The notes under the pieces are model-generated. The model ran no database searches, was not told the origin of the DNA, and saw only the letters and a program-made list of their open reading frames with translations. DNA of 64,000 bases from Flavobacterium faecale. Its GTDB lineage: Bacteria > Bacteroidota > Bacteroidia > Flavobacteriales > Flavobacteriaceae. The stretch is from the NCBI RefSeq assembly GCF_003076455.1, contig NZ_CP020918.1, forward strand, positions 434,001-498,000. Reading direction: 5' to 3'. Numbering within the stretch: position 1 is the stretch's first letter; each line of letters starts with the position of its first letter. This document shows positions 1 to 64,000 of this stretch, piece after piece. The translations under genes were made by a program, and so were the position numbers.

Positions 1-1227
1 GAAGCATATTGCATTCCGTTTTATATGGCAACCAAAGATCAAAAAGTAGCTCGCAACCTACTAACCTATCGTTACAATCAATTAGACAAAGCGATTGAAA
101 ACGCAGAACAGAATTTAGGGTTCAACAACGGAGCAGCGCTCTACCCTATGGTAACCATGAATGGTGAAGAATGCCATAACGAATGGGAAATCACACACGA
201 AGAAATTCACCGCAACGGTGCCATTGCATTTGCTATTTTTAATTTTTACCGTTTTACAGGTGACTATTCCTATATTCCAGAAAAAGGTTTGGAGGTATTA
301 ATTGGTATTGCCCGCTTTTGGCATCAGAGAGCTAGTTATTCGAATGACAAAAAACAATACGTAATTCTAGGTGTTACTGGACCAAATGAATACGAAAACA
401 ATATCAATAATAACTTTTACACCAACTATATAGCCAAATGGTGTATTGATTACACAACAGCACAATTAAAAAGAGTTGCTATTGAATACCCTAAAGATCA
501 CAAACGTATCATTGAAAAAGTAAAACTGGGTGATGCGGAAATACAAGCTTGGAACAAAGTAGCATCCAACATGTATTTTCCTAAATCAGAAGCCCTTGGA
601 ATCTACCTTCAACAAGACGGATTTTTAGATAAAGATTTAGTACCGGTAAAAGATTTAGACAAAGCACAGCGCCCTATCAATCAAAAATGGTCATGGGATC
701 GCGTGTTACGATCTCCCTACATAAAACAAGCAGACGTACTGCAAGGTTTTTACTTTTTTGAAGATCACTTTACGAGAGAAGAATTAGAGCGTAATTTTGA
801 CTTTTATGAGTCATTTACCGTACATGAAAGTTCGCTTTCACCATGCGTCCACTCTATTCAAGCCGCTAAGTTAGATAAAATGGATATGGCGTATCAATTT
901 TACCTGCGCACATCACGTTTAGATCTTGACGATTATAACAAAGAAGTTGAAGAAGGTTGCCACATCACATCAATGGCAGGAACATGGATGAGTATTGTAG
1001 AAGGTTTTGGCGGAATGAGGATCAAAAACAGCCAATTGCACTTCACACCAAAAATCCCAAAAGAATGGGAAGCTTATTCTTTTAAAATCAATTTCAGAAA
1101 CCAAATCGTGACAGTAAACGTCAGTGCCGCACAATCTACTTTTACAGTCGATGGCAATCAAGAATTAGTTTTAAATGTTAATGGCAAAGAATTAACTGTT
1201 GCTCCAAATGTAGTAGCAACCATTTAA
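1..1227 (+). CDS. GH65 glycoside phosphorylase (maltose phosphorylase type), 5' truncated by window edge
   Basis: The frame is open from base 1, so the gene begins outside the window and about 408 C-terminal codons remain. The family splits maltose or a related disaccharide with phosphate into beta-glucose 1-phosphate and glucose in the cytoplasm. Seen here is the GH65 catalytic block GEECHNEWEITHEEIHRN (bases about 163-216); by comparison with known maltose phosphorylases, the Glu of HNEWE is the expected general acid. The end of the (alpha/alpha)6 barrel (GCHITSMAGTWMSIVEGFGG) and a C-terminal beta-domain follow. In related flavobacteria such genes sit with beta-phosphoglucomutase and maltose transport genes, but that side is not visible. 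Substrate (maltose, kojibiose or trehalose) cannot be fixed from the fragment. It converges on infB. Confidence 0.9.
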   Translation, partial: EAYCIPFYMATKDQKVARNLLTYRYNQLDKAIENAEQNLGFNNGAALYPMVTMNGEECHNEWEITHEEIHRNGAIAFAIFNFYRFTGDYSYIPEKGLEVLIGIARFWHQRASYSNDKKQYVILGVTGPNEYENNINNNFYTNYIAKWCIDYTTAQLKRVAIEYPKDHKRIIEKVKLGDAEIQAWNKVASNMYFPKSEALGIYLQQDGFLDKDLVPVKDLDKAQRPINQKWSWDRVLRSPYIKQADVLQGFYFFEDHFTREELERNFDFYESFTVHESSLSPCVHSIQAAKLDKMDMAYQFYLRTSRLDLDDYNKEVEEGCHITSMAGTWMSIVEGFGGMRIKNSQLHFTPKIPKEWEAYSFKINFRNQIVTVNVSAAQSTFTVDGNQELVLNVNGKELTVAPNVVATI

Positions 1228-1330
1228 AATTAGTTACAACCATCAAATTCCGGTATAATCAGGTAGAAAGGGTTTTCTATCTACATTCAACATATAGCGA
1301 CAAATACTAAAGCTCTTTCACTTTCATTCC

Positions 1331-1363
1331 AAAAAAAAGCAACTCAGTAATGTGTTGCTTTTT
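1331..1363 (+). terminator. Intrinsic terminator after the GH65 gene
   Basis: Arms AAAAAGCAAC and GTTGCTTTTT enclose a 10-nt loop and end in a T run, about 105 bases after the GH65 stop codon. Confidence 0.75.
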
Positions 1364-1705
1364 GTGTTTATAAACACTTTACTTCCTCAAATTACGAAGT
1401 ATACCAGGAACCCTAGTCGCACAACAATAGAGATAATAGCGATTTTTAGTTTTAAATGAAATTTCGGGAAGTAGATACAATGCAGAATGACATCTACAAC
1501 TTTTCAAATAAAAGACGTCAGTGAAAATCATTTTTTTTAGACTTTTACTAACTGATAAAAATTGGATCAACCCGAAGCGTCACGAACTTGAACCGTTTTT
1601 TTGGCGTTGCAAGTCCCTAATAAAAAATTACCAAAACAAACAAATGTCTTAATAAATTCGACTTCCACGATTTGAGAATACACATTCCAAGACATTCTTA
1701 AACAC

Positions 1706-1733
1706 AAAAAATCCCGATTGCTCGGGATTTTTT
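1706..1733 (-). terminator. Terminator of the rimP-nusA-infB operon (bidirectional form)
   Basis: Arms AATCCCGA and TCGGGATT with a 4-nt loop are flanked by A6 and T6, so it can work in both directions. It lies 20 bases after the infB stop on the minus strand. Confidence 0.8.
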
Positions 1734-1752
1734 ACTTTATATACTGAAAATT

Positions 1753-4581
1753 CTATTTCAATTTTTTCTTGATTGCTACTTCATGGTAACATTCGATAAC
1801 ATCTCTTTCTTCAACGTCGTTGAATCCTTTTACTTGGATACCACAATCATAACCTTTGGCTACTTCTTTGACATCGTCTTTGAAACGTTTCAAGGCTACT
1901 AATTCTCCTTCGTGAACTACAACACCTTCACGAATAATACGAATCTTAGCGTTACGTTGGATTTTACCATCCATAACCATACAACCTGCAATAGTACCCA
2001 CTTTAGAGATTTTAAACAATTCTCTAATTTCAGCAGTACCAAGTACTTCCTCTTTCATTTCAGGAGCTAACATTCCTTCCATTGCATCTTTCAAGTCATC
2101 GATTGCTGCGTAGATAATAGAGTAGTAACGGATGTCGATTTCTTCCTTATCAGCCAGTTGTCTTGCGTTTCCAGCAGGACGAACGTTAAATCCGATAATG
2201 ATCGCATCAGAAGCAGAAGCCAACATAACGTCAGTTTCAGTAATTGCTCCAACACCTTTATGGATAATATTAATCTGAATTTCTTCAGTAGATAATTTAG
2301 AGAACGAATCAGAAAGTGCTTCAACAGAACCATCCACATCTCCTTTAAGGATCACGTTCAATTCTTTAAATTGACCTAATGCAATACGACGACCAATTTC
2401 ATCCAGTGTAATATGACGTTGTGTACGTACAGATTGTTCACGCATTAATTGAGAACGTTTTGCAGCAATTTGTTTTGCTTCTTTTTCGTCTTCAAAAATA
2501 TTGAACTTATCACCTGCTGTAGCAGCACCATCAAGACCTAAAACAGAAACCGGAGTAGAAGGACCAGCAACTAGTACTGAGTGACCTCTTTCATCATGCA
2601 TTGCTTTAATCTTACCGTGGTGTTTACCAGCCAACATATAATCTCCAATTTTCAATGTACCGTGTTGTACTAAAATTGTAGATACATAACCTTTACCTTT
2701 ATCCAAGAATGCTTCAACAACAGTTCCTTGTGCTGCTTTATTTGGATTTGATTTCAAATCTAAAATTTCAGCTTCAAGTAATACTTTTTCCAAAAGTTCT
2801 TTAACACCAGTACCTACTTTAGCAGAGATGTCATGAGATTGGATTTTTCCACCCCAGTCTTCTACTAGTAAGTTCATACTTGCCAAACGTTCTTTAATTC
2901 TTTCAACGTTCGAGTTCGGCTTATCAATTTTGTTTATCGCAAAAATGATTGGCACCCCAGCTGCTTGAGCATGAGAAATTGCTTCTTTTGTTTGTGGCAT
3001 GATATCATCATCCGCCGCAATAACAATAATAGCAATATCGGTAACTTGTGCTCCACGTGCACGCATCGCGGTAAACGCCTCGTGACCTGGTGTATCTAAA
3101 AATGCAATTTTTTGACCGTTATCTAAAGTTACTCCATAAGCACCAATATGCTGTGTAATACCTCCAGACTCACCTGCAATTACATTTTCTTTACGAATAT
3201 AATCTAGTAACGACGTCTTACCGTGGTCAACGTGACCCATAACTGTAACGATCGGCGCTCTAAATACTAAATCTTCTTCTTTATCAACAACTACTTCGAT
3301 TGCTTCTTCAATGTCTACAGTTATGAATTCAACTTCATAACCAAACTCATCAGCAACAATTGTCAAAGTCTCTGCATCCAAACGCTGGTTCATGGTAACC
3401 ATGATTCCAAGTGACATACAAGTACCAATAACTTTAGTAATTGGCACATCCATCATGATTGCAATTTCACCAACAGTAACAAACTCAGTAACCTTAATAG
3501 TTTTACTTCCTTCGTCTATAGCTCTTTGCTCATCATCAGATTTTTGACGGTGCGTATCTCTTTTATCTCTTCTGTATTTCGCCGCTTTAGATTTACCACC
3601 TTTTTTACCTTGTAGTTTCTCTAGCGTCTCACGAATTTGATTCTTAACTTCTTCTTCTGTAGGCTCAACTTTTGCAACAATAGCAGGTCGATTACCTTTT
3701 ACAAAACCAGGTCTAGAACTTCTGTTCGCATTGTAACCACCACCACCAGTATTTGGCGTAATCTTATTAGGATTTGGTGCACCAGGAACTCCAGGAGGTC
3801 TTGGCGTGCCCGGTTTAGGAGCAATTCTTTTACGTTTATTTTTATTAGCCGCACCTGCAGCACCTGGTTTATTAGGTGTTATTTTTGGCTCTTCTTTTTT
3901 CTTTTTAGGTTTGTTAAACTGAGACAAGTCAATAGTTTGACCTGTTAGTTTAGCACCAGATAGTTTTTGATACTGCGTTGCAATAGCTTCTTCAGCAGGA
4001 GCTTCATCAGTAGCGGGAGTAACAACTACCTCTACTTTTGGAGTTGTCTTTTTTGGAGCAACTGGCTCAACAACTTCAGCTTTAGCTTCTTTTTTCTCAA
4101 CAACTGGTTTCTCTGCTACCACTTCTTTAGGAGTTACTTTTTCAGCAACTACTTTTTCTTTAGGCACTTCAACAGGTGCTACTGTAGCTTTAACAGCGGG
4201 AGCAGCTTTCTTTGGGTTAAGATCAATCTTCCCAACTTGAACAGGTCCCGTAACCACAGCTCTAGCCTTGATTACTTCTTGTTGTTTCAAGCGTTCCTCT
4301 TCGTCTTGCTTACGTTTGTCTTCAATTTCATTTTCTCTCTCAACACGCAATGCCTCTTTTTCCTTTCTTCTTTCCTCTCCTACTTCTTTTGAAGCTTCTT
4401 TTTTTCCTTTGTCACCCGCAAATTGACCGCACAAGACCTTGTATTCATTATCAGAAATTTTTGTGTTGGGGTTAGACTCAATGCTAATCCCTTTATCTTT
4501 CAGATAATCCACAGCTCTTTCTAAAGAAATATTCAATTCTCTTAAAACTTTGTTTATTCTAATAATTCTCTCTTCAGACAT
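1753..4581 (-). CDS. infB: Translation initiation factor IF-2
   Basis: IF-2 is the GTPase that brings initiator tRNA to the 30S subunit and promotes subunit joining. The 942 residues show an N-terminal IF2_N-like helix domain (about 1-55), and a long low-complexity Lys/Glu/Pro/Ala linker with PKP/PGAPN stretches (about 60-350). A second IF2_N domain precedes the G domain, which has GHVDHGKT (about residue 447), DTPGHEAF (about 495) and NKID (about 548), followed by the C-terminal beta-barrels. The long linker is usual for Bacteroidota and explains its length over E. coli's 890. It is third in the rimP-nusA-infB operon, 52 bases after nusA. The repetitive linker creates long meaningless frames on the opposite strand. 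Confidence 0.98.
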
Positions 4582-4633
4582 AAAACCTTTTTAATATTAC
4601 CTTTTTCGTTGTGTTGCTAGAAGTATTTAGAGG

Positions 4634-5887
4634 TTAACTCTCAAATTCTTCTTTCAAAATTTTCATTACATCTAGAATTGTTTCCTCTTCTAGGTCTGTT
4701 CTTCTAACTAAATCATTTACTTCTTGAGCTAAGATACTTTTTGCAGTATCCAAACCAATTTTAGCAAATTCTTCAATTACCCACGCTTCTATCTCATCTG
4801 AGAATTCTGTCAACTCCACATCATCCTCATCTGCCGTAGCACCAGCTACATCGCCTTCACGTATAACATCTAACTCATAACCTGTCAATTGACCAGCCAA
4901 TCTGATGTTATGCCCTCCACGACCAATAGCCTTAGACACTTCTTCCAATTTCAAAAACACTTCTGCTCTCTTAGTTTCTTCATTGATTTTAATCGAAGAT
5001 ACTTTTGCAGGGCTTAATGCTCTTGTTATATACAATTGAATGTTACTAGTAAAATTAATAACATCAATATTTTCATTACCTAATTCACGTACAATTCCGT
5101 GAATACGTGATCCTTTCATACCTACACAAGCACCAACTGGATCAATTCTATCATCATAAGTTTCAACAGCTACTTTTGCTTTTTCACCAGGAATTCTTAC
5201 AACATTTTTAACCATAATCAAACCGTCAAAAACCTCAGGAATCTCTTGTTCAAACAATTTCTCTAAAAACTTCTCAGAAGTTCTAGACATAATAATTTGA
5301 GGTTTATTTCCTTTTAGCTCAACGCTTTCAATAATTCCACGAACGTTATCTCCTTTACGGAAAAAGTCAGAAGGAATTTGTTTTTCTTTAGGTAAAACAA
5401 TTTCGTTACCTTCATCATCTACCAAAATTACAACTCTTGGTCGAACATGGTGCACTTCTGCGGTGTAAATATCGCCAATTAAATCTTTAAATTGCTTATA
5501 AAGATTTGTATTGTCGTGTTCATGAATTTTAGAAATCAAGTTTTGACGTAAAGCCAAGATCGCTCTTCTTCCTAAATCAATTAATTTCACCTCTTCAGAA
5601 ACCTCTTCACCAATTTCAAAATCGGCTTCAATTTTTCTTGCTTCAGTTAGCGTAATTTCTTCGTTTTCAAAATCTAGATCTTCATCAGCAACGATTACTC
5701 TTCTTCTCCAGATTTCCATATCTCCTTTATCAGGATTTATAATAATATCAAAATTGTCATCTGAACCGTATTTTTTCTTCAATGCATTTCTAAATACATC
5801 TTCTAAAATTGCCATAAGCGTTACACGATCAATAAGTTTATCATCTTTAAACTCTGAAAATGAATCGATTAATGCTAAATTTTCCAT
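4634..5887 (-). CDS. nusA: Transcription termination/antitermination factor NusA
   Basis: NusA binds RNA polymerase, lengthens pauses and modulates intrinsic termination. The 417-residue protein has the NusA N-terminal domain (about 1-125), an S1 domain (about 130-200) and two KH domains, including VGACVGMKGSRIHGIVREL and IGRGGHNIRLAGQLTG. It ends with a short acidic HhH-like tail (IEAWVIEEFAKIGLDTAKSI) instead of the two AR repeats of E. coli, the normal shorter form in this phylum. It lies between rimP (13-bp gap) and infB. Because NusA enhances intrinsic termination, the terminator-like hairpin in the operon leader (6374-6399) is a candidate autoregulatory site. Confidence 0.98.
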   Translation of the reverse strand: MENLALIDSFSEFKDDKLIDRVTLMAILEDVFRNALKKKYGSDDNFDIIINPDKGDMEIWRRRVIVADEDLDFENEEITLTEARKIEADFEIGEEVSEEVKLIDLGRRAILALRQNLISKIHEHDNTNLYKQFKDLIGDIYTAEVHHVRPRVVILVDDEGNEIVLPKEKQIPSDFFRKGDNVRGIIESVELKGNKPQIIMSRTSEKFLEKLFEQEIPEVFDGLIMVKNVVRIPGEKAKVAVETYDDRIDPVGACVGMKGSRIHGIVRELGNENIDVINFTSNIQLYITRALSPAKVSSIKINEETKRAEVFLKLEEVSKAIGRGGHNIRLAGQLTGYELDVIREGDVAGATADEDDVELTEFSDEIEAWVIEEFAKIGLDTAKSILAQEVNDLVRRTDLEEETILDVMKILKEEFES

Positions 5888-5900
5888 GCGAATTCTTTAA

Positions 5901-6365
5901 TTAAAATGTTACTGTAACAATTGCTTCTTTTATATCTCCATAAGATAGCTCCAGTCTTTTTTGAACTGTCTCTTTCCCTTTCCCAATTTTCTTAGGTTCT
6001 CTTGCTTCCCACGCCAAAATTACAAAATCATCATTAGCTTCTACCAATTCTGCTTCTATATTTTCGGTTGCTGTTTTCACAATCAGGGTTCTACCTACAT
6101 TTTTCTTGTATTGTCTAATAAATTTAAGCGGTCCACCAACTCCAAAAGAAGCTACTTCAAGCGAGAAATCTTGTTCTTCACGATCCAAATTACTCTCTAC
6201 CGCTCTACTTACATCAATACAATCTTGTAAAACCACTCCGTTATCACCATCAATAGTCACAATTACTTTAAAAGCATCTGTGATTACAACGTCAATCAAG
6301 AAAAGCGAAGGCCTCTCTGATAACGCTTCTAATAGCAATGAATTTATTTTTTCTTTAAACACCAT
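5901..6365 (-). CDS. rimP: Ribosome maturation factor RimP
   Basis: RimP assists late 30S subunit maturation. The sequence has the N-terminal alpha/beta domain ([47 protein letters not shown]) and the C-terminal SH3-like barrel ([20 protein letters not shown]), about 154 residues as expected. I chose the ATG at 6365 ([11 protein letters not shown]). An in-frame upstream ATG at 6401 would put a perfect 9-bp hairpin inside the coding region and is not supported by family length. It is the first gene of the rimP-nusA-infB operon. Confidence 0.93.
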
Positions 6366-6373
6366 ATTTTTAT

Positions 6374-6399
6374 AAAAAGAGGGGACTATTAGTCCCCTC
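6374..6399 (-). promoter_or_regulatory. Terminator-like attenuator in the rimP-nusA-infB leader
   Basis: On the minus strand a perfect 9-bp stem (GAGGGGACT / AGTCCCCTC, 3-nt loop) is followed at once by five Ts, and the rimP ATG lies 8 bases further on. The upstream tRNA-Gln already has its own terminator at 6633-6661 and a promoter lies between them. The hairpin therefore interrupts the operon's own leader. NusA-dependent attenuation in the leader of nusA is known in Bacillus subtilis; application here is inference. Confidence 0.65.
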
Positions 6400-6427
6400 A
6401 TTATCTAGATTTTAATAAATAACGGTG

Positions 6428-6456
6428 CAAATATAGTGTTTTTTTTATAAACCAAA
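6428..6456 (-). promoter_or_regulatory. Bacteroidota-type promoter for rimP-nusA-infB
   Basis: On the minus strand TTTG (6456-6453) is followed after 17 bases by TATATTTG (6435-6428), a full TAnnTTTG match. Transcription would start near 6421, giving a leader of about 55 nt that holds the attenuator hairpin. Confidence 0.6.
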
Positions 6457-6632
6457 AAAAATACCTTACCCTCAGACTATATCTTCGTCCTTTTGCATCC
6501 TAAAATTTATCGTTTCCCTACTTTTTTTTCATTCGAAAAATAAAAACTAACTTTTTATTGTTTCGGAAAAATTTGTATCGAAAATGAATTGTCGCAAAAA
6601 GTATCTGTTCTACCCTCCAAATTAAGAGCAAA

Positions 6633-6661
6633 AAAAAAGCTTCTCAATTGAGAAGCTTTTT
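6633..6661 (-). terminator. Terminator after tRNA-Gln
   Basis: Arms AAGCTTCTC and GAGAAGCTT with an AATT loop are followed on the minus strand by a long T run, directly after the tRNA 3' end. Confidence 0.8.
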
Positions 6662-6662
6662 G

Positions 6663-6733
6663 TTGGTCCACAAGGACTCGAACCTTGAATGACTGCACCA
6701 AAAACAGTAGTGTTACCATTACACCATGGACCA
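6663..6733 (-). tRNA. tRNA-Gln (anticodon TTG)
   Basis: The minus strand folds as a 71-nt tRNA. The acceptor stem is TGGTCCA/TGGACCA with discriminator A, the anticodon stem is ACTGT/GCAGT with loop TTTTGGT (anticodon TTG), and the T-loop is GGTTCGAGTCC. The weak U1-A72 first pair is a known glutamine identity feature. CCA is not encoded. Confidence 0.95.
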
Positions 6734-6972
6734 TTATTCCTTTGTTGCGGGTGCAAATTTATAATAATATTTAGTTTGCGCAAACTTTTTCGGCACTTTT
6801 TATTGATTTTTTTTCATTTTTTTTTCGAAAGCATCGAACTAAAAACAAAACAAACTAGCATTCAAGTACTTAACACATGAGGTTAGTTTGCTAGAATTTT
6901 TTGTTAATGCTAAGTAGTTTCCATAAAAAAACATTTTCTTTGCATTGTAAAAATAAAACTAAATTTTGATAC

Positions 6973-9900
6973 ATGAATAAGGCAGCATTCAATTTCAACA
7001 AATGGAATACTATAATAGGTTGGGTTACATTTGCAATCGCATTAATAACGTACAGCTTAACAGTTGAACCTACTATGAGCTTTTGGGATTGTGGTGAATA
7101 TATCGCTACATCGGCAAAACTAGAAGTAGGTCACCCTCCAGGAGCACCACTCTTTCAAATGATCGGTGCCTTTTTTGCAATGTTTGCTACAGACGCGCAA
7201 CATATAGCGCTTATGGTTAATATGACATCCGTGTTTTCGAGTGCCTTCACTATCCTATTTATGTTTTGGTCTTCAACCATGATCTTAAAAAAGATGATTG
7301 GTGAGGATGCTGAAAAAGAAATCTCAAAAGAAAATTATATTGCAATACTCGGGAGTTCATTTGTAGGTTCATTAGCCTATACCTTCTCTGATAGTTTTTG
7401 GTTTAATGCTGTTGAAGCCGAAGTATACGCAATGGCCTCCTTATTTATTGCTTTGCTGTTTTGGCTAGGATTGCGTTGGGAGCAAGAAATGAACACTCCT
7501 CGCGGTAATAGATGGCTGCTTGTAATTTCATTAGTAATCGGACTTTCATTTGGTGTACACTTTATGGCCCTATTGACTATTCCTTCTATTGGATTATTAT
7601 ATTACTTTAAAAACTACAAAACAATTACCGTAAAAAACTTCATAATTGCCAATGTAGTTGTGGTTTCTGTCTTATTGTTTATTTTTAAATTGTTACTACC
7701 ACTTACGATGGCGTTTTTTGGTAAGAGCGAAATTTTTATGGTGAACAGCTTCGGTCTACCTTTTGACTCTGGTACTATCATTGTCACTCTTGTTTTGATT
7801 GCCTTCTTTTACTTTAGTTTAAATTACACCAAAGCCAAAGGAATGATACACTATAATACATTGTTATTATGTGTCCTTTTTATTCTAATTGGATTCTCAA
7901 CTTGGATGATGTTACCTATTAGAGCCAATGCAAATACGGTTATCAACGAGAACAAACCCTCAGATGCGGCAGAGGTTCTTGCTTATTACAATAGAGAACA
8001 ATACGGTGTAAACCCATTATTCTACGGACCACAATACACTGAAGCTTTTGCTGGACTTGACCCAGAAACTCCATACTTGGACAAAGCACCTAACTACGAA
8101 AGAGATCGTAAAACTGGTAAGTACGTTATTGTAAACAATTACAAAAATGCTGTTCAAAATAGTGATGATTACCACAAAACTATATTACCTAGAATGTGGA
8201 GTTCTGAGCACGTAGAAAACTACATTAACTTCACCCATGCACCCGAATTTAAAATCAACCCAAATTATCCGTACGAGGAAGATTTGGCAAAATACGGAAT
8301 CGACGCTAGTAAAATATCTGAGGAAGATTACAACAAAGCTATAGCACAGTTAAAAAACGAGGTTGAAAAAACGGTATCTGAATTTAGATTGGCCTATGCT
8401 CAAAAACAAATTGACAATGAAGGCTATGTAAAATTCTTAAAAAGCTACGGTGAATATTTAATTATCGAAAAACCAACTACTGCAGACAACTTGAGCTTCA
8501 TGGTTGAATACCAATTTGGATACATGTATTGGAGGTATTTGATGTGGAATTTTGTTGGAAGACAAAGTGACAACCAAGGACGTTATGATTCTATGGACGG
8601 GAACTGGTTGAGTGGTATTGACTTTTTAGACGAAATCCATTTGGGTTCACAAACTGATTTACCTTCGGATGTATTGAACAATAAAGGTAGAAATACGTAT
8701 TATTTCCTACCGTTTATCCTAGCATTAATCGGGATCATGTTTCACGCAAGCAAAGAGCGCAAAAGCTTTTATGTTTTATTGATGCTGTTCTTATTTATGG
8801 GACTTGCATTAAAAATTTACCTTAACGAACGCCCTTTCGAACCAAGAGAAAGAGATTATGCACTTGTAGGCTCCTTTTATGTGTTTGCGATGTGGATTGG
8901 ATTTGGAGTTTACTCTTTATACGAAAGTTTACAAACCTATTTATCACCCAAAATAGCAGGACCAATAATTATCTCTGCAAGTTTACTTGCTGCTCCAGTC
9001 CTTATGGCTGCTCAAAACTGGGATGACCATGATCGCTCTGATAAATACACAGCATTGGCAATGGCCAAAGCCTATTTGAACTCCTGTGATCCAAATGCCG
9101 TATTGTTTACTATTGGAGACAACGATACCTTCCCGCTTTGGTATGCACAAGAAATCGAAAAAATTAGAACGGATATCAAAATCGTCAACACCAGCTTATT
9201 GATGACAGACTGGTATATTGATCAAATGAAAATGAAATCTTATGAATCTGATGGTTTACCTATTTCGTTCACACATGATGAGTACGTAGGAGACAAACTC
9301 GATTATGTAGCTTATATTCCGAAAATAAATAAAAGAGTAGGATTAGATTCTATTATTGATTTTATCAAAGACCCTAAATCTACAGTAGGCCTTCAAAATG
9401 GACAAACGATTCATTATTTCCCAACGAACAAATTGAGGATTACTGTTAATAAAAGTGACATCATCAAATACAAAGTAGTTTCACCTACTCAATATGATTC
9501 TATTGTTCCTTACATTGACATTGACATCAAAGGAAGCGCATTGTACAAAAACCGTTTGATGATGCTTGATTTTATATCAAAAAATAAATGGAAACGTCCT
9601 GTTTACTTCAGTGGAGGTGCCTATGACGATGAAGATTATTTATGGATGAAGGAATACTTGCAATTGGACGGAATGGTCTATAAATTGATTCCAGTACGCA
9701 CCAAATCAAAAGAGAGAAGCCCAATTGATATGGGACAAATTGACTCTGAAAAGATGTATAAAAATGTAATGGCTTGGGATTGGGGAAATAGCGATAGCGA
9801 CAAAATCTATCACGATCCAGAAACAAGAAGAGAAAGCATCACCTACAGAACCAATCTTGCTCGATTGATGGACAAATTGATTGCAGAAGGTAAAATGGAA

Positions 9901-10260
9901 AAAGCTAAAAATATAATTGAGCTAGCGATGACCAAGATGCCAGTAGATAAATTTGGCTACTACTCGTTGCTTGAACCTTTTACTAGAGGATATTACCAAA
10001 CCGGTGAACCCGTAAAAGCACAAGAGTTACTGAACCACTTAATCGCTAAGTACAGAGAAAATCTGGATTATTACAGCAAACTAGAACCTTCTGAGCAATC
10101 AGAACTTGCAATGGATATCGTAACTGATATTGAACGCTATAGAAGCTTGGTCGAAGTGATGAAAGCAAATAACGATATGACTTTTTTCGAAAAGAATAAA
10201 AAAACTTTCAATACCTATATCGAAATATTCTCTCGATTTGGAAGAGATAAAATAGAATAA
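6973..10260 (+). CDS. DUF2723 family integral membrane protein (TMEM260-like, GT-C fold)
   Basis: The 1,095-residue protein has about ten or more hydrophobic segments in its first two thirds and a soluble C-terminal third with TPR-like helices (about 960-1090). The N-terminus carries the family signature SFWDCGEYI (residues 36-44) and GHPPGAPL (53-60); acidic residues after the first membrane helix are typical of GT-C lipid-sugar-dependent glycosyltransferases. The human relative TMEM260 is a protein O-mannosyltransferase, so a role in periplasmic protein O-glycosylation is plausible. That is inference from the family; the bacterial substrate is not evident. The gene stands alone with a terminator behind it. 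Confidence 0.85.
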   Translation: MNKAAFNFNKWNTIIGWVTFAIALITYSLTVEPTMSFWDCGEYIATSAKLEVGHPPGAPLFQMIGAFFAMFATDAQHIALMVNMTSVFSSAFTILFMFWSSTMILKKMIGEDAEKEISKENYIAILGSSFVGSLAYTFSDSFWFNAVEAEVYAMASLFIALLFWLGLRWEQEMNTPRGNRWLLVISLVIGLSFGVHFMALLTIPSIGLLYYFKNYKTITVKNFIIANVVVVSVLLFIFKLLLPLTMAFFGKSEIFMVNSFGLPFDSGTIIVTLVLIAFFYFSLNYTKAKGMIHYNTLLLCVLFILIGFSTWMMLPIRANANTVINENKPSDAAEVLAYYNREQYGVNPLFYGPQYTEAFAGLDPETPYLDKAPNYERDRKTGKYVIVNNYKNAVQNSDDYHKTILPRMWSSEHVENYINFTHAPEFKINPNYPYEEDLAKYGIDASKISEEDYNKAIAQLKNEVEKTVSEFRLAYAQKQIDNEGYVKFLKSYGEYLIIEKPTTADNLSFMVEYQFGYMYWRYLMWNFVGRQSDNQGRYDSMDGNWLSGIDFLDEIHLGSQTDLPSDVLNNKGRNTYYFLPFILALIGIMFHASKERKSFYVLLMLFLFMGLALKIYLNERPFEPRERDYALVGSFYVFAMWIGFGVYSLYESLQTYLSPKIAGPIIISASLLAAPVLMAAQNWDDHDRSDKYTALAMAKAYLNSCDPNAVLFTIGDNDTFPLWYAQEIEKIRTDIKIVNTSLLMTDWYIDQMKMKSYESDGLPISFTHDEYVGDKLDYVAYIPKINKRVGLDSIIDFIKDPKSTVGLQNGQTIHYFPTNKLRITVNKSDIIKYKVVSPTQYDSIVPYIDIDIKGSALYKNRLMMLDFISKNKWKRPVYFSGGAYDDEDYLWMKEYLQLDGMVYKLIPVRTKSKERSPIDMGQIDSEKMYKNVMAWDWGNSDSDKIYHDPETRRESITYRTNLARLMDKLIAEGKMEKAKNIIELAMTKMPVDKFGYYSLLEPFTRGYYQTGEPVKAQELLNHLIAKYRENLDYYSKLEPSEQSELAMDIVTDIERYRSLVEVMKANNDMTFFEKNKKTFNTYIEIFSRFGRDKIE

Positions 10261-10279
10261 AAAAGCATAGTTAATTCAA

Positions 10280-10321
10280 AAAAAAATGCAGCAATTCCTT
10301 TCGAGATTGCTGCATTTTTTT
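10280..10321 (+). terminator. Terminator after the DUF2723 gene
   Basis: Perfect 10-bp arms ATGCAGCAAT and ATTGCTGCAT with a 10-nt loop are followed by a run of Ts. Confidence 0.85.
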
Positions 10322-10354
10322 GTACCTTAATGTCATCATATTAAAGACACAATC

Positions 10355-10999
10355 ATGAGCTTTTATTGGGTAAAAACACATTCGATATTAAAAAAGATAT
10401 TTTCAAAATACATTTGGGATATGCCAAATCGTGATAATAAAATATACCTAACATTTGATGATGGCCCAACGCCAGAAATTACGAATTGGGTACTTGATGA
10501 GTTAGGAAAGCACAATGCTAAAGCTACCTTTTTTTGTATTGGTAAAAACATAGAACAAGAACCTGCCCTATTTAAAAGAATTATCGAAGAAAAACATGCT
10601 ATTGGTAATCACACACAAGATCATGCCAACGGCTGGGCTACATCCAAGGAAACCTACCTAGAAAGCATTGCTACTTGCGCCAAGGCCATAGGTAAACATA
10701 TTTGTAATAAGACGAGTCCAAAACTTTTTAGACCACCATACGGCAAAGTAAAGTCGTCGCAAATTAATGCATTGAAAAAACTAGGATATAAAATTGTAAT
10801 GTGGGATGTGTTGAGTGCCGATTTTGACACCTCTATTACAAAAGAAAAATGCTTAGAGAATGTCATTTCTAACATTTGCTCAGGAAGCATCATCATATTT
10901 CATGATAGCGTAAAGGCTTTTCCGAACTTGGAATATACGTTACCTAAAGTGTTAGAGTATATTGACCAAAAGCATTTTCAATACGCAACGGTCTCTTAA
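10355..10999 (+). CDS. Polysaccharide deacetylase (NodB homology, PgdA/CDA1 type)
   Basis: These enzymes remove N- or O-acetyl groups from peptidoglycan, chitin or other glycans using a metal-bound Asp-His-His site. The 214-residue chain shows all five motifs: LTFDDGP (about 31-37), the metal-binding GNHTQDH (about 86-92), FRPPYGK (about 127-133), MWDVLSADFD (about 148-157) and IIFHDS (about 178-183). There is no cleavable signal peptide, only a moderately hydrophobic N-terminus, so its location is unclear. It converges on the thioredoxin-fold gene with a 1-bp gap between stop codons. The exact glycan substrate cannot be told. Confidence 0.9.
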   Translation: MSFYWVKTHSILKKIFSKYIWDMPNRDNKIYLTFDDGPTPEITNWVLDELGKHNAKATFFCIGKNIEQEPALFKRIIEEKHAIGNHTQDHANGWATSKETYLESIATCAKAIGKHICNKTSPKLFRPPYGKVKSSQINALKKLGYKIVMWDVLSADFDTSITKEKCLENVISNICSGSIIIFHDSVKAFPNLEYTLPKVLEYIDQKHFQYATVS

Positions 11000-11000
11000 T

Positions 11001-11297
11001 CTATAATTGACCTTGTACGATTGCAATAATACTATTGGCATCTAATTCTCCGGATTGTCTCCAAATCATCTGTCCACCTTTGTAGATCATTAACGTAGGT
11101 AATCCTTTGATGCGAAGTGCATCTGCCAACTCTTGATTTTTATCAACATCAATTTTAATCACTTTGGCTTTATCACCCAAAGCAGCAGCCACATCCCTAA
11201 TTACAGGATGCATCGACAAAGAAGGTTCATTCCATTCTGTATAAAAATCAATCAATACAGGGACTTGTGCGCTTATAAGTTCTCCGAATTTTGACAT
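11001..11297 (-). CDS. Thioredoxin-fold protein lacking both active-site cysteines
   Basis: The 98-residue protein aligns along its length with thioredoxin: PVLIDFYTEW, the central strand KVIKIDVDKNQELADALRIKG, and the cis-proline strand GLPTLMIYKGGQ. At the usual WCGPC site the sequence reads WNEPS, read directly from the DNA (11216-11247 region), and the protein has no cysteine at all. It therefore cannot do dithiol-disulfide exchange; a structural or binding role is inferred. It sits downstream of the metallophosphoesterase on the same strand, with a 72-bp gap. Confidence 0.85.
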   Translation of the reverse strand: MSKFGELISAQVPVLIDFYTEWNEPSLSMHPVIRDVAAALGDKAKVIKIDVDKNQELADALRIKGLPTLMIYKGGQMIWRQSGELDANSIIAIVQGQL

Positions 11298-11369
11298 AAA
11301 ACAACGTTTTTATATATAACTCTACTAAAATAATAGCTATTAATTTACAAATGTAGCATTTTTAATGAA

Positions 11370-12602
11370 TTAAGACACTTTCTTCCCTTTTTTTAGCTCA
11401 ATCACGGTGATTTCAGGCATAATTCCTACCCTTCCTGGGTACGCATGAAATCCAAATCCACGGTTCACATATACATAACGCCCCATGGTTTCATACAAAC
11501 CTGCCCATTGCGGGTAGATGTACTGCGCCAAACTCCATTTGAAAAAACCTGGGATTTCGATTCCAAATTGCATTCCGTGCGTATGACCTGAGAGTGTTAA
11601 TTGGTAATTTTTGGGATCTTGTTTTAATTCATAATCCCAGTGAGAAGGATCGTGACTCATCACAATTTTAAAATCATCTTGAGCTACCTCCTTAGAAGCT
11701 TTCTTGATATCTCCAACTTTTTTAAAGTTATGCCCCCAATTTTCAACTCCAATTAAGGCAATTCTTTTACCATCTTTTTCAATAAAACGGTGTTCATTCA
11801 ATAACAACTCAAATCCAATATCGCCATAAAGCTTTTTGATGGCCTCAAAGTTCTCCTCTTTTTCTTGTTGTGTTTTCCAGTCAATATATTCACCATAATC
11901 ATGATTACCCAAAACAGAGAATTTACCATAAGCTGGACGATTAATCGCTTTGAAAGTGTCAATCCATGGATACATTTCTTTAGCATGCGTGTTCACAATA
12001 TCACCAGTAAACAAAACCAAATCAGAATTTTGCTGGTTAATCAAATCAATAGCATAACTTATTTTTTCGGGATCATCAAAACTACCCGAATGCACATCTG
12101 ATATTTGTGTGATGGTAAAACCATCAAATTCAATAGGTAAGTCAGGAAAATGAATCGTTTGTTTGATTACTTTGAAATTATATTTCCCAATGGTCATTCC
12201 GTAAATCAATGAAAAGAAAGGAATTGAGGCCAACCCCAACCCTATTTGGCTGACAAAAGTACGTCTTGCACCAAAAAACCCTTCACCAGAATCTCCTACA
12301 GCTGCGCGAAACATACCTGAAATCAAGCGATACATATCTTCACCAAGCAGCACCAATGCCAAAACGATTTTGGGAACGTAGACCAATAACATTAGCCCCA
12401 TTGTAAACATCGTTTGTTTGGTTTGCCCAACAGAACGATCAAAATTTAAAAAAGAGTAAGCAATATATAAAAACAGCACCAAACTAATAGCACCATAACC
12501 CATCAACATCCATCTATTTCGCAATAATGTCTTAAAAGCTTGAAAAGCATATACCTCTACAAGAAGTAACAGCACAAAGAAAAACAACAACCTAACAACC
12601 AT
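11370..12602 (-). CDS. Membrane-anchored metallophosphoesterase (calcineurin-like)
   Basis: The first 110 residues hold three or four membrane helices (LLFFFVLLLLVEVYAF, ISLVLFLYIAYSFL, MLLVYVPKIVLALVLL), followed by the catalytic domain. Metallophosphoesterase motifs are all present: ISDVHSG, LFTGDIVN, LGNHDYG, MSHDPSHW and LSGHTHGMQ, which bind two metal ions. The architecture matches the YkuE/YaeI-type group, some of which act on UDP-diacylglucosamine or cell-envelope phosphoesters; the substrate here is unknown. Start ATG at 12602 begins directly with a membrane helix. Confidence 0.88.
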   Translation of the reverse strand: MVVRLLFFFVLLLLVEVYAFQAFKTLLRNRWMLMGYGAISLVLFLYIAYSFLNFDRSVGQTKQTMFTMGLMLLVYVPKIVLALVLLGEDMYRLISGMFRAAVGDSGEGFFGARRTFVSQIGLGLASIPFFSLIYGMTIGKYNFKVIKQTIHFPDLPIEFDGFTITQISDVHSGSFDDPEKISYAIDLINQQNSDLVLFTGDIVNTHAKEMYPWIDTFKAINRPAYGKFSVLGNHDYGEYIDWKTQQEKEENFEAIKKLYGDIGFELLLNEHRFIEKDGKRIALIGVENWGHNFKKVGDIKKASKEVAQDDFKIVMSHDPSHWDYELKQDPKNYQLTLSGHTHGMQFGIEIPGFFKWSLAQYIYPQWAGLYETMGRYVYVNRGFGFHAYPGRVGIMPEITVIELKKGKKVS

Positions 12603-12824
12603 TTGACCAATTTTTAGACAAAATAACGACTTAAATCACCGATAGCGGTTCTAATTAATTAAATTTTAACGCAAAAATGAGTATTCTACCTAAGCTATTA
12701 TCCCTAGAAAAAGTAAAAATTAACCCCCAAATCCCATCCGCGTTTAGAACAGCCTTTATTAGACTAATAGTAATAGCATGAAGAAGTGACACTTGACATC
12801 ATCAAGACGATCAGGTTTTCAAAT

Positions 12825-13367
12825 TTAATTTGAAACTGTTTTCTCCTTTTTTGACGCAGCCTTCTTTGCGGCTTTGGCTTTCTTCTCTTCTTCTACTTTT
12901 TTGGCCAAAGCTTCTCTTTCTATGTTATTCTTATTAATTTCCTCCTTATAACTTTCAATGCGTTTGGTAGTTTCAGCCTGTTTGGCATTCATTTTATCTA
13001 ATTTTCTCTTATCCTTCTCTAGATGACTGTTTAGATTGTTCAGTTCACTTTGATCAGCTGCGTCACTAGCATTTTTTAAGGTTGATAATTCTGCTTGTTT
13101 GGTTTCCATAAGCTCTTGCAGCTTCTGGCGTTTTTTAGTAGTTTTAAGTAGTTTTTTTTCCTCTTTAGCCATTTTGATTTCTGCTGTTTGAACATTGTAC
13201 GTCAAACTAGCCATAATACGTTGCTGCTGCTGAAATAGCATTGTCATACGATTTTGTTGGGCAAACATGGTATTTGACATTTGTACTTGGCGTTGTGCAC
13301 TTGAAAATTGTGCTCTTGAAAGCAACGGCAACATTATTATAATCAAAAGCAATAAACGGGTTTTCAT
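12825..13367 (-). CDS. Secreted coiled-coil protein of unknown function
   Basis: I do not recognise a named family. From ATG 13367 the protein has a Sec signal peptide (MKTRLLLLIIIMLPLLSRAQ), then Gln/Met-rich helix (about 25-60) and a long charged coiled coil of Lys/Glu/Leu/Ala (about 65-175). It ends in a Lys/Ala-rich tail (KKAASKKEK). A longer frame would need a TTG codon at 13388 and would put charged residues before the signal peptide. It would lie in the periplasm. A short palindrome (about 12815-12833) overlaps its end and may terminate transcription. Confidence 0.7.
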   Translation of the reverse strand: MKTRLLLLIIIMLPLLSRAQFSSAQRQVQMSNTMFAQQNRMTMLFQQQQRIMASLTYNVQTAEIKMAKEEKKLLKTTKKRQKLQELMETKQAELSTLKNASDAADQSELNNLNSHLEKDKRKLDKMNAKQAETTKRIESYKEEINKNNIEREALAKKVEEEKKAKAAKKAASKKEKTVSN

Positions 13368-13533
13368 GTGGACTTTATTTAATTTCAAATTTCATCTACA
13401 AATATATCCCTAATCGCAAACCGTAGTATAACAAAAACAGCATTTTTCTTATCGAAAGTTATTATGCTATATTTAATTCGAATAGCCCAAAACCAACAAC
13501 CTTTCTTATCAGCAGAAGCACCAACTTTTTTCA

Positions 13534-13541
13534 TACCTTTG
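13534..13541 (+). promoter_or_regulatory. Minus-7 box of the marC promoter
   Basis: TACCTTTG is a full TAnnTTTG match, 68 bases before the marC start; I see no good minus-33 box at the expected distance. Confidence 0.5.
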
Positions 13542-13609
13542 CGACCTTCAAAAAAAGCAAAAAAAATAGACTTTATAGGCATTTGCCTTTACAGCAAAAC
13601 AAATAAGCA

Positions 13610-14218
13610 ATGAATAACTTAGGAGGTTCTATACTATCAGCAGCGGTTTTATTATTTTTTCTAATGGATCCGATTGGGAACATTCCAATTTTATTATCGG
13701 TTTTAAAAGGAATAGCTCCTAAAAGACAACGTTTTATCATTGTACGTGAATTATTGATTGCCTTAGGAATTCTTATGATTTTCCTTTTTGGTGGTCAAGC
13801 TATGTTGACCTTTTTACATTTACAACAAGAGTCGGTTACCATTTCGGGCGGAATTGTATTACTTATCATTGGTTTAAGATTGATTTTTCCTCGTGAAGAA
13901 GGAATCATGGGCGTTCAAGCCGATGGCGAACCTTTTATTGTACCTATCGCGATCCCTATGATTGCAGGACCATCCGTTTTGGCCATGCTAATATTGATGA
14001 CCAAAAACGAACCACAATTTATAATCAATTGGTTTTTTGCCGTTTTGCTGGCGTGGTCTGCAAGCGCATTAATTTTACTATGCGGCCCCTTTATTTACAG
14101 TATACTAAAGGAGAGAGGATTAAAAGCTATTGAACGTTTAATGGGAATGATCCTAATTATGATGGCGGTCCAAATGCTTATTAACGGAATCAAAATTTTG
14201 TTTTTGACCAAAGCTTAA
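13610..14218 (+). CDS. MarC family integral membrane protein
   Basis: The 202-residue protein has six predicted membrane helices and the family features LFFLMDPIGNIPILLSVLKG (residues about 15-35), GGIVLLIIGLRLIF and the mid-protein signature PIAIPMIAGPSVLAML. MarC proteins (UPF0056) are widespread inner-membrane proteins; the old link to multiple antibiotic resistance in E. coli was later withdrawn, so function is unknown. The next gene (DUF3781) starts 10 bases after its stop, suggesting cotranscription. Confidence 0.9.
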   Translation: MNNLGGSILSAAVLLFFLMDPIGNIPILLSVLKGIAPKRQRFIIVRELLIALGILMIFLFGGQAMLTFLHLQQESVTISGGIVLLIIGLRLIFPREEGIMGVQADGEPFIVPIAIPMIAGPSVLAMLILMTKNEPQFIINWFFAVLLAWSASALILLCGPFIYSILKERGLKAIERLMGMILIMMAVQMLINGIKILFLTKA

Positions 14219-14228
14219 TTTTTTTTCT

Positions 14229-14486
14229 ATGGAGAAAAACAAATCCGATATCATTGCTAATCTTTGTTATACCGAACTTGTATATGGACGAATCAATAAA
14301 AAACTCAAGTCCAATAAGTCGAATAAGGAGATTGAAGTTTATCTATTAAACATTTTAAAGAATACTCCACTATCAGGTTACATCAAAACGGGTAAGAATT
14401 TTTATGTTTCCAGCTTTGAAAACAACATTCGCATTACCGTGAACTCTTATACGTATAGAGTAATTACGGTAGACAAACTTGATTAG
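14229..14486 (+). CDS. DUF3781 family small protein
   Basis: The 85-residue protein matches the DUF3781 pattern: an N-terminal NLCYTELVYGRINKKL, a middle helix ending in YLLNILKNTP, then GYIKTGKNFYVSS and NIRITVNSYTYRVITVDKL. It has no signal peptide or membrane helix. The function of the family is unknown. Its start lies 10 bases after marC. Confidence 0.8.
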   Translation: MEKNKSDIIANLCYTELVYGRINKKLKSNKSNKEIEVYLLNILKNTPLSGYIKTGKNFYVSSFENNIRITVNSYTYRVITVDKLD

Positions 14487-14531
14487 ATTAACTTAAAACA
14501 GTATTGTTAAGAGTCACTATCGACCTCATTC

Positions 14532-14682
14532 GCCCGCGTGAGTGATAGTAGTGAAAAGCCCACAAACAAGTGTAGCGGTAGCGGAACTTGTTAAGGACTT
14601 GCAACGTATAGCACGACAGCAGCCTAAAAAGAAGCCTATCAACATACGCTGCATGGCTTCTTTTTGGGGTGGTGGCACGCCC
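14532..14682 (+). repeat. Copy A of a recurrent structured intergenic element
   Basis: This non-coding stretch before polA has a conserved left part (GATAGTAGTGAAAAGCCC, from 14543), a variable hairpin (arms ACAAG/CTTGT around GTAGCGGTAGCGGAA) and a conserved right part (GACTTGCAACGTATAGCAC). A terminator-like hairpin follows (AAAAAGAAGCC/GGCTTCTTTTT, 14627-14665), then GGCACGCCC. The same order of blocks occurs at 37344-37534, 59605-59691 and, inverted, 61310-61427. This fills most of the 285-bp DUF3781-polA gap. Confidence 0.65.
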
Positions 14683-14771
14683 AAATGATTCAGCAGAATT
14701 TGAATAATGACTTGATAAAATGACTGTTTTTAAAAAGCTTTGTTTATTTTTACGGTCAAATTATTTTTATT

Positions 14772-17621
14772 ATGTCTACTCAAAAACGTCTTTTTCTACT
14801 CGATGCCTATGCTTTAATCTTTAGAGGCTATTATGCTTTTATCAAAAACCCACGAATTAATTCGAAGGGGATGGATACCTCGGCCATTATGGGATTTATG
14901 AATTCGTTGATGGATGTGATTAAGAGAGAAAAACCAGACCATTTGGCGGTGGCATTTGACAAAGGTGGAAGTGATTTAAGAAACGAACTTTTTCCAGAAT
15001 ATAAGGCCAATCGCGATGCAACTCCCGAAGCGATCAAGATTGCTGTACCTTATATACAAGCGTTATTGAACGCAATGCACATTCCGATTATCGAAGTGGC
15101 GGGTTTTGAGGCCGATGATTTGATTGGAACTATTGCCAAACAAGCCGAAAAAGAAAACTATAAAGTGTTCATGGTGACACCTGATAAGGATTTTGCTCAA
15201 TTGGTGTCTGAAAACATCTTTATGTACAAGCCTGCTCGTATGGGTAACGGGATTGAAATTTGGGGTATCCCTGAGGTTTTGGCAAAATTTGAGATTGAAA
15301 GACCAGAACAAGTAATTGACTTTTTGGGAATGATGGGTGATGCTGCCGATAATATTCCGGGATTGCCTGGCGTGGGTGAAAAAACTGCTAAGAAATTTTT
15401 GGCTCAGTACGGCTCGATGGAAAACCTTCTGGATAACACCCACGAGCTCAAAGGCGCAATAAAAGTTAAAATAGAAGCCAATAAAGAATTAGGACTTTTA
15501 TCGAAAAGATTGGCTACTATTCTACTAGATTGCCCTGTCACATTTAACGAAGATGATTATGAATTATCAACTCCTGATGTAGAAAAAACAGACGAACTCT
15601 TTAATGAGTTGGAGTTTAGAAGAATGGCAGAACAATTTGATGCCATTTTTAGAAAGCCTTCCTCAACTCTCTCAGAAGGAGAAGGAGCTGCCCAAAATGA
15701 AGATAGATTATACAAAAAACCACAACCGAAAAACGACGATCAATTTGATTTGTTCTCGGCAACCACTGCTGGGCAAGACTCCGAAGTAGCGCACCAGTCA
15801 TTTTACAGTACGTTAGAAAACACCGAACACTCCTACCAAATAGTGCAAGGCGATTTGGGAATAAAATTGCTGCTACAAAATTTACAAAAACAGACTTCGG
15901 TTTGTTTTGATACCGAAACCACTGGTTTGGATGCTTTGCATGCTGAGCTAGTTGGAATCTCTTTCTCTTGGGAGAAAGGAAAAGGATATTACGTTCCGTT
16001 TCCAGAAAGCCAAGAAGAAGCACAGGTTTTGGCTGCGAAATTTATGCCTTTTTTCGAAAATTCAGAAATCGAAAAAATTGGTCAAAATCTAAAATATGAT
16101 TTAAAGATTTTGGCGAACTACAATATAACGGTAGCCGGAAAATTGTTTGATACCATGATTGCTCATTATTTGATCAATCCAGATATGCGTCACAACATGG
16201 ATATTTTGGCAGAAACCTATTTAAAGTATTCTCCAAAATCAATTGAAGCCTTGATTGGTAAGAAGGGGAAAAACCAGAAAACAATGCGCGACGTTGCCAT
16301 TGAAGAGGTCAAGGAATATGCTGCGGAAGATGCCGATGTTACTTTTCAATTAAAAGAGCTTTTTGCAGTTGAACTAGAAAAAACAGGCACGCAAAAATTG
16401 TTTGACGAAATCGAAATTCCGCTTGTTCCTGTCCTTGCTGCTATGGAAACCGAAGGAATCAATCTTGATGTCACTTTCTTGAAAAACATGTCGGTTGATA
16501 TGCAAAAAGACATTGACATTTTCGAACAAAAAATATACGAAACCGCTGGAGAGACTTTCAATTTAGCTTCTCCAAAACAACTTGGTGATATATTATTCGA
16601 TAAATTAAAAATTGGAGGGCCGAAACAAAAGAAAACCAAAACAGGTCAATATGCAACTGGCGAAGAAGTCTTGAGCTATTTAGCAAATGATAACGAAATC
16701 GTACGTGACATACTCGAATGGCGCCAAATGGTAAAATTACAAAGCACATACATTGATGCTTTGCCTACCCAAGTAGATGCCAAATCAGGACGCATACATA
16801 CCGACTACATGCAAACGGTAGCGGCTACGGGACGTTTAAGTTCGAATAATCCAAACTTGCAAAATATTCCTGTGCGAACCGAAAGAGGACGTTTGATCCG
16901 TAAGGCTTTTGTACCTCGCGATGAAAATTACAAGCTTGTTTCTGCCGATTATTCACAAATTGAATTGCGTGTGATTGCGGCTTTGAGTGGCGAAGAAAAC
17001 ATGATTGCTGCCTTTAAGAATAATGAAGATATTCACAAATCAACAGCTGCCAAAGTATTTAATGTTCCGTTAGAAGAAGTTACTAAGGAACAACGTAGTC
17101 ATGCCAAGACAGTCAACTTTGGAATTATATACGGTGTATCTGCCTTTGGACTTTCGAACCAAACCAATCTTTCTCGATCTGAAAGTGCTGAATTGATTGA
17201 AGCCTATTACAAATCGTACCCACAACTGAAATCGTATATCAGCGATCAAGTTGATTTTGCTAGAGATAATGGTTTTGTTCAAACTATTTTAGGCCGTCGT
17301 CGTTACTTAAAAGATATCAATTCACAAAATGCCATTGTACGTGGTGGGGCTGAGCGTAATGCCGTTAATGCACCTATACAAGGTTCGGCTGCCGATATTA
17401 TTAAAATTGCGATGATTAACATTCATAACAAACTAAAAACTGAAAACTGGAAATCAAAAATGCTACTTCAAGTACATGATGAGCTTGTGTTTGATGTACA
17501 CAATGATGAACTAGATAAAATTCAACCCATGATTAAACATGAAATGGAAAATGCTTTTAAGCTTGATGTTCCTTTGGTGGTTGATTTAGGAATGGGAGAA
17601 AACTGGTTGGAAGCGCATTGA
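14772..17621 (+). CDS. polA: DNA polymerase I
   Basis: The 949-residue enzyme fills gaps and removes RNA primers during repair and lagging-strand synthesis. Three domains are visible: the 5'-3' exonuclease (about 1-290; AFEADD-type VAGFEADDLIGT, GLPGVGEKTAKKFL), and a 3'-5' proofreading domain that keeps its acidic residues (DTETTG at about 379, NLKYDLKIL, YAAEDADVT). The polymerase has motif A SADYSQIELRV (about 721), motif B RSHAKTVNFGIIYG and motif C QVHDELVF (about 899). Proofreading residues are intact, unlike in Taq-type enzymes. It stands alone with its own terminator. Confidence 0.98.
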   Translation: MSTQKRLFLLDAYALIFRGYYAFIKNPRINSKGMDTSAIMGFMNSLMDVIKREKPDHLAVAFDKGGSDLRNELFPEYKANRDATPEAIKIAVPYIQALLNAMHIPIIEVAGFEADDLIGTIAKQAEKENYKVFMVTPDKDFAQLVSENIFMYKPARMGNGIEIWGIPEVLAKFEIERPEQVIDFLGMMGDAADNIPGLPGVGEKTAKKFLAQYGSMENLLDNTHELKGAIKVKIEANKELGLLSKRLATILLDCPVTFNEDDYELSTPDVEKTDELFNELEFRRMAEQFDAIFRKPSSTLSEGEGAAQNEDRLYKKPQPKNDDQFDLFSATTAGQDSEVAHQSFYSTLENTEHSYQIVQGDLGIKLLLQNLQKQTSVCFDTETTGLDALHAELVGISFSWEKGKGYYVPFPESQEEAQVLAAKFMPFFENSEIEKIGQNLKYDLKILANYNITVAGKLFDTMIAHYLINPDMRHNMDILAETYLKYSPKSIEALIGKKGKNQKTMRDVAIEEVKEYAAEDADVTFQLKELFAVELEKTGTQKLFDEIEIPLVPVLAAMETEGINLDVTFLKNMSVDMQKDIDIFEQKIYETAGETFNLASPKQLGDILFDKLKIGGPKQKKTKTGQYATGEEVLSYLANDNEIVRDILEWRQMVKLQSTYIDALPTQVDAKSGRIHTDYMQTVAATGRLSSNNPNLQNIPVRTERGRLIRKAFVPRDENYKLVSADYSQIELRVIAALSGEENMIAAFKNNEDIHKSTAAKVFNVPLEEVTKEQRSHAKTVNFGIIYGVSAFGLSNQTNLSRSESAELIEAYYKSYPQLKSYISDQVDFARDNGFVQTILGRRRYLKDINSQNAIVRGGAERNAVNAPIQGSAADIIKIAMINIHNKLKTENWKSKMLLQVHDELVFDVHNDELDKIQPMIKHEMENAFKLDVPLVVDLGMGENWLEAH

Positions 17622-17707
17622 TTTTTTAGTGTTCACTCACAGTTTTTAGTATTCAGTTTACTCAGAATAATTAAATTAAAAATTTTAGATTTGTTACTAC
17701 CCATACA

Positions 17708-17743
17708 AACCATTCTTGCAGCAATGCTCGAATGGTTTTTTTT
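17708..17743 (+). terminator. Terminator after polA
   Basis: Arms AACCATTC and GAATGGTT with a 14-nt loop end in a T run. Confidence 0.8.
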
Positions 17744-17805
17744 ATTTTAAAAAAATATAACATTTAATTAGGACTATAAGTTAAGTAGGGATTAACTGTA
17801 AGTTA

Positions 17806-17813
17806 TATTTTTG
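17806..17813 (+). promoter_or_regulatory. Minus-7 box of the DUF2490 gene promoter
   Basis: TATTTTTG is a full TAnnTTTG match 29 bases before the TTG start codon, giving a very short leader. Confidence 0.5.
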
Positions 17814-17841
17814 TAAAAAACCTTTAAAATCTATTAACAAT

Positions 17842-18654
17842 TTGAAAAACTTAAAAAAAAACCTTGGCATTGGCCTCTTGCTAGCTGTAACGACCTTGTC
17901 ATGGGCGCAAAATGACTCCAAAATCAACCAGACAAATGGCTGGCTGAGCTACAACGGAAATCATAAATTGACTGAAAAATGGGGACTTCACACAGAATAC
18001 CAAAACAGAAGAAATGACGGATTCAAAAACCCTATGCAGACTATGGTGCGACTTGGATTGGACTACCATATAAACAAGGAAATAATGGTAACTGCTGGAT
18101 GGGCACATATTGAAACATCCGCGTATGGAGACTTTGCTAAACAAACCCCTTCAAAATACAATGATCACAATTTTAGCGAGCACCGTATTTGGGAACAGTT
18201 AGCAATCAACCATCATGATATAGGTCGCTTTTCTTTTGACAGCCGTTTCAGGTTGGAACAAAGATATAGTCAGTCATTTAAAAATTTCGGAACAGGCTTA
18301 ACCAACAACTACCTAAGATATGACGATCCCGAAGAAGGTTATTGGAAATTACGACACAGAGCTAGATATCGTTTTCGAGTTCAAGTCCCATTAACAAGTG
18401 CAAAAATGGAAGACAATACGCTATTTCTAGCGGTCGCAGATGAAATTTTTGTTAATGTAGGAGAACGCGTTGGAGCAAATGTATTTGATCAAAATAGATT
18501 ATCAGCAGCTTTAGGGTGGCGCTTTAACAAACAATCAAATATTCAGGTTGGTTATCTTAATCAGTTTTCCGAAAAAGGTGATGGTATCAGCCGAGAGAAC
18601 AACCACACAATAACAGTAGGTTACACTCATAATATAGATTTCACAAAGATATAA
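17842..18654 (+). CDS. DUF2490 family outer-membrane protein
   Basis: The protein (270 residues) has a signal peptide (about 1-22, ending SWAQ) and a string of amphipathic strands such as GWLSYNGNHKLTEKWGLHTE, RFSFDSRFRLEQRY and YRFRVQVPL. It ends with an aromatic-rich last strand (HTITVGYTHNIDF), the pattern of a small beta-barrel. This matches DUF2490, whose function is unknown. The reading frame has no ATG near its start; the TTG at 17842 gives a proper signal peptide and is the best choice. It sits alone between terminators. Confidence 0.82.
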   Translation: MKNLKKNLGIGLLLAVTTLSWAQNDSKINQTNGWLSYNGNHKLTEKWGLHTEYQNRRNDGFKNPMQTMVRLGLDYHINKEIMVTAGWAHIETSAYGDFAKQTPSKYNDHNFSEHRIWEQLAINHHDIGRFSFDSRFRLEQRYSQSFKNFGTGLTNNYLRYDDPEEGYWKLRHRARYRFRVQVPLTSAKMEDNTLFLAVADEIFVNVGERVGANVFDQNRLSAALGWRFNKQSNIQVGYLNQFSEKGDGISRENNHTITVGYTHNIDFTKI

Positions 18655-18670
18655 TTCATTTATATTCAAT

Positions 18671-18709
18671 AAAAAAACCATTCTTATTTAAATCATAAGA
18701 ATGGTTTTC
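18671..18709 (+). terminator. Bidirectional terminator between DUF2490 gene and lacI-type gene
   Basis: Arms AAAACCATTCTTAT and ATAAGAATGGTTTT with a 7-nt loop serve the two convergent genes. Confidence 0.8.
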
Positions 18710-18731
18710 TACTATTTTATATAATCGCTAT

Positions 18732-19781
18732 TTACTTTTTACGAGCACTCTTTTTCTTTGTTCTCGAAGACTCTCTTTCTTTCAATTTAGTTTTTATTAC
18801 TACCGTTTCAAACGGAGGCTCAATTTCGTCGTCATTTTCCAAACGATCAATTAATAATTTTGCAGCAACCTCCCCTATCTCTACACCGTGTTGACTAACT
18901 GTAGTCAAACTTGGAGACAACCTTCTAGAAGCTAATATTCCGTCAGCAAAACCAATAATTGATAAATCTTCGGGTACATTATATCCTTTTTTTATTGCCA
19001 CTCTTAAGGCTGCAACCGAATCATTTTCTTCTAATGCAAAAACAGCATCTATCGTATTATTATCGAAAACGCCTTCAATTTTAGATTTCATATCCTCCTC
19101 ACAATCTGTACGCAAGATAATATTTTCGTTCACCGGAATTCCGTTGAGTTCCAAAGCCTTCAAATACCCTTCAATACGCAACTTCCCAACACTTAGATTT
19201 TCGATAGACGAAATCAAAGCTATGTTTTTACACCCCAGTTTAATTAAATGCTGTGTCACATTCAACGCCGAATCAAAATCGTCGACAACTACTTTATCAC
19301 ATTCGATTTCTTCTGCAATTCGATCAAACATTACTATTGGAGTACCTTCATTTATAATTTCAGAAAAATGAGAGTAGTCTTGTAATTTCTGAGCTTCTTC
19401 AGAAACAGACAAAATAAAACCATCAATTGTACCGTTACTCAACATCTCCAAAGTGTGTACTTCTTTGACAATTGACTCATTTGATATGCAGGTAATCACA
19501 TTATACCCTTGTTTATCGGCTACTTTTTCGATTCCGCTAAAAACCTTAGCATAAAAAGAGTTCAATATATTAGGTATAATAACACCAATCGTTTTTGTTT
19601 TTCTGTTCTTTAGATTCAAACCAATTACGTTTGGCTTGTAATTTTTAAGTTTTGCATACTCTTTAATTTTAACTTTAGTTAGTTCACTAATTTCAGGACT
19701 ATCATTGAGTGCCTTTGAAACTGTTGAAACCGAGACATTAAGTTCTTTTGCAATTTGCTTAAGAGTTGCTTTTACTTTCAT
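18732..19781 (-). CDS. LacI/GalR family transcriptional regulator
   Basis: The 349-residue protein has a LacI-type helix-turn-helix (TLKQIAKELNVSVSTVSKAL, residues 6-25) and hinge helix region (about 45-60). A periplasmic-binding-protein-like effector domain follows (TIGVIIPNILNSFYAKVFSG, and PEDLSIIGFADGILASRRLSP near the C-terminus). A basic tail (SSRTKKKSARKK) ends it. Such regulators usually control sugar-use genes, but no sugar operon is adjacent, so the effector is unknown. It may act on distant genes; I saw no clear palindromic operator next to it. Confidence 0.92.
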   Translation of the reverse strand: MKVKATLKQIAKELNVSVSTVSKALNDSPEISELTKVKIKEYAKLKNYKPNVIGLNLKNRKTKTIGVIIPNILNSFYAKVFSGIEKVADKQGYNVITCISNESIVKEVHTLEMLSNGTIDGFILSVSEEAQKLQDYSHFSEIINEGTPIVMFDRIAEEIECDKVVVDDFDSALNVTQHLIKLGCKNIALISSIENLSVGKLRIEGYLKALELNGIPVNENIILRTDCEEDMKSKIEGVFDNNTIDAVFALEENDSVAALRVAIKKGYNVPEDLSIIGFADGILASRRLSPSLTTVSQHGVEIGEVAAKLLIDRLENDDEIEPPFETVVIKTKLKERESSRTKKKSARKK

Positions 19782-20154
19782 AACACTATTGTTTTATTAT
19801 TTAAATTCTTAACACCACATCCTACTATATAAAGGATAGCTATTTTTGTTGACCATTTACGATAAAACGCAAAGTTGTCGATAGTTCATACCTACATCGC
19901 TCATAATACATAAGACGCGAAGCACATTTTAAAACTACAAATTGTCAAAGGACAAAGTAGTGATTAAAAAAGTATGAACTCGCAAGATAATAAATTAAAC
20001 AATATCATAAAAAAAGCAAAAAACAGTTGGCTAAAAAATTAACATATGTATAAAAAGGCGATACAAATCACAAATAAACCTGACAAGAGAGAGTACATGA
20101 AAATAGACAATTGATTATCAGCTAAAACCATAAATAAAATAATCATTTAAGGTA
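19782..20154. other. Intergenic region between divergent LacI-type gene and rplM
   Basis: About 370 bases of AT-rich DNA that should hold the LacI-type gene's promoter. I see no open frame of note, no strong repeat and no convincing operator. Confidence 0.5.
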
Positions 20155-20185
20155 TTTGTATTTAAAATAATTAATTGTACTTTTG
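20155..20185 (+). promoter_or_regulatory. Promoter of the rplM-rpsI operon
   Basis: TTTG (20155-20158), a 19-base spacer and TACTTTTG (20178-20185) match the Bacteroidota consensus exactly. The transcript would begin with a small hairpin (CCCC/GGGG around TTTTAT, 20189-20202). Confidence 0.8.
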
Positions 20186-20231
20186 CAACCCCTTTTATGG
20201 GGATGGAATGTTTAATTAAAATTTATTTATT

Positions 20232-20687
20232 GTGAACGCATTAAGCTACAAGACAATTTCAGCAACAAAAGCCAACTCTACAAAAGAGTGGATTGTTGTG
20301 GATGCAGATGGTCATAACTTAGGACGTCTTGCTTCAAAAGTCGCTATGATTTTGAGAGGTAAGTACAAGCCAAGTTACACACCACACGTTGACTGTGGAG
20401 ATAACGTAATTGTTATCAACTCAGAAAAAATCAACCTTACAGGTAAAAAAATGGATGACAAAATTTACATGCGTCATACAGGTTACCCAGGAGGACAAAG
20501 AACTTTAACTGCTAAAGTATTGCAAGCAAAAAACCCTGCAACTTTGGTAGAAAAAGCAGTAAAAGGGATGTTACCTAAAAACAAATTAGGAGCTGAACTT
20601 TTCAGAAATTTAAATGTAGTTGTTGGAACTGAGCACAAACAAGGAGCTCAAAAACCAAGAACTGTTAACCTAAACGATCTTAAGTAA
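20232..20687 (+). CDS. rplM: Large-subunit ribosomal protein L13 (uL13)
   Basis: The 151-residue protein shows the L13 signatures EWIVVDADGHNLGRLASKVA, YKPSYTPHVDCGDNVIVIN, RHTGYPGG and KGMLPKNKLGAELFRNL. It starts at GTG 20232; no ATG fits the family length. The stop codon shares one base with the rpsI start (TAATG), the usual L13-S9 translational coupling. Confidence 0.97.
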   Translation: MNALSYKTISATKANSTKEWIVVDADGHNLGRLASKVAMILRGKYKPSYTPHVDCGDNVIVINSEKINLTGKKMDDKIYMRHTGYPGGQRTLTAKVLQAKNPATLVEKAVKGMLPKNKLGAELFRNLNVVVGTEHKQGAQKPRTVNLNDLK

Positions 20688-21073
20688 TGGGAGTTATTCA
20701 CAAAATCGGTAGAAGAAAAACCGCTGTTGCACGTGTTTATGTATCAGAAGGAACAGGAGTAATCACTGTAAACAAAAAAGAATTCGCAACTTACTTCCCT
20801 ACAGCTACTTTACAGTACAAAGTTTTGCAACCAATGTCTATGACAGAGAACGCTACAAACTTTGACGTAAAAGTAAACGTATACGGAGGTGGTTCAACTG
20901 GTCAAGCAGAAGCTGTAAGAATGGCATTGGCACGCGTTATGTGTGAAGTAAATGCAGAAAACAGAGCGATATTGAAACCAGAAGGTTTATTGACAAGAGA
21001 TCCAAGAATGGTTGAACGTAAGAAATTCGGTCAGAAGAAAGCTCGTAAGAGATTCCAATTCTCTAAACGTTAA
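20687..21073 (+). CDS. rpsI: Small-subunit ribosomal protein S9 (uS9)
   Basis: The 128-residue protein has the S9 features IGRRKTAVARVYVSEGTG, VYGGGSTGQAEAVRMALARV and the basic C-terminal tail ending in QFSKR, which reaches the P-site tRNA. Its ATG overlaps the rplM stop by one base. Confidence 0.97.
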   Translation: MGVIHKIGRRKTAVARVYVSEGTGVITVNKKEFATYFPTATLQYKVLQPMSMTENATNFDVKVNVYGGGSTGQAEAVRMALARVMCEVNAENRAILKPEGLLTRDPRMVERKKFGQKKARKRFQFSKR

Positions 21074-21241
21074 TATTGCCTGTCTTGTGCGATATGTACA
21101 AGACTTCGTTTATTTATTGAATTTAAAAACAATGTTGTTGTTGTCCCGTTGAGGCGGGAAATTAGTTTAGCATCTAAATGAAGCCAAAGGCCGAAAGCTA
21201 GAGGAACATTGCTAATCAACAGAACGTAAACTAAACAAAAA
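21074..21241 (+). promoter_or_regulatory. Structured leader upstream of rpsB (candidate r-protein autoregulatory RNA)
   Basis: The 168-base gap holds three separate stems. These are GTCTTGT/ACAAGAC (21082-21104), TCCCG/CGGGA (21144-21159), and an outer TTAGCA/TGCTAA pair (21167-21215) enclosing GCC-AAA-GGC (21183-21191). The last stem ends 26 bases before the rpsB ATG. S2-binding leaders upstream of rpsB are known in other bacteria; assignment here rests on position and structure only. Confidence 0.5.
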
Positions 21242-22030
21242 ATGTCAAACAAAGTAGAAGTAAAAGACTTACTAGAAGCAGGTGTTCATTTTGGACACAT
21301 GACTAGAAAATGGGATCCAAATATGGCTCCTTACATTTATATGGAACGTAATGGTATTCACATTATCAATCTATATAAAACTGCAGCAAAAATCGAAGAA
21401 GCTAGTGAAGCTATGAAAAAGATTGCTGCATCAGGTAGAAAAATATTATTTGTTGCTACCAAAAAACAAGCAAAAGACATCGTTGCTGAAAAAGCAAAAG
21501 CTGCAAACATGCCTTACATCACTGAAAGATGGCCTGGTGGAATGCTAACTAACTTCGTAACTATCCGTAAAGCTGTTAAAAAAATGGCTACTATTGATAA
21601 AATGAAGAAAGATGGTACATTCATGACCCTTTCTAAGAAAGAGCGTTTGCAAGTTGATCGTCTACGTGCTAAATTAGAGAAAAATTTAGGTTCAATCGCA
21701 GATATGTCTAGATTACCTGCTGCATTATTTGTAGTAGATATCAAAGCTGAACACATCGCAATAAAAGAAGCTCAAAAATTAAACATTCCAGTTTTTGCAA
21801 TGGTTGATACAAACTCTGACCCACGTGAGGTAGATTATGTTATTCCTGCAAATGATGATGCTTCTAAATCAATTGACAAAATTCTATCTTTAGTAACTGC
21901 TGCAGTTACAGAGGGACTTTCTGAAAGAGGTTCTGAAAAAGAAGGTGAAGTTGCTGACAAACCAGCTGCTGAAACTGTTGCACCAGCTGCTCCAGTTGCT
22001 GCTGCACCTGCAACTGAAACTAAAGAATAA
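21242..22030 (+). CDS. rpsB: Small-subunit ribosomal protein S2 (uS2)
   Basis: The 262-residue protein carries LLEAGVHFGHMTRKWDPNM, ILFVATKKQAKDIV, TERWPGGMLTNF and IPVFAMVDTNSDP, all typical of S2. The last 30 residues form an Ala/Pro/Glu-rich tail (PAAPVAAAPATETKE) absent from E. coli S2 but common in Flavobacteriia. It is followed by tsf, the classic rpsB-tsf pair. Confidence 0.97.
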   Translation: MSNKVEVKDLLEAGVHFGHMTRKWDPNMAPYIYMERNGIHIINLYKTAAKIEEASEAMKKIAASGRKILFVATKKQAKDIVAEKAKAANMPYITERWPGGMLTNFVTIRKAVKKMATIDKMKKDGTFMTLSKKERLQVDRLRAKLEKNLGSIADMSRLPAALFVVDIKAEHIAIKEAQKLNIPVFAMVDTNSDPREVDYVIPANDDASKSIDKILSLVTAAVTEGLSERGSEKEGEVADKPAAETVAPAAPVAAAPATETKE

Positions 22031-22043
22031 ATTAAATAGTATA

Positions 22044-22140
22044 TTCCAATACTAAAATTCCAAATTCCATATAAATAGTCAACTATAAATTGATGATTTA
22101 ATAAAATTGGAATTTGGGATTTTAAGATTGGAATTTCTTT
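22044..22140 (+). repeat. Long inverted repeat between rpsB and tsf
   Basis: Two 26-base arms (22044-22069 and 22108-22133) pair with three mismatches around a 38-base loop; the arms begin TTCCAAT and end ATTGGAA. T-rich sequence follows (TTTCTTTTTTTA). In RNA this is a very stable hairpin and could lower tsf transcription relative to rpsB or protect the rpsB message. Confidence 0.8.
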
Positions 22141-22177
22141 TTTTACATAAAAAAATAATCTCAAAACATACAAAGAT

Positions 22178-23140
22178 ATGGCAACAATAACTGCTGCAGA
22201 CGTAAACAAATTAAGACAAACTACAGGTGCTGGAATGATGGACTGCAAGAAGGCTTTAGTTGAAGCTGAAGGAGATTTCGATAAAGCTATTGAAAACCTT
22301 AGAAAAAAAGGACAAAAAGTTGCTGCTAATAGATCTGACCGTGAGTCTAGTGAAGGAGCTGCTGTTTCTTTTATCAATGCAGACAAAACTAAAGGCGCTA
22401 TTATTACTTTAAACTGTGAAACAGATTTCGTAGGTAAAAACGAAACTTTCGTAGCTTTAGCTAAAGAATTAGTTGAAAAAGCAATCAACTTCTCTTCTAA
22501 AGAAGACTTTTTAGCTTCAGAATTTAACGGAATGACTGTTGCTGAAAAACTAATTGAGCAAACTGGTGTTATCGGTGAAAAAATCGAAATCGGTGGTTTT
22601 GAAATATTAGAAGGTGCATATATTGGATCTTATGTTCACGTTAACAAAATTGCTGCTTTAACAGCAATCTCTACTCCAGTTGAGAATGGTGACATTTTGA
22701 CAAAAGATGTTTCTATGCAAGTAGCTTCTATGGGAGCTGATACATTATCTTACAAAGATTTCGATCCTGCTTTCGTTGCTTCAGAACTTGAAGCTCGTAT
22801 CGCTATTATCGAAAAAGAAAATGAAGAAGCAAAACGTTTAGGAAAAACATTGAAAAATGTACCTAAATATATTTCTTACTCTCAATTGACAGAAGAAGTA
22901 TTGAAACAAGCGGAAGAAGATGCTAAAGCTGAATTAAAAGCAGAAGGTAAACCAGAACAAATTTGGGATAAAATTGTTCCAGGTAAAGTACTACGTTTCA
23001 TCTCTGACAATACAACTTTAGATCAAGAGAAAGCTTTACTAGATCAAAACTTCATCAAAGATGATAGTAAAAAAGTAAGCGATCACGTAAAATCATTCAA
23101 CGTTGATATCACTGGTTTCAAAAGAGTATCTTTAGGATAG
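22178..23140 (+). CDS. tsf: Translation elongation factor Ts
   Basis: EF-Ts exchanges nucleotide on EF-Tu. The 320-residue protein has the N-terminal UBA-like domain with RQTTGAGMMDCKKAL and the core signature NCETDFVGKNETFV, plus two dimerisation-type repeats. It is longer than the E. coli protein by about 37 residues, as usual for this group. It is followed by a strong terminator, ending the rplM-rpsI-rpsB-tsf cluster. Confidence 0.97.
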   Translation: MATITAADVNKLRQTTGAGMMDCKKALVEAEGDFDKAIENLRKKGQKVAANRSDRESSEGAAVSFINADKTKGAIITLNCETDFVGKNETFVALAKELVEKAINFSSKEDFLASEFNGMTVAEKLIEQTGVIGEKIEIGGFEILEGAYIGSYVHVNKIAALTAISTPVENGDILTKDVSMQVASMGADTLSYKDFDPAFVASELEARIAIIEKENEEAKRLGKTLKNVPKYISYSQLTEEVLKQAEEDAKAELKAEGKPEQIWDKIVPGKVLRFISDNTTLDQEKALLDQNFIKDDSKKVSDHVKSFNVDITGFKRVSLG

Positions 23141-23164
23141 TCCTTTTTAAACAGAATAAAATTA

Positions 23165-23201
23165 AGTCCCATTAGCTCACACGCTAATGGGATTTTTTTT
23201 T
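23165..23201 (+). terminator. Terminator after tsf
   Basis: Arms CCCATTAGC and GCTAATGGG around a 6-nt loop, followed by nine Ts. Confidence 0.85.
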
Positions 23202-23632
23202 GCTCAAAAATATAGGGATACAAAATTCACACAAACCAATTAATGCATAATATATAACACTAAAGGAAATTGGGAAGTCCTCAATTTAACTAATACACCT
23301 ACTAACAAAAATTAAGTAAATACAGCAAGTTATGATGTAATGCAAATGATCAATAACAAAAAATAATCTTATCGTTAAAAGGTAAAAAAGAACTGCTTAA
23401 CGTAAGCCGTCTTCACAACGAAAACAAAGTTTAAGTCCCATCTGCTCAGGCTAATGGGATTTTTTTATTGTTTGATTTCTATTCATTATTACATAAAAAA
23501 GTGATTATATTTTGCCATATCAAGCCAAAAAAGTGCCGTTTATCTGAAATATAAAACCATTCAACAAGTAAATTTTTAAATGAAATAGTATTGTCTAATT
23601 TTACATCAACAAATAATTAAAACAATAACATT
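23202..23632. other. Intergenic region between tsf and a small secreted-protein gene
   Basis: No gene seen. It includes a second, degenerate copy of the tsf terminator (23434-23467, listed separately), with about 230 featureless AT-rich bases between the two copies. Confidence 0.5.
23434..23467 (+). terminator. Degenerate duplicate of the tsf terminator
   Basis: AAGTCCCATCTGCTCAGGC and CTAATGGGATTTTTTT repeat the preceding terminator with substitutions that shorten the stem to about 5 bp (CCCAT/ATGGG). It probably arose by duplication. Confidence 0.5.
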
Positions 23633-23845
23633 ATGAAAAGATTCTTAGTATTATTCGGATTAGTGTTAGCTGCACTTACAATTGCAAATAACACAAAAGC
23701 TCAAGAAAACAAGAAAATTGTTGTTAGCGAAAAAACAGTGGCGAATACCACAACTGTTCGTAATTCTGATAACAGTTTTACCTTCAGCCAAGCTCAAACA
23801 TTCCATGCTGGACTTACTAGAAGTCAGAATAAAATTGTTGATTAA
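23633..23845 (+). CDS. Small secreted protein of unknown function
   Basis: The 70-residue product has a clear Sec signal peptide (MKRFLVLFGLVLAALTIANN, cleavage expected after KAQ at about 24). A short mature part of 46 residues rich in Thr, Asn and Ser follows, with no cysteine. I do not recognise the family. It stands alone. Confidence 0.6.
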   Translation: MKRFLVLFGLVLAALTIANNTKAQENKKIVVSEKTVANTTTVRNSDNSFTFSQAQTFHAGLTRSQNKIVD

Positions 23846-24105
23846 CGCATAACATTACCTAAATTAGTGAAAAAGCACCAATGGTTTTAGTACATAACTC
23901 CATTCTTTTTTTCTCTCGCATTGTACTACACCAATGCAAATCAGACCCTTTGTGCAGGTATTCTAAATACCCCGCAAACCAAAAGTAAATTTATCCAAGC
24001 TGAATACCACAATAAGCTAAAACTTTACTTTTCACTTTTTAAGAACATACAAACCCTTTTTCTAAACTCTGTTTTTAGTATATTTGAATACTAAAGAGAG
24101 AAAGC

Positions 24106-24666
24106 ATGGAAGAAAAACAACGATGTAACTGGTGCTTGTCAAGTGACATATACAAGGAGTATCATGACAATGAATGGGGAAAACCTGTTTATGATGACGA
24201 AACTATTTTTGAATTTCTACTCCTTGAAACTTTTCAAGCGGGCTTGAGCTGGATTACGATCCTCAATAAAAGAGAAAATTTCAGGACTGCTTTTGACCAA
24301 TTCGATTACAAAAAAATAGCCTTGTATGATGATGAAAAAATCGCAGCTTTATTACAAGATGCGGGTATCATTCGAAACAAATTAAAAGTATATTCTGCTG
24401 TAACAAATGCACAAGCTTTTTTAAAAATACAAAAAGACTTTGGTACCTTCTCCAACTATATTTGGGGATTTGTATCAGGTATACCAATAATCAATAGTCC
24501 TCAAAGTTTAAAAGATGTTCCTGCCACTACTCCACTTTCAGATGCGATTAGTAAGGATCTCAAAAAAAGAAGATTTAAGTTCGTAGGCTCTACTGTTATG
24601 TATGCCTACATGCAAGCAACAGGCATGGTCAATGATCATGTAGCAAGTTGTTGGACTAGAAATTAG
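24106..24666 (+). CDS. tag: DNA-3-methyladenine glycosylase I
   Basis: Tag excises 3-methyladenine from alkylated DNA. The 186-residue protein shows the zinc-binding set CNWC (residues 7-10), the early His in YHDNEWG and the C-terminal NDHVASC, as well as ETFQAGLSWITILNKRENFR with the catalytic-pocket residues. Its last codons, AGA AAT TAG, begin a 24-bp sequence that recurs at 29389-29412 and may mark an integration site. Confidence 0.95.
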   Translation: MEEKQRCNWCLSSDIYKEYHDNEWGKPVYDDETIFEFLLLETFQAGLSWITILNKRENFRTAFDQFDYKKIALYDDEKIAALLQDAGIIRNKLKVYSAVTNAQAFLKIQKDFGTFSNYIWGFVSGIPIINSPQSLKDVPATTPLSDAISKDLKKRRFKFVGSTVMYAYMQATGMVNDHVASCWTRN

Positions 24667-24681
24667 ACCTCAATATTCAGT
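24658..24681 (+). repeat. Left copy of a 24-bp direct repeat flanking the accessory segment
   Basis: AGAAATTAGACCTCAAT followed by ATTCAGT; identical to 29389-29412 except one base. It contains the last two sense codons and the stop of tag. Confidence 0.7.
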
Positions 24682-24992
24682 TCTCAATCTATTACAAGCA
24701 GAAATAAGTTCAAAAGCTAGCGCGAGTTTATAACTCGTACCAATAAAGTTGTCCAAACTATTCAAATTAAAAAAAGCTACATTTTTATAATAAAGTGTAG
24801 CTTTTTGCTTAAAAAACAAATTGTTTAATTAGATTTGCTGTTGTTGCCAATTGTAGATGGTACAAACTAGGAAGAGTATGCAGCGCAATCGTAACAGAAA
24901 ACGTATTTTTTAAAAGAAAAACTAGGAAGAGTTAGTTTAATGGTTTGTTGCAAAAATTATCTTAATTGGAGTTAACCTAAAATTTTAAAATT
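24667..24992. other. Non-coding left flank of the accessory segment
   Basis: It holds the palindrome CGAGTTTATAACTCG (24723-24737) just after AGCTAGC, a REP-like sequence, then a terminator and two copies of the word ACTAGGAAGAGT (24867 and 24920 region). No gene is visible. Confidence 0.5.
24770..24807 (+). terminator. Terminator hairpin in the left flank
   Basis: Arms AAAAAGCTACA and TGTAGCTTTTT around a 15-nt loop; no intact gene lies just before it, so it may be a leftover of one. Confidence 0.65.
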
Positions 24993-25895
24993 ATGAAAAT
25001 TTATAATTATTTAGCAATTATAGTAGTTACTCTGTCTGTTTCCTGCAAAGACAATACGGCGCCAGTTGAAAAGAATACTGTTGTAAAATCAAATACTCCT
25101 GAAGTTAAAGTAGACACTTCTTATAAAAAGAACATTAGATTGTATGACCAATTTTATTATGGAATGGCTTCTGATGTTGCACAAAAATTAAACAATCAAG
25201 ATAGCACTCCAACTGTTAAGCTGAATTACAAAAACCAATCATTTGAATTAAAAAAGGATTTAAAATTTAATACTAATTTACTTCAATCAATTAAGTTATC
25301 TGGAGACAGTTATGATGGCACATCTATTCTAAATCTTTTTAAAGAAAAATATGGAGAACCCACAGTAGTTTTAAAAAAGATAAAGTCAGAAGAAAATGAA
25401 ATAATTGCTACTAAAATTCTACAATATTTAGATAATACCTATACTAAAATAAAATACGTTCCTCGTATTCACAAAGAAGTATCAAATGAAGAATTTCAAA
25501 AACATTTTGAACAACCTGAAATAATGAGTGGTAAAGAAGCTAGTAGAAAACTACACGTGGTACGATATGGAAGTGACCATTTCAGCAAAGTAATGAAAGA
25601 TATAACTAAAAATGAAACAATTGAACTTGATGTCGAAGTAGCTATTGAAAATAATTCTTTCTCTAAAAGCAAGAACTATGTGACATATACATGGAATGAA
25701 GGCAAGAAAGAAGTACAATTACATTTTTTGAAATCAGTGACCTTTTCAGGCAACAAAACATATCAAAGAATAACTCTAGATGGAGGTTTAAGTATAAATT
25801 TCAGTAATATGGATGACAAAATCAATACTTTAGAAGATAAAAAACCAGTTAATTCTATAAAGCAATTAGAAAAAAAATCATTTAAAGCTATTTAA
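24993..25895 (+). CDS. Lipoprotein of unknown function
   Basis: The 300-residue protein begins with a lipoprotein signal (MKIYNYLAIIVVTLSVSC), so Cys18 is the likely lipid-modified residue. The mature part is Lys/Asn/Ser-rich, with no motif I recognise. It contains a duplicated-looking pattern of short strands (IRLYDQFYYGMASDVAQKLN, GDSYDGTSILNLFKEKYGEPT) that resembles domains comparing a stored quantity with an update, but no function follows. It lies in the accessory segment and is more AT-rich than the surrounding core genes. Confidence 0.65.
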   Translation: MKIYNYLAIIVVTLSVSCKDNTAPVEKNTVVKSNTPEVKVDTSYKKNIRLYDQFYYGMASDVAQKLNNQDSTPTVKLNYKNQSFELKKDLKFNTNLLQSIKLSGDSYDGTSILNLFKEKYGEPTVVLKKIKSEENEIIATKILQYLDNTYTKIKYVPRIHKEVSNEEFQKHFEQPEIMSGKEASRKLHVVRYGSDHFSKVMKDITKNETIELDVEVAIENNSFSKSKNYVTYTWNEGKKEVQLHFLKSVTFSGNKTYQRITLDGGLSINFSNMDDKINTLEDKKPVNSIKQLEKKSFKAI

Positions 25896-25948
25896 TCCCT
25901 AACTCCGCATCTACTTTAGGTGGTCTATTTTTGATTTTTTAAATAACA

Positions 25949-26814
25949 ATACAGAATGATTGTGTTATCCCTGTATTTCCAAAGGACAACGAGAGAACTT
26001 TTGCTCATCAAGAGTTCATATAAATCGCTCAAAATGCCCTGTTGAACTTTTCCCAAATCAAAGGTTTGAGCAGCCTGAAATTCAAGTAAGCCATCAAATC
26101 AAAGGTAGAATACCTGATTCTACACATAAGAATGTTAAGGAATTACTAGACCATGACAAAACAAAGTACTTTGAAAAAATGGCTTTCATTGTTATAGTGT
26201 CTAGTGTTTTAGCTACGAGTAATGGCAATGAATTAGCCTTGAGACTTGGAGGGGTGAGAAGCTATAATTTAGAAAAGCTCTATAATAAGAAGTCATTTGA
26301 AAAGTTAAAGTTTTTCATTCTGTTTCAGAACAAGGTGTGTTGCATTCTTTGCGTATGGATTGATGACTTTACAGAGGAAATAAAAATAGCTTCTTAGCAA
26401 GAGTTACAAGACAAAATATTAAATTCAGTTCATAGCTACAATGTTGAAAAGCATTTATCATAGATGGAAGAATTAGCATGTCATTCCCTTTCAGAGCATC
26501 AATTTGCTCAATAAATTGGTAAAGCAAGGTTATACCAGCATTTACCAAAAAGTAAAAAGGCTTGTATTGCTAATGTGAATTTTACTGATGGTCATATCAA
26601 TACCATAGCAAGAGATTATTACGAAGATGCTAGTTTTAGCAGAGATGAACAGGGATACATCAACTTATGGGATGTGTACAACCTCTTCACTAAAGCTAAT
26701 AAAAGTAGTTACATAGATACTTTTCTTGACAGGAATGTGAATGCTTTTGATTTTGTCAAAGGCATTCAAAAGGCACTAATGGGTGATGAAAGTTACTGTT
26801 GGTTTTTGAGTTAA
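25949..26814 (+). pseudogene. Broken DUF3871 family gene
   Basis: Conceptual translation across frames gives one continuous DUF3871-like protein. One frame reads NDCVIPVFPKDNERTFAHQE and hits a stop near 26008. The next frame continues with RFEQPEIQVSHQIKGRIPD, KTKYFEKMAF, LALRLGGVRSYN and NKVCCILCVWIDD up to a TAG at 26395. The same frame then goes through two more stops (TAG, TAA; SEHQFAQ then GKARLYQ) to HINTIARDYYEDASFSRDEQ, NLFTKANKSSYIDTFLDR and a normal end. So there is a lost start, one frameshift and at least four stops. Intact DUF3871 genes are typically found on Bacteroidota mobile elements, supporting a decayed-element reading of this region. Confidence 0.85.
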
Positions 26815-26843
26815 AAATTGGAGCCTTAACCTATTGAGGCTCC

Positions 26844-27752
26844 TTAACTATTATTTGTATTTTCTATTTTTTTATTATCAAAACGAACATCAAAATTTAT
26901 TGTTAAAATGCCCTTTGCATCATATAAAAAGTATAGACTAAGCAATAATGTCATGATTATTAAGAACTTATAGATTTTTTTTAAGGTCTTTTTATTGTAA
27001 ATAGCTACAATACAAACTATACCAACAATACAAATTACAAAATACCATAGCGTCAGAACCAAAAATAAAATCTGCAATGCAACATAAAGCAGAGGTAGTG
27101 TAATTATAGCTACTACTAAGACCACAAATAAATTATCCGTGAATTTCACAACCTTAATATCATCCGAAAGGTGATGAAATATCATGAATGTTGATATACT
27201 TAAAAAAATAATTCCTGCTGTAAAAGATTGAATTACATGCGACTCTCTTACAAAGCTTGTATAAAAGAAATATAAAAATCCAACAATAATTACAACAAAG
27301 AATGCGATTCCAAAAAATGATGTTGTAAAATCTATCACTTTTTCTTTCAAACTTTTTTTAGGTAAATCTTCTTTTTGCAATTTACTTACAGTATTTACAT
27401 CTACTTCTTTTGGTTCAACATCAAACTGTTGTAAAGTTAAAATTATTGCATCAAAATCTATTTTAGAAATTCTGTTACTTCTAAACATAATGTCAATAGA
27501 GCCAACATCATTATACTCGTCAGTTATTGAAAGTTCATCATTTGTAATATAGTTAATCTTCCCATTCCATGGTAGAGTGTTGACATCACCATAATTAAAA
27601 ATTATCTCATCATCACCCCATATACTCCAATTTCCTTGAGCTTGACTGTTTGCATGAACCCAATAAATAGAAAGTGCACCATCGCTTTCAAATTTGTACT
27701 CAATTTTATCATTCTTCCAACATCCAACAATTTTTTCTTTATAGTCATTCAT
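26844..27752 (-). CDS. Membrane protein with N-terminal lipocalin-like domain, function unknown
   Basis: The 302-residue protein has two parts. Residues 1-105 look like a small beta-barrel or lipocalin-like sheet (GCWKNDKIEYKFESDGALSI, GNWSIWGDDEIIFNYGD, INYITNDELSI). After a linker, residues about 140-290 form five hydrophobic helices (FFGIAFFVVIIVGFLYFFY, VVLVVAIITLPLLYVALQ, VICIVGIVCIVAIY and others). I know no named family. The soluble domain precedes the helices and has no signal peptide, so it is probably cytoplasmic. It is an orphan in the accessory segment, convergent with the DUF3871 remnant. Confidence 0.65.
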   Translation of the reverse strand: MNDYKEKIVGCWKNDKIEYKFESDGALSIYWVHANSQAQGNWSIWGDDEIIFNYGDVNTLPWNGKINYITNDELSITDEYNDVGSIDIMFRSNRISKIDFDAIILTLQQFDVEPKEVDVNTVSKLQKEDLPKKSLKEKVIDFTTSFFGIAFFVVIIVGFLYFFYTSFVRESHVIQSFTAGIIFLSISTFMIFHHLSDDIKVVKFTDNLFVVLVVAIITLPLLYVALQILFLVLTLWYFVICIVGIVCIVAIYNKKTLKKIYKFLIIMTLLLSLYFLYDAKGILTINFDVRFDNKKIENTNNS

Positions 27753-28131
27753 CTTTTATAGTATTAATATACAATACAACATTGCCAATTCTTCAAGATC
27801 AGCTTAACTTTAAACAAGCAGTTTAAATAAAGGATTCAATTTCAATACGTTAAAAGTAGTAAAATCCACCATACTTTCATTTTTAACCTTAAATATTCTC
27901 TAAAAAGCACTACTTTTAACCCTATTATAAAATTTGACAAATATAAGTAGATGAAATATGGGAGTCTTTATGGACATGTGGAGTTTCTAACCCATTAACA
28001 GTTATTGAGCAGTTTACCTATATACTATTTGTACGCAGACTAGATAAAAACCAGTTGCTTCAAGAGAAAAATTTAAGCAAGAATTAATCGATTTTTTTAA
28101 GATAAAAATACCCATAAAGTTTTTAGTATAA
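27753..28131. other. Non-coding or decayed stretch in the accessory segment
   Basis: It holds an 11-bp inverted repeat (TTAAAAGTAGT at 27850-27860, ACTACTTTTAA at 27909-27919) and short coding-like fragments in changing frames around 27960-28130 that I cannot assign. No intact gene is visible. Confidence 0.45.
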
Positions 28132-28239
28132 ATGAGCGAATTAATGAAAATGCAATGGGGTGAGACAATTGATTTTCTGGTTTGCGATTTAAAATTAGCA
28201 ATGCAATGCAATAGCTATAAATTGATAATCATATTATGA
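28132..28239 (+). CDS. Possible 35-residue peptide or gene remnant overlapping the next gene
   Basis: ATG 28132 opens 35 codons (MSELMKMQWGETIDFLVCDL...) ending in TGA inside the sequence ATGA that also starts the following gene, the geometry of translational coupling. Upstream codons in the same frame read like protein (ELIDFFKIKIPIKFLV, then stop), so this may instead be the tail of a decayed larger gene. I do not recognise it. Confidence 0.35.
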   Translation: MSELMKMQWGETIDFLVCDLKLAMQCNSYKLIIIL

Positions 28240-28805
28240 GCCAGTATAATAATTACATTGCAGAATTAAATGATGAAGGTTCTATTCTTAAAATAGAGAT
28301 AATAAAGTCATGGCTATTAGAACATGAAAATTACTTCAAATTTCTAATCAATGAAACTACTTGTAGAAAATGGAGCAAATGGATAAAAGATAAGTCAATA
28401 CACCTTTTTCCTTGCGCTTGTCATACAAGAGAAGGATTTTGTGTATTCATTCAAACCTATTACGAGCTAGAAAAGATAATGGATTTACATCGTCGGCAAG
28501 ATGAAATAGCCGTAGTTTTAAAAGGATTTGACAGAATAAAAAACAATCCAGATTTAGAATTTGAGTGGGTTGAAAAGTATTCTCAAATAGCTGATTTCTT
28601 TGAGGGCAAATTACAAATTACAGGTGAAGAGGGCAAATTGATAAACTTTATGTTTGATAAAGATGAATTTTATACTGCTATTCTATTTGAAGATATAAAA
28701 ATGGAAATTTATTGTAGTGAAGAATATCAGATAAGAAGTAAATCGCAAGAAAATACCCTAATATTTGATGAGGATGAACTATCTTATGATGATGATAATT
28801 ATTAA
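28236..28805 (+). CDS. Hypothetical acidic protein
   Basis: The 189-residue protein is cytoplasmic by appearance (no signal, no membrane helix), acidic, and ends in DEDELSYDDDNY. It contains the segment HLFPCACHTREGFCVFIQTY with three cysteines and a His close together (residues about 56-75), perhaps metal-binding. Family unknown. Its start overlaps the preceding 35-codon frame by four bases. Size, acidity and isolation in a decayed mobile region would fit an immunity-type protein, but that is a guess. Confidence 0.55.
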   Translation: MSQYNNYIAELNDEGSILKIEIIKSWLLEHENYFKFLINETTCRKWSKWIKDKSIHLFPCACHTREGFCVFIQTYYELEKIMDLHRRQDEIAVVLKGFDRIKNNPDLEFEWVEKYSQIADFFEGKLQITGEEGKLINFMFDKDEFYTAILFEDIKMEIYCSEEYQIRSKSQENTLIFDEDELSYDDDNY

Positions 28806-28882
28806 TGTGTAGTTGAAATTCATCTAAACCTTTCTCCTTAATATTTACAACTATCACATTCTACAACCTTTATAATTTTTTT

Positions 28883-29104
28883 TTGGGAATTTTTTCAGGC
28901 CTGCATCTATATTTAAAATTCCACCCATTAGGAGAATATTGGGATGTTTTTGACGACGTTTATTTACATAAGATTACAGCTTTATTTTGTAGTGACCAAG
29001 TGTACATGATTTCTATATGTTTAACATCCCGCATCGCTACGAGCGAGCAATTGTTTTTATATGAATATAACGGAATGTCTGTGAAAAATTTCAATTGTAT
29101 TTAA
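28883..29104 (+). pseudogene. Probable gene fragment, not identified
   Basis: A 73-codon frame with only a TTG start (28883) reads FHPLGEYWDVFDDVYLHKI and LFLYEYNGMSVKNFN, which looks like real protein but lacks a plausible start. Another fragment in a different frame, EYRILDKPGISFTIEDSEEG, ends at about 29331. Both look like pieces of decayed genes. Confidence 0.35.
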
Positions 29105-29388
29105 TTTGATTTTTTTTATCTTATTCGATATAGTGCTATTTCTACACAAAACTCATTTTCATATTATAGTTAAACCATTAAAGACTTAAATAAGCGGGTG
29201 CTTTAAAATGTGTGTTTATTTAAAGCCTACAACTTATTATAAAAAAACAAAATTAATCATAATAGTGAATATAGAATTTTGGATAAACCAGGAATTTCTT
29301 TTACAATTGAAGATAGTGAAGAAGGAAAATGAATAACAGTATTTTAATTTTACGACTGCTCGGATATTCCCTATGTGTAGCAGCTAGC

Positions 29389-29412
29389 AGAAATTAGACC
29401 TCAATTTTCAGT
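29389..29412 (+). repeat. Right copy of the 24-bp direct repeat
   Basis: Matches 24658-24681 at 23 of 24 positions. Here it follows TAGCAGCTAGC and is not part of any gene, as expected for a duplicated gene-end fragment at the far side of an insertion. Confidence 0.7.
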
Positions 29413-29506
29413 CCCAATACTCAGTTATACTATTTTACAAATCTATTAATTTTGTGATTTTACAAACGGAATAGTAAAAATTGTGACTGAATACTAAAAA
29501 AAACAT

Positions 29507-29514
29507 TACATTTG
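29507..29514 (+). promoter_or_regulatory. Minus-7 box of the thi operon promoter
   Basis: TACATTTG is a full TAnnTTTG match; transcription would begin near 29521, just at the TPP riboswitch. Confidence 0.6.
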
Positions 29515-29523
29515 TATCACACT

Positions 29524-29601
29524 TTAGGGGTGTCTACATTATCGTAGGCTGAGAATTACCCTCTGAACCTGATCTAGTTCATACTAGCGTAGGGAAAAGT
29601 A
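29524..29601 (+). promoter_or_regulatory. TPP riboswitch (THI element) of the thiamine operon
   Basis: The conserved THI blocks are present in order: AGGGGTG (29526), GGCTGAGA (29547), ACCCTCTGAACCTGATC (29558-29575) and AGCGTAGGGAA (29586-29596). An imperfect hairpin follows (GGTCCC around a T6 run with GGGTACC, about 29614-29633), a likely expression platform. It lies upstream of thiS and would shut the operon when thiamine pyrophosphate is plentiful. Confidence 0.95.
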
Positions 29602-29677
29602 AGATGACTTCCGTGGTCCCTTTTTTGGGTACCTTGTAGCCATTCCTAAAGTATAACTTATACAAAATTTTACAGGA

Positions 29678-29884
29678 ATGGAACTAAAAATCAACAATCA
29701 AAAAAAACAATTCGAAGCAAATACCCTAAGTATTCAAGCCATGCTCGATATTGAAATTCCGCAAAAACAAAACGGCATCGCTGTAGCCATAAACAGCAAC
29801 GTCATCCCAAAATCCAATTGGGTCGACTTACTCCTATCCGAAACTGACGATATTTTGATTATCTCTGCTACTCAAGGCGGGTAA
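29678..29884 (+). CDS. thiS: Sulfur carrier protein ThiS
   Basis: A 68-residue ubiquitin-like protein ending in the required Gly-Gly (ISATQGG), which is adenylated by ThiF and thiocarboxylated to give sulfur for the thiazole ring. It is the first gene after the TPP switch. Confidence 0.95.
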   Translation: MELKINNQKKQFEANTLSIQAMLDIEIPQKQNGIAVAINSNVIPKSNWVDLLLSETDDILIISATQGG

Positions 29885-29953
29885 TTGCTTATGCAGTCTC
29901 AGTTTTCAGTTTTCAGTCCTTGAACAATAACTAGCATCATAAAATTTAATTAA

Positions 29954-31852
<1,899 letters not shown>

Positions 31853-31890
31853 ATCTCCCTAGCCCGCAACGGGAAAATTGAAAATAAGGT

Positions 31891-32490
31891 ATGATAATTA
31901 TCTCCAATCCAGTAGCAGTACCAAATGAAATAGTAACTATCCACGCTCTTTTTGAGGCAGGGATGCAGTTGTTTCATATTCGAAAACCTGATTTTTCTGA
32001 AGAGGAAATGAATGTTTTTATTGCAGCTATTGGATTGGAATATCATTCTAAATTGGTCTTGCATAGTCATCATCATATAGCCGATTCACATTCGATAAAA
32101 AGAATCCATTTTCCTGAAAAGCTAAGAAGTGAAACCACTTCTACGGAATTACGTGCATACAAATCGCGAGGTTTCACCCTATCGACTTCTACACATAACA
32201 TTGAGGATTTCAACTTGCTGGATTCCAATTTTGATTATGCTTTTTTGAGTCCTGTTTTTGAAAGTATTTCGAAAGAAAATTATAATCCAAAAGGCAATTT
32301 ATTCGAAGAAATTAAAAATAGAAGCAACTTTAATACTCAATTAATTGGATTGGGAGGAATCGAATTTTCTAACATCGAAAAAACATTAGAAGCTGGGTTT
32401 AACGATGTTGCTCTTTTGGGCACCATTTGGACTAGCAATCAACCTATTGAAAAATTTAAATTATGCCAACAAATCGTCCTTTCGTACTAA
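31891..32490 (+). CDS. ThiE/TenI-like thiamine phosphate synthase family protein
   Basis: The 199-residue TIM-barrel protein has the family pattern: GMQLFHIRKPDFS (strand 1 region), LHSHHHIADSHSIKRIHFPE, GFTLSTSTHN and YAFLSPVFESISKENYNP, GLGGIEFSN. Phosphate- and pyrimidine-binding residues differ from true ThiE, and a standard thiE lies two genes on. So a TenI-type role (thiazole tautomerase) is plausible but unproven. It overlaps thiD by 28 bases. Confidence 0.85.
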   Translation: MIIISNPVAVPNEIVTIHALFEAGMQLFHIRKPDFSEEEMNVFIAAIGLEYHSKLVLHSHHHIADSHSIKRIHFPEKLRSETTSTELRAYKSRGFTLSTSTHNIEDFNLLDSNFDYAFLSPVFESISKENYNPKGNLFEEIKNRSNFNTQLIGLGGIEFSNIEKTLEAGFNDVALLGTIWTSNQPIEKFKLCQQIVLSY

Positions 32491-33218
32491 GCATTGCAGG
32501 ATTTGACCCTTCTGCCGGTGCAGGAGTTTTGGCTGACATCAAAACTTTCGAACAACATAAAGTATATGGTTTATCCGTTCTTACCGCCAACACTATTCAA
32601 ACCGAATCGCATTTTAGTTCGATTCAGTGGGTAGCAATTGAGCAGGTACTTGAATCGATACTTGTTTTATTCGAAAAATATAAAATCGAAACCGTCAAAA
32701 TTGGTATTGTACCATCAATCGAATATTTAAAAGCTATTGTTGATTTGATAAAAAAACAATCACCAACAACCAAAATTGTTTGGGACACCGTCCTTACCTC
32801 AAGTACAAGTTTCAATTTCCTAGCTATTCAAGACCGAATAGCCTTGGTCGAAATCTTGAGAAAAATAGACTTGATTACTCCCAATTACAACGAAATTTTG
32901 GTATTAGGAAGCAATGCTGCTCCAATCAACTCCATTATCAATCAATTGACATCACACTGTGCCGTATTATTGAAAGGTGGACATAATCAAAATGAACTTG
33001 GAATAGATTATTTACATACCAAAGACCGATTTTTCAGGCTTTCGCCAAAAATTGATACTATTTATGAAAAACATGGTTCAGGCTGTGTACTATCAGCAGC
33101 GATAACGGCCAATTTAGCTTTGGGTCATGATCTACTACAATCGTGCAAAAAAGCAAAAGATTATATCGAACAATTTTTACTCTCTAACCCCTCACTATTA
33201 GGAAACCACCATGCTTAA
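32463..33218 (+). CDS. thiD: Hydroxymethylpyrimidine/phosphomethylpyrimidine kinase
   Basis: ThiD phosphorylates HMP and HMP-P. The 251 residues show the ribokinase-like signatures LSIAGFDPSAGAGVLADIKT, SVLTANTIQTE, DLITPNYNEILVLG and the nucleotide-site KHGSGCVLSAAITANLALG. It overlaps the preceding gene by 28 bases and the next by 8. Confidence 0.95.
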   Translation: MPTNRPFVLSIAGFDPSAGAGVLADIKTFEQHKVYGLSVLTANTIQTESHFSSIQWVAIEQVLESILVLFEKYKIETVKIGIVPSIEYLKAIVDLIKKQSPTTKIVWDTVLTSSTSFNFLAIQDRIALVEILRKIDLITPNYNEILVLGSNAAPINSIINQLTSHCAVLLKGGHNQNELGIDYLHTKDRFFRLSPKIDTIYEKHGSGCVLSAAITANLALGHDLLQSCKKAKDYIEQFLLSNPSLLGNHHA

Positions 33219-33852
33219 TCGACTACAATATATCTCACAAGGTGCTACAATTGAAGATCAATTGTTCAATATCCACCAAGCTTTGGACCACGGTTGTGAC
33301 TGGGTTCAAATGCGTTTCAAAACCGCCGAATCGACTACCGAACTGCTAAAACTAGCAGAAGCTACAAAAATGTTGTGCGACGAATACTTGGCAACTTTTA
33401 TCATCAACGACGCTGTACTGCTCGCACATGAGGTGGATGCAGATGGTGTGCACTTGGGTCTAACTGACATGGGAATTCCCGAAGCGAGAAGCATTTTGGG
33501 AACTAGTAAAATTATTGGAGGAACAGCCAATACCCTTGAAGATATTCTGTTGCACGTGAGCAATGGTTGTGATTATGTAGGTTTAGGACCATTTCGATAT
33601 ACAAAAACAAAGGATAAATTGAGTCCGATCTTGGGAATTGAAGGCTATAAAAATAGCATGGAACAGCTGAAACTACAACAGATTAAAACACCCATTTATG
33701 CGATTGGCGGCATCCAATTGGAAGATGTAAGCGAAATTATAGCAACTGGAATTCATGGCATTGCAGTCTCTGGATTGATTACCGAAAGTATTTCTAAAAC
33801 AAAATTAATCACACAACTAAACGAAAAATTATATGGATACGTCCTTGTTTAA
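33211..33852 (+). CDS. thiE: Thiamine phosphate synthase
   Basis: ThiE joins HMP-PP with the thiazole phosphate. The 213-residue barrel keeps [51 protein letters not shown] and AIGGI. It overlaps thiD and thiG by a few bases, so the genes are translationally linked. Confidence 0.95.
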
Positions 33853-34609
33853 AATTGGTAACAAAGAACTAAGTTCCCGTTTATTTTTGGGGACAGGAAA
33901 ATTTGGTTCGAATAGCCAAATGGCCGAGGCAATCCTAGCCTCCGAGTCCGAATTGGTGACTGTGGCCTTAAAACGGATCGATTTAGAAACCGATACCGAT
34001 GCAATATTATCGCATTTAAAACATCCTAGAATCAATTTATTACCCAACACTTCGGGCGCTCGAACTGCCAAAGAAGCGATTTTTGCTGCGCAACTAGCCA
34101 GAGAAGCACTAGAAACAAATTGGTTAAAACTCGAAATTCATCCCGATCCAAAATACTTGATGCCGGATGCTATTGAGACTCTACGTGCAACGGAAGAATT
34201 GGCAAAACTGGGTTTTATTGTGCTCCCGTATATACATGCAGACCCAGTCTTGTGTAAGCGCTTGGAAGATGCTGGAACGGCAGCAGTAATGCCCTTGGGC
34301 TCCCCGATTGGAACCAATAAAGGATTAAAAACAATTGATTTTCTCGAAATCATTATCGAACAATCAAAGGTTCCTGTCATTATTGATGCTGGAATTGGAG
34401 CACCATCTGATGCTGCCAAAGCAATGGAATTAGGTGCCGATGCCGTCTTGGTCAACACAGCCATTGCCGTAGCCGGAAATCCAAAATTAATGGCTGAAGC
34501 TTTTAAAGAAGCGGTTATAGCAGGTAGAAAAGCTTTTGAAGCCAAGTTAGGACAACAATATAAGCATGCGGTGGCGTCGAGTCCGTTGACGGCATTTTTA
34601 TATGAATAA
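33833..34609 (+). CDS. thiG: Thiazole synthase ThiG
   Basis: ThiG condenses deoxyxylulose 5-phosphate, dehydroglycine and ThiS thiocarboxylate. The 258-residue protein contains [31 protein letters not shown], the Schiff-base lysine strand [22 protein letters not shown] and [20 protein letters not shown]. It begins 20 bases inside thiE and is followed by a palindromic intergenic repeat. Confidence 0.97.
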
Positions 34610-34650
34610 AAGTTTGATGGCACGCAGATTTTGACACTCTTTACCTTTTT

Positions 34651-34683
34651 AACCCTATCAGGGTTTAAAACCCTGATAGGGTT
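34651..34683 (+). repeat. Perfect 33-bp palindrome between thiG and thiH
   Basis: Arms AACCCTATCAGGGTTT and AAACCCTGATAGGGTT (16 bp each) meet around a single A. No T run follows on either strand, so it is not an ordinary terminator. Confidence 0.9.
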
Positions 34684-34701
34684 AAAATAAAACAAAATAC
34701 A

Positions 34702-35817
34702 ATGACAACATTTAAATCTGTTTTTGAACAATACAGTTGGGACGATATCCAATCCAAGATATATGCTAGTACTTCCAAGCAAGTCGAGCAAGCTCTTTCT
34801 AAAACAAAACGCAACTTGGATGATTTTCTGGCATTGATTTCGCCAGCAGCGCAGCCTTATTTGGAGCAAATGGCGCAAGAGTGTCATGAGTTGACCAAAA
34901 AGCGCTTTGGAAAAACCATCCAAATGTATGCCCCTTTGTACCTTAGTAACGAGTGCCAAAACATTTGTACCTATTGTGGTTTTAGTTTGGACAATAAAAT
35001 CAAACGCAAGACTTTGATGGATTTTGAAATCAAACAAGAAGTTGAAGCTTTGAAGAAACTTGGTTTCGACCATGTTTTGTTGGTAACTGGCGAAGCCAAT
35101 TATACGGTGAACATCAATTATTTCTTGAATGCCATTGAATTTATAAAAAATGATTTTTCAACTATTTCGGTAGAAGTCCAACCGCTCTCACAAGACGAAT
35201 ACGAGCGCTTGCATGAAGCAGGTGTGTATTCTGTTTTGGTGTATCAAGAAACCTATCATCAGGATGTCTATAAAAAGTACCATACTAAGGGAAAGAAATC
35301 TAATTTTGATTTCCGCTTAGATACGCCTGACCGCATAGGAAAAGCTGGGATTCACAAAATAGGACTGGGTGTTTTACTTGGACTTGAAGACTGGCGTACC
35401 GATAGTTTTTTTAATGCTTTGCATTTGGACTATTTACAAAAAACGTATTGGAGGACAAAATATTCCGTTTCGTTTCCTAGATTGCGACCTGCAGAAGGAA
35501 CTGTTCCGCCTAACTTTATTATGGATGATAAGGATTTGACGCAGTTAATTTGCGCCTACCGATTATGGAATGAAGATTTAGAAATTTCGATTTCGACTCG
35601 TGAGAATGAGAAATTTCGAAATAACATCATTCCGATCGGAACTACAAGCATGAGCGCGGGCTCAAAAACAAATCCTGGTGGTTATGTGGTGGATCCACAG
35701 TCATTGGAGCAATTTGAAATTAGCGACGAACGATCAGTAGCCGAAATTGCTGCAATGATTACAGAACGAGGCTATGAACCTGTTTGGAAGGATTGGGAGA
35801 GGAGTTATTCCCCCTAG
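34702..35817 (+). CDS. thiH: 2-iminoacetate synthase ThiH
   Basis: ThiH is a radical-SAM enzyme that cleaves tyrosine to give dehydroglycine for ThiG. The 371-residue protein shows the cluster motif ECQNICTYCGF (CX3CX2C), VLLVTGEA, LGVLLGLEDWR and the C-terminal GSKTNPGGY. Its last residues (SYSP, stop TAG) are encoded by the first bases of a repeat that is copied again 24 bases later, so the repeat supplies the end of the gene. Confidence 0.97.
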   Translation: MTTFKSVFEQYSWDDIQSKIYASTSKQVEQALSKTKRNLDDFLALISPAAQPYLEQMAQECHELTKKRFGKTIQMYAPLYLSNECQNICTYCGFSLDNKIKRKTLMDFEIKQEVEALKKLGFDHVLLVTGEANYTVNINYFLNAIEFIKNDFSTISVEVQPLSQDEYERLHEAGVYSVLVYQETYHQDVYKKYHTKGKKSNFDFRLDTPDRIGKAGIHKIGLGVLLGLEDWRTDSFFNALHLDYLQKTYWRTKYSVSFPRLRPAEGTVPPNFIMDDKDLTQLICAYRLWNEDLEISISTRENEKFRNNIIPIGTTSMSAGSKTNPGGYVVDPQSLEQFEISDERSVAEIAAMITERGYEPVWKDWERSYSP

Positions 35818-35870
35818 CCCCCGAAGGGGGAACTCCTAGATTGTGGAAAATTTATGGGGGAATATATTCG
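35806..35870 (+). repeat. 65-bp direct repeat, copy 1 (overlaps the end of thiH)
   Basis: It starts TATTCCCCCTAG and holds a hairpin (CCCCCG-AAGGGGG) and the tail AACTCCTAGATTGTGGAAAA. Copy 2 (35895-35959) matches at 63 of 65 positions. The CCCCTAGCCCCCGAAGGGGG core is a common intergenic motif of flavobacteria. Confidence 0.9.
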
Positions 35871-35894
35871 ATTCAGTGTCGACTGGTACGGTGC

Positions 35895-35959
35895 TATTCC
35901 CCCTAGCCCCCGAAGGGGGAACTCCTTGATTGTGGAAAATTTATGGGTGAATATATTCG
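35895..35959 (+). repeat. 65-bp direct repeat, copy 2
   Basis: Same sequence as 35806-35870 except for two bases, after a 24-bp spacer. Confidence 0.9.
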
Positions 35960-36057
35960 CATTTGCTTCCACATCTACGAAGGATTACCTCCTTTTTTTC
36001 AAATAATTCATCACTATTACTCACAAATTCATTTAACACAACAATTATCCGCCCTAG

Positions 36058-36091
36058 TCTCCCCTCCTTCGGAGGGGTCGGGGGAGGATTT
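36058..36091 (-). repeat. Related GC-rich hairpin element, opposite orientation
   Basis: CCCCTCC-TTC-GGAGGGG followed by TCGGGGGAGG; on the minus strand this resembles the CCCCTAGCCCC-type repeats upstream. It ends 12 bases before the thiF start. Confidence 0.7.
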
Positions 36092-36103
36092 CCACACTAC
36101 AAC

Positions 36104-36814
36104 ATGAGCATTATACAAGATTTTTTACGATATAACCGTCAAACCATCCTACCCGAAATAGGTGACGAAGGCCAAGAAAAACTAAAAAAAGCGAAAGTCC
36201 TGGTGATTGGTGCGGGTGGTTTGGGCTGTCCTATTTTGCAATATTTGGCAACGGCTGGTGTGGGGACTATTGGTATTGTAGATTTTGATACGATTGAAAT
36301 TCATAATCTGCACCGTCAAATTCTTTATACCGAAGAACAATTGGGTCTACCTAAAGCTACTACAGCAAAGGCTACCGTTGAAAAACTAAATCCATTGATT
36401 GCTGTTTTGGCTTTTGAGGAAAAACTAACTTTCGAAAATGCTTCACAAATCATTAGCCAATTTGATTTTGTGGTTGATGGTTCTGATAATTTTAGTACAC
36501 GTTACTTAGTGAATGATACTTGTGTCGCATTGGGAAAAACATTAGTCTATGGAAGTATCCTTGGTTTCGAAGGGCAAATTGCGGTTTTTAACCATCAAGG
36601 GAGTAAAAATTTACGTGACTTATTTCCGGAACCACCAAATCCAAAGGATGTTCCAAATTGTAGTTTTAATGGCGTATTGGGTACTTTACCCGGAATGATT
36701 GGCACCATAATGGCACACGAAACCTTAAAATTAATTACTGGATTACCTACGTTGAGAAATGAACTGATTTTGTACAAAACGTTGGAATGGGGTTTTGTGA
36801 AACTGAATTTTTAA
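36104..36814 (+). CDS. thiF: ThiF/MoeB-type adenylyltransferase
   Basis: E1-like enzymes adenylate the C-terminal glycine of ThiS. From ATG 36104 the 236 residues begin RYNRQTILPEIGDEGQEKL, then the nucleotide loop VLVIGAGGLGCPILQYLA, GIVDFDTIEIHNLHRQILY and VVDGSDNFSTRYLVND. The usual zinc-binding cysteine pairs are only partly present (CSFNGVLG). An upstream extension of 47 codons would run through repeats and is rejected. Last of the thi genes; MoeB is excluded mainly by context. Confidence 0.88.
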   Translation: MSIIQDFLRYNRQTILPEIGDEGQEKLKKAKVLVIGAGGLGCPILQYLATAGVGTIGIVDFDTIEIHNLHRQILYTEEQLGLPKATTAKATVEKLNPLIAVLAFEEKLTFENASQIISQFDFVVDGSDNFSTRYLVNDTCVALGKTLVYGSILGFEGQIAVFNHQGSKNLRDLFPEPPNPKDVPNCSFNGVLGTLPGMIGTIMAHETLKLITGLPTLRNELILYKTLEWGFVKLNF

Positions 36815-36857
36815 TTTTTGTTATAAAGCAGCAAGACAAATTGGCTAACTTATAATT

Positions 36858-37291
36858 CCAGTAATCTCGACGTTTTGTCTCGCCGCAAGCGTGTCAGCAA
36901 AGGTACGCACCTATCTTGAGACGCTTTCAGCGAGACAAACTAGGTGGTTATGGTCTGGTTACTTATTATTTATTTGCTATTTGCAATATCAAACCCTGCT
37001 CGTGCTCACAACCTACATTACTGTAACCTCAACGTTTTGTCTCGCTGAAAGCGTCTCAGTAAAGGTGCTCGTCTATCGTGAAACGCTTTCAGCGTGACAA
37101 ACTAGGTGGTTATGGTATGGTTACTTATTATTAAATTGCTATTTGTAAAATAAAACTCTGCTCGTGCTCACAACCTACATTACTCTAACCTCAACGTTTT
37201 GTCTCGCTGAAAGCCTCTCAGCAAATGTGCTCATCTCTCGTGAGACGCTTTCAGCGTGACAAACTAGGTGGTTATGGTATGGTTACCTATT
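36858..37291 (+). repeat. Tandem array of a 162-bp unit with internal long inverted repeat (about 2.6 copies)
   Basis: Units begin at 36871, 37033 and 37195 (CGTTTTGTCTCG), exactly 162 bases apart with no insertions or deletions; units 1 and 2 are about 88% identical and unit 3 stops near 37291. Each unit has two 23-base arms: 36874-36896/36917-36939, 37036-37058/37079-37101 and 37198-37220/37241-37263. The arms start TTTGTCTCGC and end GCGAGACAAA (one base different in units 2 and 3), around a 20-base loop. Within each arm CGCT-GAA-AGCG can also fold by itself. The spacer ends CTCGTGCTCACAACCTAC. Confidence 0.95.
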
Positions 37292-37343
37292 TTTTTTTCA
37301 AATATATTAAAATATTCATACAAATTATTAATAAATAAGAATT

Positions 37344-37534
37344 CGGGATTTACTGCCCCAGATGGTAGTGGAAAGCCCGGACTGAGAAAACCTATTTTTT
37401 CTTGGCATAAAAGAGCGACCGTCCTCTCCCCCAGCCCCTCTCCAAAGGAAAGGGTAGCAAAAATGCTCCTTTTATGACAATAGAAAAAATGTTTTTGAAG
37501 GAGGACTTGCAACGGACAGCTGGATTGGCCCTGA
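37344..37534 (+). repeat. Copy B of the recurrent structured intergenic element
   Basis: GATGGTAGTGGAAAGCCC (37361-37378) and GGACTTGCAACGGACAGC (37503-37520) correspond to the left and right blocks of copy A. The part between them is enlarged and includes a CCTCTCCCCCAGCCCCTCTC-type repeat. Confidence 0.6.
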
Positions 37535-37634
37535 ATAAAAATAAGACACGAATTTCACAAATTGGCACGAATGTGAAAACTAAAGTGAATTTCACAAAAT
37601 TAGCTTGTCTTACAAATTTGGCAAAGTAATGGAA

Positions 37635-38276
37635 CTAAACTTCATTTCGAAGGATCTTCATGAAGTCATTTCGTTCTATTTCGCGGCAGCCTAAACTCTC
37701 GAGGTGTGGGTTGTAGACTTGGCAATCTAGTAGTTGGTATTGGTTGCTTTTTAGGTGATGGACTAAACTGATAAAAGCGACTTTGGATGCATTGGAAACT
37801 TTGGAAAACATACTTTCGCCACAAAAAACGTGTCCCATGTCTACACCATACAAACCGCCTACTAACTGATCGTTTTGCCAAACCTCAACGGACTGTGCGA
37901 TACCCAATTGATGCAAATTGCAATAGGCATCGATCATGTCGTTGGTGATCCAGGTTCCGTTTTGACCGTCGCGCTTGATGCGTTGGCAATTGGAAATAAC
38001 TCCTAGGAAATCCTGATTGAAGGTTACCTTGAATTCTTGACGGTTTAGGATATTTCGCATGCTTTTGGTTACTCGGACTTCGTCCAGAAATAAAACCATG
38101 CGCGGATTGGGCGACCACCAAATGATGGGATCACCTTGCTCAAACCACGGAAATATGCCGCTTTGATAGGCTAGTTGTAACCGTGCTGCCGACAAATCGC
38201 CACCGATCGCTACGATGCCGTCTCGATTGGCGGTGTTTACATTTGGAAATACTAGCGCATCTGATAATTGGACCAT
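37635..38276 (-). CDS. aat: Leucyl/phenylalanyl-tRNA--protein transferase
   Basis: Aat adds Leu or Phe to N-terminal Lys or Arg of proteins, marking them for ClpS/ClpAP degradation. The 213 residues include IVAIGGDLSAARLQLAYQSG, GIFPWFEQGDPIIWWSPNPR, GTWITNDMIDAYCNLH and GGLYGVDMGHVFCGESMFS. It starts 18 bases after the glutaminase stop on the same strand. Confidence 0.96.
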   Translation of the reverse strand: MVQLSDALVFPNVNTANRDGIVAIGGDLSAARLQLAYQSGIFPWFEQGDPIIWWSPNPRMVLFLDEVRVTKSMRNILNRQEFKVTFNQDFLGVISNCQRIKRDGQNGTWITNDMIDAYCNLHQLGIAQSVEVWQNDQLVGGLYGVDMGHVFCGESMFSKVSNASKVAFISLVHHLKSNQYQLLDCQVYNPHLESLGCREIERNDFMKILRNEV

Positions 38277-38294
38277 TGTATTGATTATGAAATT

Positions 38295-39212
38295 TTAAAA
38301 AACAGAATCGCTTAACTCGGTTGTCAAGCATTCTAAAAACGCCATTCCACGGTAGGAATTACCCTTTGGATTTAACTTTGGACTGAAGACAACTATTGAG
38401 TACATGTTTGGAAGGATGGCTAAGATACCGCCACCAACACCGCTCTTGCCCGGAAGGCCTACGCGATAAGCAAACTCACCTGCCTCGTCATAAAAACCAC
38501 AAAGCAACATGATGGCATTTATTCTTTTGTTACGGCTTGGGGTCAGAATAATTTCGTTGGTGATGGGATCTACGCCATCGTTGGCAAAAAACAAAAATGT
38601 TTTGGATAATTGCGCACAGCTCATACTTAGTGAGCAAATTTTGAAATAAAAATCCATTACCTCATCTATAGGATTCTGGATATTCCCGAAGGATTTCATC
38701 ATGTTGATTAAAGCATAATTGCGGTAACCCACTCCTTTTTCTGACTCAAATACTTTGTCATCAAAGGTGACCGTAGGATCATTGGTAAGGCGTCTGACGA
38801 AATTTATAAATTCGGACTCGGGATCTTTGTAGTGTGATAGCAGTACATCGGCAATGACGATAGCACCCGCGTTGATTAAGGGGTTTCGTGGAATTCCTTT
38901 TTCTAGTTCTAACAAGATCATGGAGTTGAACCCAGCGCCCGAAGGTTCTACGTCTACGCGCTGCCAGAGTGCATCACCTTCTAAATTGTAGGCCATGATA
39001 AGCATAAGTACTTTTGAAATACTTTGAACCGAAAATTTTTGATGAGCATCACCTAGATTTACTTGTCTTTGGTTTACCGTTGTAAGACTTATACCAAATA
39101 AACGTTCGTCTACGTTGGCAAGTTCCGGAATATAGGTTGCTTTTTCTCCTATGTCTTCGAAATCTTTAAATTTGTTATATATGCTATCGAGCACGCTGTG
39201 TATGTCTTCCAT
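38295..39212 (-). CDS. glsA: Glutaminase A
   Basis: It hydrolyses glutamine to glutamate and ammonia with a beta-lactamase-like Ser/Lys site. The 305-residue protein has FSVQSISK with Ser64-X-X-Lys67, RNPLINAGAI, GYRNYALINMMKSFGNI, and the late GKSGVGGGILA loop. It is probably cotranscribed with aat. Confidence 0.95.
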   Translation of the reverse strand: MEDIHSVLDSIYNKFKDFEDIGEKATYIPELANVDERLFGISLTTVNQRQVNLGDAHQKFSVQSISKVLMLIMAYNLEGDALWQRVDVEPSGAGFNSMILLELEKGIPRNPLINAGAIVIADVLLSHYKDPESEFINFVRRLTNDPTVTFDDKVFESEKGVGYRNYALINMMKSFGNIQNPIDEVMDFYFKICSLSMSCAQLSKTFLFFANDGVDPITNEIILTPSRNKRINAIMLLCGFYDEAGEFAYRVGLPGKSGVGGGILAILPNMYSIVVFSPKLNPKGNSYRGMAFLECLTTELSDSVF

Positions 39213-39340
39213 GAATCTTGAGGCTAATGACGCTTATTTATAAAGAAAAAGAATCGAATTATTTAATGCAAGTTTAAGAAGAAAAACACAAACCAATGCC
39301 TTAAATTTGTTTTTTTGAACCCCATAGAATTCAATTGAAT

Positions 39341-40072
39341 ATGAGAAAGTTGCCTGTTATCCTTTTTCTTTGTTTGCTAGTCAATCAAATGAATGGTCAA
39401 ATTAATGATACGATTGTAAAAACCCAAAAGCTAACGTACAAGAAATTCATACTTCCGGCTGCTTTGGTTGCAACTGGTTCACTTTTGCTCAATACGGACA
39501 GGAATAGAAAAATACAAGCAGATGCGAATCGTTTTTTTGGATCTGATTTTCATACACGTTTAGACGATATAACTGTTTTTGTACCTGTGGGACAACTGTA
39601 TGCCGGCGGACTTTTTGGTTTTGAGGCCAAAAATTCACTAAAACACAGAACAATTTCGGTAGTGACGGCCAATGCGCTGAGTTTTACCTTGGTTAGTGTA
39701 TTGAAAAACATTGTAAAAGCACATCGCCCAGACGACTCTGATCAATTGAGTTTTCCGTCGGGACATAGTGCCATTGCTTTTACCAACGCTGCTCTACTTT
39801 TTCAGGAATACAAAGACGATAATATTTGGTATGCCAGCAGTGGTTTTTTGTTTGCTACCACTACCGGTTTTTTGCGAGTAGCCAACAACAAACATTTTGC
39901 CTCAGACGTGTTTGCGGGCGCAGGAATTGGATTGGCATCTGGATTTTTGGTCACTTATTGGAATCCTTTGCAGAATATCCATCTTGGAAAGAAACAAAAA
40001 GGAACCGCTTTTGTATATCCGCAATTGGGTAATCAAATTGGTATTGGGGCTGTGATTTTACCGAATTTCTAG
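39341..40072 (+). CDS. PAP2 superfamily phosphatase with signal peptide
   Basis: From ATG 39341 the protein has a signal sequence (MRKLPVILFLCLLVNQMNGQ) and the PAP2 catalytic blocks KNIVKAHRPD, SFPSGHSAIAF and RVANNKHFASD. These are the K-RP, SGH and R-H-D triads of acid phosphatase/phosphatidic-acid-phosphatase enzymes. Several mid-length hydrophobic helices lie between them. A role in lipid or undecaprenyl pyrophosphate recycling in the periplasm is possible; substrate not fixed. Confidence 0.9.
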   Translation: MRKLPVILFLCLLVNQMNGQINDTIVKTQKLTYKKFILPAALVATGSLLLNTDRNRKIQADANRFFGSDFHTRLDDITVFVPVGQLYAGGLFGFEAKNSLKHRTISVVTANALSFTLVSVLKNIVKAHRPDDSDQLSFPSGHSAIAFTNAALLFQEYKDDNIWYASSGFLFATTTGFLRVANNKHFASDVFAGAGIGLASGFLVTYWNPLQNIHLGKKQKGTAFVYPQLGNQIGIGAVILPNF

Positions 40073-40075
40073 ACC

Positions 40076-40105
40076 AAAAAAAAGCCCTACAAAATGCAGG
40101 GCTTA
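40076..40105 (-). terminator. Terminator of the OMP-FAS1 operon
   Basis: Arms AAGCCCT and AGGGCTT around a short loop; the minus strand continues into an eight-T run. Confidence 0.75.
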
Positions 40106-40124
40106 GAAAAATCAAACAAAACAA

Positions 40125-41084
40125 TTATGGTAACAACACTTTGTCAATAACGTGAACTACACCATTACTACATTGAATATCTGGAATAACCATGTTGGCT
40201 GGAGTTGTGATTCCGTTACTTTTTACAGTAAAAATACCGTTTGTAAAAGCACTATATGTTAACATTCCACCACCTGCAGTTGCTGCCGTTGTTCCTGAAT
40301 GCTCAGAGGTAAACTTACCACCTACGATAGCGTGATTTAACAATACTTGTTGTAAAACTGCTGGCGATGTATTGGCTACATCTTGAACTGTTGCAAAACC
40401 TGCTGCTTTAAAAGCGGCATCTGTTGGAGCGTAGATTGTGAAATTTGCGCTTGAACTTGACAAAGTACCTGCCAAACCAGAAGTAATTACCGCTTGCACT
40501 AAGAAAGTTAATTCTGGTGCTTTAAAAACTTTTGCATCTTTTAATAAAATTGCTGATTCTACGATGTTTACACCAGTAGCAATCATCACTTTGTCTATCC
40601 CGTGAATAGTACCGTTGCTTGCGCTTACGTCTGTAAGGATAATTTTTGATCCGTTGATGTACAAATCTGCTCCTCTACTGATGAAACGTCTGTCAACACC
40701 TAATAATGATGGAGCTGTACCACCCGCTTTAATTCCGCTTCCCATTAAATCTCCATTTGAAACATGGTATAACAAGGTGTTTGTCAAGAAACTATTTTGT
40801 AATCCACCTAGCGATCCAGAGTCTACCAAACCTAATCTTGCAAAAGCATCGTTTGTTGGAGCAAAAACAGTATAATGTCCTGATGGGTCATTTGGGTTAC
40901 TGTTACTCAATACACCTACTACTCCACCTTGTACAGCAGCACCCTCAAGGGTACTAAAGTTTGGGTTGGCTACTGCAATACCTGCAATACTTGGTGTTTC
41001 GTCTTTATAATCTGTATCACAAGAAACCAAAGTTCCCATTAATGTTAATGCTAGAACTGCACTTTTTATATTGAAATTTTTCAT
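40125..41084 (-). CDS. Lipoprotein with two fasciclin (FAS1) domains
   Basis: The 319-residue protein has a lipoprotein signal ending LVSC (Cys22) and two FAS1 repeats: HYTVFAPTNDAFARLG ... GSKIILTDVSASNGTIHGID, and NFTIYAPTDAAFKAAG ... IPDIQCSNGVVHVIDKVLLP. FAS1 domains mediate adhesion or binding at the cell surface. It follows the OMP gene by 19 bases, so the pair is probably an operon and may act together in the outer membrane. Confidence 0.92.
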   Translation of the reverse strand: MKNFNIKSAVLALTLMGTLVSCDTDYKDETPSIAGIAVANPNFSTLEGAAVQGGVVGVLSNSNPNDPSGHYTVFAPTNDAFARLGLVDSGSLGGLQNSFLTNTLLYHVSNGDLMGSGIKAGGTAPSLLGVDRRFISRGADLYINGSKIILTDVSASNGTIHGIDKVMIATGVNIVESAILLKDAKVFKAPELTFLVQAVITSGLAGTLSSSSANFTIYAPTDAAFKAAGFATVQDVANTSPAVLQQVLLNHAIVGGKFTSEHSGTTAATAGGGMLTYSAFTNGIFTVKSNGITTPANMVIPDIQCSNGVVHVIDKVLLP

Positions 41085-41103
41085 TTTGTTTGTTGTTTTG
41101 TAA

Positions 41104-41991
41104 TTAAAATTTATAAACTAATCCACCGTAAAAACCTGTAGCTTGACCAATATTTCTACCTGCTACCAATGTGCTAGCTCCTGCAGAAACTCCCCAATCT
41201 TTGTAAACTGGTGCGTATAAATCAACTCCAATTTTTGTGTAATTTACTTTTGTAGTTGGAAAATATCCAGCGAAACCTTCACCAAAGATATCTACTCCAC
41301 CTGTTGATTTTTGATTAGCAATAAATACGTCACCATAAAAAGATTTTGCTGCGTATCCTACTTTAAGTTCTGTAGTTACAGAGTTTGGTACATCATTCGA
41401 AGCATAATTTCCTGCTACTTGTCCCGATGCAAAAACACCCGAATTCATTTTGAACATTGCCATACCCGTAGTACTTACTGTTGTGCTTCTGTTTCCAATT
41501 GCGATGATAGATTGAAAACCTTCTTCTACTTTGTAATTACTAAGTGGTGTTTTTACTCCAACTGCTCCAATAAGACGCAATGAAGAAGAACCAAAGTCAA
41601 AATTAAATGGACTGTACTTTACAAAAACTGACACATCTTGAAAACCTTGACGTTTGTTTTCTAAACCTAAGTTTGTCAAAACTTCATCTGTAGCATGACC
41701 TTTTGCAGTAACATAAGGTAAAACCATTACTACATCTACTTGGTCACTAATACCATAAGTAGCATAAATCGATGTACTTGTAATTGTTGTCTTGTTGAAG
41801 ACAGGAACGCCTTCTACTTTTTCTGGAACGAAATAGACATCATCGTACTTTTCTGAGCTGAAAGAAACGGAAACATTTCCTTTTCCTTTTCCTTGCATAA
41901 ATCCACTGATTGGACTTTGAGAATGAGCTGTGTTAACATATCCGAATGCTGTTACAGCCAAAATTAGGAGTAATTGTCTTTTAATCATCAT
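41104..41991 (-). CDS. Outer-membrane beta-barrel protein (transporter-like)
   Basis: A 295-residue protein with signal peptide (cleavage after about residue 25, AHSQ) and regular amphipathic strands. Examples are GNVSVSFSSEKYDDVYFVP, STSIYATYGISDQVDVVMVL, DVSVFVKYSPFNFDFG and the C-terminal FYGGLVYKF ending in an aromatic residue. The layout resembles phenol-degradation (meta) pathway-type barrel proteins. Ligand unknown. It is first in the two-gene operon with the FAS1 lipoprotein. Confidence 0.8.
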   Translation of the reverse strand: MMIKRQLLLILAVTAFGYVNTAHSQSPISGFMQGKGKGNVSVSFSSEKYDDVYFVPEKVEGVPVFNKTTITSTSIYATYGISDQVDVVMVLPYVTAKGHATDEVLTNLGLENKRQGFQDVSVFVKYSPFNFDFGSSSLRLIGAVGVKTPLSNYKVEEGFQSIIAIGNRSTTVSTTGMAMFKMNSGVFASGQVAGNYASNDVPNSVTTELKVGYAAKSFYGDVFIANQKSTGGVDIFGEGFAGYFPTTKVNYTKIGVDLYAPVYKDWGVSAGASTLVAGRNIGQATGFYGGLVYKF

Positions 41992-42274
41992 ATCAATTAT
42001 TTATTGTTTGTTTCTATCATTTACGAGAGACAAATCGATACGGTTTTAAAAAACTAAAAAAAAACCAAAAAAAAGTACAACTAAAAATAAATTAAACTAC
42101 AAAACACTCACTTACAATTACTTAATAAAAATATATTTTTTCGAAAAAAAATCAACTCACCTAATACTTATTCGCTTACTATTGATTTTTTGGGTTAGCA
42201 CTATAAGGCATCAGATGCAATACAAACTTCGCACAGAAGGTTCTGTACATTCCTTGGGTGATAATAGCGCATAA
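41992..42274. other. Intergenic region upstream of the OMP-FAS1 operon
   Basis: AT-rich, presumably holds the operon promoter; I found no full TAnnTTTG box, repeat or gene. Confidence 0.4.
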
Positions 42275-42306
42275 AAAAACCGATAAAAATAAATTTATCG
42301 GTTTTG
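42275..42306 (-). terminator. Terminator after the DUF3127 gene
   Basis: Arms AAAACCGATAAA and the matching ATTTATCGGTTTT; on the minus strand a T run follows. Confidence 0.8.
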
Positions 42307-42326
42307 ATTCGGTTTTTCGCTTTGTA

Positions 42327-42695
42327 TTAGAAAGGTAAATCGTCTGCTTCTTCTTCGTTAAGATTTGTAGCTGCTGGAAAAACTGGTGCTGCTGGAGCCG
42401 ATGGCGCTGAAGGAGCTTCTGCACCTGCTTTTTCAATTCTCCAACCTTGGATACTGTTGAAGTATCTAGTTTCTCCTTGTGGGTTTACCCATTCTCTACC
42501 TCTTAGGTTGATTGAAACTTTTACTGATTCTCCTACTCCATAATTGTTTAACAAATCACATTTATCTTGAGTAAACTCAACTAATATATGTTGTGGATAT
42601 TGTTCTTCAGTAGTTACAACTAATTCTCTTTTTTTGAATGCGGCACTTACTTGTTGCTCTGGATTAATCACTTTAACTCTACCTATAACTTCCAT
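42327..42695 (-). CDS. DUF3127 protein with SSB-like acidic C-terminal tip
   Basis: The 122-residue protein has a beta-rich N-terminal domain (about 1-85; EVIGRVKVINPEQQVSAAFK, YPQHILVEFTQDKCDLLN, SVKVSINLRGREW) of DUF3127, which could be an OB-fold. A flexible Ala/Pro-rich linker follows (EAPSAPSAPAAPVFPA), ending in NEEEADDLPF. That layout, and the DDLPF tip, closely parallel single-stranded DNA-binding protein, whose DDDIPF tip recruits repair and replication proteins. I infer nucleic-acid binding and partner recruitment; the family itself has no assigned function. Confidence 0.8.
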   Translation of the reverse strand: MEVIGRVKVINPEQQVSAAFKKRELVVTTEEQYPQHILVEFTQDKCDLLNNYGVGESVKVSINLRGREWVNPQGETRYFNSIQGWRIEKAGAEAPSAPSAPAAPVFPAATNLNEEEADDLPF

Positions 42696-42884
42696 CTGTT
42701 GTATATTTAATTCTTGTTTATATTCGATTATTGACTAGACTATTTTGCTTGAGACAAAAAAATCCCGGATAGGGAAACTTCTAGCAAGCAAATATACTAA
42801 GTTCTTTGGAAGCATACAAAAATAGCCTTGACCTAAATTTGAAAAATTATTAACAATCCTAAAGTTATTTATTTTCAGCCGTTT

Positions 42885-42926
42885 AAAAAAAAAGAGCGCT
42901 TTCAAAAATAGTTCTGAAAGCGCTCC
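42885..42926 (-). terminator. Terminator after the TonB-dependent receptor
   Basis: Perfect 11-bp arms GAGCGCTTTCA and TGAAAGCGCTC, followed on the minus strand by a T run. Confidence 0.85.
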
Positions 42927-42946
42927 TTATTATTGTAAACTGTAGT

Positions 42947-45433
42947 CTAGAATTCTTTTTTACCAAATTCACTTTCGATAAATTTAGCGCTACTCTTCGT
43001 TTTATTGAAGGTGTAAGATAAATTAAGTAAAACCATATCAACCTCATACACATAATTGGTTGTTGTGTAATATTGCCCCGTACTTTGCGTAGATATTCGC
43101 TGTTCATTGGTATTCAACATTCCCATATCGATATTTTGCCATTGCAGTGTAGCAATCAATTGATTGTCTAAGAATGATTTTCTAAAGGTTAAATTAGGCG
43201 AATAAAAACGAGAGTCTTCCCCTTGAGCCGTAATCTTTTTCGATAAATAATTCAAAGTAAACTGCATTGAAGTCGTAGGTGTAAAATTGTATGTACTATT
43301 AGCGTTTATAGAATACTGAATAGCATTTGATTTGATGGCTTTTCCGTTGAAGCTTCCGTCGATATTAAAGTTGTAAATATTTGCTCCAATAAAATTTGTC
43401 CATTTTGTAGACGGTTTGAACTGTGATCCAATTTCTAACCCAAGTGTTTTACCTCTACCAACGTTGGTATAAATTCGGTCCAAGATAGTATCATTCAAAA
43501 CACCCGCAGTAGTATAGGACAAAGTATTTACACGGTTGATCAAATTGTGAACATCTCTATAGTATGCGGTTGCAAAAAGTGTATTTCCACCTTTGAAGTT
43601 TTTACTAATACCCAATTCTATTAAATCTGTAAATTCTGGACGAAGATTTTTATCCCCTTGTTCAAAAGTCTCTGAGTGCTCTCTCTCCTTAAAAGGATTC
43701 ATTTGATAGGTTGGTGCACGATCTACTCTTTTACTATAGCCAGCCTTCACTTTTACATTATTATCCATCGTATATTGTGCTGATGCTGATGGAAAAAGCT
43801 TGACATAATCATAGGTTAAATTCTCTGCGGCAGTATTAAATCCTTTTAGGTAGAAATCACGGTTCATCGATTCCAATCGCAAGCCCGCAGCATATTCCCA
43901 TTTAGTTTTGCTACCATTCAGTTGTAAGTAACCAGAATGAATTGAACGATCCAGGTTTACTTGACTCGTAAATTCTGGTACAATTTCATAGATCCCTGAG
44001 CTTAGGTTGCGTCTTTGATAAATGAAATCCCCGTTGTTTTTTAATTTTCTAAATTGATATCCTGCCTCTATTTTACCAAAAGAAAAAGGTTTGAATTCAT
44101 AATCCAACTGCGCTCTCGTACCATACAAAGGATTATCATTTGTATTGTATTCGTCCTGGTACACAATTGAAGAATCTGTATAACCCAAATTCAAGTTGGT
44201 TGTAGGCCCACCCAACAAGGTATATTCGTATAAAAATGAAGCGGTCAATTTTGACTTATCCTCAAATTTATGTGTGTAATCAAAACTACCCAAAGCAAAG
44301 TCACCGTCACGAACTCTTAAATTTTCATTGTAATAATCAAAGCTTTTAAGCACAGCGCCTGTAGTCAAATCGGTTCTTTTATTGTTATAATAAATATCTG
44401 CTTGTCTGTCTACTTTTCGTTTACCGCCATAAAAACCAACCGAGAAATTATCGGTAATACTTGGTGTGTAATCTACTGTAAATCGTCCACTGTAGTTTAG
44501 TTCGTTGGTACTACGCTCTCCGTCTGACGGAAATTGAGTTTTATAGTTTTCCGTTATATTATTGGTAAAAACATTCCCTTCTCTACGCCCTTGTATATCA
44601 TTACGCCCGTAACTACCTCCAAGCGAGATATCCCATTTGTCTTTTTTGATCGTATAGGTTCCGTCAATTCCATAACGTTGCGCTTTCTTTTTATTATCAT
44701 AATTTTCAATCGAAGGAAAACCACCTTTAACATTCAGTTGCGCGTATTGTCCGTTTGTTGCTCCTTTTTTGGTGATAATATTCAACAGACCCGCTTTCCC
44801 ATCAGGGTCATATTTAGCAGATGGCGCCGTAACCACTTCGATTCTATCAATGGCATTGGCTGGTAATTGTCCCAATATGGTCGAAATATTTCCTTGTGTA
44901 GGCTTTCCATTCAATAAAACCCTGAAACCAGTTGTACCTCTTACGCTCACATCTCCTTGTGCGTCAAGCGAAATAGAAGGCAAGTTTCTCAACACATCAA
45001 TTGCCGATCCACCTTGACTATTTTGAAAAGATTTCGCATCATATACCTGACGATCAATTTTACTAATCACCGTACCTTTTACTGACTGTACAACTACAGC
45101 GTTCAATTGATTGCCTCCACTTACTAATGAAATCAACCCTAGATTGACTGATTTATTTTTACTACTAATTACAATATCTTTAAAAACCTGTTTATCAAAA
45201 CCTATAAAAGATACTTCCAAATAGTAGCTATCATTTTTTAGGGAGCCAATTTTAAAAGTTCCCTCCTTGGTTGTTACAACACCCGCTACAACAGCTTTTG
45301 TTTCGGTCGAAAACAAAGTAGCCGTAGCATATTCTAACGGAAAGTCTCCGTCTACTACCTTACCTGATACCTGCCCAAACACGGCAGCACTTACAAGAAA
45401 AGCAACAAAGGCAATAAATTGATTTAATTTCAT
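42947..45433 (-). CDS. TonB-dependent receptor with carboxypeptidase-like N-terminal domain
   Basis: An 828-residue outer-membrane protein. It has a signal peptide (1-20, VFGQ), a carboxypeptidase-regulatory-like domain (about 21-105) and a plug (AIDVLRNLPSISLDAQGDVS, RVLLNGKPT, IDRIEVVTAPSAKYDPDGKA, NIITKKG). A large barrel of the OMP_b-brl_3 type follows. There is no neighbouring SusD, so a polysaccharide role is not indicated. An AraC-type regulator lies 142 bases upstream on the same strand and may respond to its substrate. Confidence 0.9.
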   Translation of the reverse strand: MKLNQFIAFVAFLVSAAVFGQVSGKVVDGDFPLEYATATLFSTETKAVVAGVVTTKEGTFKIGSLKNDSYYLEVSFIGFDKQVFKDIVISSKNKSVNLGLISLVSGGNQLNAVVVQSVKGTVISKIDRQVYDAKSFQNSQGGSAIDVLRNLPSISLDAQGDVSVRGTTGFRVLLNGKPTQGNISTILGQLPANAIDRIEVVTAPSAKYDPDGKAGLLNIITKKGATNGQYAQLNVKGGFPSIENYDNKKKAQRYGIDGTYTIKKDKWDISLGGSYGRNDIQGRREGNVFTNNITENYKTQFPSDGERSTNELNYSGRFTVDYTPSITDNFSVGFYGGKRKVDRQADIYYNNKRTDLTTGAVLKSFDYYNENLRVRDGDFALGSFDYTHKFEDKSKLTASFLYEYTLLGGPTTNLNLGYTDSSIVYQDEYNTNDNPLYGTRAQLDYEFKPFSFGKIEAGYQFRKLKNNGDFIYQRRNLSSGIYEIVPEFTSQVNLDRSIHSGYLQLNGSKTKWEYAAGLRLESMNRDFYLKGFNTAAENLTYDYVKLFPSASAQYTMDNNVKVKAGYSKRVDRAPTYQMNPFKEREHSETFEQGDKNLRPEFTDLIELGISKNFKGGNTLFATAYYRDVHNLINRVNTLSYTTAGVLNDTILDRIYTNVGRGKTLGLEIGSQFKPSTKWTNFIGANIYNFNIDGSFNGKAIKSNAIQYSINANSTYNFTPTTSMQFTLNYLSKKITAQGEDSRFYSPNLTFRKSFLDNQLIATLQWQNIDMGMLNTNEQRISTQSTGQYYTTTNYVYEVDMVLLNLSYTFNKTKSSAKFIESEFGKKEF

Positions 45434-45456
45434 TATTCTTTTTTTTGGTTATTGGA

Positions 45457-45464
45457 CAAAATTA
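45457..45464 (-). promoter_or_regulatory. Minus-7 box upstream of the TonB-dependent receptor
   Basis: The minus strand reads TAATTTTG, a full TAnnTTTG match 23 bases before the receptor start. Confidence 0.45.
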
Positions 45465-45575
45465 CTATTATCAAAAATTCTATTTTGGTACATATGGTGT
45501 TTTTAAGGTATATAAATGTGTTTTTTGCAGTTATTGCATTTTATACTACCCATAATCAAGTCAAAAAAACAAATT

Positions 45576-46391
45576 CTACACCAAAATCCCATTTTGTTTG
45601 AAGGTCAAAGGTGTAATTGCTGTATGTCTTTTAAAATATTTAACAAAATGTGAAACATCTTTAAAATCCAAGCTATACCCAATCTCAGATATGGTTCTAT
45701 CCGTGTATAGCAATTGTCTTTTGGATTCTTGTATAATGTGCGTAGTAATTACTTGCGAGGCAGTTTTAGAAAAACTTTTTTTGCATATAGCATTCAATTG
45801 GGCCACATTTATACTCATCAAATCAGCATAAAAAGCCACGTCATTTCGTAACTCTTGCAATAACAACTCTTCAAAATGCACGGCTTTGTCTATCTCTACC
45901 ATACACTCTACCCGATTGGAGTAGCCAATAATTTTTCCTAGTAAAGCTTTGAGACTTCCTTCAACAACTTCCTTTTGTATCGAATGTTGTTTCATTTCGA
46001 GACACAAAACCTCAAATAATTTATCGATCGATTCATCGGGTTGCACCTTAATTACCTGTTCTTTATTTAAGCGATACAACTGCTGATTTATATGTTTGTC
46101 TATTGTTTTTTCTAGAAAACCATCTTTTACGATGATCACAAATCCTTCGGGTACCGTATCAATTTCCCAGTGATGAACTTCATTATTACTTATACCAAAA
46201 ACAATTGGAGGTTCGATTTTATAGGCGACAGAGTCAACATAATGAAAACCACTACCCGCTTTAAAATAGACCAATTCAATGTACTTATTATGACGATGTG
46301 GTTTGGTATATCTTTTATTCACATCAAAAGGCTCAATTTTTATATCGGTAACATTTGGAATTTTAGTGTAAACAGCGATGGCTTCTTTCAT
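45576..46391 (-). CDS. AraC family transcriptional regulator
   Basis: The 271-residue protein has an N-terminal cupin-like sensor (KPHRHNKYIELVYFKAGSGF, about residues 31-50) and a C-terminal AraC double helix-turn-helix (about 185-268; VAQLNAICKKSFSKTASQVI, ISEIGYSLDFKDVSHFVKYF, FKRHTAITPLTF). It is divergent from the histidine kinase gene and upstream of the TonB receptor, which it may control. Confidence 0.9.
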   Translation of the reverse strand: MKEAIAVYTKIPNVTDIKIEPFDVNKRYTKPHRHNKYIELVYFKAGSGFHYVDSVAYKIEPPIVFGISNNEVHHWEIDTVPEGFVIIVKDGFLEKTIDKHINQQLYRLNKEQVIKVQPDESIDKLFEVLCLEMKQHSIQKEVVEGSLKALLGKIIGYSNRVECMVEIDKAVHFEELLLQELRNDVAFYADLMSINVAQLNAICKKSFSKTASQVITTHIIQESKRQLLYTDRTISEIGYSLDFKDVSHFVKYFKRHTAITPLTFKQNGILV

Positions 46392-46567
46392 TATTTTGAT
46401 TTTGATCTAACGGATCAGTGTTAGTAAACTATTTTTATTTGGTTTCGAAACAAAAATACAGCTCCGAATCATTTTAGACCTCATAAAACCTAAAAGGTTT
46501 AAAGCATTAACTACAAAACACGCTCCCAACGTATATTTTACTATATTTATAATCTTAAATTTCAAGT

Positions 46568-47716
46568 ATGCAGTTTTCTGACAAAAGAAACACAACACGC
46601 TGGGTTATCATTTTTATCTCTTTTTTGATTGTATCCTTAATACTTTGGAACACCTATACATTTTTTCAAACTTTCAAGAATGAAGAACGTATAAAAATGA
46701 ATTTGTGGGCCAATGCACAAAAAACGCTCATAAACGCTGACGAAAATACCGACGTTACTTTACCGCTCGAAATTTTGAGCAACAACGCTTCTATTCCAAT
46801 CATCCTAACAGAGCAAAATAAAATAATCAACACCGTCAACGTAGACGAAAACTTGGGATTAAATAGTAAAGCAACCCATAGAATCCTAGACCGACTGAAA
46901 ACTGAAAATGAACCCATTGTAATTGAATACGTTCCTGGGCAATTTCAAAAATTATATTATGGTAATTCTGCTCTACTAAACAATCTGAAATATTATCCCA
47001 TCGCCTTGCTACTCATCATCTTTTTGTTTGGCTTGCTCGTGTACAATTTTTACAAAAGCACCAAAGCGGCTTCTCAAAATAAACTTTGGGCAGGAATGGC
47101 AAAAGAAACGGCGCATCAAATTGGTACACCGCTTTCTTCTTTAATTGGTTGGGTCGAAATCCTCAAAGCCGATGAGGTCGATGAATCCATTACTATGGAA
47201 ATTGAAAAAGACATTGCGCGACTGCAAACCATCACAGAACGTTTCTCAAAAGTAGGATCGGTGCCTACGCTCGAAAACAAAAATATTATTGAAGAAACTT
47301 TTGAGGCTTATAACTACCTGCAATCTCGTTTTTCTAAGCAAATTGAATTTCATTTTGAAGCACCAGAGACCGCCGTTTTTCTTCCTATAAACCAAACCTT
47401 GCACAGTTGGACAATTGAAAACTTGGTGAAAAATGCTATCGATGCCATGAAAGGACGAGGAAAACTAAGCCTGCAAATCGAACTCGAAAAAGGATATTTG
47501 AGTATAAAAATTACCGATTCTGGAACTGGAATTCAGAAAAATCAATTCAAAACCATTTTTGAACCTGGATTTACTACCAAAAAAAGAGGATGGGGATTGG
47601 GATTGTCTCTCACTAAAAGAATTGTAGAAGAGTACCATAAGGGAAAAATAAAAGTATTAAAATCAGAACTTGGCGTGGGAACTACGATTCAGATTTTATT
47701 TAAAACTACGGTTTAA
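46568..47716 (+). CDS. Orphan sensor histidine kinase
   Basis: The 382-residue protein has a membrane helix at about 12-33, an extracytoplasmic part of about 105 residues, and a second helix at about 140-160 (IALLLIIFLFGLLVYNFY). A HisKA-like region follows with the phosphorylated His in ETAHQIGTPLSSLIGW, and an ATPase domain (NLVKNAIDAMKGRG, DSGTGIQKNQF, FTTKKRGWGLGLSLTKRIV). No response regulator is adjacent. Its stop overlaps the convergent transglutaminase stop by four bases. Confidence 0.92.
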   Translation: MQFSDKRNTTRWVIIFISFLIVSLILWNTYTFFQTFKNEERIKMNLWANAQKTLINADENTDVTLPLEILSNNASIPIILTEQNKIINTVNVDENLGLNSKATHRILDRLKTENEPIVIEYVPGQFQKLYYGNSALLNNLKYYPIALLLIIFLFGLLVYNFYKSTKAASQNKLWAGMAKETAHQIGTPLSSLIGWVEILKADEVDESITMEIEKDIARLQTITERFSKVGSVPTLENKNIIEETFEAYNYLQSRFSKQIEFHFEAPETAVFLPINQTLHSWTIENLVKNAIDAMKGRGKLSLQIELEKGYLSIKITDSGTGIQKNQFKTIFEPGFTTKKRGWGLGLSLTKRIVEEYHKGKIKVLKSELGVGTTIQILFKTTV

Positions 47717-48885
47717 CGCATCGGAACACCAAAAAAGGCCCCTTTTGAAAACATTAATTTACGACCTATTTTGGAGCGTTTCAAATACTCTTGAACAAAT
47801 TCATTTTGCTCTTCACTAGAACGTACCGCTTCGTTAATTTGGCTTTTAAGGGCTGTCAATACTGCTTTATTTTCCTCACCCACGTCGCCTACACGATACA
47901 CATCTTCTAGACATTGCGACAACTTTTCTTGGGGTTCACGGCCCTTTATCGCTAAGTCTTCGTCAGATATTGATGGAGAAAATCTTTTATTTCGATAAAA
48001 AATCAAATCATTCAGCAAAACAATTGCTTGATTGTAATTGGCCGCCACCATATTCATTTTTTCGACTCCGGTGTTTTTTCGTGCAGCACTTTTATTTTTC
48101 TTCATCACCTCCAAATAGGTTGTAATTACCGGCAACTTATACCCATTGCTTTCAATACGGTCGACCGTTTCAGAAAAGCGATCGAAAAAAGACAAGGATT
48201 GGTATCGAATGATTTCTTGCTCGAAATTAAAATTGATCTTTGCCACAGCGCTACCTGCTTTACCCGAGATAAAAAAATCAAAAGTCACTGGACTACTCAA
48301 AAACTGCCACAAATAATCAAACGGAAGATGTGTGAGCGCCATCTTTGATGGTGGAACTTTGTAGTACGCATTGTTTAATCGTTTACTAAATTTTCCGTTT
48401 AGAATACCACCAGCACCAAAAGTAGGATCCACAAAGTACCAATTTCCGTCCAATTGGACTGCACACCAAGCATGTGCAAGCGGACTCACTTTTCCGCCTT
48501 GCTTCACAAACCCTTCAATGATATAATTTTTCAGATTCAGATCCGTCGTAATAGCACTAAAAACTTCTGCGTAATGGATGCAAACTCCTTTGTGTGTTTT
48601 TAAAGTATTGGCAATTTTATATGCCGGAGGCTGCTCACTATTATCGATCATCATGTTTTTTACATCATAATCAATGTTGGTTGCAGTCCAATAAAAAACG
48701 GCTCGAAGTTTATCTTCGTCCGTTTTAAAATTTGCGTTAATATAGGTGGCTATCTTTGCCGTTGTAGTTGTAAAATCAACTGGAATCGCAGCCATCTTTT
48801 TATCGACTACATCATATTTCGGATTGATTTGACCCAAACCTACAAACGATATCAGCAGACAAACAAAGGCTACAAAACTTCTCAT
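47713..48885 (-). CDS. Secreted transglutaminase-like protein
   Basis: From ATG 48885 (MRSFVAFVCLLISFVGLGQ, signal peptide) the protein carries the transglutaminase-like triad: Cys in KGVCIHYAEVF, His in LAHAWCAVQ and Asp in WYFVDPTFGAG. A C-terminal helical part of about 200 residues has no known function. Such domains are usually cysteine proteases or peptide-modifying enzymes in bacteria. It lies 7 bases after the HIT gene and probably shares the greA transcript. A GTG two codons earlier is a possible but weaker start. Confidence 0.85.
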   Translation of the reverse strand: MRSFVAFVCLLISFVGLGQINPKYDVVDKKMAAIPVDFTTTTAKIATYINANFKTDEDKLRAVFYWTATNIDYDVKNMMIDNSEQPPAYKIANTLKTHKGVCIHYAEVFSAITTDLNLKNYIIEGFVKQGGKVSPLAHAWCAVQLDGNWYFVDPTFGAGGILNGKFSKRLNNAYYKVPPSKMALTHLPFDYLWQFLSSPVTFDFFISGKAGSAVAKINFNFEQEIIRYQSLSFFDRFSETVDRIESNGYKLPVITTYLEVMKKNKSAARKNTGVEKMNMVAANYNQAIVLLNDLIFYRNKRFSPSISDEDLAIKGREPQEKLSQCLEDVYRVGDVGEENKAVLTALKSQINEAVRSSEEQNEFVQEYLKRSKIGRKLMFSKGAFFGVPMR

Positions 48886-48892
48886 AAACACC

Positions 48893-49282
48893 TTATAGAT
48901 TGGAGTTGATTGCTGCCGCTAGATTTTCAAAACCTTCTTTGGTCATTTTTACTTTCGATACAAATCGCATATCGTCCATCTCGTTAATAGGCACAAGATG
49001 TACGTGTGCGTGCGGCACTTCAAGACCAATTACCGACATCCCCACTCTATTGCAGGAAACGGTTTTACCAATAGCCAAGGCTACTTTTCTCGAAAACTGC
49101 ATCAAACCAAGATATTGCTCTTCGTCTAAGTCAAAAATCTTGTCCACTTCTACCTTCGGGATACAAAGAGTATGCCCTTCGGTATTAGGGTTTACATCTA
49201 AAAAAGCTAAAAAATTATCGTCTTCAGCAACTTTATAACATGGAATTTCTCCTTTTATAATCTTAGAAAATATAGAACTCAT
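48893..49282 (-). CDS. HIT family protein
   Basis: The 129-residue protein has the histidine triad PHAHVHLVP (about 90-98) plus FSKIIKGEIPCYKVAEDDNF and the phosphate-site region. HIT proteins hydrolyse nucleoside phosphoramidates or dinucleotides. It is the second gene of a greA-HIT-transglutaminase cluster. Confidence 0.93.
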   Translation of the reverse strand: MSSIFSKIIKGEIPCYKVAEDDNFLAFLDVNPNTEGHTLCIPKVEVDKIFDLDEEQYLGLMQFSRKVALAIGKTVSCNRVGMSVIGLEVPHAHVHLVPINEMDDMRFVSKVKMTKEGFENLAAAINSNL

Positions 49283-49333
49283 CTTTTTAAATTTTACGAT
49301 TTCAATGCAACAACTTATTCTTTATGCTTTCAA

Positions 49334-49810
49334 TTATTCTCTTGAAATTTCAATGATCTCAAATTTCAATGTTCCGTTTGGCACAGTGATTTCTGCAATA
49401 TCACCCACAGATTTCCCTAGCAAACCTTTACCAATTGGTGAGGTCACAGAGATTTTTCCTGTTTTCAAATCGGCTTCACTTTCTGCTACCAATGTGTAAT
49501 TCATTTCCATTCCGTTTAATTGGTTTTTGATTTTTACTTTCGATAAAACCAAAACCTTTGAAAGGTCTAGATTAGATTCGTCAATCAAACGAGCATTAGA
49601 ATGTACTTCTTCTAGTTTTGAAATACGCATTTCTAGCATTCCTTGTGCTTCTTTGGCGGCGTCATATTCTGCATTTTCAGATAAATCACCTTTATCTCTT
49701 GCTTCTGCAATATCAGCAGATGCCTTAGGGCGCATCACCGATTTTAAGTAATCTAACTCTTCTCTTAATTTTTTTAATCCTTCAGCTGTATAATAAGATA
49801 TTGCGCTCAT
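49334..49810 (-). CDS. greA: Transcription elongation factor GreA
   Basis: GreA rescues backtracked RNA polymerase by stimulating transcript cleavage. The 158 residues form the N-terminal coiled coil with the acidic tip DKGDLSENAEYDAAKE (about 40-55) and the C-terminal FKBP-like domain (SPIGKGLLGKSVGDIAEITV). The leader carries a terminator-like hairpin right after the promoter. Confidence 0.97.
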   Translation of the reverse strand: MSAISYYTAEGLKKLREELDYLKSVMRPKASADIAEARDKGDLSENAEYDAAKEAQGMLEMRISKLEEVHSNARLIDESNLDLSKVLVLSKVKIKNQLNGMEMNYTLVAESEADLKTGKISVTSPIGKGLLGKSVGDIAEITVPNGTLKFEIIEISRE

Positions 49811-49833
49811 AATTGTGTAGTTTATATAAATAG

Positions 49834-49858
49834 AAAAAATCCCATCAGGACGGGATTT
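49834..49858 (-). promoter_or_regulatory. Terminator-like attenuator in the greA leader
   Basis: On the minus strand AAATCCC (49858-49852) pairs with GGGATTT (49843-49837) across an 8-nt loop and runs into six Ts, about 24 bases before the greA ATG. The upstream neighbour is divergent, so the hairpin does not terminate another gene. E. coli greA also has a leader terminator (the GraL RNA); similarity of mechanism is inference. Confidence 0.65.
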
Positions 49859-49865
49859 CTTTCCA

Positions 49866-49894
49866 CAAAGATAGTATTATTTTTCTTAGTCAAA
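49866..49894 (-). promoter_or_regulatory. Promoter of greA
   Basis: On the minus strand TTTG (49894-49891), 17 bases, then TATCTTTG (49873-49866). Transcription would start near 49859, directly at the foot of the attenuator hairpin. Confidence 0.6.
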
Positions 49895-50198
49895 AATTAT
49901 AGTGATTCAATATTCTATTTAGTACAATCGATCCTAGCTTTTTTTTATCGAAATACGCATTTCGGGCAATAATCAAAATTATTTTATTCGAAAAACAGCA
50001 TACAAATTATAGTAAACAGATCAAAATCAAACTTAAATACTATAAATTTGTTCCCAGCATTCGATTTACATCACTCCAATTAGCCCATAAAAAGGCAGTT
50101 TTACTATAGTAAGCTCAAAGTTTTTTTTCGAAAAAAAGCAGCGGCATCGCAATGTTATTCACCATTTGGAGTTACTATTAAAGATTAAAAACACAATC
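49895..50198. other. Divergent intergenic region, greA to Rieske-like lipoprotein
   Basis: About 300 AT-rich bases with no gene or repeat that I can support; it should contain the start signals of the rightward lipoprotein gene. Confidence 0.4.
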
Positions 50199-50612
50199 AT
50201 GAAAAAAGCACTCTTCTTAGTCTTCACATTGGCCTTCTTGAGCAGTTGCTCGACCAATGGAGTCAACAATAACAATCCATTTATCCCAAATTACAGTATT
50301 AATTTGACGATAAACACCGATTTACCCGCATACAGTAATTTAAAATTTGTAAGCAACTCTATTTACTATGCTGGAGTTGGCGCAAAGGGTATTTACATTT
50401 TTAATACCGGAAGCGGTTATAATGCATTTGATGCTGCCTGTCCTAATCAAGCTATTAGTGCTTGTTCAACTATGACTGTTAATGGTATTAATTTGGTTTG
50501 TCCTTGTGACAGCGAAGAATATAGTTTATTTACAGGACTTAGCACCTTAAAATATCCCCTCAAACAATACCGAGTTGAAGTAAATGGAAACTCGATACGC
50601 GTTTACAACTAA
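50199..50612 (+). CDS. Lipoprotein with Rieske-like fold lacking cluster ligands
   Basis: From ATG 50199 the 137-residue protein starts with a lipoprotein signal (MKKALFLVFTLAFLSSC). The mature part resembles a Rieske domain: GIYIFNTGSGYNAFDAACPN, then NLVCPCDSEEYSLFTG and a final strand YRVEVNGNSIRVYN. In true Rieske proteins the two boxes are CxH and CxxH. Here the histidines are replaced (CPN and CPCD), so a normal [2Fe-2S] cluster is unlikely. The cysteines may form a disulfide. Confidence 0.75.
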   Translation: MKKALFLVFTLAFLSSCSTNGVNNNNPFIPNYSINLTINTDLPAYSNLKFVSNSIYYAGVGAKGIYIFNTGSGYNAFDAACPNQAISACSTMTVNGINLVCPCDSEEYSLFTGLSTLKYPLKQYRVEVNGNSIRVYN

Positions 50613-50617
50613 CATAC

Positions 50618-50655
50618 AAAAGGCTTTCTCACCACTAGTGAAAAAGCCTTTTTTT
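50618..50655 (+). terminator. Terminator after the Rieske-like gene
   Basis: AAAAGGCTTT pairs with AAAGCCTTTT, extended inside by TCAC/GTGA, then T7. Confidence 0.85.
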
Positions 50656-50685
50656 ATTCGAGCAATCTTGAACTTATTAGATTAT

Positions 50686-51405
50686 TTAAAAGCTATATCC
50701 AAGAGAAGCACTATAAATGCCATTTTTCTCTGTTGTACCACTATTACTTCTTAGATTGGTTATACCTAAATCATAACGCAGACCTAGGTTAATATTTTTC
50801 GTAAAATAAAGAGTAGAACCGATAAGCGCTCCAAATTGAATGCGGTCAAATTCTTTTATAGCCACTTCATCCAAAGGCGTACTGCTTAGAGAAACCGATG
50901 GATTTACATTTCCTCCAGTTGGCGTGATCGTTACATTTTCTTGAACTAATCGTTTGGCGTCTAACAAATAGCCTGCTTGCACCCCAGCGTCAATACTCCA
51001 CCACTTTACGGGATAAATTTTTGCTAACATGGGTACATTAATATAAGCCGTTTTATAATTTTCACTCACAGATTGCTGGATGGCATCGGTCGGGTTTAAT
51101 GTAACGTTAGCATTAGAAATTAAATCGGTTGGCGAAGCAGGGTTTATGCTACTTTCTTCTGTTGTGTCATACTTGTTTTTTGCATACAACAACTCAAATT
51201 GTAAATGAAAACGTTTTGATAGACTAATATCCATATAAGTTCCTGCCATGTAACCCACCTTAACCTCATCTTCAAATTGGTTGATGGATGTATTTCTAAT
51301 AATCGAGTTGACATTTAATCCTAATTTAGAACCAAATTTCACACTTTGTGCATTTCCTACTAATCCTGACAATGCGATAATTGCTATTACGATACCTTTT
51401 TTCAT
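50686..51405 (-). CDS. Outer-membrane beta-barrel protein (PorT/OMP_b-brl_2 type)
   Basis: The 239-residue protein has a signal peptide (MKKGIVIAIIALSGLVGNAQ) and about eight amphipathic strands, among them VKFGSKLGLNVNSII, FHLQFELLYAKNKYD, KWWSIDAGVQAGYLL and INLGLRYDLGI. It ends in the C-terminal strand NGIYSASLGYSF. This is the common small flavobacterial barrel; ligand unknown. Confidence 0.85.
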   Translation of the reverse strand: MKKGIVIAIIALSGLVGNAQSVKFGSKLGLNVNSIIRNTSINQFEDEVKVGYMAGTYMDISLSKRFHLQFELLYAKNKYDTTEESSINPASPTDLISNANVTLNPTDAIQQSVSENYKTAYINVPMLAKIYPVKWWSIDAGVQAGYLLDAKRLVQENVTITPTGGNVNPSVSLSSTPLDEVAIKEFDRIQFGALIGSTLYFTKNINLGLRYDLGITNLRSNSGTTEKNGIYSASLGYSF

Positions 51406-51648
51406 GATTTTAAATTTTAATGTTTGAACTATTTTAGTTTATATAGTTAGATACAAGGACCATTAAAATTGTTACCCCTATTTTTAAATAAAAATTAAAA
51501 TAATATAAATTTCAACAAAAGCACAACAATATTAAAGCAACAATCGGCACTATAAACAGCTATAAATCAACAATTAAAGTTGAAAAAACAGAATCTTATT
51601 ATCAATTATAAAAATTTAAAAATATCAGGATCAAAAAGTTAATTATAC

Positions 51649-51687
51649 AAAAAAGCCTGAAAGTATAAACTTTCAGGCTTTTTTTGA
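51649..51687 (-). terminator. Terminator after the thiamine-regulated TonB receptor
   Basis: GCCTGAAAG/CTTTCAGGC stem flanked by A and T runs; it serves the minus-strand receptor gene and could act in both directions. Confidence 0.85.
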
Positions 51688-51701
51688 TGTTGCAAAAAGC
51701 A

Positions 51702-53909
51702 CTAGAACTTCAAAGTCATTCCGACTAAGAAATTTCTACGCGCTTGCGGATAATAGCCTGTACCTTCGATAGTTTTGATCGCAGGAGGATTAGAGTAATC
51801 ATCATCATAGGTATAAAAGTAACCGTTGGAGATGTATTTTCTATTCATAAAATTATTCACCAAAGCAGAAAAAACAATTGATTTGAAAACCGAATTTGGT
51901 TTCACTTCATAACTTACATTTAGATCATTGATAAAATACGATTTAAGTTTTGAAGCCTCAGAATCGATATTTCCCATATATTGTTTCCCAACATATTTAG
52001 ACAAAACCGAAACTTGTAGATTTTTGACTGGTAAAAAAGTAATTATATTTCCGGCAATAAGATCAGGAGAATAAGCAATATTTGTATTTCCTAACGAAGT
52101 CAAAACACCATCTCTTGTAAAATAGAAATCTTTGTTTTTATTAGCGCTTAGTGTCACGTTGGGTTTGATAAACAAATTATCCAAAATAGTAATGGTCATG
52201 TCTAATTCTAAACCTAATCGGTAACTATCACCACTGTTTTTACGGATTGGCGCTCCTACATCATCTAATTCTCCAGTCAAAATCAATTGATCTTTGTATG
52301 CCATATAATACATATTGGCATTCAATTTAAAATTAGCATCATTGTGACGTAGTCCTAATTCAAAGTCATTTAACTTCTCAGGTCTTGGGCTACCATTTTC
52401 ATAATCGGTTCTGTTCGGCTCACGATTGGCTCTCGCATAAGAGAAGTACAAGACATTTTTCTTATCTACTTCATAATTTAAACCTGCTTTTGGATTGAAG
52501 AAATTAAAATTGTCATTTACAATTCCCGTTTCGTCACCATTTGCTTTGTAGTGCACATTACGTATTTGCAGATCACCATACAAACTCAATTTTTCTGCTA
52601 CTTGATAATTTGCTTTTGCAAAAAAGTTAGCATCTGTTTTTACGGCATCGTCTTGGTAGTAGCGATCACCCAACTCAGAACTTGATGCGTATCGCGCCCA
52701 AATAACTTTACCAAAATGTGTCCCTTCATATTTATTGTAACCACCTCCAAGGATAAGGTCTAAACCTTCATTTTTGTAATTGGCAGAGAAAGTTGTTCCA
52801 TAAAAATCATTGTCCAACCACTTTTGACGTACCAAATCGGTTCTATTGATGGTTGTTCCTCCAATAACAATTGGTGTTAAATTATAACTCGAAAACTTTG
52901 CATCTTGTTTGTAGTTCTCATAATATCCTTTTCCTTTGGTATAGAAAACAGCTAAGTTGGTATTCCAATGATCAGAAACTTTTTCATTCCAATGCAATTG
53001 TGAATGGTCTTGCTGGTAATTATCGGTTTCATTGTCATAAAATCTCGTAACGCCATTTTGGTCCACATACATACCAGCCGTATTAAAGGTGCGATTATCA
53101 CGAAGTACATCTAGATCTTCTAGTCCGTTCCAAGACTGATAGGTTTTTTCTTTCCCTCCAAAGACAAGCGCTTTAATCAAAGTTGTTTTCCCCACATAAG
53201 TACCTTGCAAGAAATAAGATTTCAAATCAGAGCTTGCACGGTCAACATAGCCATCAGATTTTAAAACGGACATACGCCCAGCCAACTCAAAATGATCGTT
53301 TAATAGTCCCGAACTAAATTTTACCGTATGCTTGTGTGTATTGAAACTCCCGATTGAATTGGAAACTTCGCCATTGCTAGCCTTAGCATAATTATCAGTC
53401 AACATATTTAAACTTGCACCAAAAGCACCCGCACCATTTGTAGAGGTTCCTACTCCACGTTGCAATTGCAAACTTTGAAGCGAAGAAGCAAAATCGGGCA
53501 TGTTTACCCAATACGTTCCATGACTCTCGGAGTCATTGTAAGGTATACCGTTTATGGTCACATTGACACGCGTAGCATCACTACCACGCACACGTATACC
53601 AGTGTAACCGACACCGTTACCCGCATCTGTAGTGGTCACAACCGATGGCATAAAATTCATCAAAATCGGAATATCTTGACCTAAGTTGCGAGGAGCGATT
53701 TCTTTTTTGTCTAAATTGCTAAAGCTTACCGGTGTTTTTTGGTCAACACGAATAGCCGAGATTAAGACTTCGTCCAACTTATTGAGGTTGGTGGTATCTT
53801 TCACTTGAGAAAAAGATACAATAGAGAATAAAGAAAAGAAAATAGAAAATAATAGCGGCATCATTTGTGCCTTTGTGCCTTTTTGGCAAAAAATAAACGT
53901 TGTTTTCAT
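51702..53909 (-). CDS. TonB-dependent receptor under TPP riboswitch control (probable thiamine uptake)
   Basis: A 735-residue receptor with signal sequence, TonB-box-like region (KLDEVLISAIRVDQ) and plug (QDIPILMNFMPSVVTTTDAG, YTGIRVRGSDATRVNVTING). A long barrel ends in FLVGMTLKF. A TPP riboswitch lies just upstream, so its substrate is most likely thiamine or a precursor, as proposed for riboswitch-linked receptors in Bacteroidota. The first 15 residues pass through a GGCACAAAGGCACAAA repeat; a start at Met16 (MMPLLFSIFFSLFSIVSFSQ) would give a cleaner signal peptide. Confidence 0.9.
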   Translation of the reverse strand: MKTTFIFCQKGTKAQMMPLLFSIFFSLFSIVSFSQVKDTTNLNKLDEVLISAIRVDQKTPVSFSNLDKKEIAPRNLGQDIPILMNFMPSVVTTTDAGNGVGYTGIRVRGSDATRVNVTINGIPYNDSESHGTYWVNMPDFASSLQSLQLQRGVGTSTNGAGAFGASLNMLTDNYAKASNGEVSNSIGSFNTHKHTVKFSSGLLNDHFELAGRMSVLKSDGYVDRASSDLKSYFLQGTYVGKTTLIKALVFGGKEKTYQSWNGLEDLDVLRDNRTFNTAGMYVDQNGVTRFYDNETDNYQQDHSQLHWNEKVSDHWNTNLAVFYTKGKGYYENYKQDAKFSSYNLTPIVIGGTTINRTDLVRQKWLDNDFYGTTFSANYKNEGLDLILGGGYNKYEGTHFGKVIWARYASSSELGDRYYQDDAVKTDANFFAKANYQVAEKLSLYGDLQIRNVHYKANGDETGIVNDNFNFFNPKAGLNYEVDKKNVLYFSYARANREPNRTDYENGSPRPEKLNDFELGLRHNDANFKLNANMYYMAYKDQLILTGELDDVGAPIRKNSGDSYRLGLELDMTITILDNLFIKPNVTLSANKNKDFYFTRDGVLTSLGNTNIAYSPDLIAGNIITFLPVKNLQVSVLSKYVGKQYMGNIDSEASKLKSYFINDLNVSYEVKPNSVFKSIVFSALVNNFMNRKYISNGYFYTYDDDYSNPPAIKTIEGTGYYPQARRNFLVGMTLKF

Positions 53910-54005
53910 TCGTAAAAGTTCACGAATAAAAGGGGCAATTATTCAATTGTTAATTGATTTTTTATTCAAGCACGCACTACAACATCAACATAATTTGTTG
54001 TTGTT

Positions 54006-54098
54006 TTTTCCCTTGACAACATTACTCGTCCAGGTTCGTTGGGTATAATCTCAGCCAATTTATAATTTTCATTACATCTTAAGCACCCCTTTGAGACA
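54006..54098 (-). promoter_or_regulatory. TPP riboswitch upstream of the TonB-dependent receptor
   Basis: The minus strand carries the THI blocks AAAGGGGTG, TTGGCTGAGATTATACCC, GAACCTGGACGAGTAATG and GTCAAGGGAAA in the right order. A hairpin rich in ACAACA/TGTTGT follows (about 53980-54006), a likely expression platform. Confidence 0.9.
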
Positions 54099-54101
54099 CT
54101 G

Positions 54102-54109
54102 CAAAGGTA
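54102..54109 (-). promoter_or_regulatory. Minus-7 box of the receptor promoter
   Basis: The minus strand reads TACCTTTG; transcription would begin about 54095, at the 5' end of the riboswitch. Confidence 0.6.
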
Positions 54110-54171
54110 AATAAAGATTTAGTTGAAAAACTACTCTATCACAATATTTCCTTAAATAAAATCGATATAAA

Positions 54172-54200
54172 ACAGAAAACCAGAGCGTTAATGCTCTGGC
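54172..54200 (-). terminator. Terminator overlapping the end of arfB
   Basis: CCAGAGC/GCTCTGG stem around the arfB stop codon, followed on the minus strand by TTTTCTGTTTT. Confidence 0.75.
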
Positions 54201-54589
54201 GTTCTTCTAGTCTTCTTAATTTCCGATGTGTTTTTCTTATTTTTTATTCGCTTTCGAATAGCCGATTTTGGTATTCTGGTAGGCTTTCGAAGCTTAGGAA
54301 CAATCAGGCCTTGCTCAATAATTTTCAAAAAGCGCTTGATTACAAGGCTTTTGTTTTTTATTTGTGAGCGGTCTTCATCACATTGCAAAAGCAAAATACC
54401 TTCAGTCGTTAATCGTGATTGTAATTTGGTTTCTAGCAGTGCTATTTCTTCCTCAGTAAGTGCTTGTGATTGTTTTAGATCGAAAGATAAAATCACTTTT
54501 GACGAAACTTTGTTCACATTTTGACCACCTGCACCACTACTTCGTACAGCTTTGAATTGTAATTCCCCTACTATTTTTTGTACGTCCAT
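54188..54589 (-). CDS. arfB: Alternative ribosome-rescue factor ArfB (YaeJ)
   Basis: ArfB is a peptidyl-tRNA hydrolase that frees stalled ribosomes. The 133-residue protein has the catalytic SSGAGGQNVNKVSSKV with the GGQ loop (about 18-24) and the basic, unstructured C-terminal tail (KSAIRKRIKNKKNTSEIKK) that enters the empty mRNA channel. It lacks the codon-recognition domain of RF1/RF2. It lies 3 bases after the DUF4301 gene. Confidence 0.95.
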   Translation of the reverse strand: MDVQKIVGELQFKAVRSSGAGGQNVNKVSSKVILSFDLKQSQALTEEEIALLETKLQSRLTTEGILLLQCDEDRSQIKNKSLVIKRFLKIIEQGLIVPKLRKPTRIPKSAIRKRIKNKKNTSEIKKTRRTPEH

Positions 54590-54592
54590 CGC

Positions 54593-56173
54593 TTACGATC
54601 TTTGATGCGCTTCTTTCAACAAGTCATTAACGGTTTTCACCGGATTAAAAGTGATAAGCGGCACTTGTACAAATATCGTCAACCATTCGGCCATAGCACC
54701 ATTCCATAAACCTGGTAATTCATAGGCTTTGATTGGTATTCCCCCAACATTTTTTTCGACCACAAAACCACTATTATGATCCACAAACTGGTTCAAATCA
54801 AATTTCTCTCCTTTGTAATTTTTGATTACACAAACCAAATCTACAGGGTTAAAGTGAGTTGCTTCTTGAAGAATACTCGATTGTTTGCGGCTTCCGAGAT
54901 CCACTTGCGTAGACTCGACGATTTGCAATGAGATTTCGTTTTTTTCATTTCGAACCCAAAATGGTCCTCCACCTGGTTCACCTTCATTCTTTACCATTCC
55001 GCATACGCGTATCGGTCTATCCAAAGCTTTTTTAATTGACTTCAATTGACTTTTAAAAGTAAAATCATAAAAATTAGCTTCCATATCACGGTTTAGCTTC
55101 TCTTTAAAAAATGCTACAACTTCTGGAATCTGATCTTCGGTTAGTTCATCATTTTCAATTTGATTTAAATAACCAAAAACGCCTTGCTGCACATCCAGTA
55201 AAATTCCGGCTAGTGCTTTTTTATACAAAGCAACATTTTCATTATTATGAAGAATTACGTTGTCGATATTTTTAATAAAAACCATGTCAGCATCAAATTG
55301 ATTTAAATTATCAATCAAAGCTCCGTGTCCACCTGGTCTAAAGACAATTTGACCATCTTTATCTCTAAAAGGTTCATCATGCATATCGACAGCAATAGTA
55401 TCTGTGCCTTTATTTTGGAATGAATACGTTACATCTACAGACGTCTGTGTTTCTCTTTCAACTAAATGCTTTACGGTATTGATTATCCCTTCAAACGAGG
55501 ACTTATGATCTTCAGAAACTGTAAAATGTAGATTTGAAAATCCATTTACACTCGAATAATACCCACATTCGTACAAATGCTCTTCAATAGGAGTTGCAAT
55601 ATTATTTAGATACACATGAAAAGGTAAAATCCCTTTTGGCTTATTTGCATAATCAAAATAGTCTGGAGACATTAACATTTTGATGAAGTAATAATTCTTT
55701 TTATCACGACTCAAGCTATCAAAATCAGTATACACTTCTTTTAATTTAGCATAGACTTCATCAAAAAACGGAAACTTATCCATCCCCACAATAAAAATAG
55801 CAATATCGTAGGCCATATAGCGATTGACATAAGCGTTGATCGAATCTTTTTCGACATCAAACTTATTCAAAAATGTATTTAAGAATTTAAACATTCTAGT
55901 AGCTGCACCAGATGCCGGTACAAACTTTAGCAATTTAAGATTGGTTTTGTTTGCATCAAAAAACAACGCATGGTTTTCAAAATCAGCATCAGATAAATCA
56001 ATGATACCTTTACCTAATCTAGCAGGCTCAACAAGGTTCATCTTAGCAATACCATGTTTAAAAAAATCAAGTTGTTTTTCAATGTTTTCTAACGAGATTC
56101 CGCGTGCTTCAAGCTGTTTACCATCTGCTTCTGAAAAACCCAAATCTGCTAATTCTATCTTACTATCTTCCAT
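54593..56173 (-). CDS. DUF4301 family protein (nucleotidyltransferase-like)
   Basis: The 526-residue soluble protein matches DUF4301. Two parts recall sugar-phosphate nucleotidyltransferases: the N-terminal glycine-rich KFVPASGAATRMFKFL (about 81-96) and DADMVFIKNIDNVILHNNE. FRPGGHGALIDNLNQF, between them, could bind a phosphate. These hints suggest a UDP-sugar pyrophosphorylase-like fold, but the reaction is unknown. It lies between the pnuC-type gene and arfB on the same strand. Confidence 0.8.
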   Translation of the reverse strand: MEDSKIELADLGFSEADGKQLEARGISLENIEKQLDFFKHGIAKMNLVEPARLGKGIIDLSDADFENHALFFDANKTNLKLLKFVPASGAATRMFKFLNTFLNKFDVEKDSINAYVNRYMAYDIAIFIVGMDKFPFFDEVYAKLKEVYTDFDSLSRDKKNYYFIKMLMSPDYFDYANKPKGILPFHVYLNNIATPIEEHLYECGYYSSVNGFSNLHFTVSEDHKSSFEGIINTVKHLVERETQTSVDVTYSFQNKGTDTIAVDMHDEPFRDKDGQIVFRPGGHGALIDNLNQFDADMVFIKNIDNVILHNNENVALYKKALAGILLDVQQGVFGYLNQIENDELTEDQIPEVVAFFKEKLNRDMEANFYDFTFKSQLKSIKKALDRPIRVCGMVKNEGEPGGGPFWVRNEKNEISLQIVESTQVDLGSRKQSSILQEATHFNPVDLVCVIKNYKGEKFDLNQFVDHNSGFVVEKNVGGIPIKAYELPGLWNGAMAEWLTIFVQVPLITFNPVKTVNDLLKEAHQRS

Positions 56174-56269
56174 CCTACTTTTATCTTTACTAATTTTATA
56201 TATGAAATCTCTTTCCTAAATAATTATCCAAATTTAACATTTTATTGTACTACATTCAAAATGACCGCC

Positions 56270-56878
56270 CTACTTTTTCAGGATTTTTTTCCATTCGAGG
56301 TAGGCAACTACCGCCAAAGCTGTAAAAATCACATATTGTAACGACAACATTCCCAAGCCTCTATAGGCATATATAGGCGCCGCAATAGCATCACCTATGA
56401 TCCATAAAGTCCAATTTTCTATCTTTTTATTCGCCATAAACCACATTCCAGTAAAAAACAAGCCCGAGGTAAAAATGTCGATATAATTGTCCCAATGAAT
56501 TTTATATTCAAAAATCACGTAAACGGCGTACACTACAGCAATTGTTAAGCCAAAAAGAAGGAATCCTATTATTTTTTCTTTTTGATTTGTTCTAGAAATG
56601 GGCAAAACAGCTCCTTCATCACCTTTTACACTCCATTTGTACCAACCATAAATACTCATTATTGTGAAGTAGCCATTGATCAACATATCGCCCAAATATC
56701 CGGCAATAAACAAGAGGTACATGGTTATCATTGTGGCAATTAAGCCGATTGGATAGACCAAAATATTCTCTTTTCTAGCAAGAAGCACACTCCATATTCC
56801 GCAAACAAATGCAATAAATTCTAAGACAATTTGATACAGCGGAGTATCTTGATATGCGTTCAAAAAAAATTCTACCAT
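56270..56878 (-). CDS. PnuC family vitamin transporter
   Basis: The 202-residue membrane protein has seven or so helices and the PnuC signature (CGIWSVLLARKENILVYPIG, NGYFTIMSIYGWYKW, WDNYIDIFTSGLFFTGMW, WTLWIIGDAIAAPIYAYRG). PnuC takes nicotinamide riboside; the close PnuT relatives take thiamine. Proximity (about 2.2 kb) to a TPP-switched receptor favours thiamine, but the gene is not directly under that switch. Its ATG overlaps the upstream gene's stop (TAATG). Confidence 0.88.
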   Translation of the reverse strand: MVEFFLNAYQDTPLYQIVLEFIAFVCGIWSVLLARKENILVYPIGLIATMITMYLLFIAGYLGDMLINGYFTIMSIYGWYKWSVKGDEGAVLPISRTNQKEKIIGFLLFGLTIAVVYAVYVIFEYKIHWDNYIDIFTSGLFFTGMWFMANKKIENWTLWIIGDAIAAPIYAYRGLGMLSLQYVIFTALAVVAYLEWKKILKK

Positions 56879-57633
56879 TATAAGGTCTTTATATTTAGCT
56901 CGTTTTGAAAATGTTCAAAAAAGCGATAATCATTTTCGAATGCCGTACCAATCACTACCAAATCGGCTCCGGCGGCATACATTTCGTTTATTTCATTTGC
57001 AGATGTAATTCCGCCACCTACAATCACCGGAATATCGACATTTGTCACAACATTTTTTACTAGACTTGTAGGAACAGCACATTTTGCACCACTTCCAGCC
57101 TCAAGATACACCATTTTACTGCCCATCATCTCACTAGCCATTGCAGTAGCAACCACAAGCTCGTGTTGCTCACGCGCTATTGGCTTGGTTTGGCTTACAC
57201 GCTCTACAGCAGTTTGACCACCACTTTCGATTAAAATATATGCTGTTGGAATAATCTCTAAACCTGAGGATTTTAAAATTGGTGCGGATTTGACTTGATG
57301 ACCAATCAAAAAATCAGGATTGCGCCCAGAAACTAAAGACAAGAACAAAATGCCATCTGCTTTTTTTGAAATTTGAGACGGATCACCTGGAAACAATAGT
57401 ATTGGCAACTGTATTTGTGCTTTGAGTCGAAGAATTAACTCATCAATACGCGATGAAAAAACCAAACTACCACCTATAAATACATGGGTAGCTGGCGAAT
57501 TATTAATTTGATCAACGAGTGTATCAAATTGTGACCAATCGATCTTATCAGGATCCAACAATATGGCTAACAATTTAGTTTTAGTACTTTTGTGGTCTAC
57601 AATATTTTGATATATCTCTTTGTATTTTTGCAT
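56878..57633 (-). CDS. Geranylgeranylglyceryl-phosphate synthase family protein (PcrB-like)
   Basis: From ATG 57633 (MQKYKEIYQNIVDHK) the 251-residue TIM barrel shows LLAILLDPDKIDW, HVFIGGSLVFS, LLFPGDPSQIS, MVYLEAGSGAKCAVP, and VIVGGGITSANEINEMYAAG. These are the phosphate-binding and prenyl-site motifs of GGGP/heptaprenylglyceryl-phosphate synthases. Bacteroidota homologues exist but the final product is not established. A 33-codon upstream extension is not conserved-looking. Confidence 0.92.
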   Translation of the reverse strand: MQKYKEIYQNIVDHKSTKTKLLAILLDPDKIDWSQFDTLVDQINNSPATHVFIGGSLVFSSRIDELILRLKAQIQLPILLFPGDPSQISKKADGILFLSLVSGRNPDFLIGHQVKSAPILKSSGLEIIPTAYILIESGGQTAVERVSQTKPIAREQHELVVATAMASEMMGSKMVYLEAGSGAKCAVPTSLVKNVVTNVDIPVIVGGGITSANEINEMYAAGADLVVIGTAFENDYRFFEHFQNELNIKTL

Positions 57634-57747
57634 CGCGACGTAAAAGTAATCGTTTTTTCTAAAATTTTGATTCAAAACCAATTGATTATTAGGTGAAATA
57701 ACTACTTTACGGCTGATAAATATCAGTGTCACTTAATATTAAACGCA

Positions 57748-57755
57748 TAATTTTG
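57748..57755 (+). promoter_or_regulatory. Minus-7 box of the truncated haemoglobin gene
   Basis: TAATTTTG, a full TAnnTTTG match, overlaps the small palindrome TTTGTACAAA (57752-57761), a possible operator. Confidence 0.5.
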
Positions 57756-57802
57756 TACAAAGAAGCCTTTACGACTTTCTAAAAAAGAAAAACTACACAC
57801 TA

Positions 57803-58195
57803 ATGAATTCCATTCGAAAAGAAATCACCGACAGAAGCGATATTGCAATTTTAGTAGATGAATTTTATAAAAAAATAAGAGCAGATAAAGAAATTGGCTT
57901 TTACTTCAACAACACTATAACCGACTGGGAGGAACACCTGAATAAGCTAACCGACTTTTGGGAAATGAATTTATTTGGCGGAAAAAAATACAAGGGAGAT
58001 CCACTAAAAGCACATGTAGAAGTGGAACAAAAGTTTCAACACCAGATAGGCCCGAATGAATTTGGTATTTGGCTAAATTATTGGGCACAAACTTTGGATG
58101 AATTGTATGAAGGTGAAAATGTCTCCATCTTAAAACGAAGAGCTAGAAAAATGGGAACATTTATCTATATGGAAATGTTTAAAAGTCGTAGTTAG
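57803..58195 (+). CDS. Group III truncated haemoglobin
   Basis: The 130-residue globin has LVDEFYKKIRADKEIGFYF, LTDFWEMNLFGGKKYKGDP and the proximal-His helix KAHVEVEQKF, typical of group III. These bind O2 or NO and often protect against nitrosative stress. The gene is alone; a palindrome at its promoter hints at regulation. Confidence 0.92.
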   Translation: MNSIRKEITDRSDIAILVDEFYKKIRADKEIGFYFNNTITDWEEHLNKLTDFWEMNLFGGKKYKGDPLKAHVEVEQKFQHQIGPNEFGIWLNYWAQTLDELYEGENVSILKRRARKMGTFIYMEMFKSRS

Positions 58196-58347
58196 GTTTT
58201 GTTAGGTTTTGCGCCTTCATGAAGCGGTTAACTGCGTAACCGAGATTTCACGGTTAAGATAAAATTTCTTGCGAAAGATAAACATAAAATTACCTCATAT
58301 TTCACCATTTATGCAAATCGCTGTTGGCCATTTGGTTTTCAATTCAA

Positions 58348-58626
58348 TTATTTAAACCTTAATTCTGTTTCCTTTTTTTGGTTTAGTATTTTCTTTCGAA
58401 AATAGATTAAAGCAGCTAAAAGCAAAACAGAAAAGACGAATATAATTTTTAAATTTCTTATTGTAATACAAAGATTTTCACCATTAACATTTGAAATACA
58501 ATCTTGAATATTTTCTGTTTCATATTTTAAACTAACCATAGTATTGATTATTCCATAATGTGAAATTAAAATTCCAAGAACTGAAATTGTAACTAACAAG
58601 AAATAAACAAATTTTCGTTTTATCAT
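58348..58626 (-). CDS. Small membrane protein, unknown
   Basis: 92 residues with two membrane helices (FVYFLLVTISVLGILISHYG and IIFVFSVLLLAALIYF) and a basic tail. The loop has two cysteines (DCISNVNGENLC) that could form a disulfide outside the membrane. It follows the next small gene by six bases, so the two may be one operon. No family recognised. Confidence 0.5.
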   Translation of the reverse strand: MIKRKFVYFLLVTISVLGILISHYGIINTMVSLKYETENIQDCISNVNGENLCITIRNLKIIFVFSVLLLAALIYFRKKILNQKKETELRFK

Positions 58627-58632
58627 AAATTT

Positions 58633-58845
58633 TCAATGTTTTATTCTGTTTTGAATTATTCTCAACACAATGTATAACAAACAAAAATATAGAGTTATTT
58701 CAAAATAAAATTTCAAATCATAATTTGATATTCCTTTTATTTCTGGATTTGCAATTCGACTTATTAAAAAGAAAACAACAACTATGGATAAGATTAGCCA
58801 TGTGTAAATAATTAGTTTTCGGATTATACTTATCAATTTTTCCAT
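58633..58845 (-). CDS. Small membrane protein, unknown
   Basis: 70 residues with two membrane helices (LIIYTWLILSIVVVFFLISR and FEITLYFCLLYIVLRII) and a basic end. It precedes the 92-residue membrane protein by six bases. No family recognised. Confidence 0.5.
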   Translation of the reverse strand: MEKLISIIRKLIIYTWLILSIVVVFFLISRIANPEIKGISNYDLKFYFEITLYFCLLYIVLRIIQNRIKH

Positions 58846-58946
58846 TTCTGTTTTTCGGTGCGTTTTTCTAAACTGACGAATAAGGCAGAGATATGCACAA
58901 GTTCGCAGTACAAATAAGCTTTACTCCTCAAACTCTTAACTCAAAA

Positions 58947-59582
58947 CTACTTTTTCTCGAAAGCATACACTAAGCCAAAATTCTCTACGGCTTCATAATA
59001 CACGTCAAATTGTTTCTGAACAGCTCCAAAATTAAGGTTAGCTGTCGTTTTATTTCGATCTAATTCAAATGGCAGCACTGAAATATGCTCTTTGAAACTG
59101 ATTCCTTTTTCATTTTGAATTTTAAAAATAGCTTCTTTCGTTCCCCAAATCACGGTTAACTTTTGAATATATTCTTCTAAATCATCAATAGTCAGGTACT
59201 TTACTTCGGCGGTAATAAATTTATCTGCTATTCGAACAATTTTTTCGCGGTGCAATTCGATATCAATCCCAACCGGGCGATCACTTATAATGATGGCCGA
59301 AAACTCATGCGAGTGGGTGATCGAAATAAATTTATCATCAGAAAGGTGTGGTTTCCCAAATTCATCATAATACAAATCTAAATCGTTGAATCCCGCTTCT
59401 TGCAGGAGCTTGCGCACACTCAAAAATCCTCGTTGGTGCAGCTCCGATTTCATTCCGTTCAGGCGCTCACGATTTTTCATGTTTAAAACTACTTCGCTAA
59501 AAAGTTGGTGGTAGCTCTCGGTAATTTTCCAAACGAGAATTTGAGTATGTGAATCGAAAAAAAAGTTCTTATATAACGGCAT
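58947..59582 (-). CDS. 4'-phosphopantetheinyl transferase
   Basis: The enzyme activates acyl or peptidyl carrier proteins. From ATG 59582 (MPLYKNFFFDS) the 211 residues show SITHSHEFSAIIIS, the metal-site VGIDIELH and WGTKEAIFK. A longer frame back to 59702 would translate through a repeat element and is rejected. The specific carrier protein is not evident; fatty-acid, polyketide or pigment pathways are possible. Confidence 0.9.
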   Translation of the reverse strand: MPLYKNFFFDSHTQILVWKITESYHQLFSEVVLNMKNRERLNGMKSELHQRGFLSVRKLLQEAGFNDLDLYYDEFGKPHLSDDKFISITHSHEFSAIIISDRPVGIDIELHREKIVRIADKFITAEVKYLTIDDLEEYIQKLTVIWGTKEAIFKIQNEKGISFKEHISVLPFELDRNKTTANLNFGAVQKQFDVYYEAVENFGLVYAFEKK

Positions 59583-59604
59583 TTTGTTAGTTTTGCAGGG
59601 TTTT

Positions 59605-59691
59605 CTAGCCCCGATAGAAGCGTAAATCCTTGTGGGGGCAGGCTTTATGCCCCCACAAGATTGAAGCACATAGCGGGAAATAGCTCCTGAA
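59605..59691 (+). repeat. Copy D of the recurrent structured intergenic element
   Basis: CCCCGATAGAAGCGTAAATCC-type left block (59610-59629 region), a perfect 11-bp hairpin (TTGTGGGGGCA/TGCCCCCACAA) and the right block GATTGAAGCACATAGCGGG. It is the most compact of the four copies and lies in the upstream region of the PPTase gene. Confidence 0.75.
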
Positions 59692-59793
59692 TTAATATGC
59701 AATAAATTTTATATTAGATTGATTTATAAAAACTTAGACCTATCAACAATTCATAAATGTTTGTGAATCCTTTTTAAATCATAACTAATTACG

Positions 59794-59801
59794 TAAATTT
59801 G
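59794..59801 (+). promoter_or_regulatory. Minus-7 box of the ahcY promoter
   Basis: TAAATTTG, a full TAnnTTTG match, 33 bases before the ahcY start. Confidence 0.6.
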
Positions 59802-59834
59802 CGTAAAAATTTATACATTACAAATATACTATAA

Positions 59835-61151
59835 ATGAGTACTACAACTATGCCTTATGTGGCTTTCAAAGTAAAAGATATTTCTCTAGCGGCTTGGGGA
59901 AGAAAAGAAATTGAATTAGCAGAAGCTGAAATGCCAGGTTTAATGGCACTTCGTTCTGAATACAAAGACGAACAACCACTTAAAGGAGCTCGTATTGCAG
60001 GATGTTTACACATGACTATTCAAACAGCAGTGTTGATCGAAACTTTGATCGCTCTTGGTGCTGAAGTAACTTGGTCATCATGTAACATTTTCTCAACTCA
60101 AGATCAAGCTGCTGCTGCAATTGCTGCTGCTGGAATTCAAGTTTATGCTTGGAAAGGTTTGAACGATGTTGATTTTGACTGGTGTATTGAGCAAACATTA
60201 TTCTTTGGTGAAGACAAAAAACCATTGAACATGATTCTTGATGACGGTGGAGATTTGACAAACATGGTTATTGACAAATACCCAGAATTGGTTGCTGGAA
60301 TCAAAGGATTATCTGAAGAAACAACTACTGGAGTTCACAGATTATACGAGAGAATGAAAGCTGGAACATTACCAATGCCTGCTATCAATGTAAATGACTC
60401 GGTAACTAAATCTAAATTTGATAACAAATATGGTTGTAAAGAATCTGCAGTTGATGCGGTTCGTCGTGCAACTGATATCATGCTTGCTGGTAAAAGAGTA
60501 GTAGTATGTGGATATGGTGACGTAGGAAAAGGAACTGCTGCTTCTTTTAGAGGTGCTGGATCTATTGTTACAGTTACTGAAATTGACCCTATTTGTGCGC
60601 TACAAGCTGCAATGGACGGTTTTGAAGTTAAAAAATTAGATACTGTTGTTGCAAATGCTGATATCATCATCACAACTACAGGAAATAAAGACATCATTAA
60701 AGGAAGTCACTTTGAACAAATGAAAGATAAAACTATCGTTTGTAACATTGGACATTTTGATAACGAAATTGCAGTGGCTTGGTTGAACCAAAACCATGGC
60801 GCTTCGAAAATCGAAATCAAACCTCAGGTTGACAAATATACTATCAACGGTAAAGATATCATCCTTTTGGCTGAAGGTCGTTTGGTTAACCTTGGTTGTG
60901 CTACAGGTCACCCAAGTTTTGTAATGAGTAACTCATTTACAAACCAAACTTTGGCTCAAATTGAATTATGGAAAAACAGCGCTGCATACCAAAATGAAGT
61001 GTACATGTTACCAAAACACCTTGATGAAAAAGTTGCTATGTTACACCTTGCAAAATTAGGTGTTGAACTAGAAACTTTAAGCACTGAACAAGCTGCGTAT
61101 ATTGGTGTTGAAGTTGCTGGTCCATTTAAACCAGAATACTACAGATACTAA
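59835..61151 (+). CDS. ahcY: Adenosylhomocysteinase
   Basis: It cleaves S-adenosylhomocysteine to adenosine and homocysteine, keeping methylation going. The 438 residues show [36 protein letters not shown], the NAD loop [30 protein letters not shown], and the C-terminal PFKPEYYRY. Alone, with a strong terminator. Confidence 0.98.
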
Positions 61152-61175
61152 ATGATTGTAGATTGTTGATTAACG

Positions 61176-61240
61176 TTTTTGAAATTGATCTTTGAAGTTG
61201 ATCTTTGAAGTTGATTTTTGACATTGATTTTTGACATTGA
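61176..61240 (+). repeat. 13-bp tandem repeat, five copies
   Basis: Five head-to-tail units: TTTTTGAAATTGA, TCTTTGAAGTTGA twice, TTTTTGACATTGA twice. The block is bracketed by TTGATTAACG on both sides. It lies 25 bases after ahcY and before its terminator. Confidence 0.95.
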
Positions 61241-61258
61241 TTAACGATTAAAGATATA

Positions 61259-61303
61259 GAAACCCTCACTGTCCCGATAACTATCTGGAGTGAGGGTTTT
61301 TTA
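61259..61303 (+). terminator. Terminator after ahcY
   Basis: ACCCTCACT and AGTGAGGGT arms, loop with a further small stem, then T run. Confidence 0.85.
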
Positions 61304-61309
61304 TTTTTT

Positions 61310-61427
61310 GGGCGTGCCCCTCAGTTTGCGTAGTCGTTCCTCCTCGCAACTTCGGGTCGGGCTATTCGTTACAATCTTTTATTCCGCTATCGCTACATAA
61401 AAGGATTTTCACTTCTATCCCTCACGC
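61310..61427 (-). repeat. Copy C of the recurrent structured intergenic element (inverted)
   Basis: Read on the minus strand it gives GCGTGAGGGATAGAAGTG, AAAATCC, a loop with GTAGCGATAGCGGAATAAAA and GATTGTAACGAATAGCCCG. It ends in GGCACGCCC, the same order as copy A. It lies just after the ahcY terminator and accounts for most of the ahcY-DUF4861 gap; the rest of that gap (61428-61547) shows nothing clear. Confidence 0.75.
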
Positions 61428-61547
61428 AAAATTGCATTCCAAAAGAAACATTTATTTTAACATAATTCATTTTAAGATAAATAAATTAGAAAAAAATAGT
61501 ACCTATCTTTCGATTCCTAAATAATAACCAAAAGCAACAGACCACAT

Positions 61548-62750
61548 TTGAAAGCCATATCTACTTCCACACTGTTAAATTATCTTTTTGCGTTTATCCT
61601 ATTTACTTCCATTTTTGGATGCAAGGTTTTGGAGAAAAAGAATCAAAAATCTGCTACAATAATCAAAGTCAAAAACCCGATTGCAACTTTAAGAGACAAC
61701 GAAACTATTTCGATTCCTTACAAACTACTTCAAAAAGAATTTCCTTCCGCCATAATCGCGTTTATACAACTCATAGATAACAAAAGCCACAAAACAATAG
61801 TAAGCCAACCCATAGATAATAATGAGGATGGAATTACCGATGCTTTTTTATTTCAAACAGACTTAGAACCGAATGAAACCAAGTATTTTTCGGTTAACCT
61901 CTCACAAAACATACCCGATTCCTCTTCGGTATTCGCCAAATTCATAAGCAAACCAGAAGGTTTGGGCGACTTTTGCTGGGAGAATGACTATATCGGCTAC
62001 CGCATGTATGGACAAGCACGAGCAGACGCACAAGGCACCGGAACCGCAATTGATGTTTGGTGCAAAAAAACAGACCGAAAACTAACAGATGATTGGTACA
62101 CAGCTGGTCAAAGTTATCACATTGACAAAGGCTACGGAGCAGATCATTATGCATCGGGAAAAAACCAAGGCTGCGGAGGATCGGGAATTTTGCATAAGGA
62201 TTCTATCTATTATTCAAAGCCCTATTCTTCTTGGAAAATTATAGCCAATGGCCCCGTTAGGCTAGTTTTTGAACTTAAATTTTCGGGTTGGAAAATTGAT
62301 AACACTTATCTAAGAGAAACCAAACGAATTACACTGGATGCCGGACAGTACTTAAACCGAATCGAGAGCACTTATGAAGTAACCGACAAAAATTTCAGCT
62401 TTTCTCACGCTATAGGAATAGCGCAACGATCGGACTCAAAAGTGATTATCGACAAAAAAAATAATCTCTCTGAAAGTTGGGAAAAACTTACTATTCCCGC
62501 CGGAAGTGAAAATGGATCACTGGGTTGCGCCTTCATAGCTGACCCGAAAACAAATGTAAAAAACATCACAAGTCGCAACAACCACTTATTTGGCATTATG
62601 ACCGCCAAATCTGAAAAAAGCATCATATATTACACAGGAGCGGCTTGGAGTGAATTTGGAAACATACAATCTTTCGAAAACTGGAACACCTACATTCAAA
62701 ACAAGAAAGAATGCATAAACCACCAGTGTACAGTAACGATTCTAAAATAA
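61548..62750 (+). CDS. DUF4861 family lipoprotein
   Basis: The 400-residue protein has a lipoprotein signal ending SIFGC and the DUF4861 core: FCWENDYIGYRMYGQARAD, GTAIDVWCKKTDRKLTDDWY, YHIDKGYGADHYASGKNQGC, and WKIIANGPVRLVFELKF. The His/Asp/Trp-rich core looks like a glycan-active enzyme, and such proteins often lie in polysaccharide loci. Function is unproven and no such locus is visible here. It starts at TTG 61548; no ATG precedes the signal peptide. Confidence 0.82.
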   Translation: MKAISTSTLLNYLFAFILFTSIFGCKVLEKKNQKSATIIKVKNPIATLRDNETISIPYKLLQKEFPSAIIAFIQLIDNKSHKTIVSQPIDNNEDGITDAFLFQTDLEPNETKYFSVNLSQNIPDSSSVFAKFISKPEGLGDFCWENDYIGYRMYGQARADAQGTGTAIDVWCKKTDRKLTDDWYTAGQSYHIDKGYGADHYASGKNQGCGGSGILHKDSIYYSKPYSSWKIIANGPVRLVFELKFSGWKIDNTYLRETKRITLDAGQYLNRIESTYEVTDKNFSFSHAIGIAQRSDSKVIIDKKNNLSESWEKLTIPAGSENGSLGCAFIADPKTNVKNITSRNNHLFGIMTAKSEKSIIYYTGAAWSEFGNIQSFENWNTYIQNKKECINHQCTVTILK

Positions 62751-62883
62751 AATCTAGCTTAAAACCTATTACACTAAAAAGCCAAGTTATTAATTATCAT
62801 TATATTCCACCCAAAAAATAGGCTACACCATTAACGGGATAGAACTCGCTCCTAACCTACAAACAGCCTAAACAACATTAAAG

Positions 62884-62900
62884 TTTGGCACAACTTTTGA
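62884..62900 (+). promoter_or_regulatory. Possible sigma-54 promoter
   Basis: TTTGGCACAACTTTTGA has the minus-24 GG and a minus-12 G exactly 10 bases later (GG-N10-GA instead of GC), 34 bases before the lipoprotein ATG. Confidence 0.45.
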
Positions 62901-62933
62901 AAGACATTGGCTAATAATTCAAACACCAATCAA

Positions 62934-63476
62934 ATGAAAAAAATTATCTTAAGTATGGCAGTTGTAGCTTTAATTTTTGCTACCTCTTGTAAAAAAGAAA
63001 CAGCAGAAGACGTAAAAACTGAAATGGTAACAAAAGGCACTGAAGATGTTGCTGCACTAGAAACAGCTTACAACGAAGCTGTTATAAAACTGGAAGAAGC
63101 TAAAAAAAGCGGAGATGCTGAAGCTGAAAAAGTAGCGCAAGAAGCAGTAGACCAAGCAAAAGCATCGTGGGAAGCAGCAGTTAGCAAAACTACAGACATG
63201 GCATCTGACCTAAAAGAAGATGTTGAAGAAACAAAAAGCGACCTTCAGGACGCTAAAGAAGACGCAAAAGCTGAAATCAATGAATCAGTTACTGAAGCAA
63301 AAGCAGCAATTAATACAGCAAAAACAGACGCCGTTGATAGCGCAACTAAAGCGAAAGCAGATGCAGTAGAAGCTGCCAACAAAGCAAAAGCAGATGCTCA
63401 AGCAGCTGCTACAAAAACGAAAGAGGATGCTAAAAAAGGATACAACAATACTCTTGACAAAATGAAAGCTAAATAG
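62934..63476 (+). CDS. Helical lipoprotein rich in Ala/Lys/Glu repeats
   Basis: From ATG 62934 (MKKIILSMAVVALIFATSC) the protein is a 180-residue lipoprotein. Its mature part is one long charged helix of roughly 11-residue repeats, such as TKAKADAVEAANKAKADAQA, similar to LEA/apolipoprotein-like proteins. Such proteins are often linked with envelope stress. The nine-codon upstream extension (MANNSNTNQ) would spoil the signal peptide. A sigma-54-like promoter precedes it. Confidence 0.75.
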   Translation: MKKIILSMAVVALIFATSCKKETAEDVKTEMVTKGTEDVAALETAYNEAVIKLEEAKKSGDAEAEKVAQEAVDQAKASWEAAVSKTTDMASDLKEDVEETKSDLQDAKEDAKAEINESVTEAKAAINTAKTDAVDSATKAKADAVEAANKAKADAQAAATKTKEDAKKGYNNTLDKMKAK

Positions 63477-63494
63477 TTTCATTTTTGGCTAATC

Positions 63495-63543
63495 AAAAAA
63501 CCTTGCTATGCGAACTAATATAGTTCAAACAGCAAGGTTTTTT
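63495..63543 (+). terminator. Terminator after the helical lipoprotein gene
   Basis: Perfect 13-bp arms AAAAAACCTTGCT and AGCAAGGTTTTTT. Confidence 0.85.
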
Positions 63544-63586
63544 GATTTTAAAAAACATTAAGAAACTAATCAATTTTAAAAAAATA

Positions 63587-63604
63587 ACAGTACATTTGTA
63601 CTGT
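63587..63604 (+). promoter_or_regulatory. Palindromic operator overlapping the minus-7 box of the Rrf2-type gene
   Basis: ACAGTACATTTGTACTGT is a perfect 8-bp inverted repeat with a 2-bp centre. The box TACATTTG (63591-63598) lies inside it, so a protein bound here would block the promoter. It is 24 bases before the regulator's start, suggesting self-repression. Confidence 0.7.
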
Positions 63605-63627
63605 AATAAAATTTAATACAGAATAAA

Positions 63628-64000
63628 GTGGTTAAGTCAAAATTTTCTATAGCTTTACATATCATGACCATTCTCGCTCACAATAAAGACCAATGGCATA
63701 CTTCTGCATTTGTTGCTGGGAGTTTAAATATCAATGCAGTATTAGTTAGAAATGAAATTAAAACATTAAAAACTGGCGGACTTATCGAAAGCAAAGAAGG
63801 TAAAAATGGAGGTGTTCGTTTGGCTGAAGACGCAAATAAAATTTTACTATCTACAATTTTTAAAATAGCAAAAGGAGACAATCATGTCCTAGGATTTTGC
63901 AGTAATGATCCAAATCCCAACTGCCCAATTGGTAGACAAATTCAAACCAAATTAGACAAGATCTTTACTAGTGTTGATGATGCTATCATAGAATCACTAA
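63628..64000 (+). CDS. Rrf2 family transcriptional regulator, 3' truncated by window edge
   Basis: The frame from GTG 63628 runs off the end of the window (124 codons). It reads KSKFSIALHIMTILAHNKDQ, FVAGSLNINAVLVRNEIKTL, GLIESKEGKNGGVRLAEDAN, the Rrf2 winged helix-turn-helix with the GGxRL wing. It then continues to GFCSNDPNPNCPIGRQIQ with two cysteines where other members bind Fe-S clusters or sense thiol state. Many members repress stress or cysteine genes; the target is unknown apart from likely autoregulation. Confidence 0.88.
   Translation, partial: MVKSKFSIALHIMTILAHNKDQWHTSAFVAGSLNINAVLVRNEIKTLKTGGLIESKEGKNGGVRLAEDANKILLSTIFKIAKGDNHVLGFCSNDPNPNCPIGRQIQTKLDKIFTSVDDAIIESL

Follow-up and report, generated by a model that had tools for sequence, protein, structure and literature searches.

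REPIN-like palindromes in tandem in a Flavobacterium genome, and a small GIY-YIG nuclease proposed as their partner

The window, a 64,000-nucleotide stretch of the Flavobacterium faecale genome (contig NZ_CP020918.1, positions 434,001 to 498,000), contains REPIN-like doublets that form a tandem cluster and have decayed. The basic unit is a 66-bp inverted doublet and not the 162-bp repeat; the tandem arrangement at 162 bp seems to have arisen secondarily, by duplication of the doublet together with its flanks. In other Flavobacterium genomes small GIY-YIG nuclease genes sit inside arrays of the window's element. We consider it probable that the window carries non-autonomous palindromes of a [CT]GTC-tagged set that are partnered by a small GIY-YIG nuclease encoded within its own palindrome clusters. 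This proposal draws on the anatomy and dispersal of the element, its association with nuclease genes, the match between palindrome type and nuclease subfamily, and insertion differences in Azospirillum and Shinella, and we infer that the nuclease acts in the recognition, the cleavage, and the copying or spreading of the palindromes. The nuclease would recognize the tag together with the hairpin and would nick or cut the palindrome when it is extruded or single-stranded; repair might then copy the doublet to a new site, or duplicate the doublet and its flanks in tandem.

Anatomy, setting, and dispersal of the doublets

The direct repeat (36855..37294) comprises 2.7 copies with a period of exactly 162 bp and without indels, as the initial annotation had described: unit 1 (36855-37016), unit 2 (37017-37178), and a partial unit 3 (37179-37294) that matches over the first 116 bp. 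Units 1 and 2 are identical at 140 of 162 positions, so that the substitutions reported between them are real and amount to 14% rather than the estimated 12% or so; units 2 and 3 agree at 107 of 116 positions. Between units 1 and 2 the conservation of the doublet (55/66 identical positions) does not exceed that of the spacer (70/77, for unit positions 86-162). The 96 bp that separate doublets 1 and 2 (36940..37035) were duplicated along with the doublets; spacers are thus not unique to each unit, and the earlier judgement that the array is not a CRISPR holds.

Each doublet is composed of two inverted halves with the tags outermost, and over its entire 66 bp it can fold into a single long hairpin or cruciform. 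Read from the outside inwards, a half consists of a TTTGTC tag, a stem of 4-5 bp closed by a 3-nt loop, and about 14 bases to the centre. This mini-hairpin, which had already been seen nested in the arms, reads ACGCT-GAA-AGCGT in its intact form. Since a half is a tag followed by a mini-hairpin, the array has the construction of REPINs clustered in tandem. The inverted repeat arms of 23 bases first ascribed to every unit are found in units 2 and 3 (91% complementary), which contain doublets 2 (37036..37101) and 3 (37198..37263); in unit 1, whose doublet (36874..36939) has mini-hairpin substitutions in its left half, the arms measure 31 nt and are 81% complementary. The three 66-nt doublets fold, under DNA parameters, with z-scores of -5.6, -7.6, and -6.9 relative to dinucleotide shuffles, and none of 200 shuffles equalled them, in keeping with the hairpin or cruciform initially proposed for each unit.

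A covariance model of the half-element, which was built from 16 training rows that are themselves among its matches and whose E-values are rough, places six halves in the array, all of them training rows. The left halves of doublets 1 to 3 lie on the minus strand at 36872..36909 (E 1.8e-9), 37034..37071 (8.2e-12), and 37196..37233 (4.1e-11), and the right halves on the plus strand at 36904..36941 (5.9e-12), 37066..37103 (2.3e-10), and 37228..37265 (2.4e-11). The last two have a perfect 5-bp mini-hairpin and count as strict tagged hairpins; only these two of the six window halves pass the strict 5-bp stem rule, which fits decay. The covariation of the arms that the initial annotation suggested looking for is weak: among 22 window-like doublets, both sides have changed in one of ten mini-hairpin pairs and in two of 19 long-arm pairs.

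The array sits between two convergent genes, which from their translation and open reading frame, respectively, we take to be a moeB/thiF/hesA-like gene (36104..36814, plus strand) and an aat-like gene (37635..38276, minus strand). All six reading frames of the array region contain stops and none is open throughout, which upholds the earlier argument against a protein. For the moeB-aat gap, 29 relatives were fetched; two with aat out of range and two that were not collinear were left out, and none of the 25 measurable gaps contains a strict tagged hairpin. No base-exact empty site for the array was found among 398 relatives, the closest of which has 84% moeB identity and differs in the downstream gap. 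A phage origin was considered and rejected, since one array unit has no match in 50,697 phage records.

Other repeats and RNA elements are present in the window. A C-rich repeat, different from the array, was recognized by eye on both sides of the region (36055-36090 and 37418-37455), and several repeat families may therefore have landed here. A sub-threshold match to the Flavo-1 RNA at 37351-37530 (plus strand; 29.1 bits against a cut-off of 42, stretched to 180 nt) looks like a Flavo-1 copy interrupted by another repeat, and matches above the cut-off occur at 59603-59684 (plus strand) and 61351-61432 (minus strand). A TPP riboswitch at 29516-29612 (plus strand) lies upstream of what we take to be a thiamine gene cluster.

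The element is dispersed. In the 4.62-Mb genome of F. faecale the covariance model, with the best 150 candidates scored, finds 21 half-elements at E<=0.01, six of them in the array; together they make up five doublets (three in the window) and 11 singles. With at most one mismatch, a 15-base arm sequence recurs at 15 places, five of them in the array, and the reversed-pattern control at none. A search of the genome with unit 2 returns 18 rows, some of which represent one place on both strands, including two additional complete doublets and a number of single halves. Unit 2 also matches at least 29 of 299 genomes of the genus, F. faecale included, often over exactly the 66-bp core; this count is a lower bound because two candidates per genome were scored. 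The initial annotation had named absence from every other genome, along with a lack of transcript or structural conservation, as what would reduce the array to a local duplication; the absence did not come true. Its suggestion of a MITE-like replicating palindrome pointed in the right direction, with the 66-bp doublet and not the 162-bp repeat as the unit. The element is patchy across the genus, and in other genomes it also forms tandem arrays with other periods, for instance 86 bp in genome G047.

Small GIY-YIG genes amid tagged palindromes

The lead to the nuclease was a GIY-YIG reading frame within an array of the element in genome G200. In a second array, in genome G223 (L143), the GIY-YIG gene lies among CTCT halves and CGCT halves, the latter agreeing with those of the window in hairpin, tag, and outer AAACTAGGTGG. 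As tagged hairpins we counted [CT]GTC tags after which come a mismatch-free stem, 5 bp or longer, and a loop of 3-12 nt, and we searched 17 genomes (F. faecale and 16 picked as element carriers) for the Pfam domain PF01541. Of 124 matches 91 were analysed, the 33 left out being mostly long-frame genes plus five near-identical tandem copies in genome G139. Around 70 small GIY-YIG genes there are 108 tagged hairpins within 500 bp versus 10.6 in mononucleotide shuffles; 38 genes have one on any side, 24 on both sides, and 32 none within this distance. The 70 are not all independent, since they include broken frames and genes that share a locus. The 21 long-frame genes, which from frame length we presume to be of the UvrC/exonuclease type, have a single tagged hairpin within 500 bp versus 2.05 in shuffles, and none has them on both sides. 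In the REP-group subfamily, tagged hairpins accompany all 18 of its genes among the 70, 14 of them on both sides. The subfamily resembling 'MIEYTEGIYNFYVY' bears the palindrome type of the window.

A wider set was assembled from relatives of nine small GIY-YIG proteins, searched in one genome for each of 84,980 species; the queries were picked partly from loci whose palindromes were already known. Among the best 80 of 311 related loci, all from Flavobacteriales and at least six of them already counted in the 17 genomes, 77 have tagged hairpins within 500 bp and 54 have them on both sides (56 with other gene ends), with 288 hairpins in total versus 14.1 in shuffles. Hairpin density at these loci is 5.32 per kb in the first 250 bp and drops to 0.16 past 1250 bp; it is 0-0.61 per kb at 21 UvrC/exonuclease, 30 moeB (that of F. 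faecale included), and 33 Y1_Tnp loci. When TGTC tags are counted without first requiring pairing, and the two common loop classes are considered, a hairpin follows 210 of 431 tags within 300 bp of the gene, versus 28 of 477 beyond 800 bp and 2 of 542 at the moeB loci, again with that of F. faecale. The 210 hairpins comprise 18 stem/loop types, and this variety of self-complementary stems after one tag is better evidence than the covariation among doublets. We also examined 20 loci in 15 genomes, ten drawn from the eleven closest moeB relatives and five chosen as element carriers; 18 of these loci have tagged hairpins, including nine of the 11 loci that were not in the 17-genome set.

Hairpin type follows nuclease subfamily. 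Proteins of the EGIY type are accompanied by short-loop hairpins in 30 cases and lack a hairpin in one; for the EGYH type the counts are 42 with long-loop hairpins and two without, and five proteins missed by the motif rule divide into four with long-loop and one with short-loop hairpins. On the protein tree, which rests on 105 columns and leaves 40 of 77 inner branches open, the loop class changes once among 77 labelled rows. With three unlabelled rows added as a third state there are four changes, versus a mean of 27.4 in shuffles, none of which (0/200) was as low. The deep split in loop class is one event, and the test on stem type therefore weighs more: six types in 71 rows require six changes, versus a mean of 29.3 and a minimum of 24 in 200 within-class shuffles.

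The genome of F. faecale has no EGIY-type gene (best match 38% identity). Lacking the matching nuclease subtype, its window copies are probably orphaned relics. In a scan of 15 genomes, which are a non-random sample searched with a model built on one stem type, nine match the half-element, one of them weakly. Of the eight that match clearly, four (G223, G200, G139, and G117) also encode an EGIY-type protein and four (G412, G271, G231, and G047) do not, which suggests that the repeat can outlive the gene. Genome G180 has an EGIY-type gene with ATTCC palindromes and no match to the ACGCT-based model.

Small GIY-YIG genes of a different group lie in or beside tRNA clusters (Met, Asn, Phe, Pro, and others; L164, L168, L169, L182, L187, L189, and L197), and were set aside for that reason. 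At three of these loci, in F. faecale (L164, L168, and L169), tRNA genes, or pieces resembling them, form part of the repeats, and L187 (G139:C1:1849500-1854200) holds seven tandem GIY-YIG matches at 374-bp spacing with near-equal scores. Another small GIY-YIG gene of F. faecale (L163, near C1:1802485) is flanked by copies of a palindrome that includes GAGCTTGTCGAAG and is a further candidate for a nuclease-palindrome pair.

The association extends to other phyla. A search of plasmid proteins for small GIY-YIG proteins gave 20 records, of which ten were read. Under the strict rule, tagged hairpins flank the gene on both sides at six of the ten loci (Planktothrix, Spirosoma, Neorhizobium, two in Shinella, and Azospirillum) and on one side at two (Aeromonas, and Sinorhizobium, where the hairpin looks like chance); there are none at the two remaining loci, from S. 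meliloti and R. tumorigenes. At the two Sinorhizobium loci (the S. meliloti one and the one just named) a flanking 9-bp hairpin, CCTC-like in its tag and ending in a CCA tail, was recognized by eye; it falls outside the rule of the script. In Azospirillum lipoferum 4B a doublet, the GIY-YIG gene, and a second doublet lie between sufB and sufC, which are about 617 bp apart. Eleven other Azospirillum records cover just 63-66% of the 4B query, in two pieces; in three of these the sufB-sufC gap measures approximately 92, 130, and 88 bp and contains no GIY-YIG gene. Two Shinella relatives have no GIY-YIG gene at the corresponding place. The Azospirillum and Shinella loci differ from those of the relatives by an insertion.

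The nuclease and competing explanations

The proposed partner is a UPF0213/Slx1-like GIY-YIG protein of roughly 95-110 amino acids. Six of six proteins match the Pfam GIY-YIG family with 57-65 bits against a gathering threshold of 22.6. Seven residues (Y14, Y25, G27, R35, H39, E73, and N92) are invariant in 35 sequences. These are residues of catalytic type; judged by the spacing in I-TevI of 11 (Tyr-Tyr), 10 (Tyr-Arg), and 4 (Arg-His), Y14, Y25, R35, and H39 fit a catalytic set. The AlphaFold model has a mean pLDDT of 91. The sequence profile matches the UPF0213 structures 1zg2 and 1ywl, and a Foldseek search with the model returns 1zg2 at E 2e-4 as the only match below 0.001, followed by Slx1 entries whose E-values start at 0.02 and whose probabilities are near 1. 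Slx1 is a nuclease of branched DNA, and by analogy an Slx1-like cutting of branched DNA would suit hairpins and cruciforms.

The same resemblance to Slx1 would also suit a nuclease that restrains or resolves palindromes, by removing cruciforms or limiting instability, and does not spread them, with the linkage reflecting co-selection. The nuclease gene lies mostly at a conserved locus (a flanking protein matches in 133 of 167 pairs at >=85% identity). However, restraint alone leaves unexplained both the subfamily-specific palindrome clusters and the doublet-gene-doublet insertion in Azospirillum, and we regard it as unlikely, if still the most serious of the alternatives.

The palindromes could instead be ordinary REPINs mobilized by a RAYT (HuH/Y1) that has been lost or lies elsewhere, with the GIY-YIG genes as bystanders. 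Their architecture is that of REPINs, and in Pseudomonas fluorescens, too, clustered REPINs can be repeated in tandem along with their flanks (Bertels and Rainey 2011, PMC3116915). F. faecale itself has two RAYT-like Y1_Tnp genes (L021 and L022), and a 26-amino-acid remnant resembling the C-terminus of L022 (L004 1273-1350, near C1:3645467) is found some 170 bp away from one doublet of the window family. Tagged hairpins are mildly enriched around Y1_Tnp genes: some tagged hairpin is present within 500 bp at 8 of 33 Y1_Tnp loci (three short ones of 36 were dropped), two of them with hairpins on both sides, versus 2 of 30 moeB loci with one on any side. However, each of the two RAYT-like genes is flanked by its own inverted repeat, unlike the window element, and the window core motif is present at none of the six Y1_Tnp matches of F. 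faecale, two of which are pieces of one gene. Nor does the hairpin with its GACAA motif adjoin the gene at these six or at 30 other Y1_Tnp loci, taken among the matches listed for 18 element-bearing genomes; the one match is far from the gene. The tag, moreover, is not GTAG, and bystander GIY-YIG genes would leave the match between stem type and subfamily unexplained. For the flanking repeats and the missing motif we set the RAYT aside as partner, the remnant speaking otherwise, and think its involvement improbable.

A bidirectional terminator duplicated locally between the two convergent genes, with no wider meaning, is highly improbable: a T run is present, starting 22 bases past the unit 3 arm, but none follows the arms of units 1 and 2, and copies exist elsewhere in F. 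faecale and in other genomes. A riboswitch or structured RNA gene present in triplicate has equally little to recommend it, since, for all the strength of the fold under DNA parameters, no Rfam family reaches its cut-off in the array, as the earlier rejection of known riboswitches anticipated, and palindromes fold alike on both strands.

Partnership with a small GIY-YIG nuclease, our preferred reading, would if correct give a function to small proteins annotated just as 'GIY-YIG nuclease family protein'. Nature would then also offer a case of coevolution between a structure-specific nuclease and tiny palindromes. Against this reading weigh the element-bearing genomes that lack an EGIY-type gene, the small genes and plasmid loci with no tagged hairpin nearby or with one on a single side, the weak covariation, the few window halves with a full stem, the RAYT-like remnant and the enrichment at Y1_Tnp loci, and the mostly fixed position of the nuclease gene.

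The palindromes among known repeat systems

The doublets resemble the REPINs of P. fluorescens (PMC3116915) in being inverted pairs that form one hairpin, in occurring also as singles, in forming ordered clusters with flanks, and in that a cognate gene adjoins a cluster. In the window element the inverted REP pair with its spacer folds as a hairpin, and doublets and singles are dispersed. Unlike in those REPINs, the outer tag is TTTGTC and not GTAG, and the adjoining gene encodes a GIY-YIG nuclease and not a RAYT; at none of the six F. faecale and 30 other Y1_Tnp loci does this REP flank a cognate RAYT, the remnant being on record.

The nuclease resembles UPF0213 proteins in sequence and fold (1zg2, 1ywl) and Slx1 in fold (4xlg). 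The open-access journal literature, judged by titles and the openings of abstracts, yielded no description of a UPF0213/Slx1-like protein as the partner of a palindromic repeat, and its full texts none that joins GIY-YIG with repetitive extragenic palindromic, dRS3, or REP sequences. Joint mentions of RAYT and GIY-YIG (e.g., PMC9465073) appear incidental.

A second group for comparison is the CGTC REPs, which Di Nocera et al. (2013, PMC3733652) record from five phyla, with Bacteroidetes listed, and which include Neisseria dRS3 and Rickettsia RPE-4/RPE-6. That survey describes them as apparently without a dedicated transposase and leaves their spread open. We propose the small GIY-YIG nuclease as the partner of the CGTC REPs; with a candidate enzyme and a match to palindromes at the level of subfamilies, their spread becomes directly testable. 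More broadly, we lean slightly towards two independent REP economies, one in which GTAG palindromes are handled by HuH RAYTs, and one in which [CT]GTC palindromes would be handled, through cut-and-copy repair, by co-diversifying Slx1-like GIY-YIG nucleases in Bacteroidota, Alphaproteobacteria, Cyanobacteria, and perhaps Gammaproteobacteria, the last on the basis of one one-sided locus. The second economy would be a class of mobile palindromes entirely without a transposase.

The window element shares with the CGTC REPs of PMC3733652 the unpaired tag (CGTC, with TGTC or CCTC accepted), the inverted dimers, and an A-T first stem pair in intact halves. The tags of its doublets point outward. Unlike the CGTC REPs described there, with stems of 8-9 bp and loops of 4-5 nt, the window halves have stems of 4-5 bp and 3-nt loops, and none has a CCA-like tail, most continuing with CTC or a TTC-like sequence. 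The elements of Azospirillum, Shinella, and Neorhizobium, which have a CGTC tag (TGTC in one copy), stems of 8-9 bp, loops of 4-5 nt, and a CCA tail, fit the CGTC REPs of that survey in stem, loop, and tail alike.
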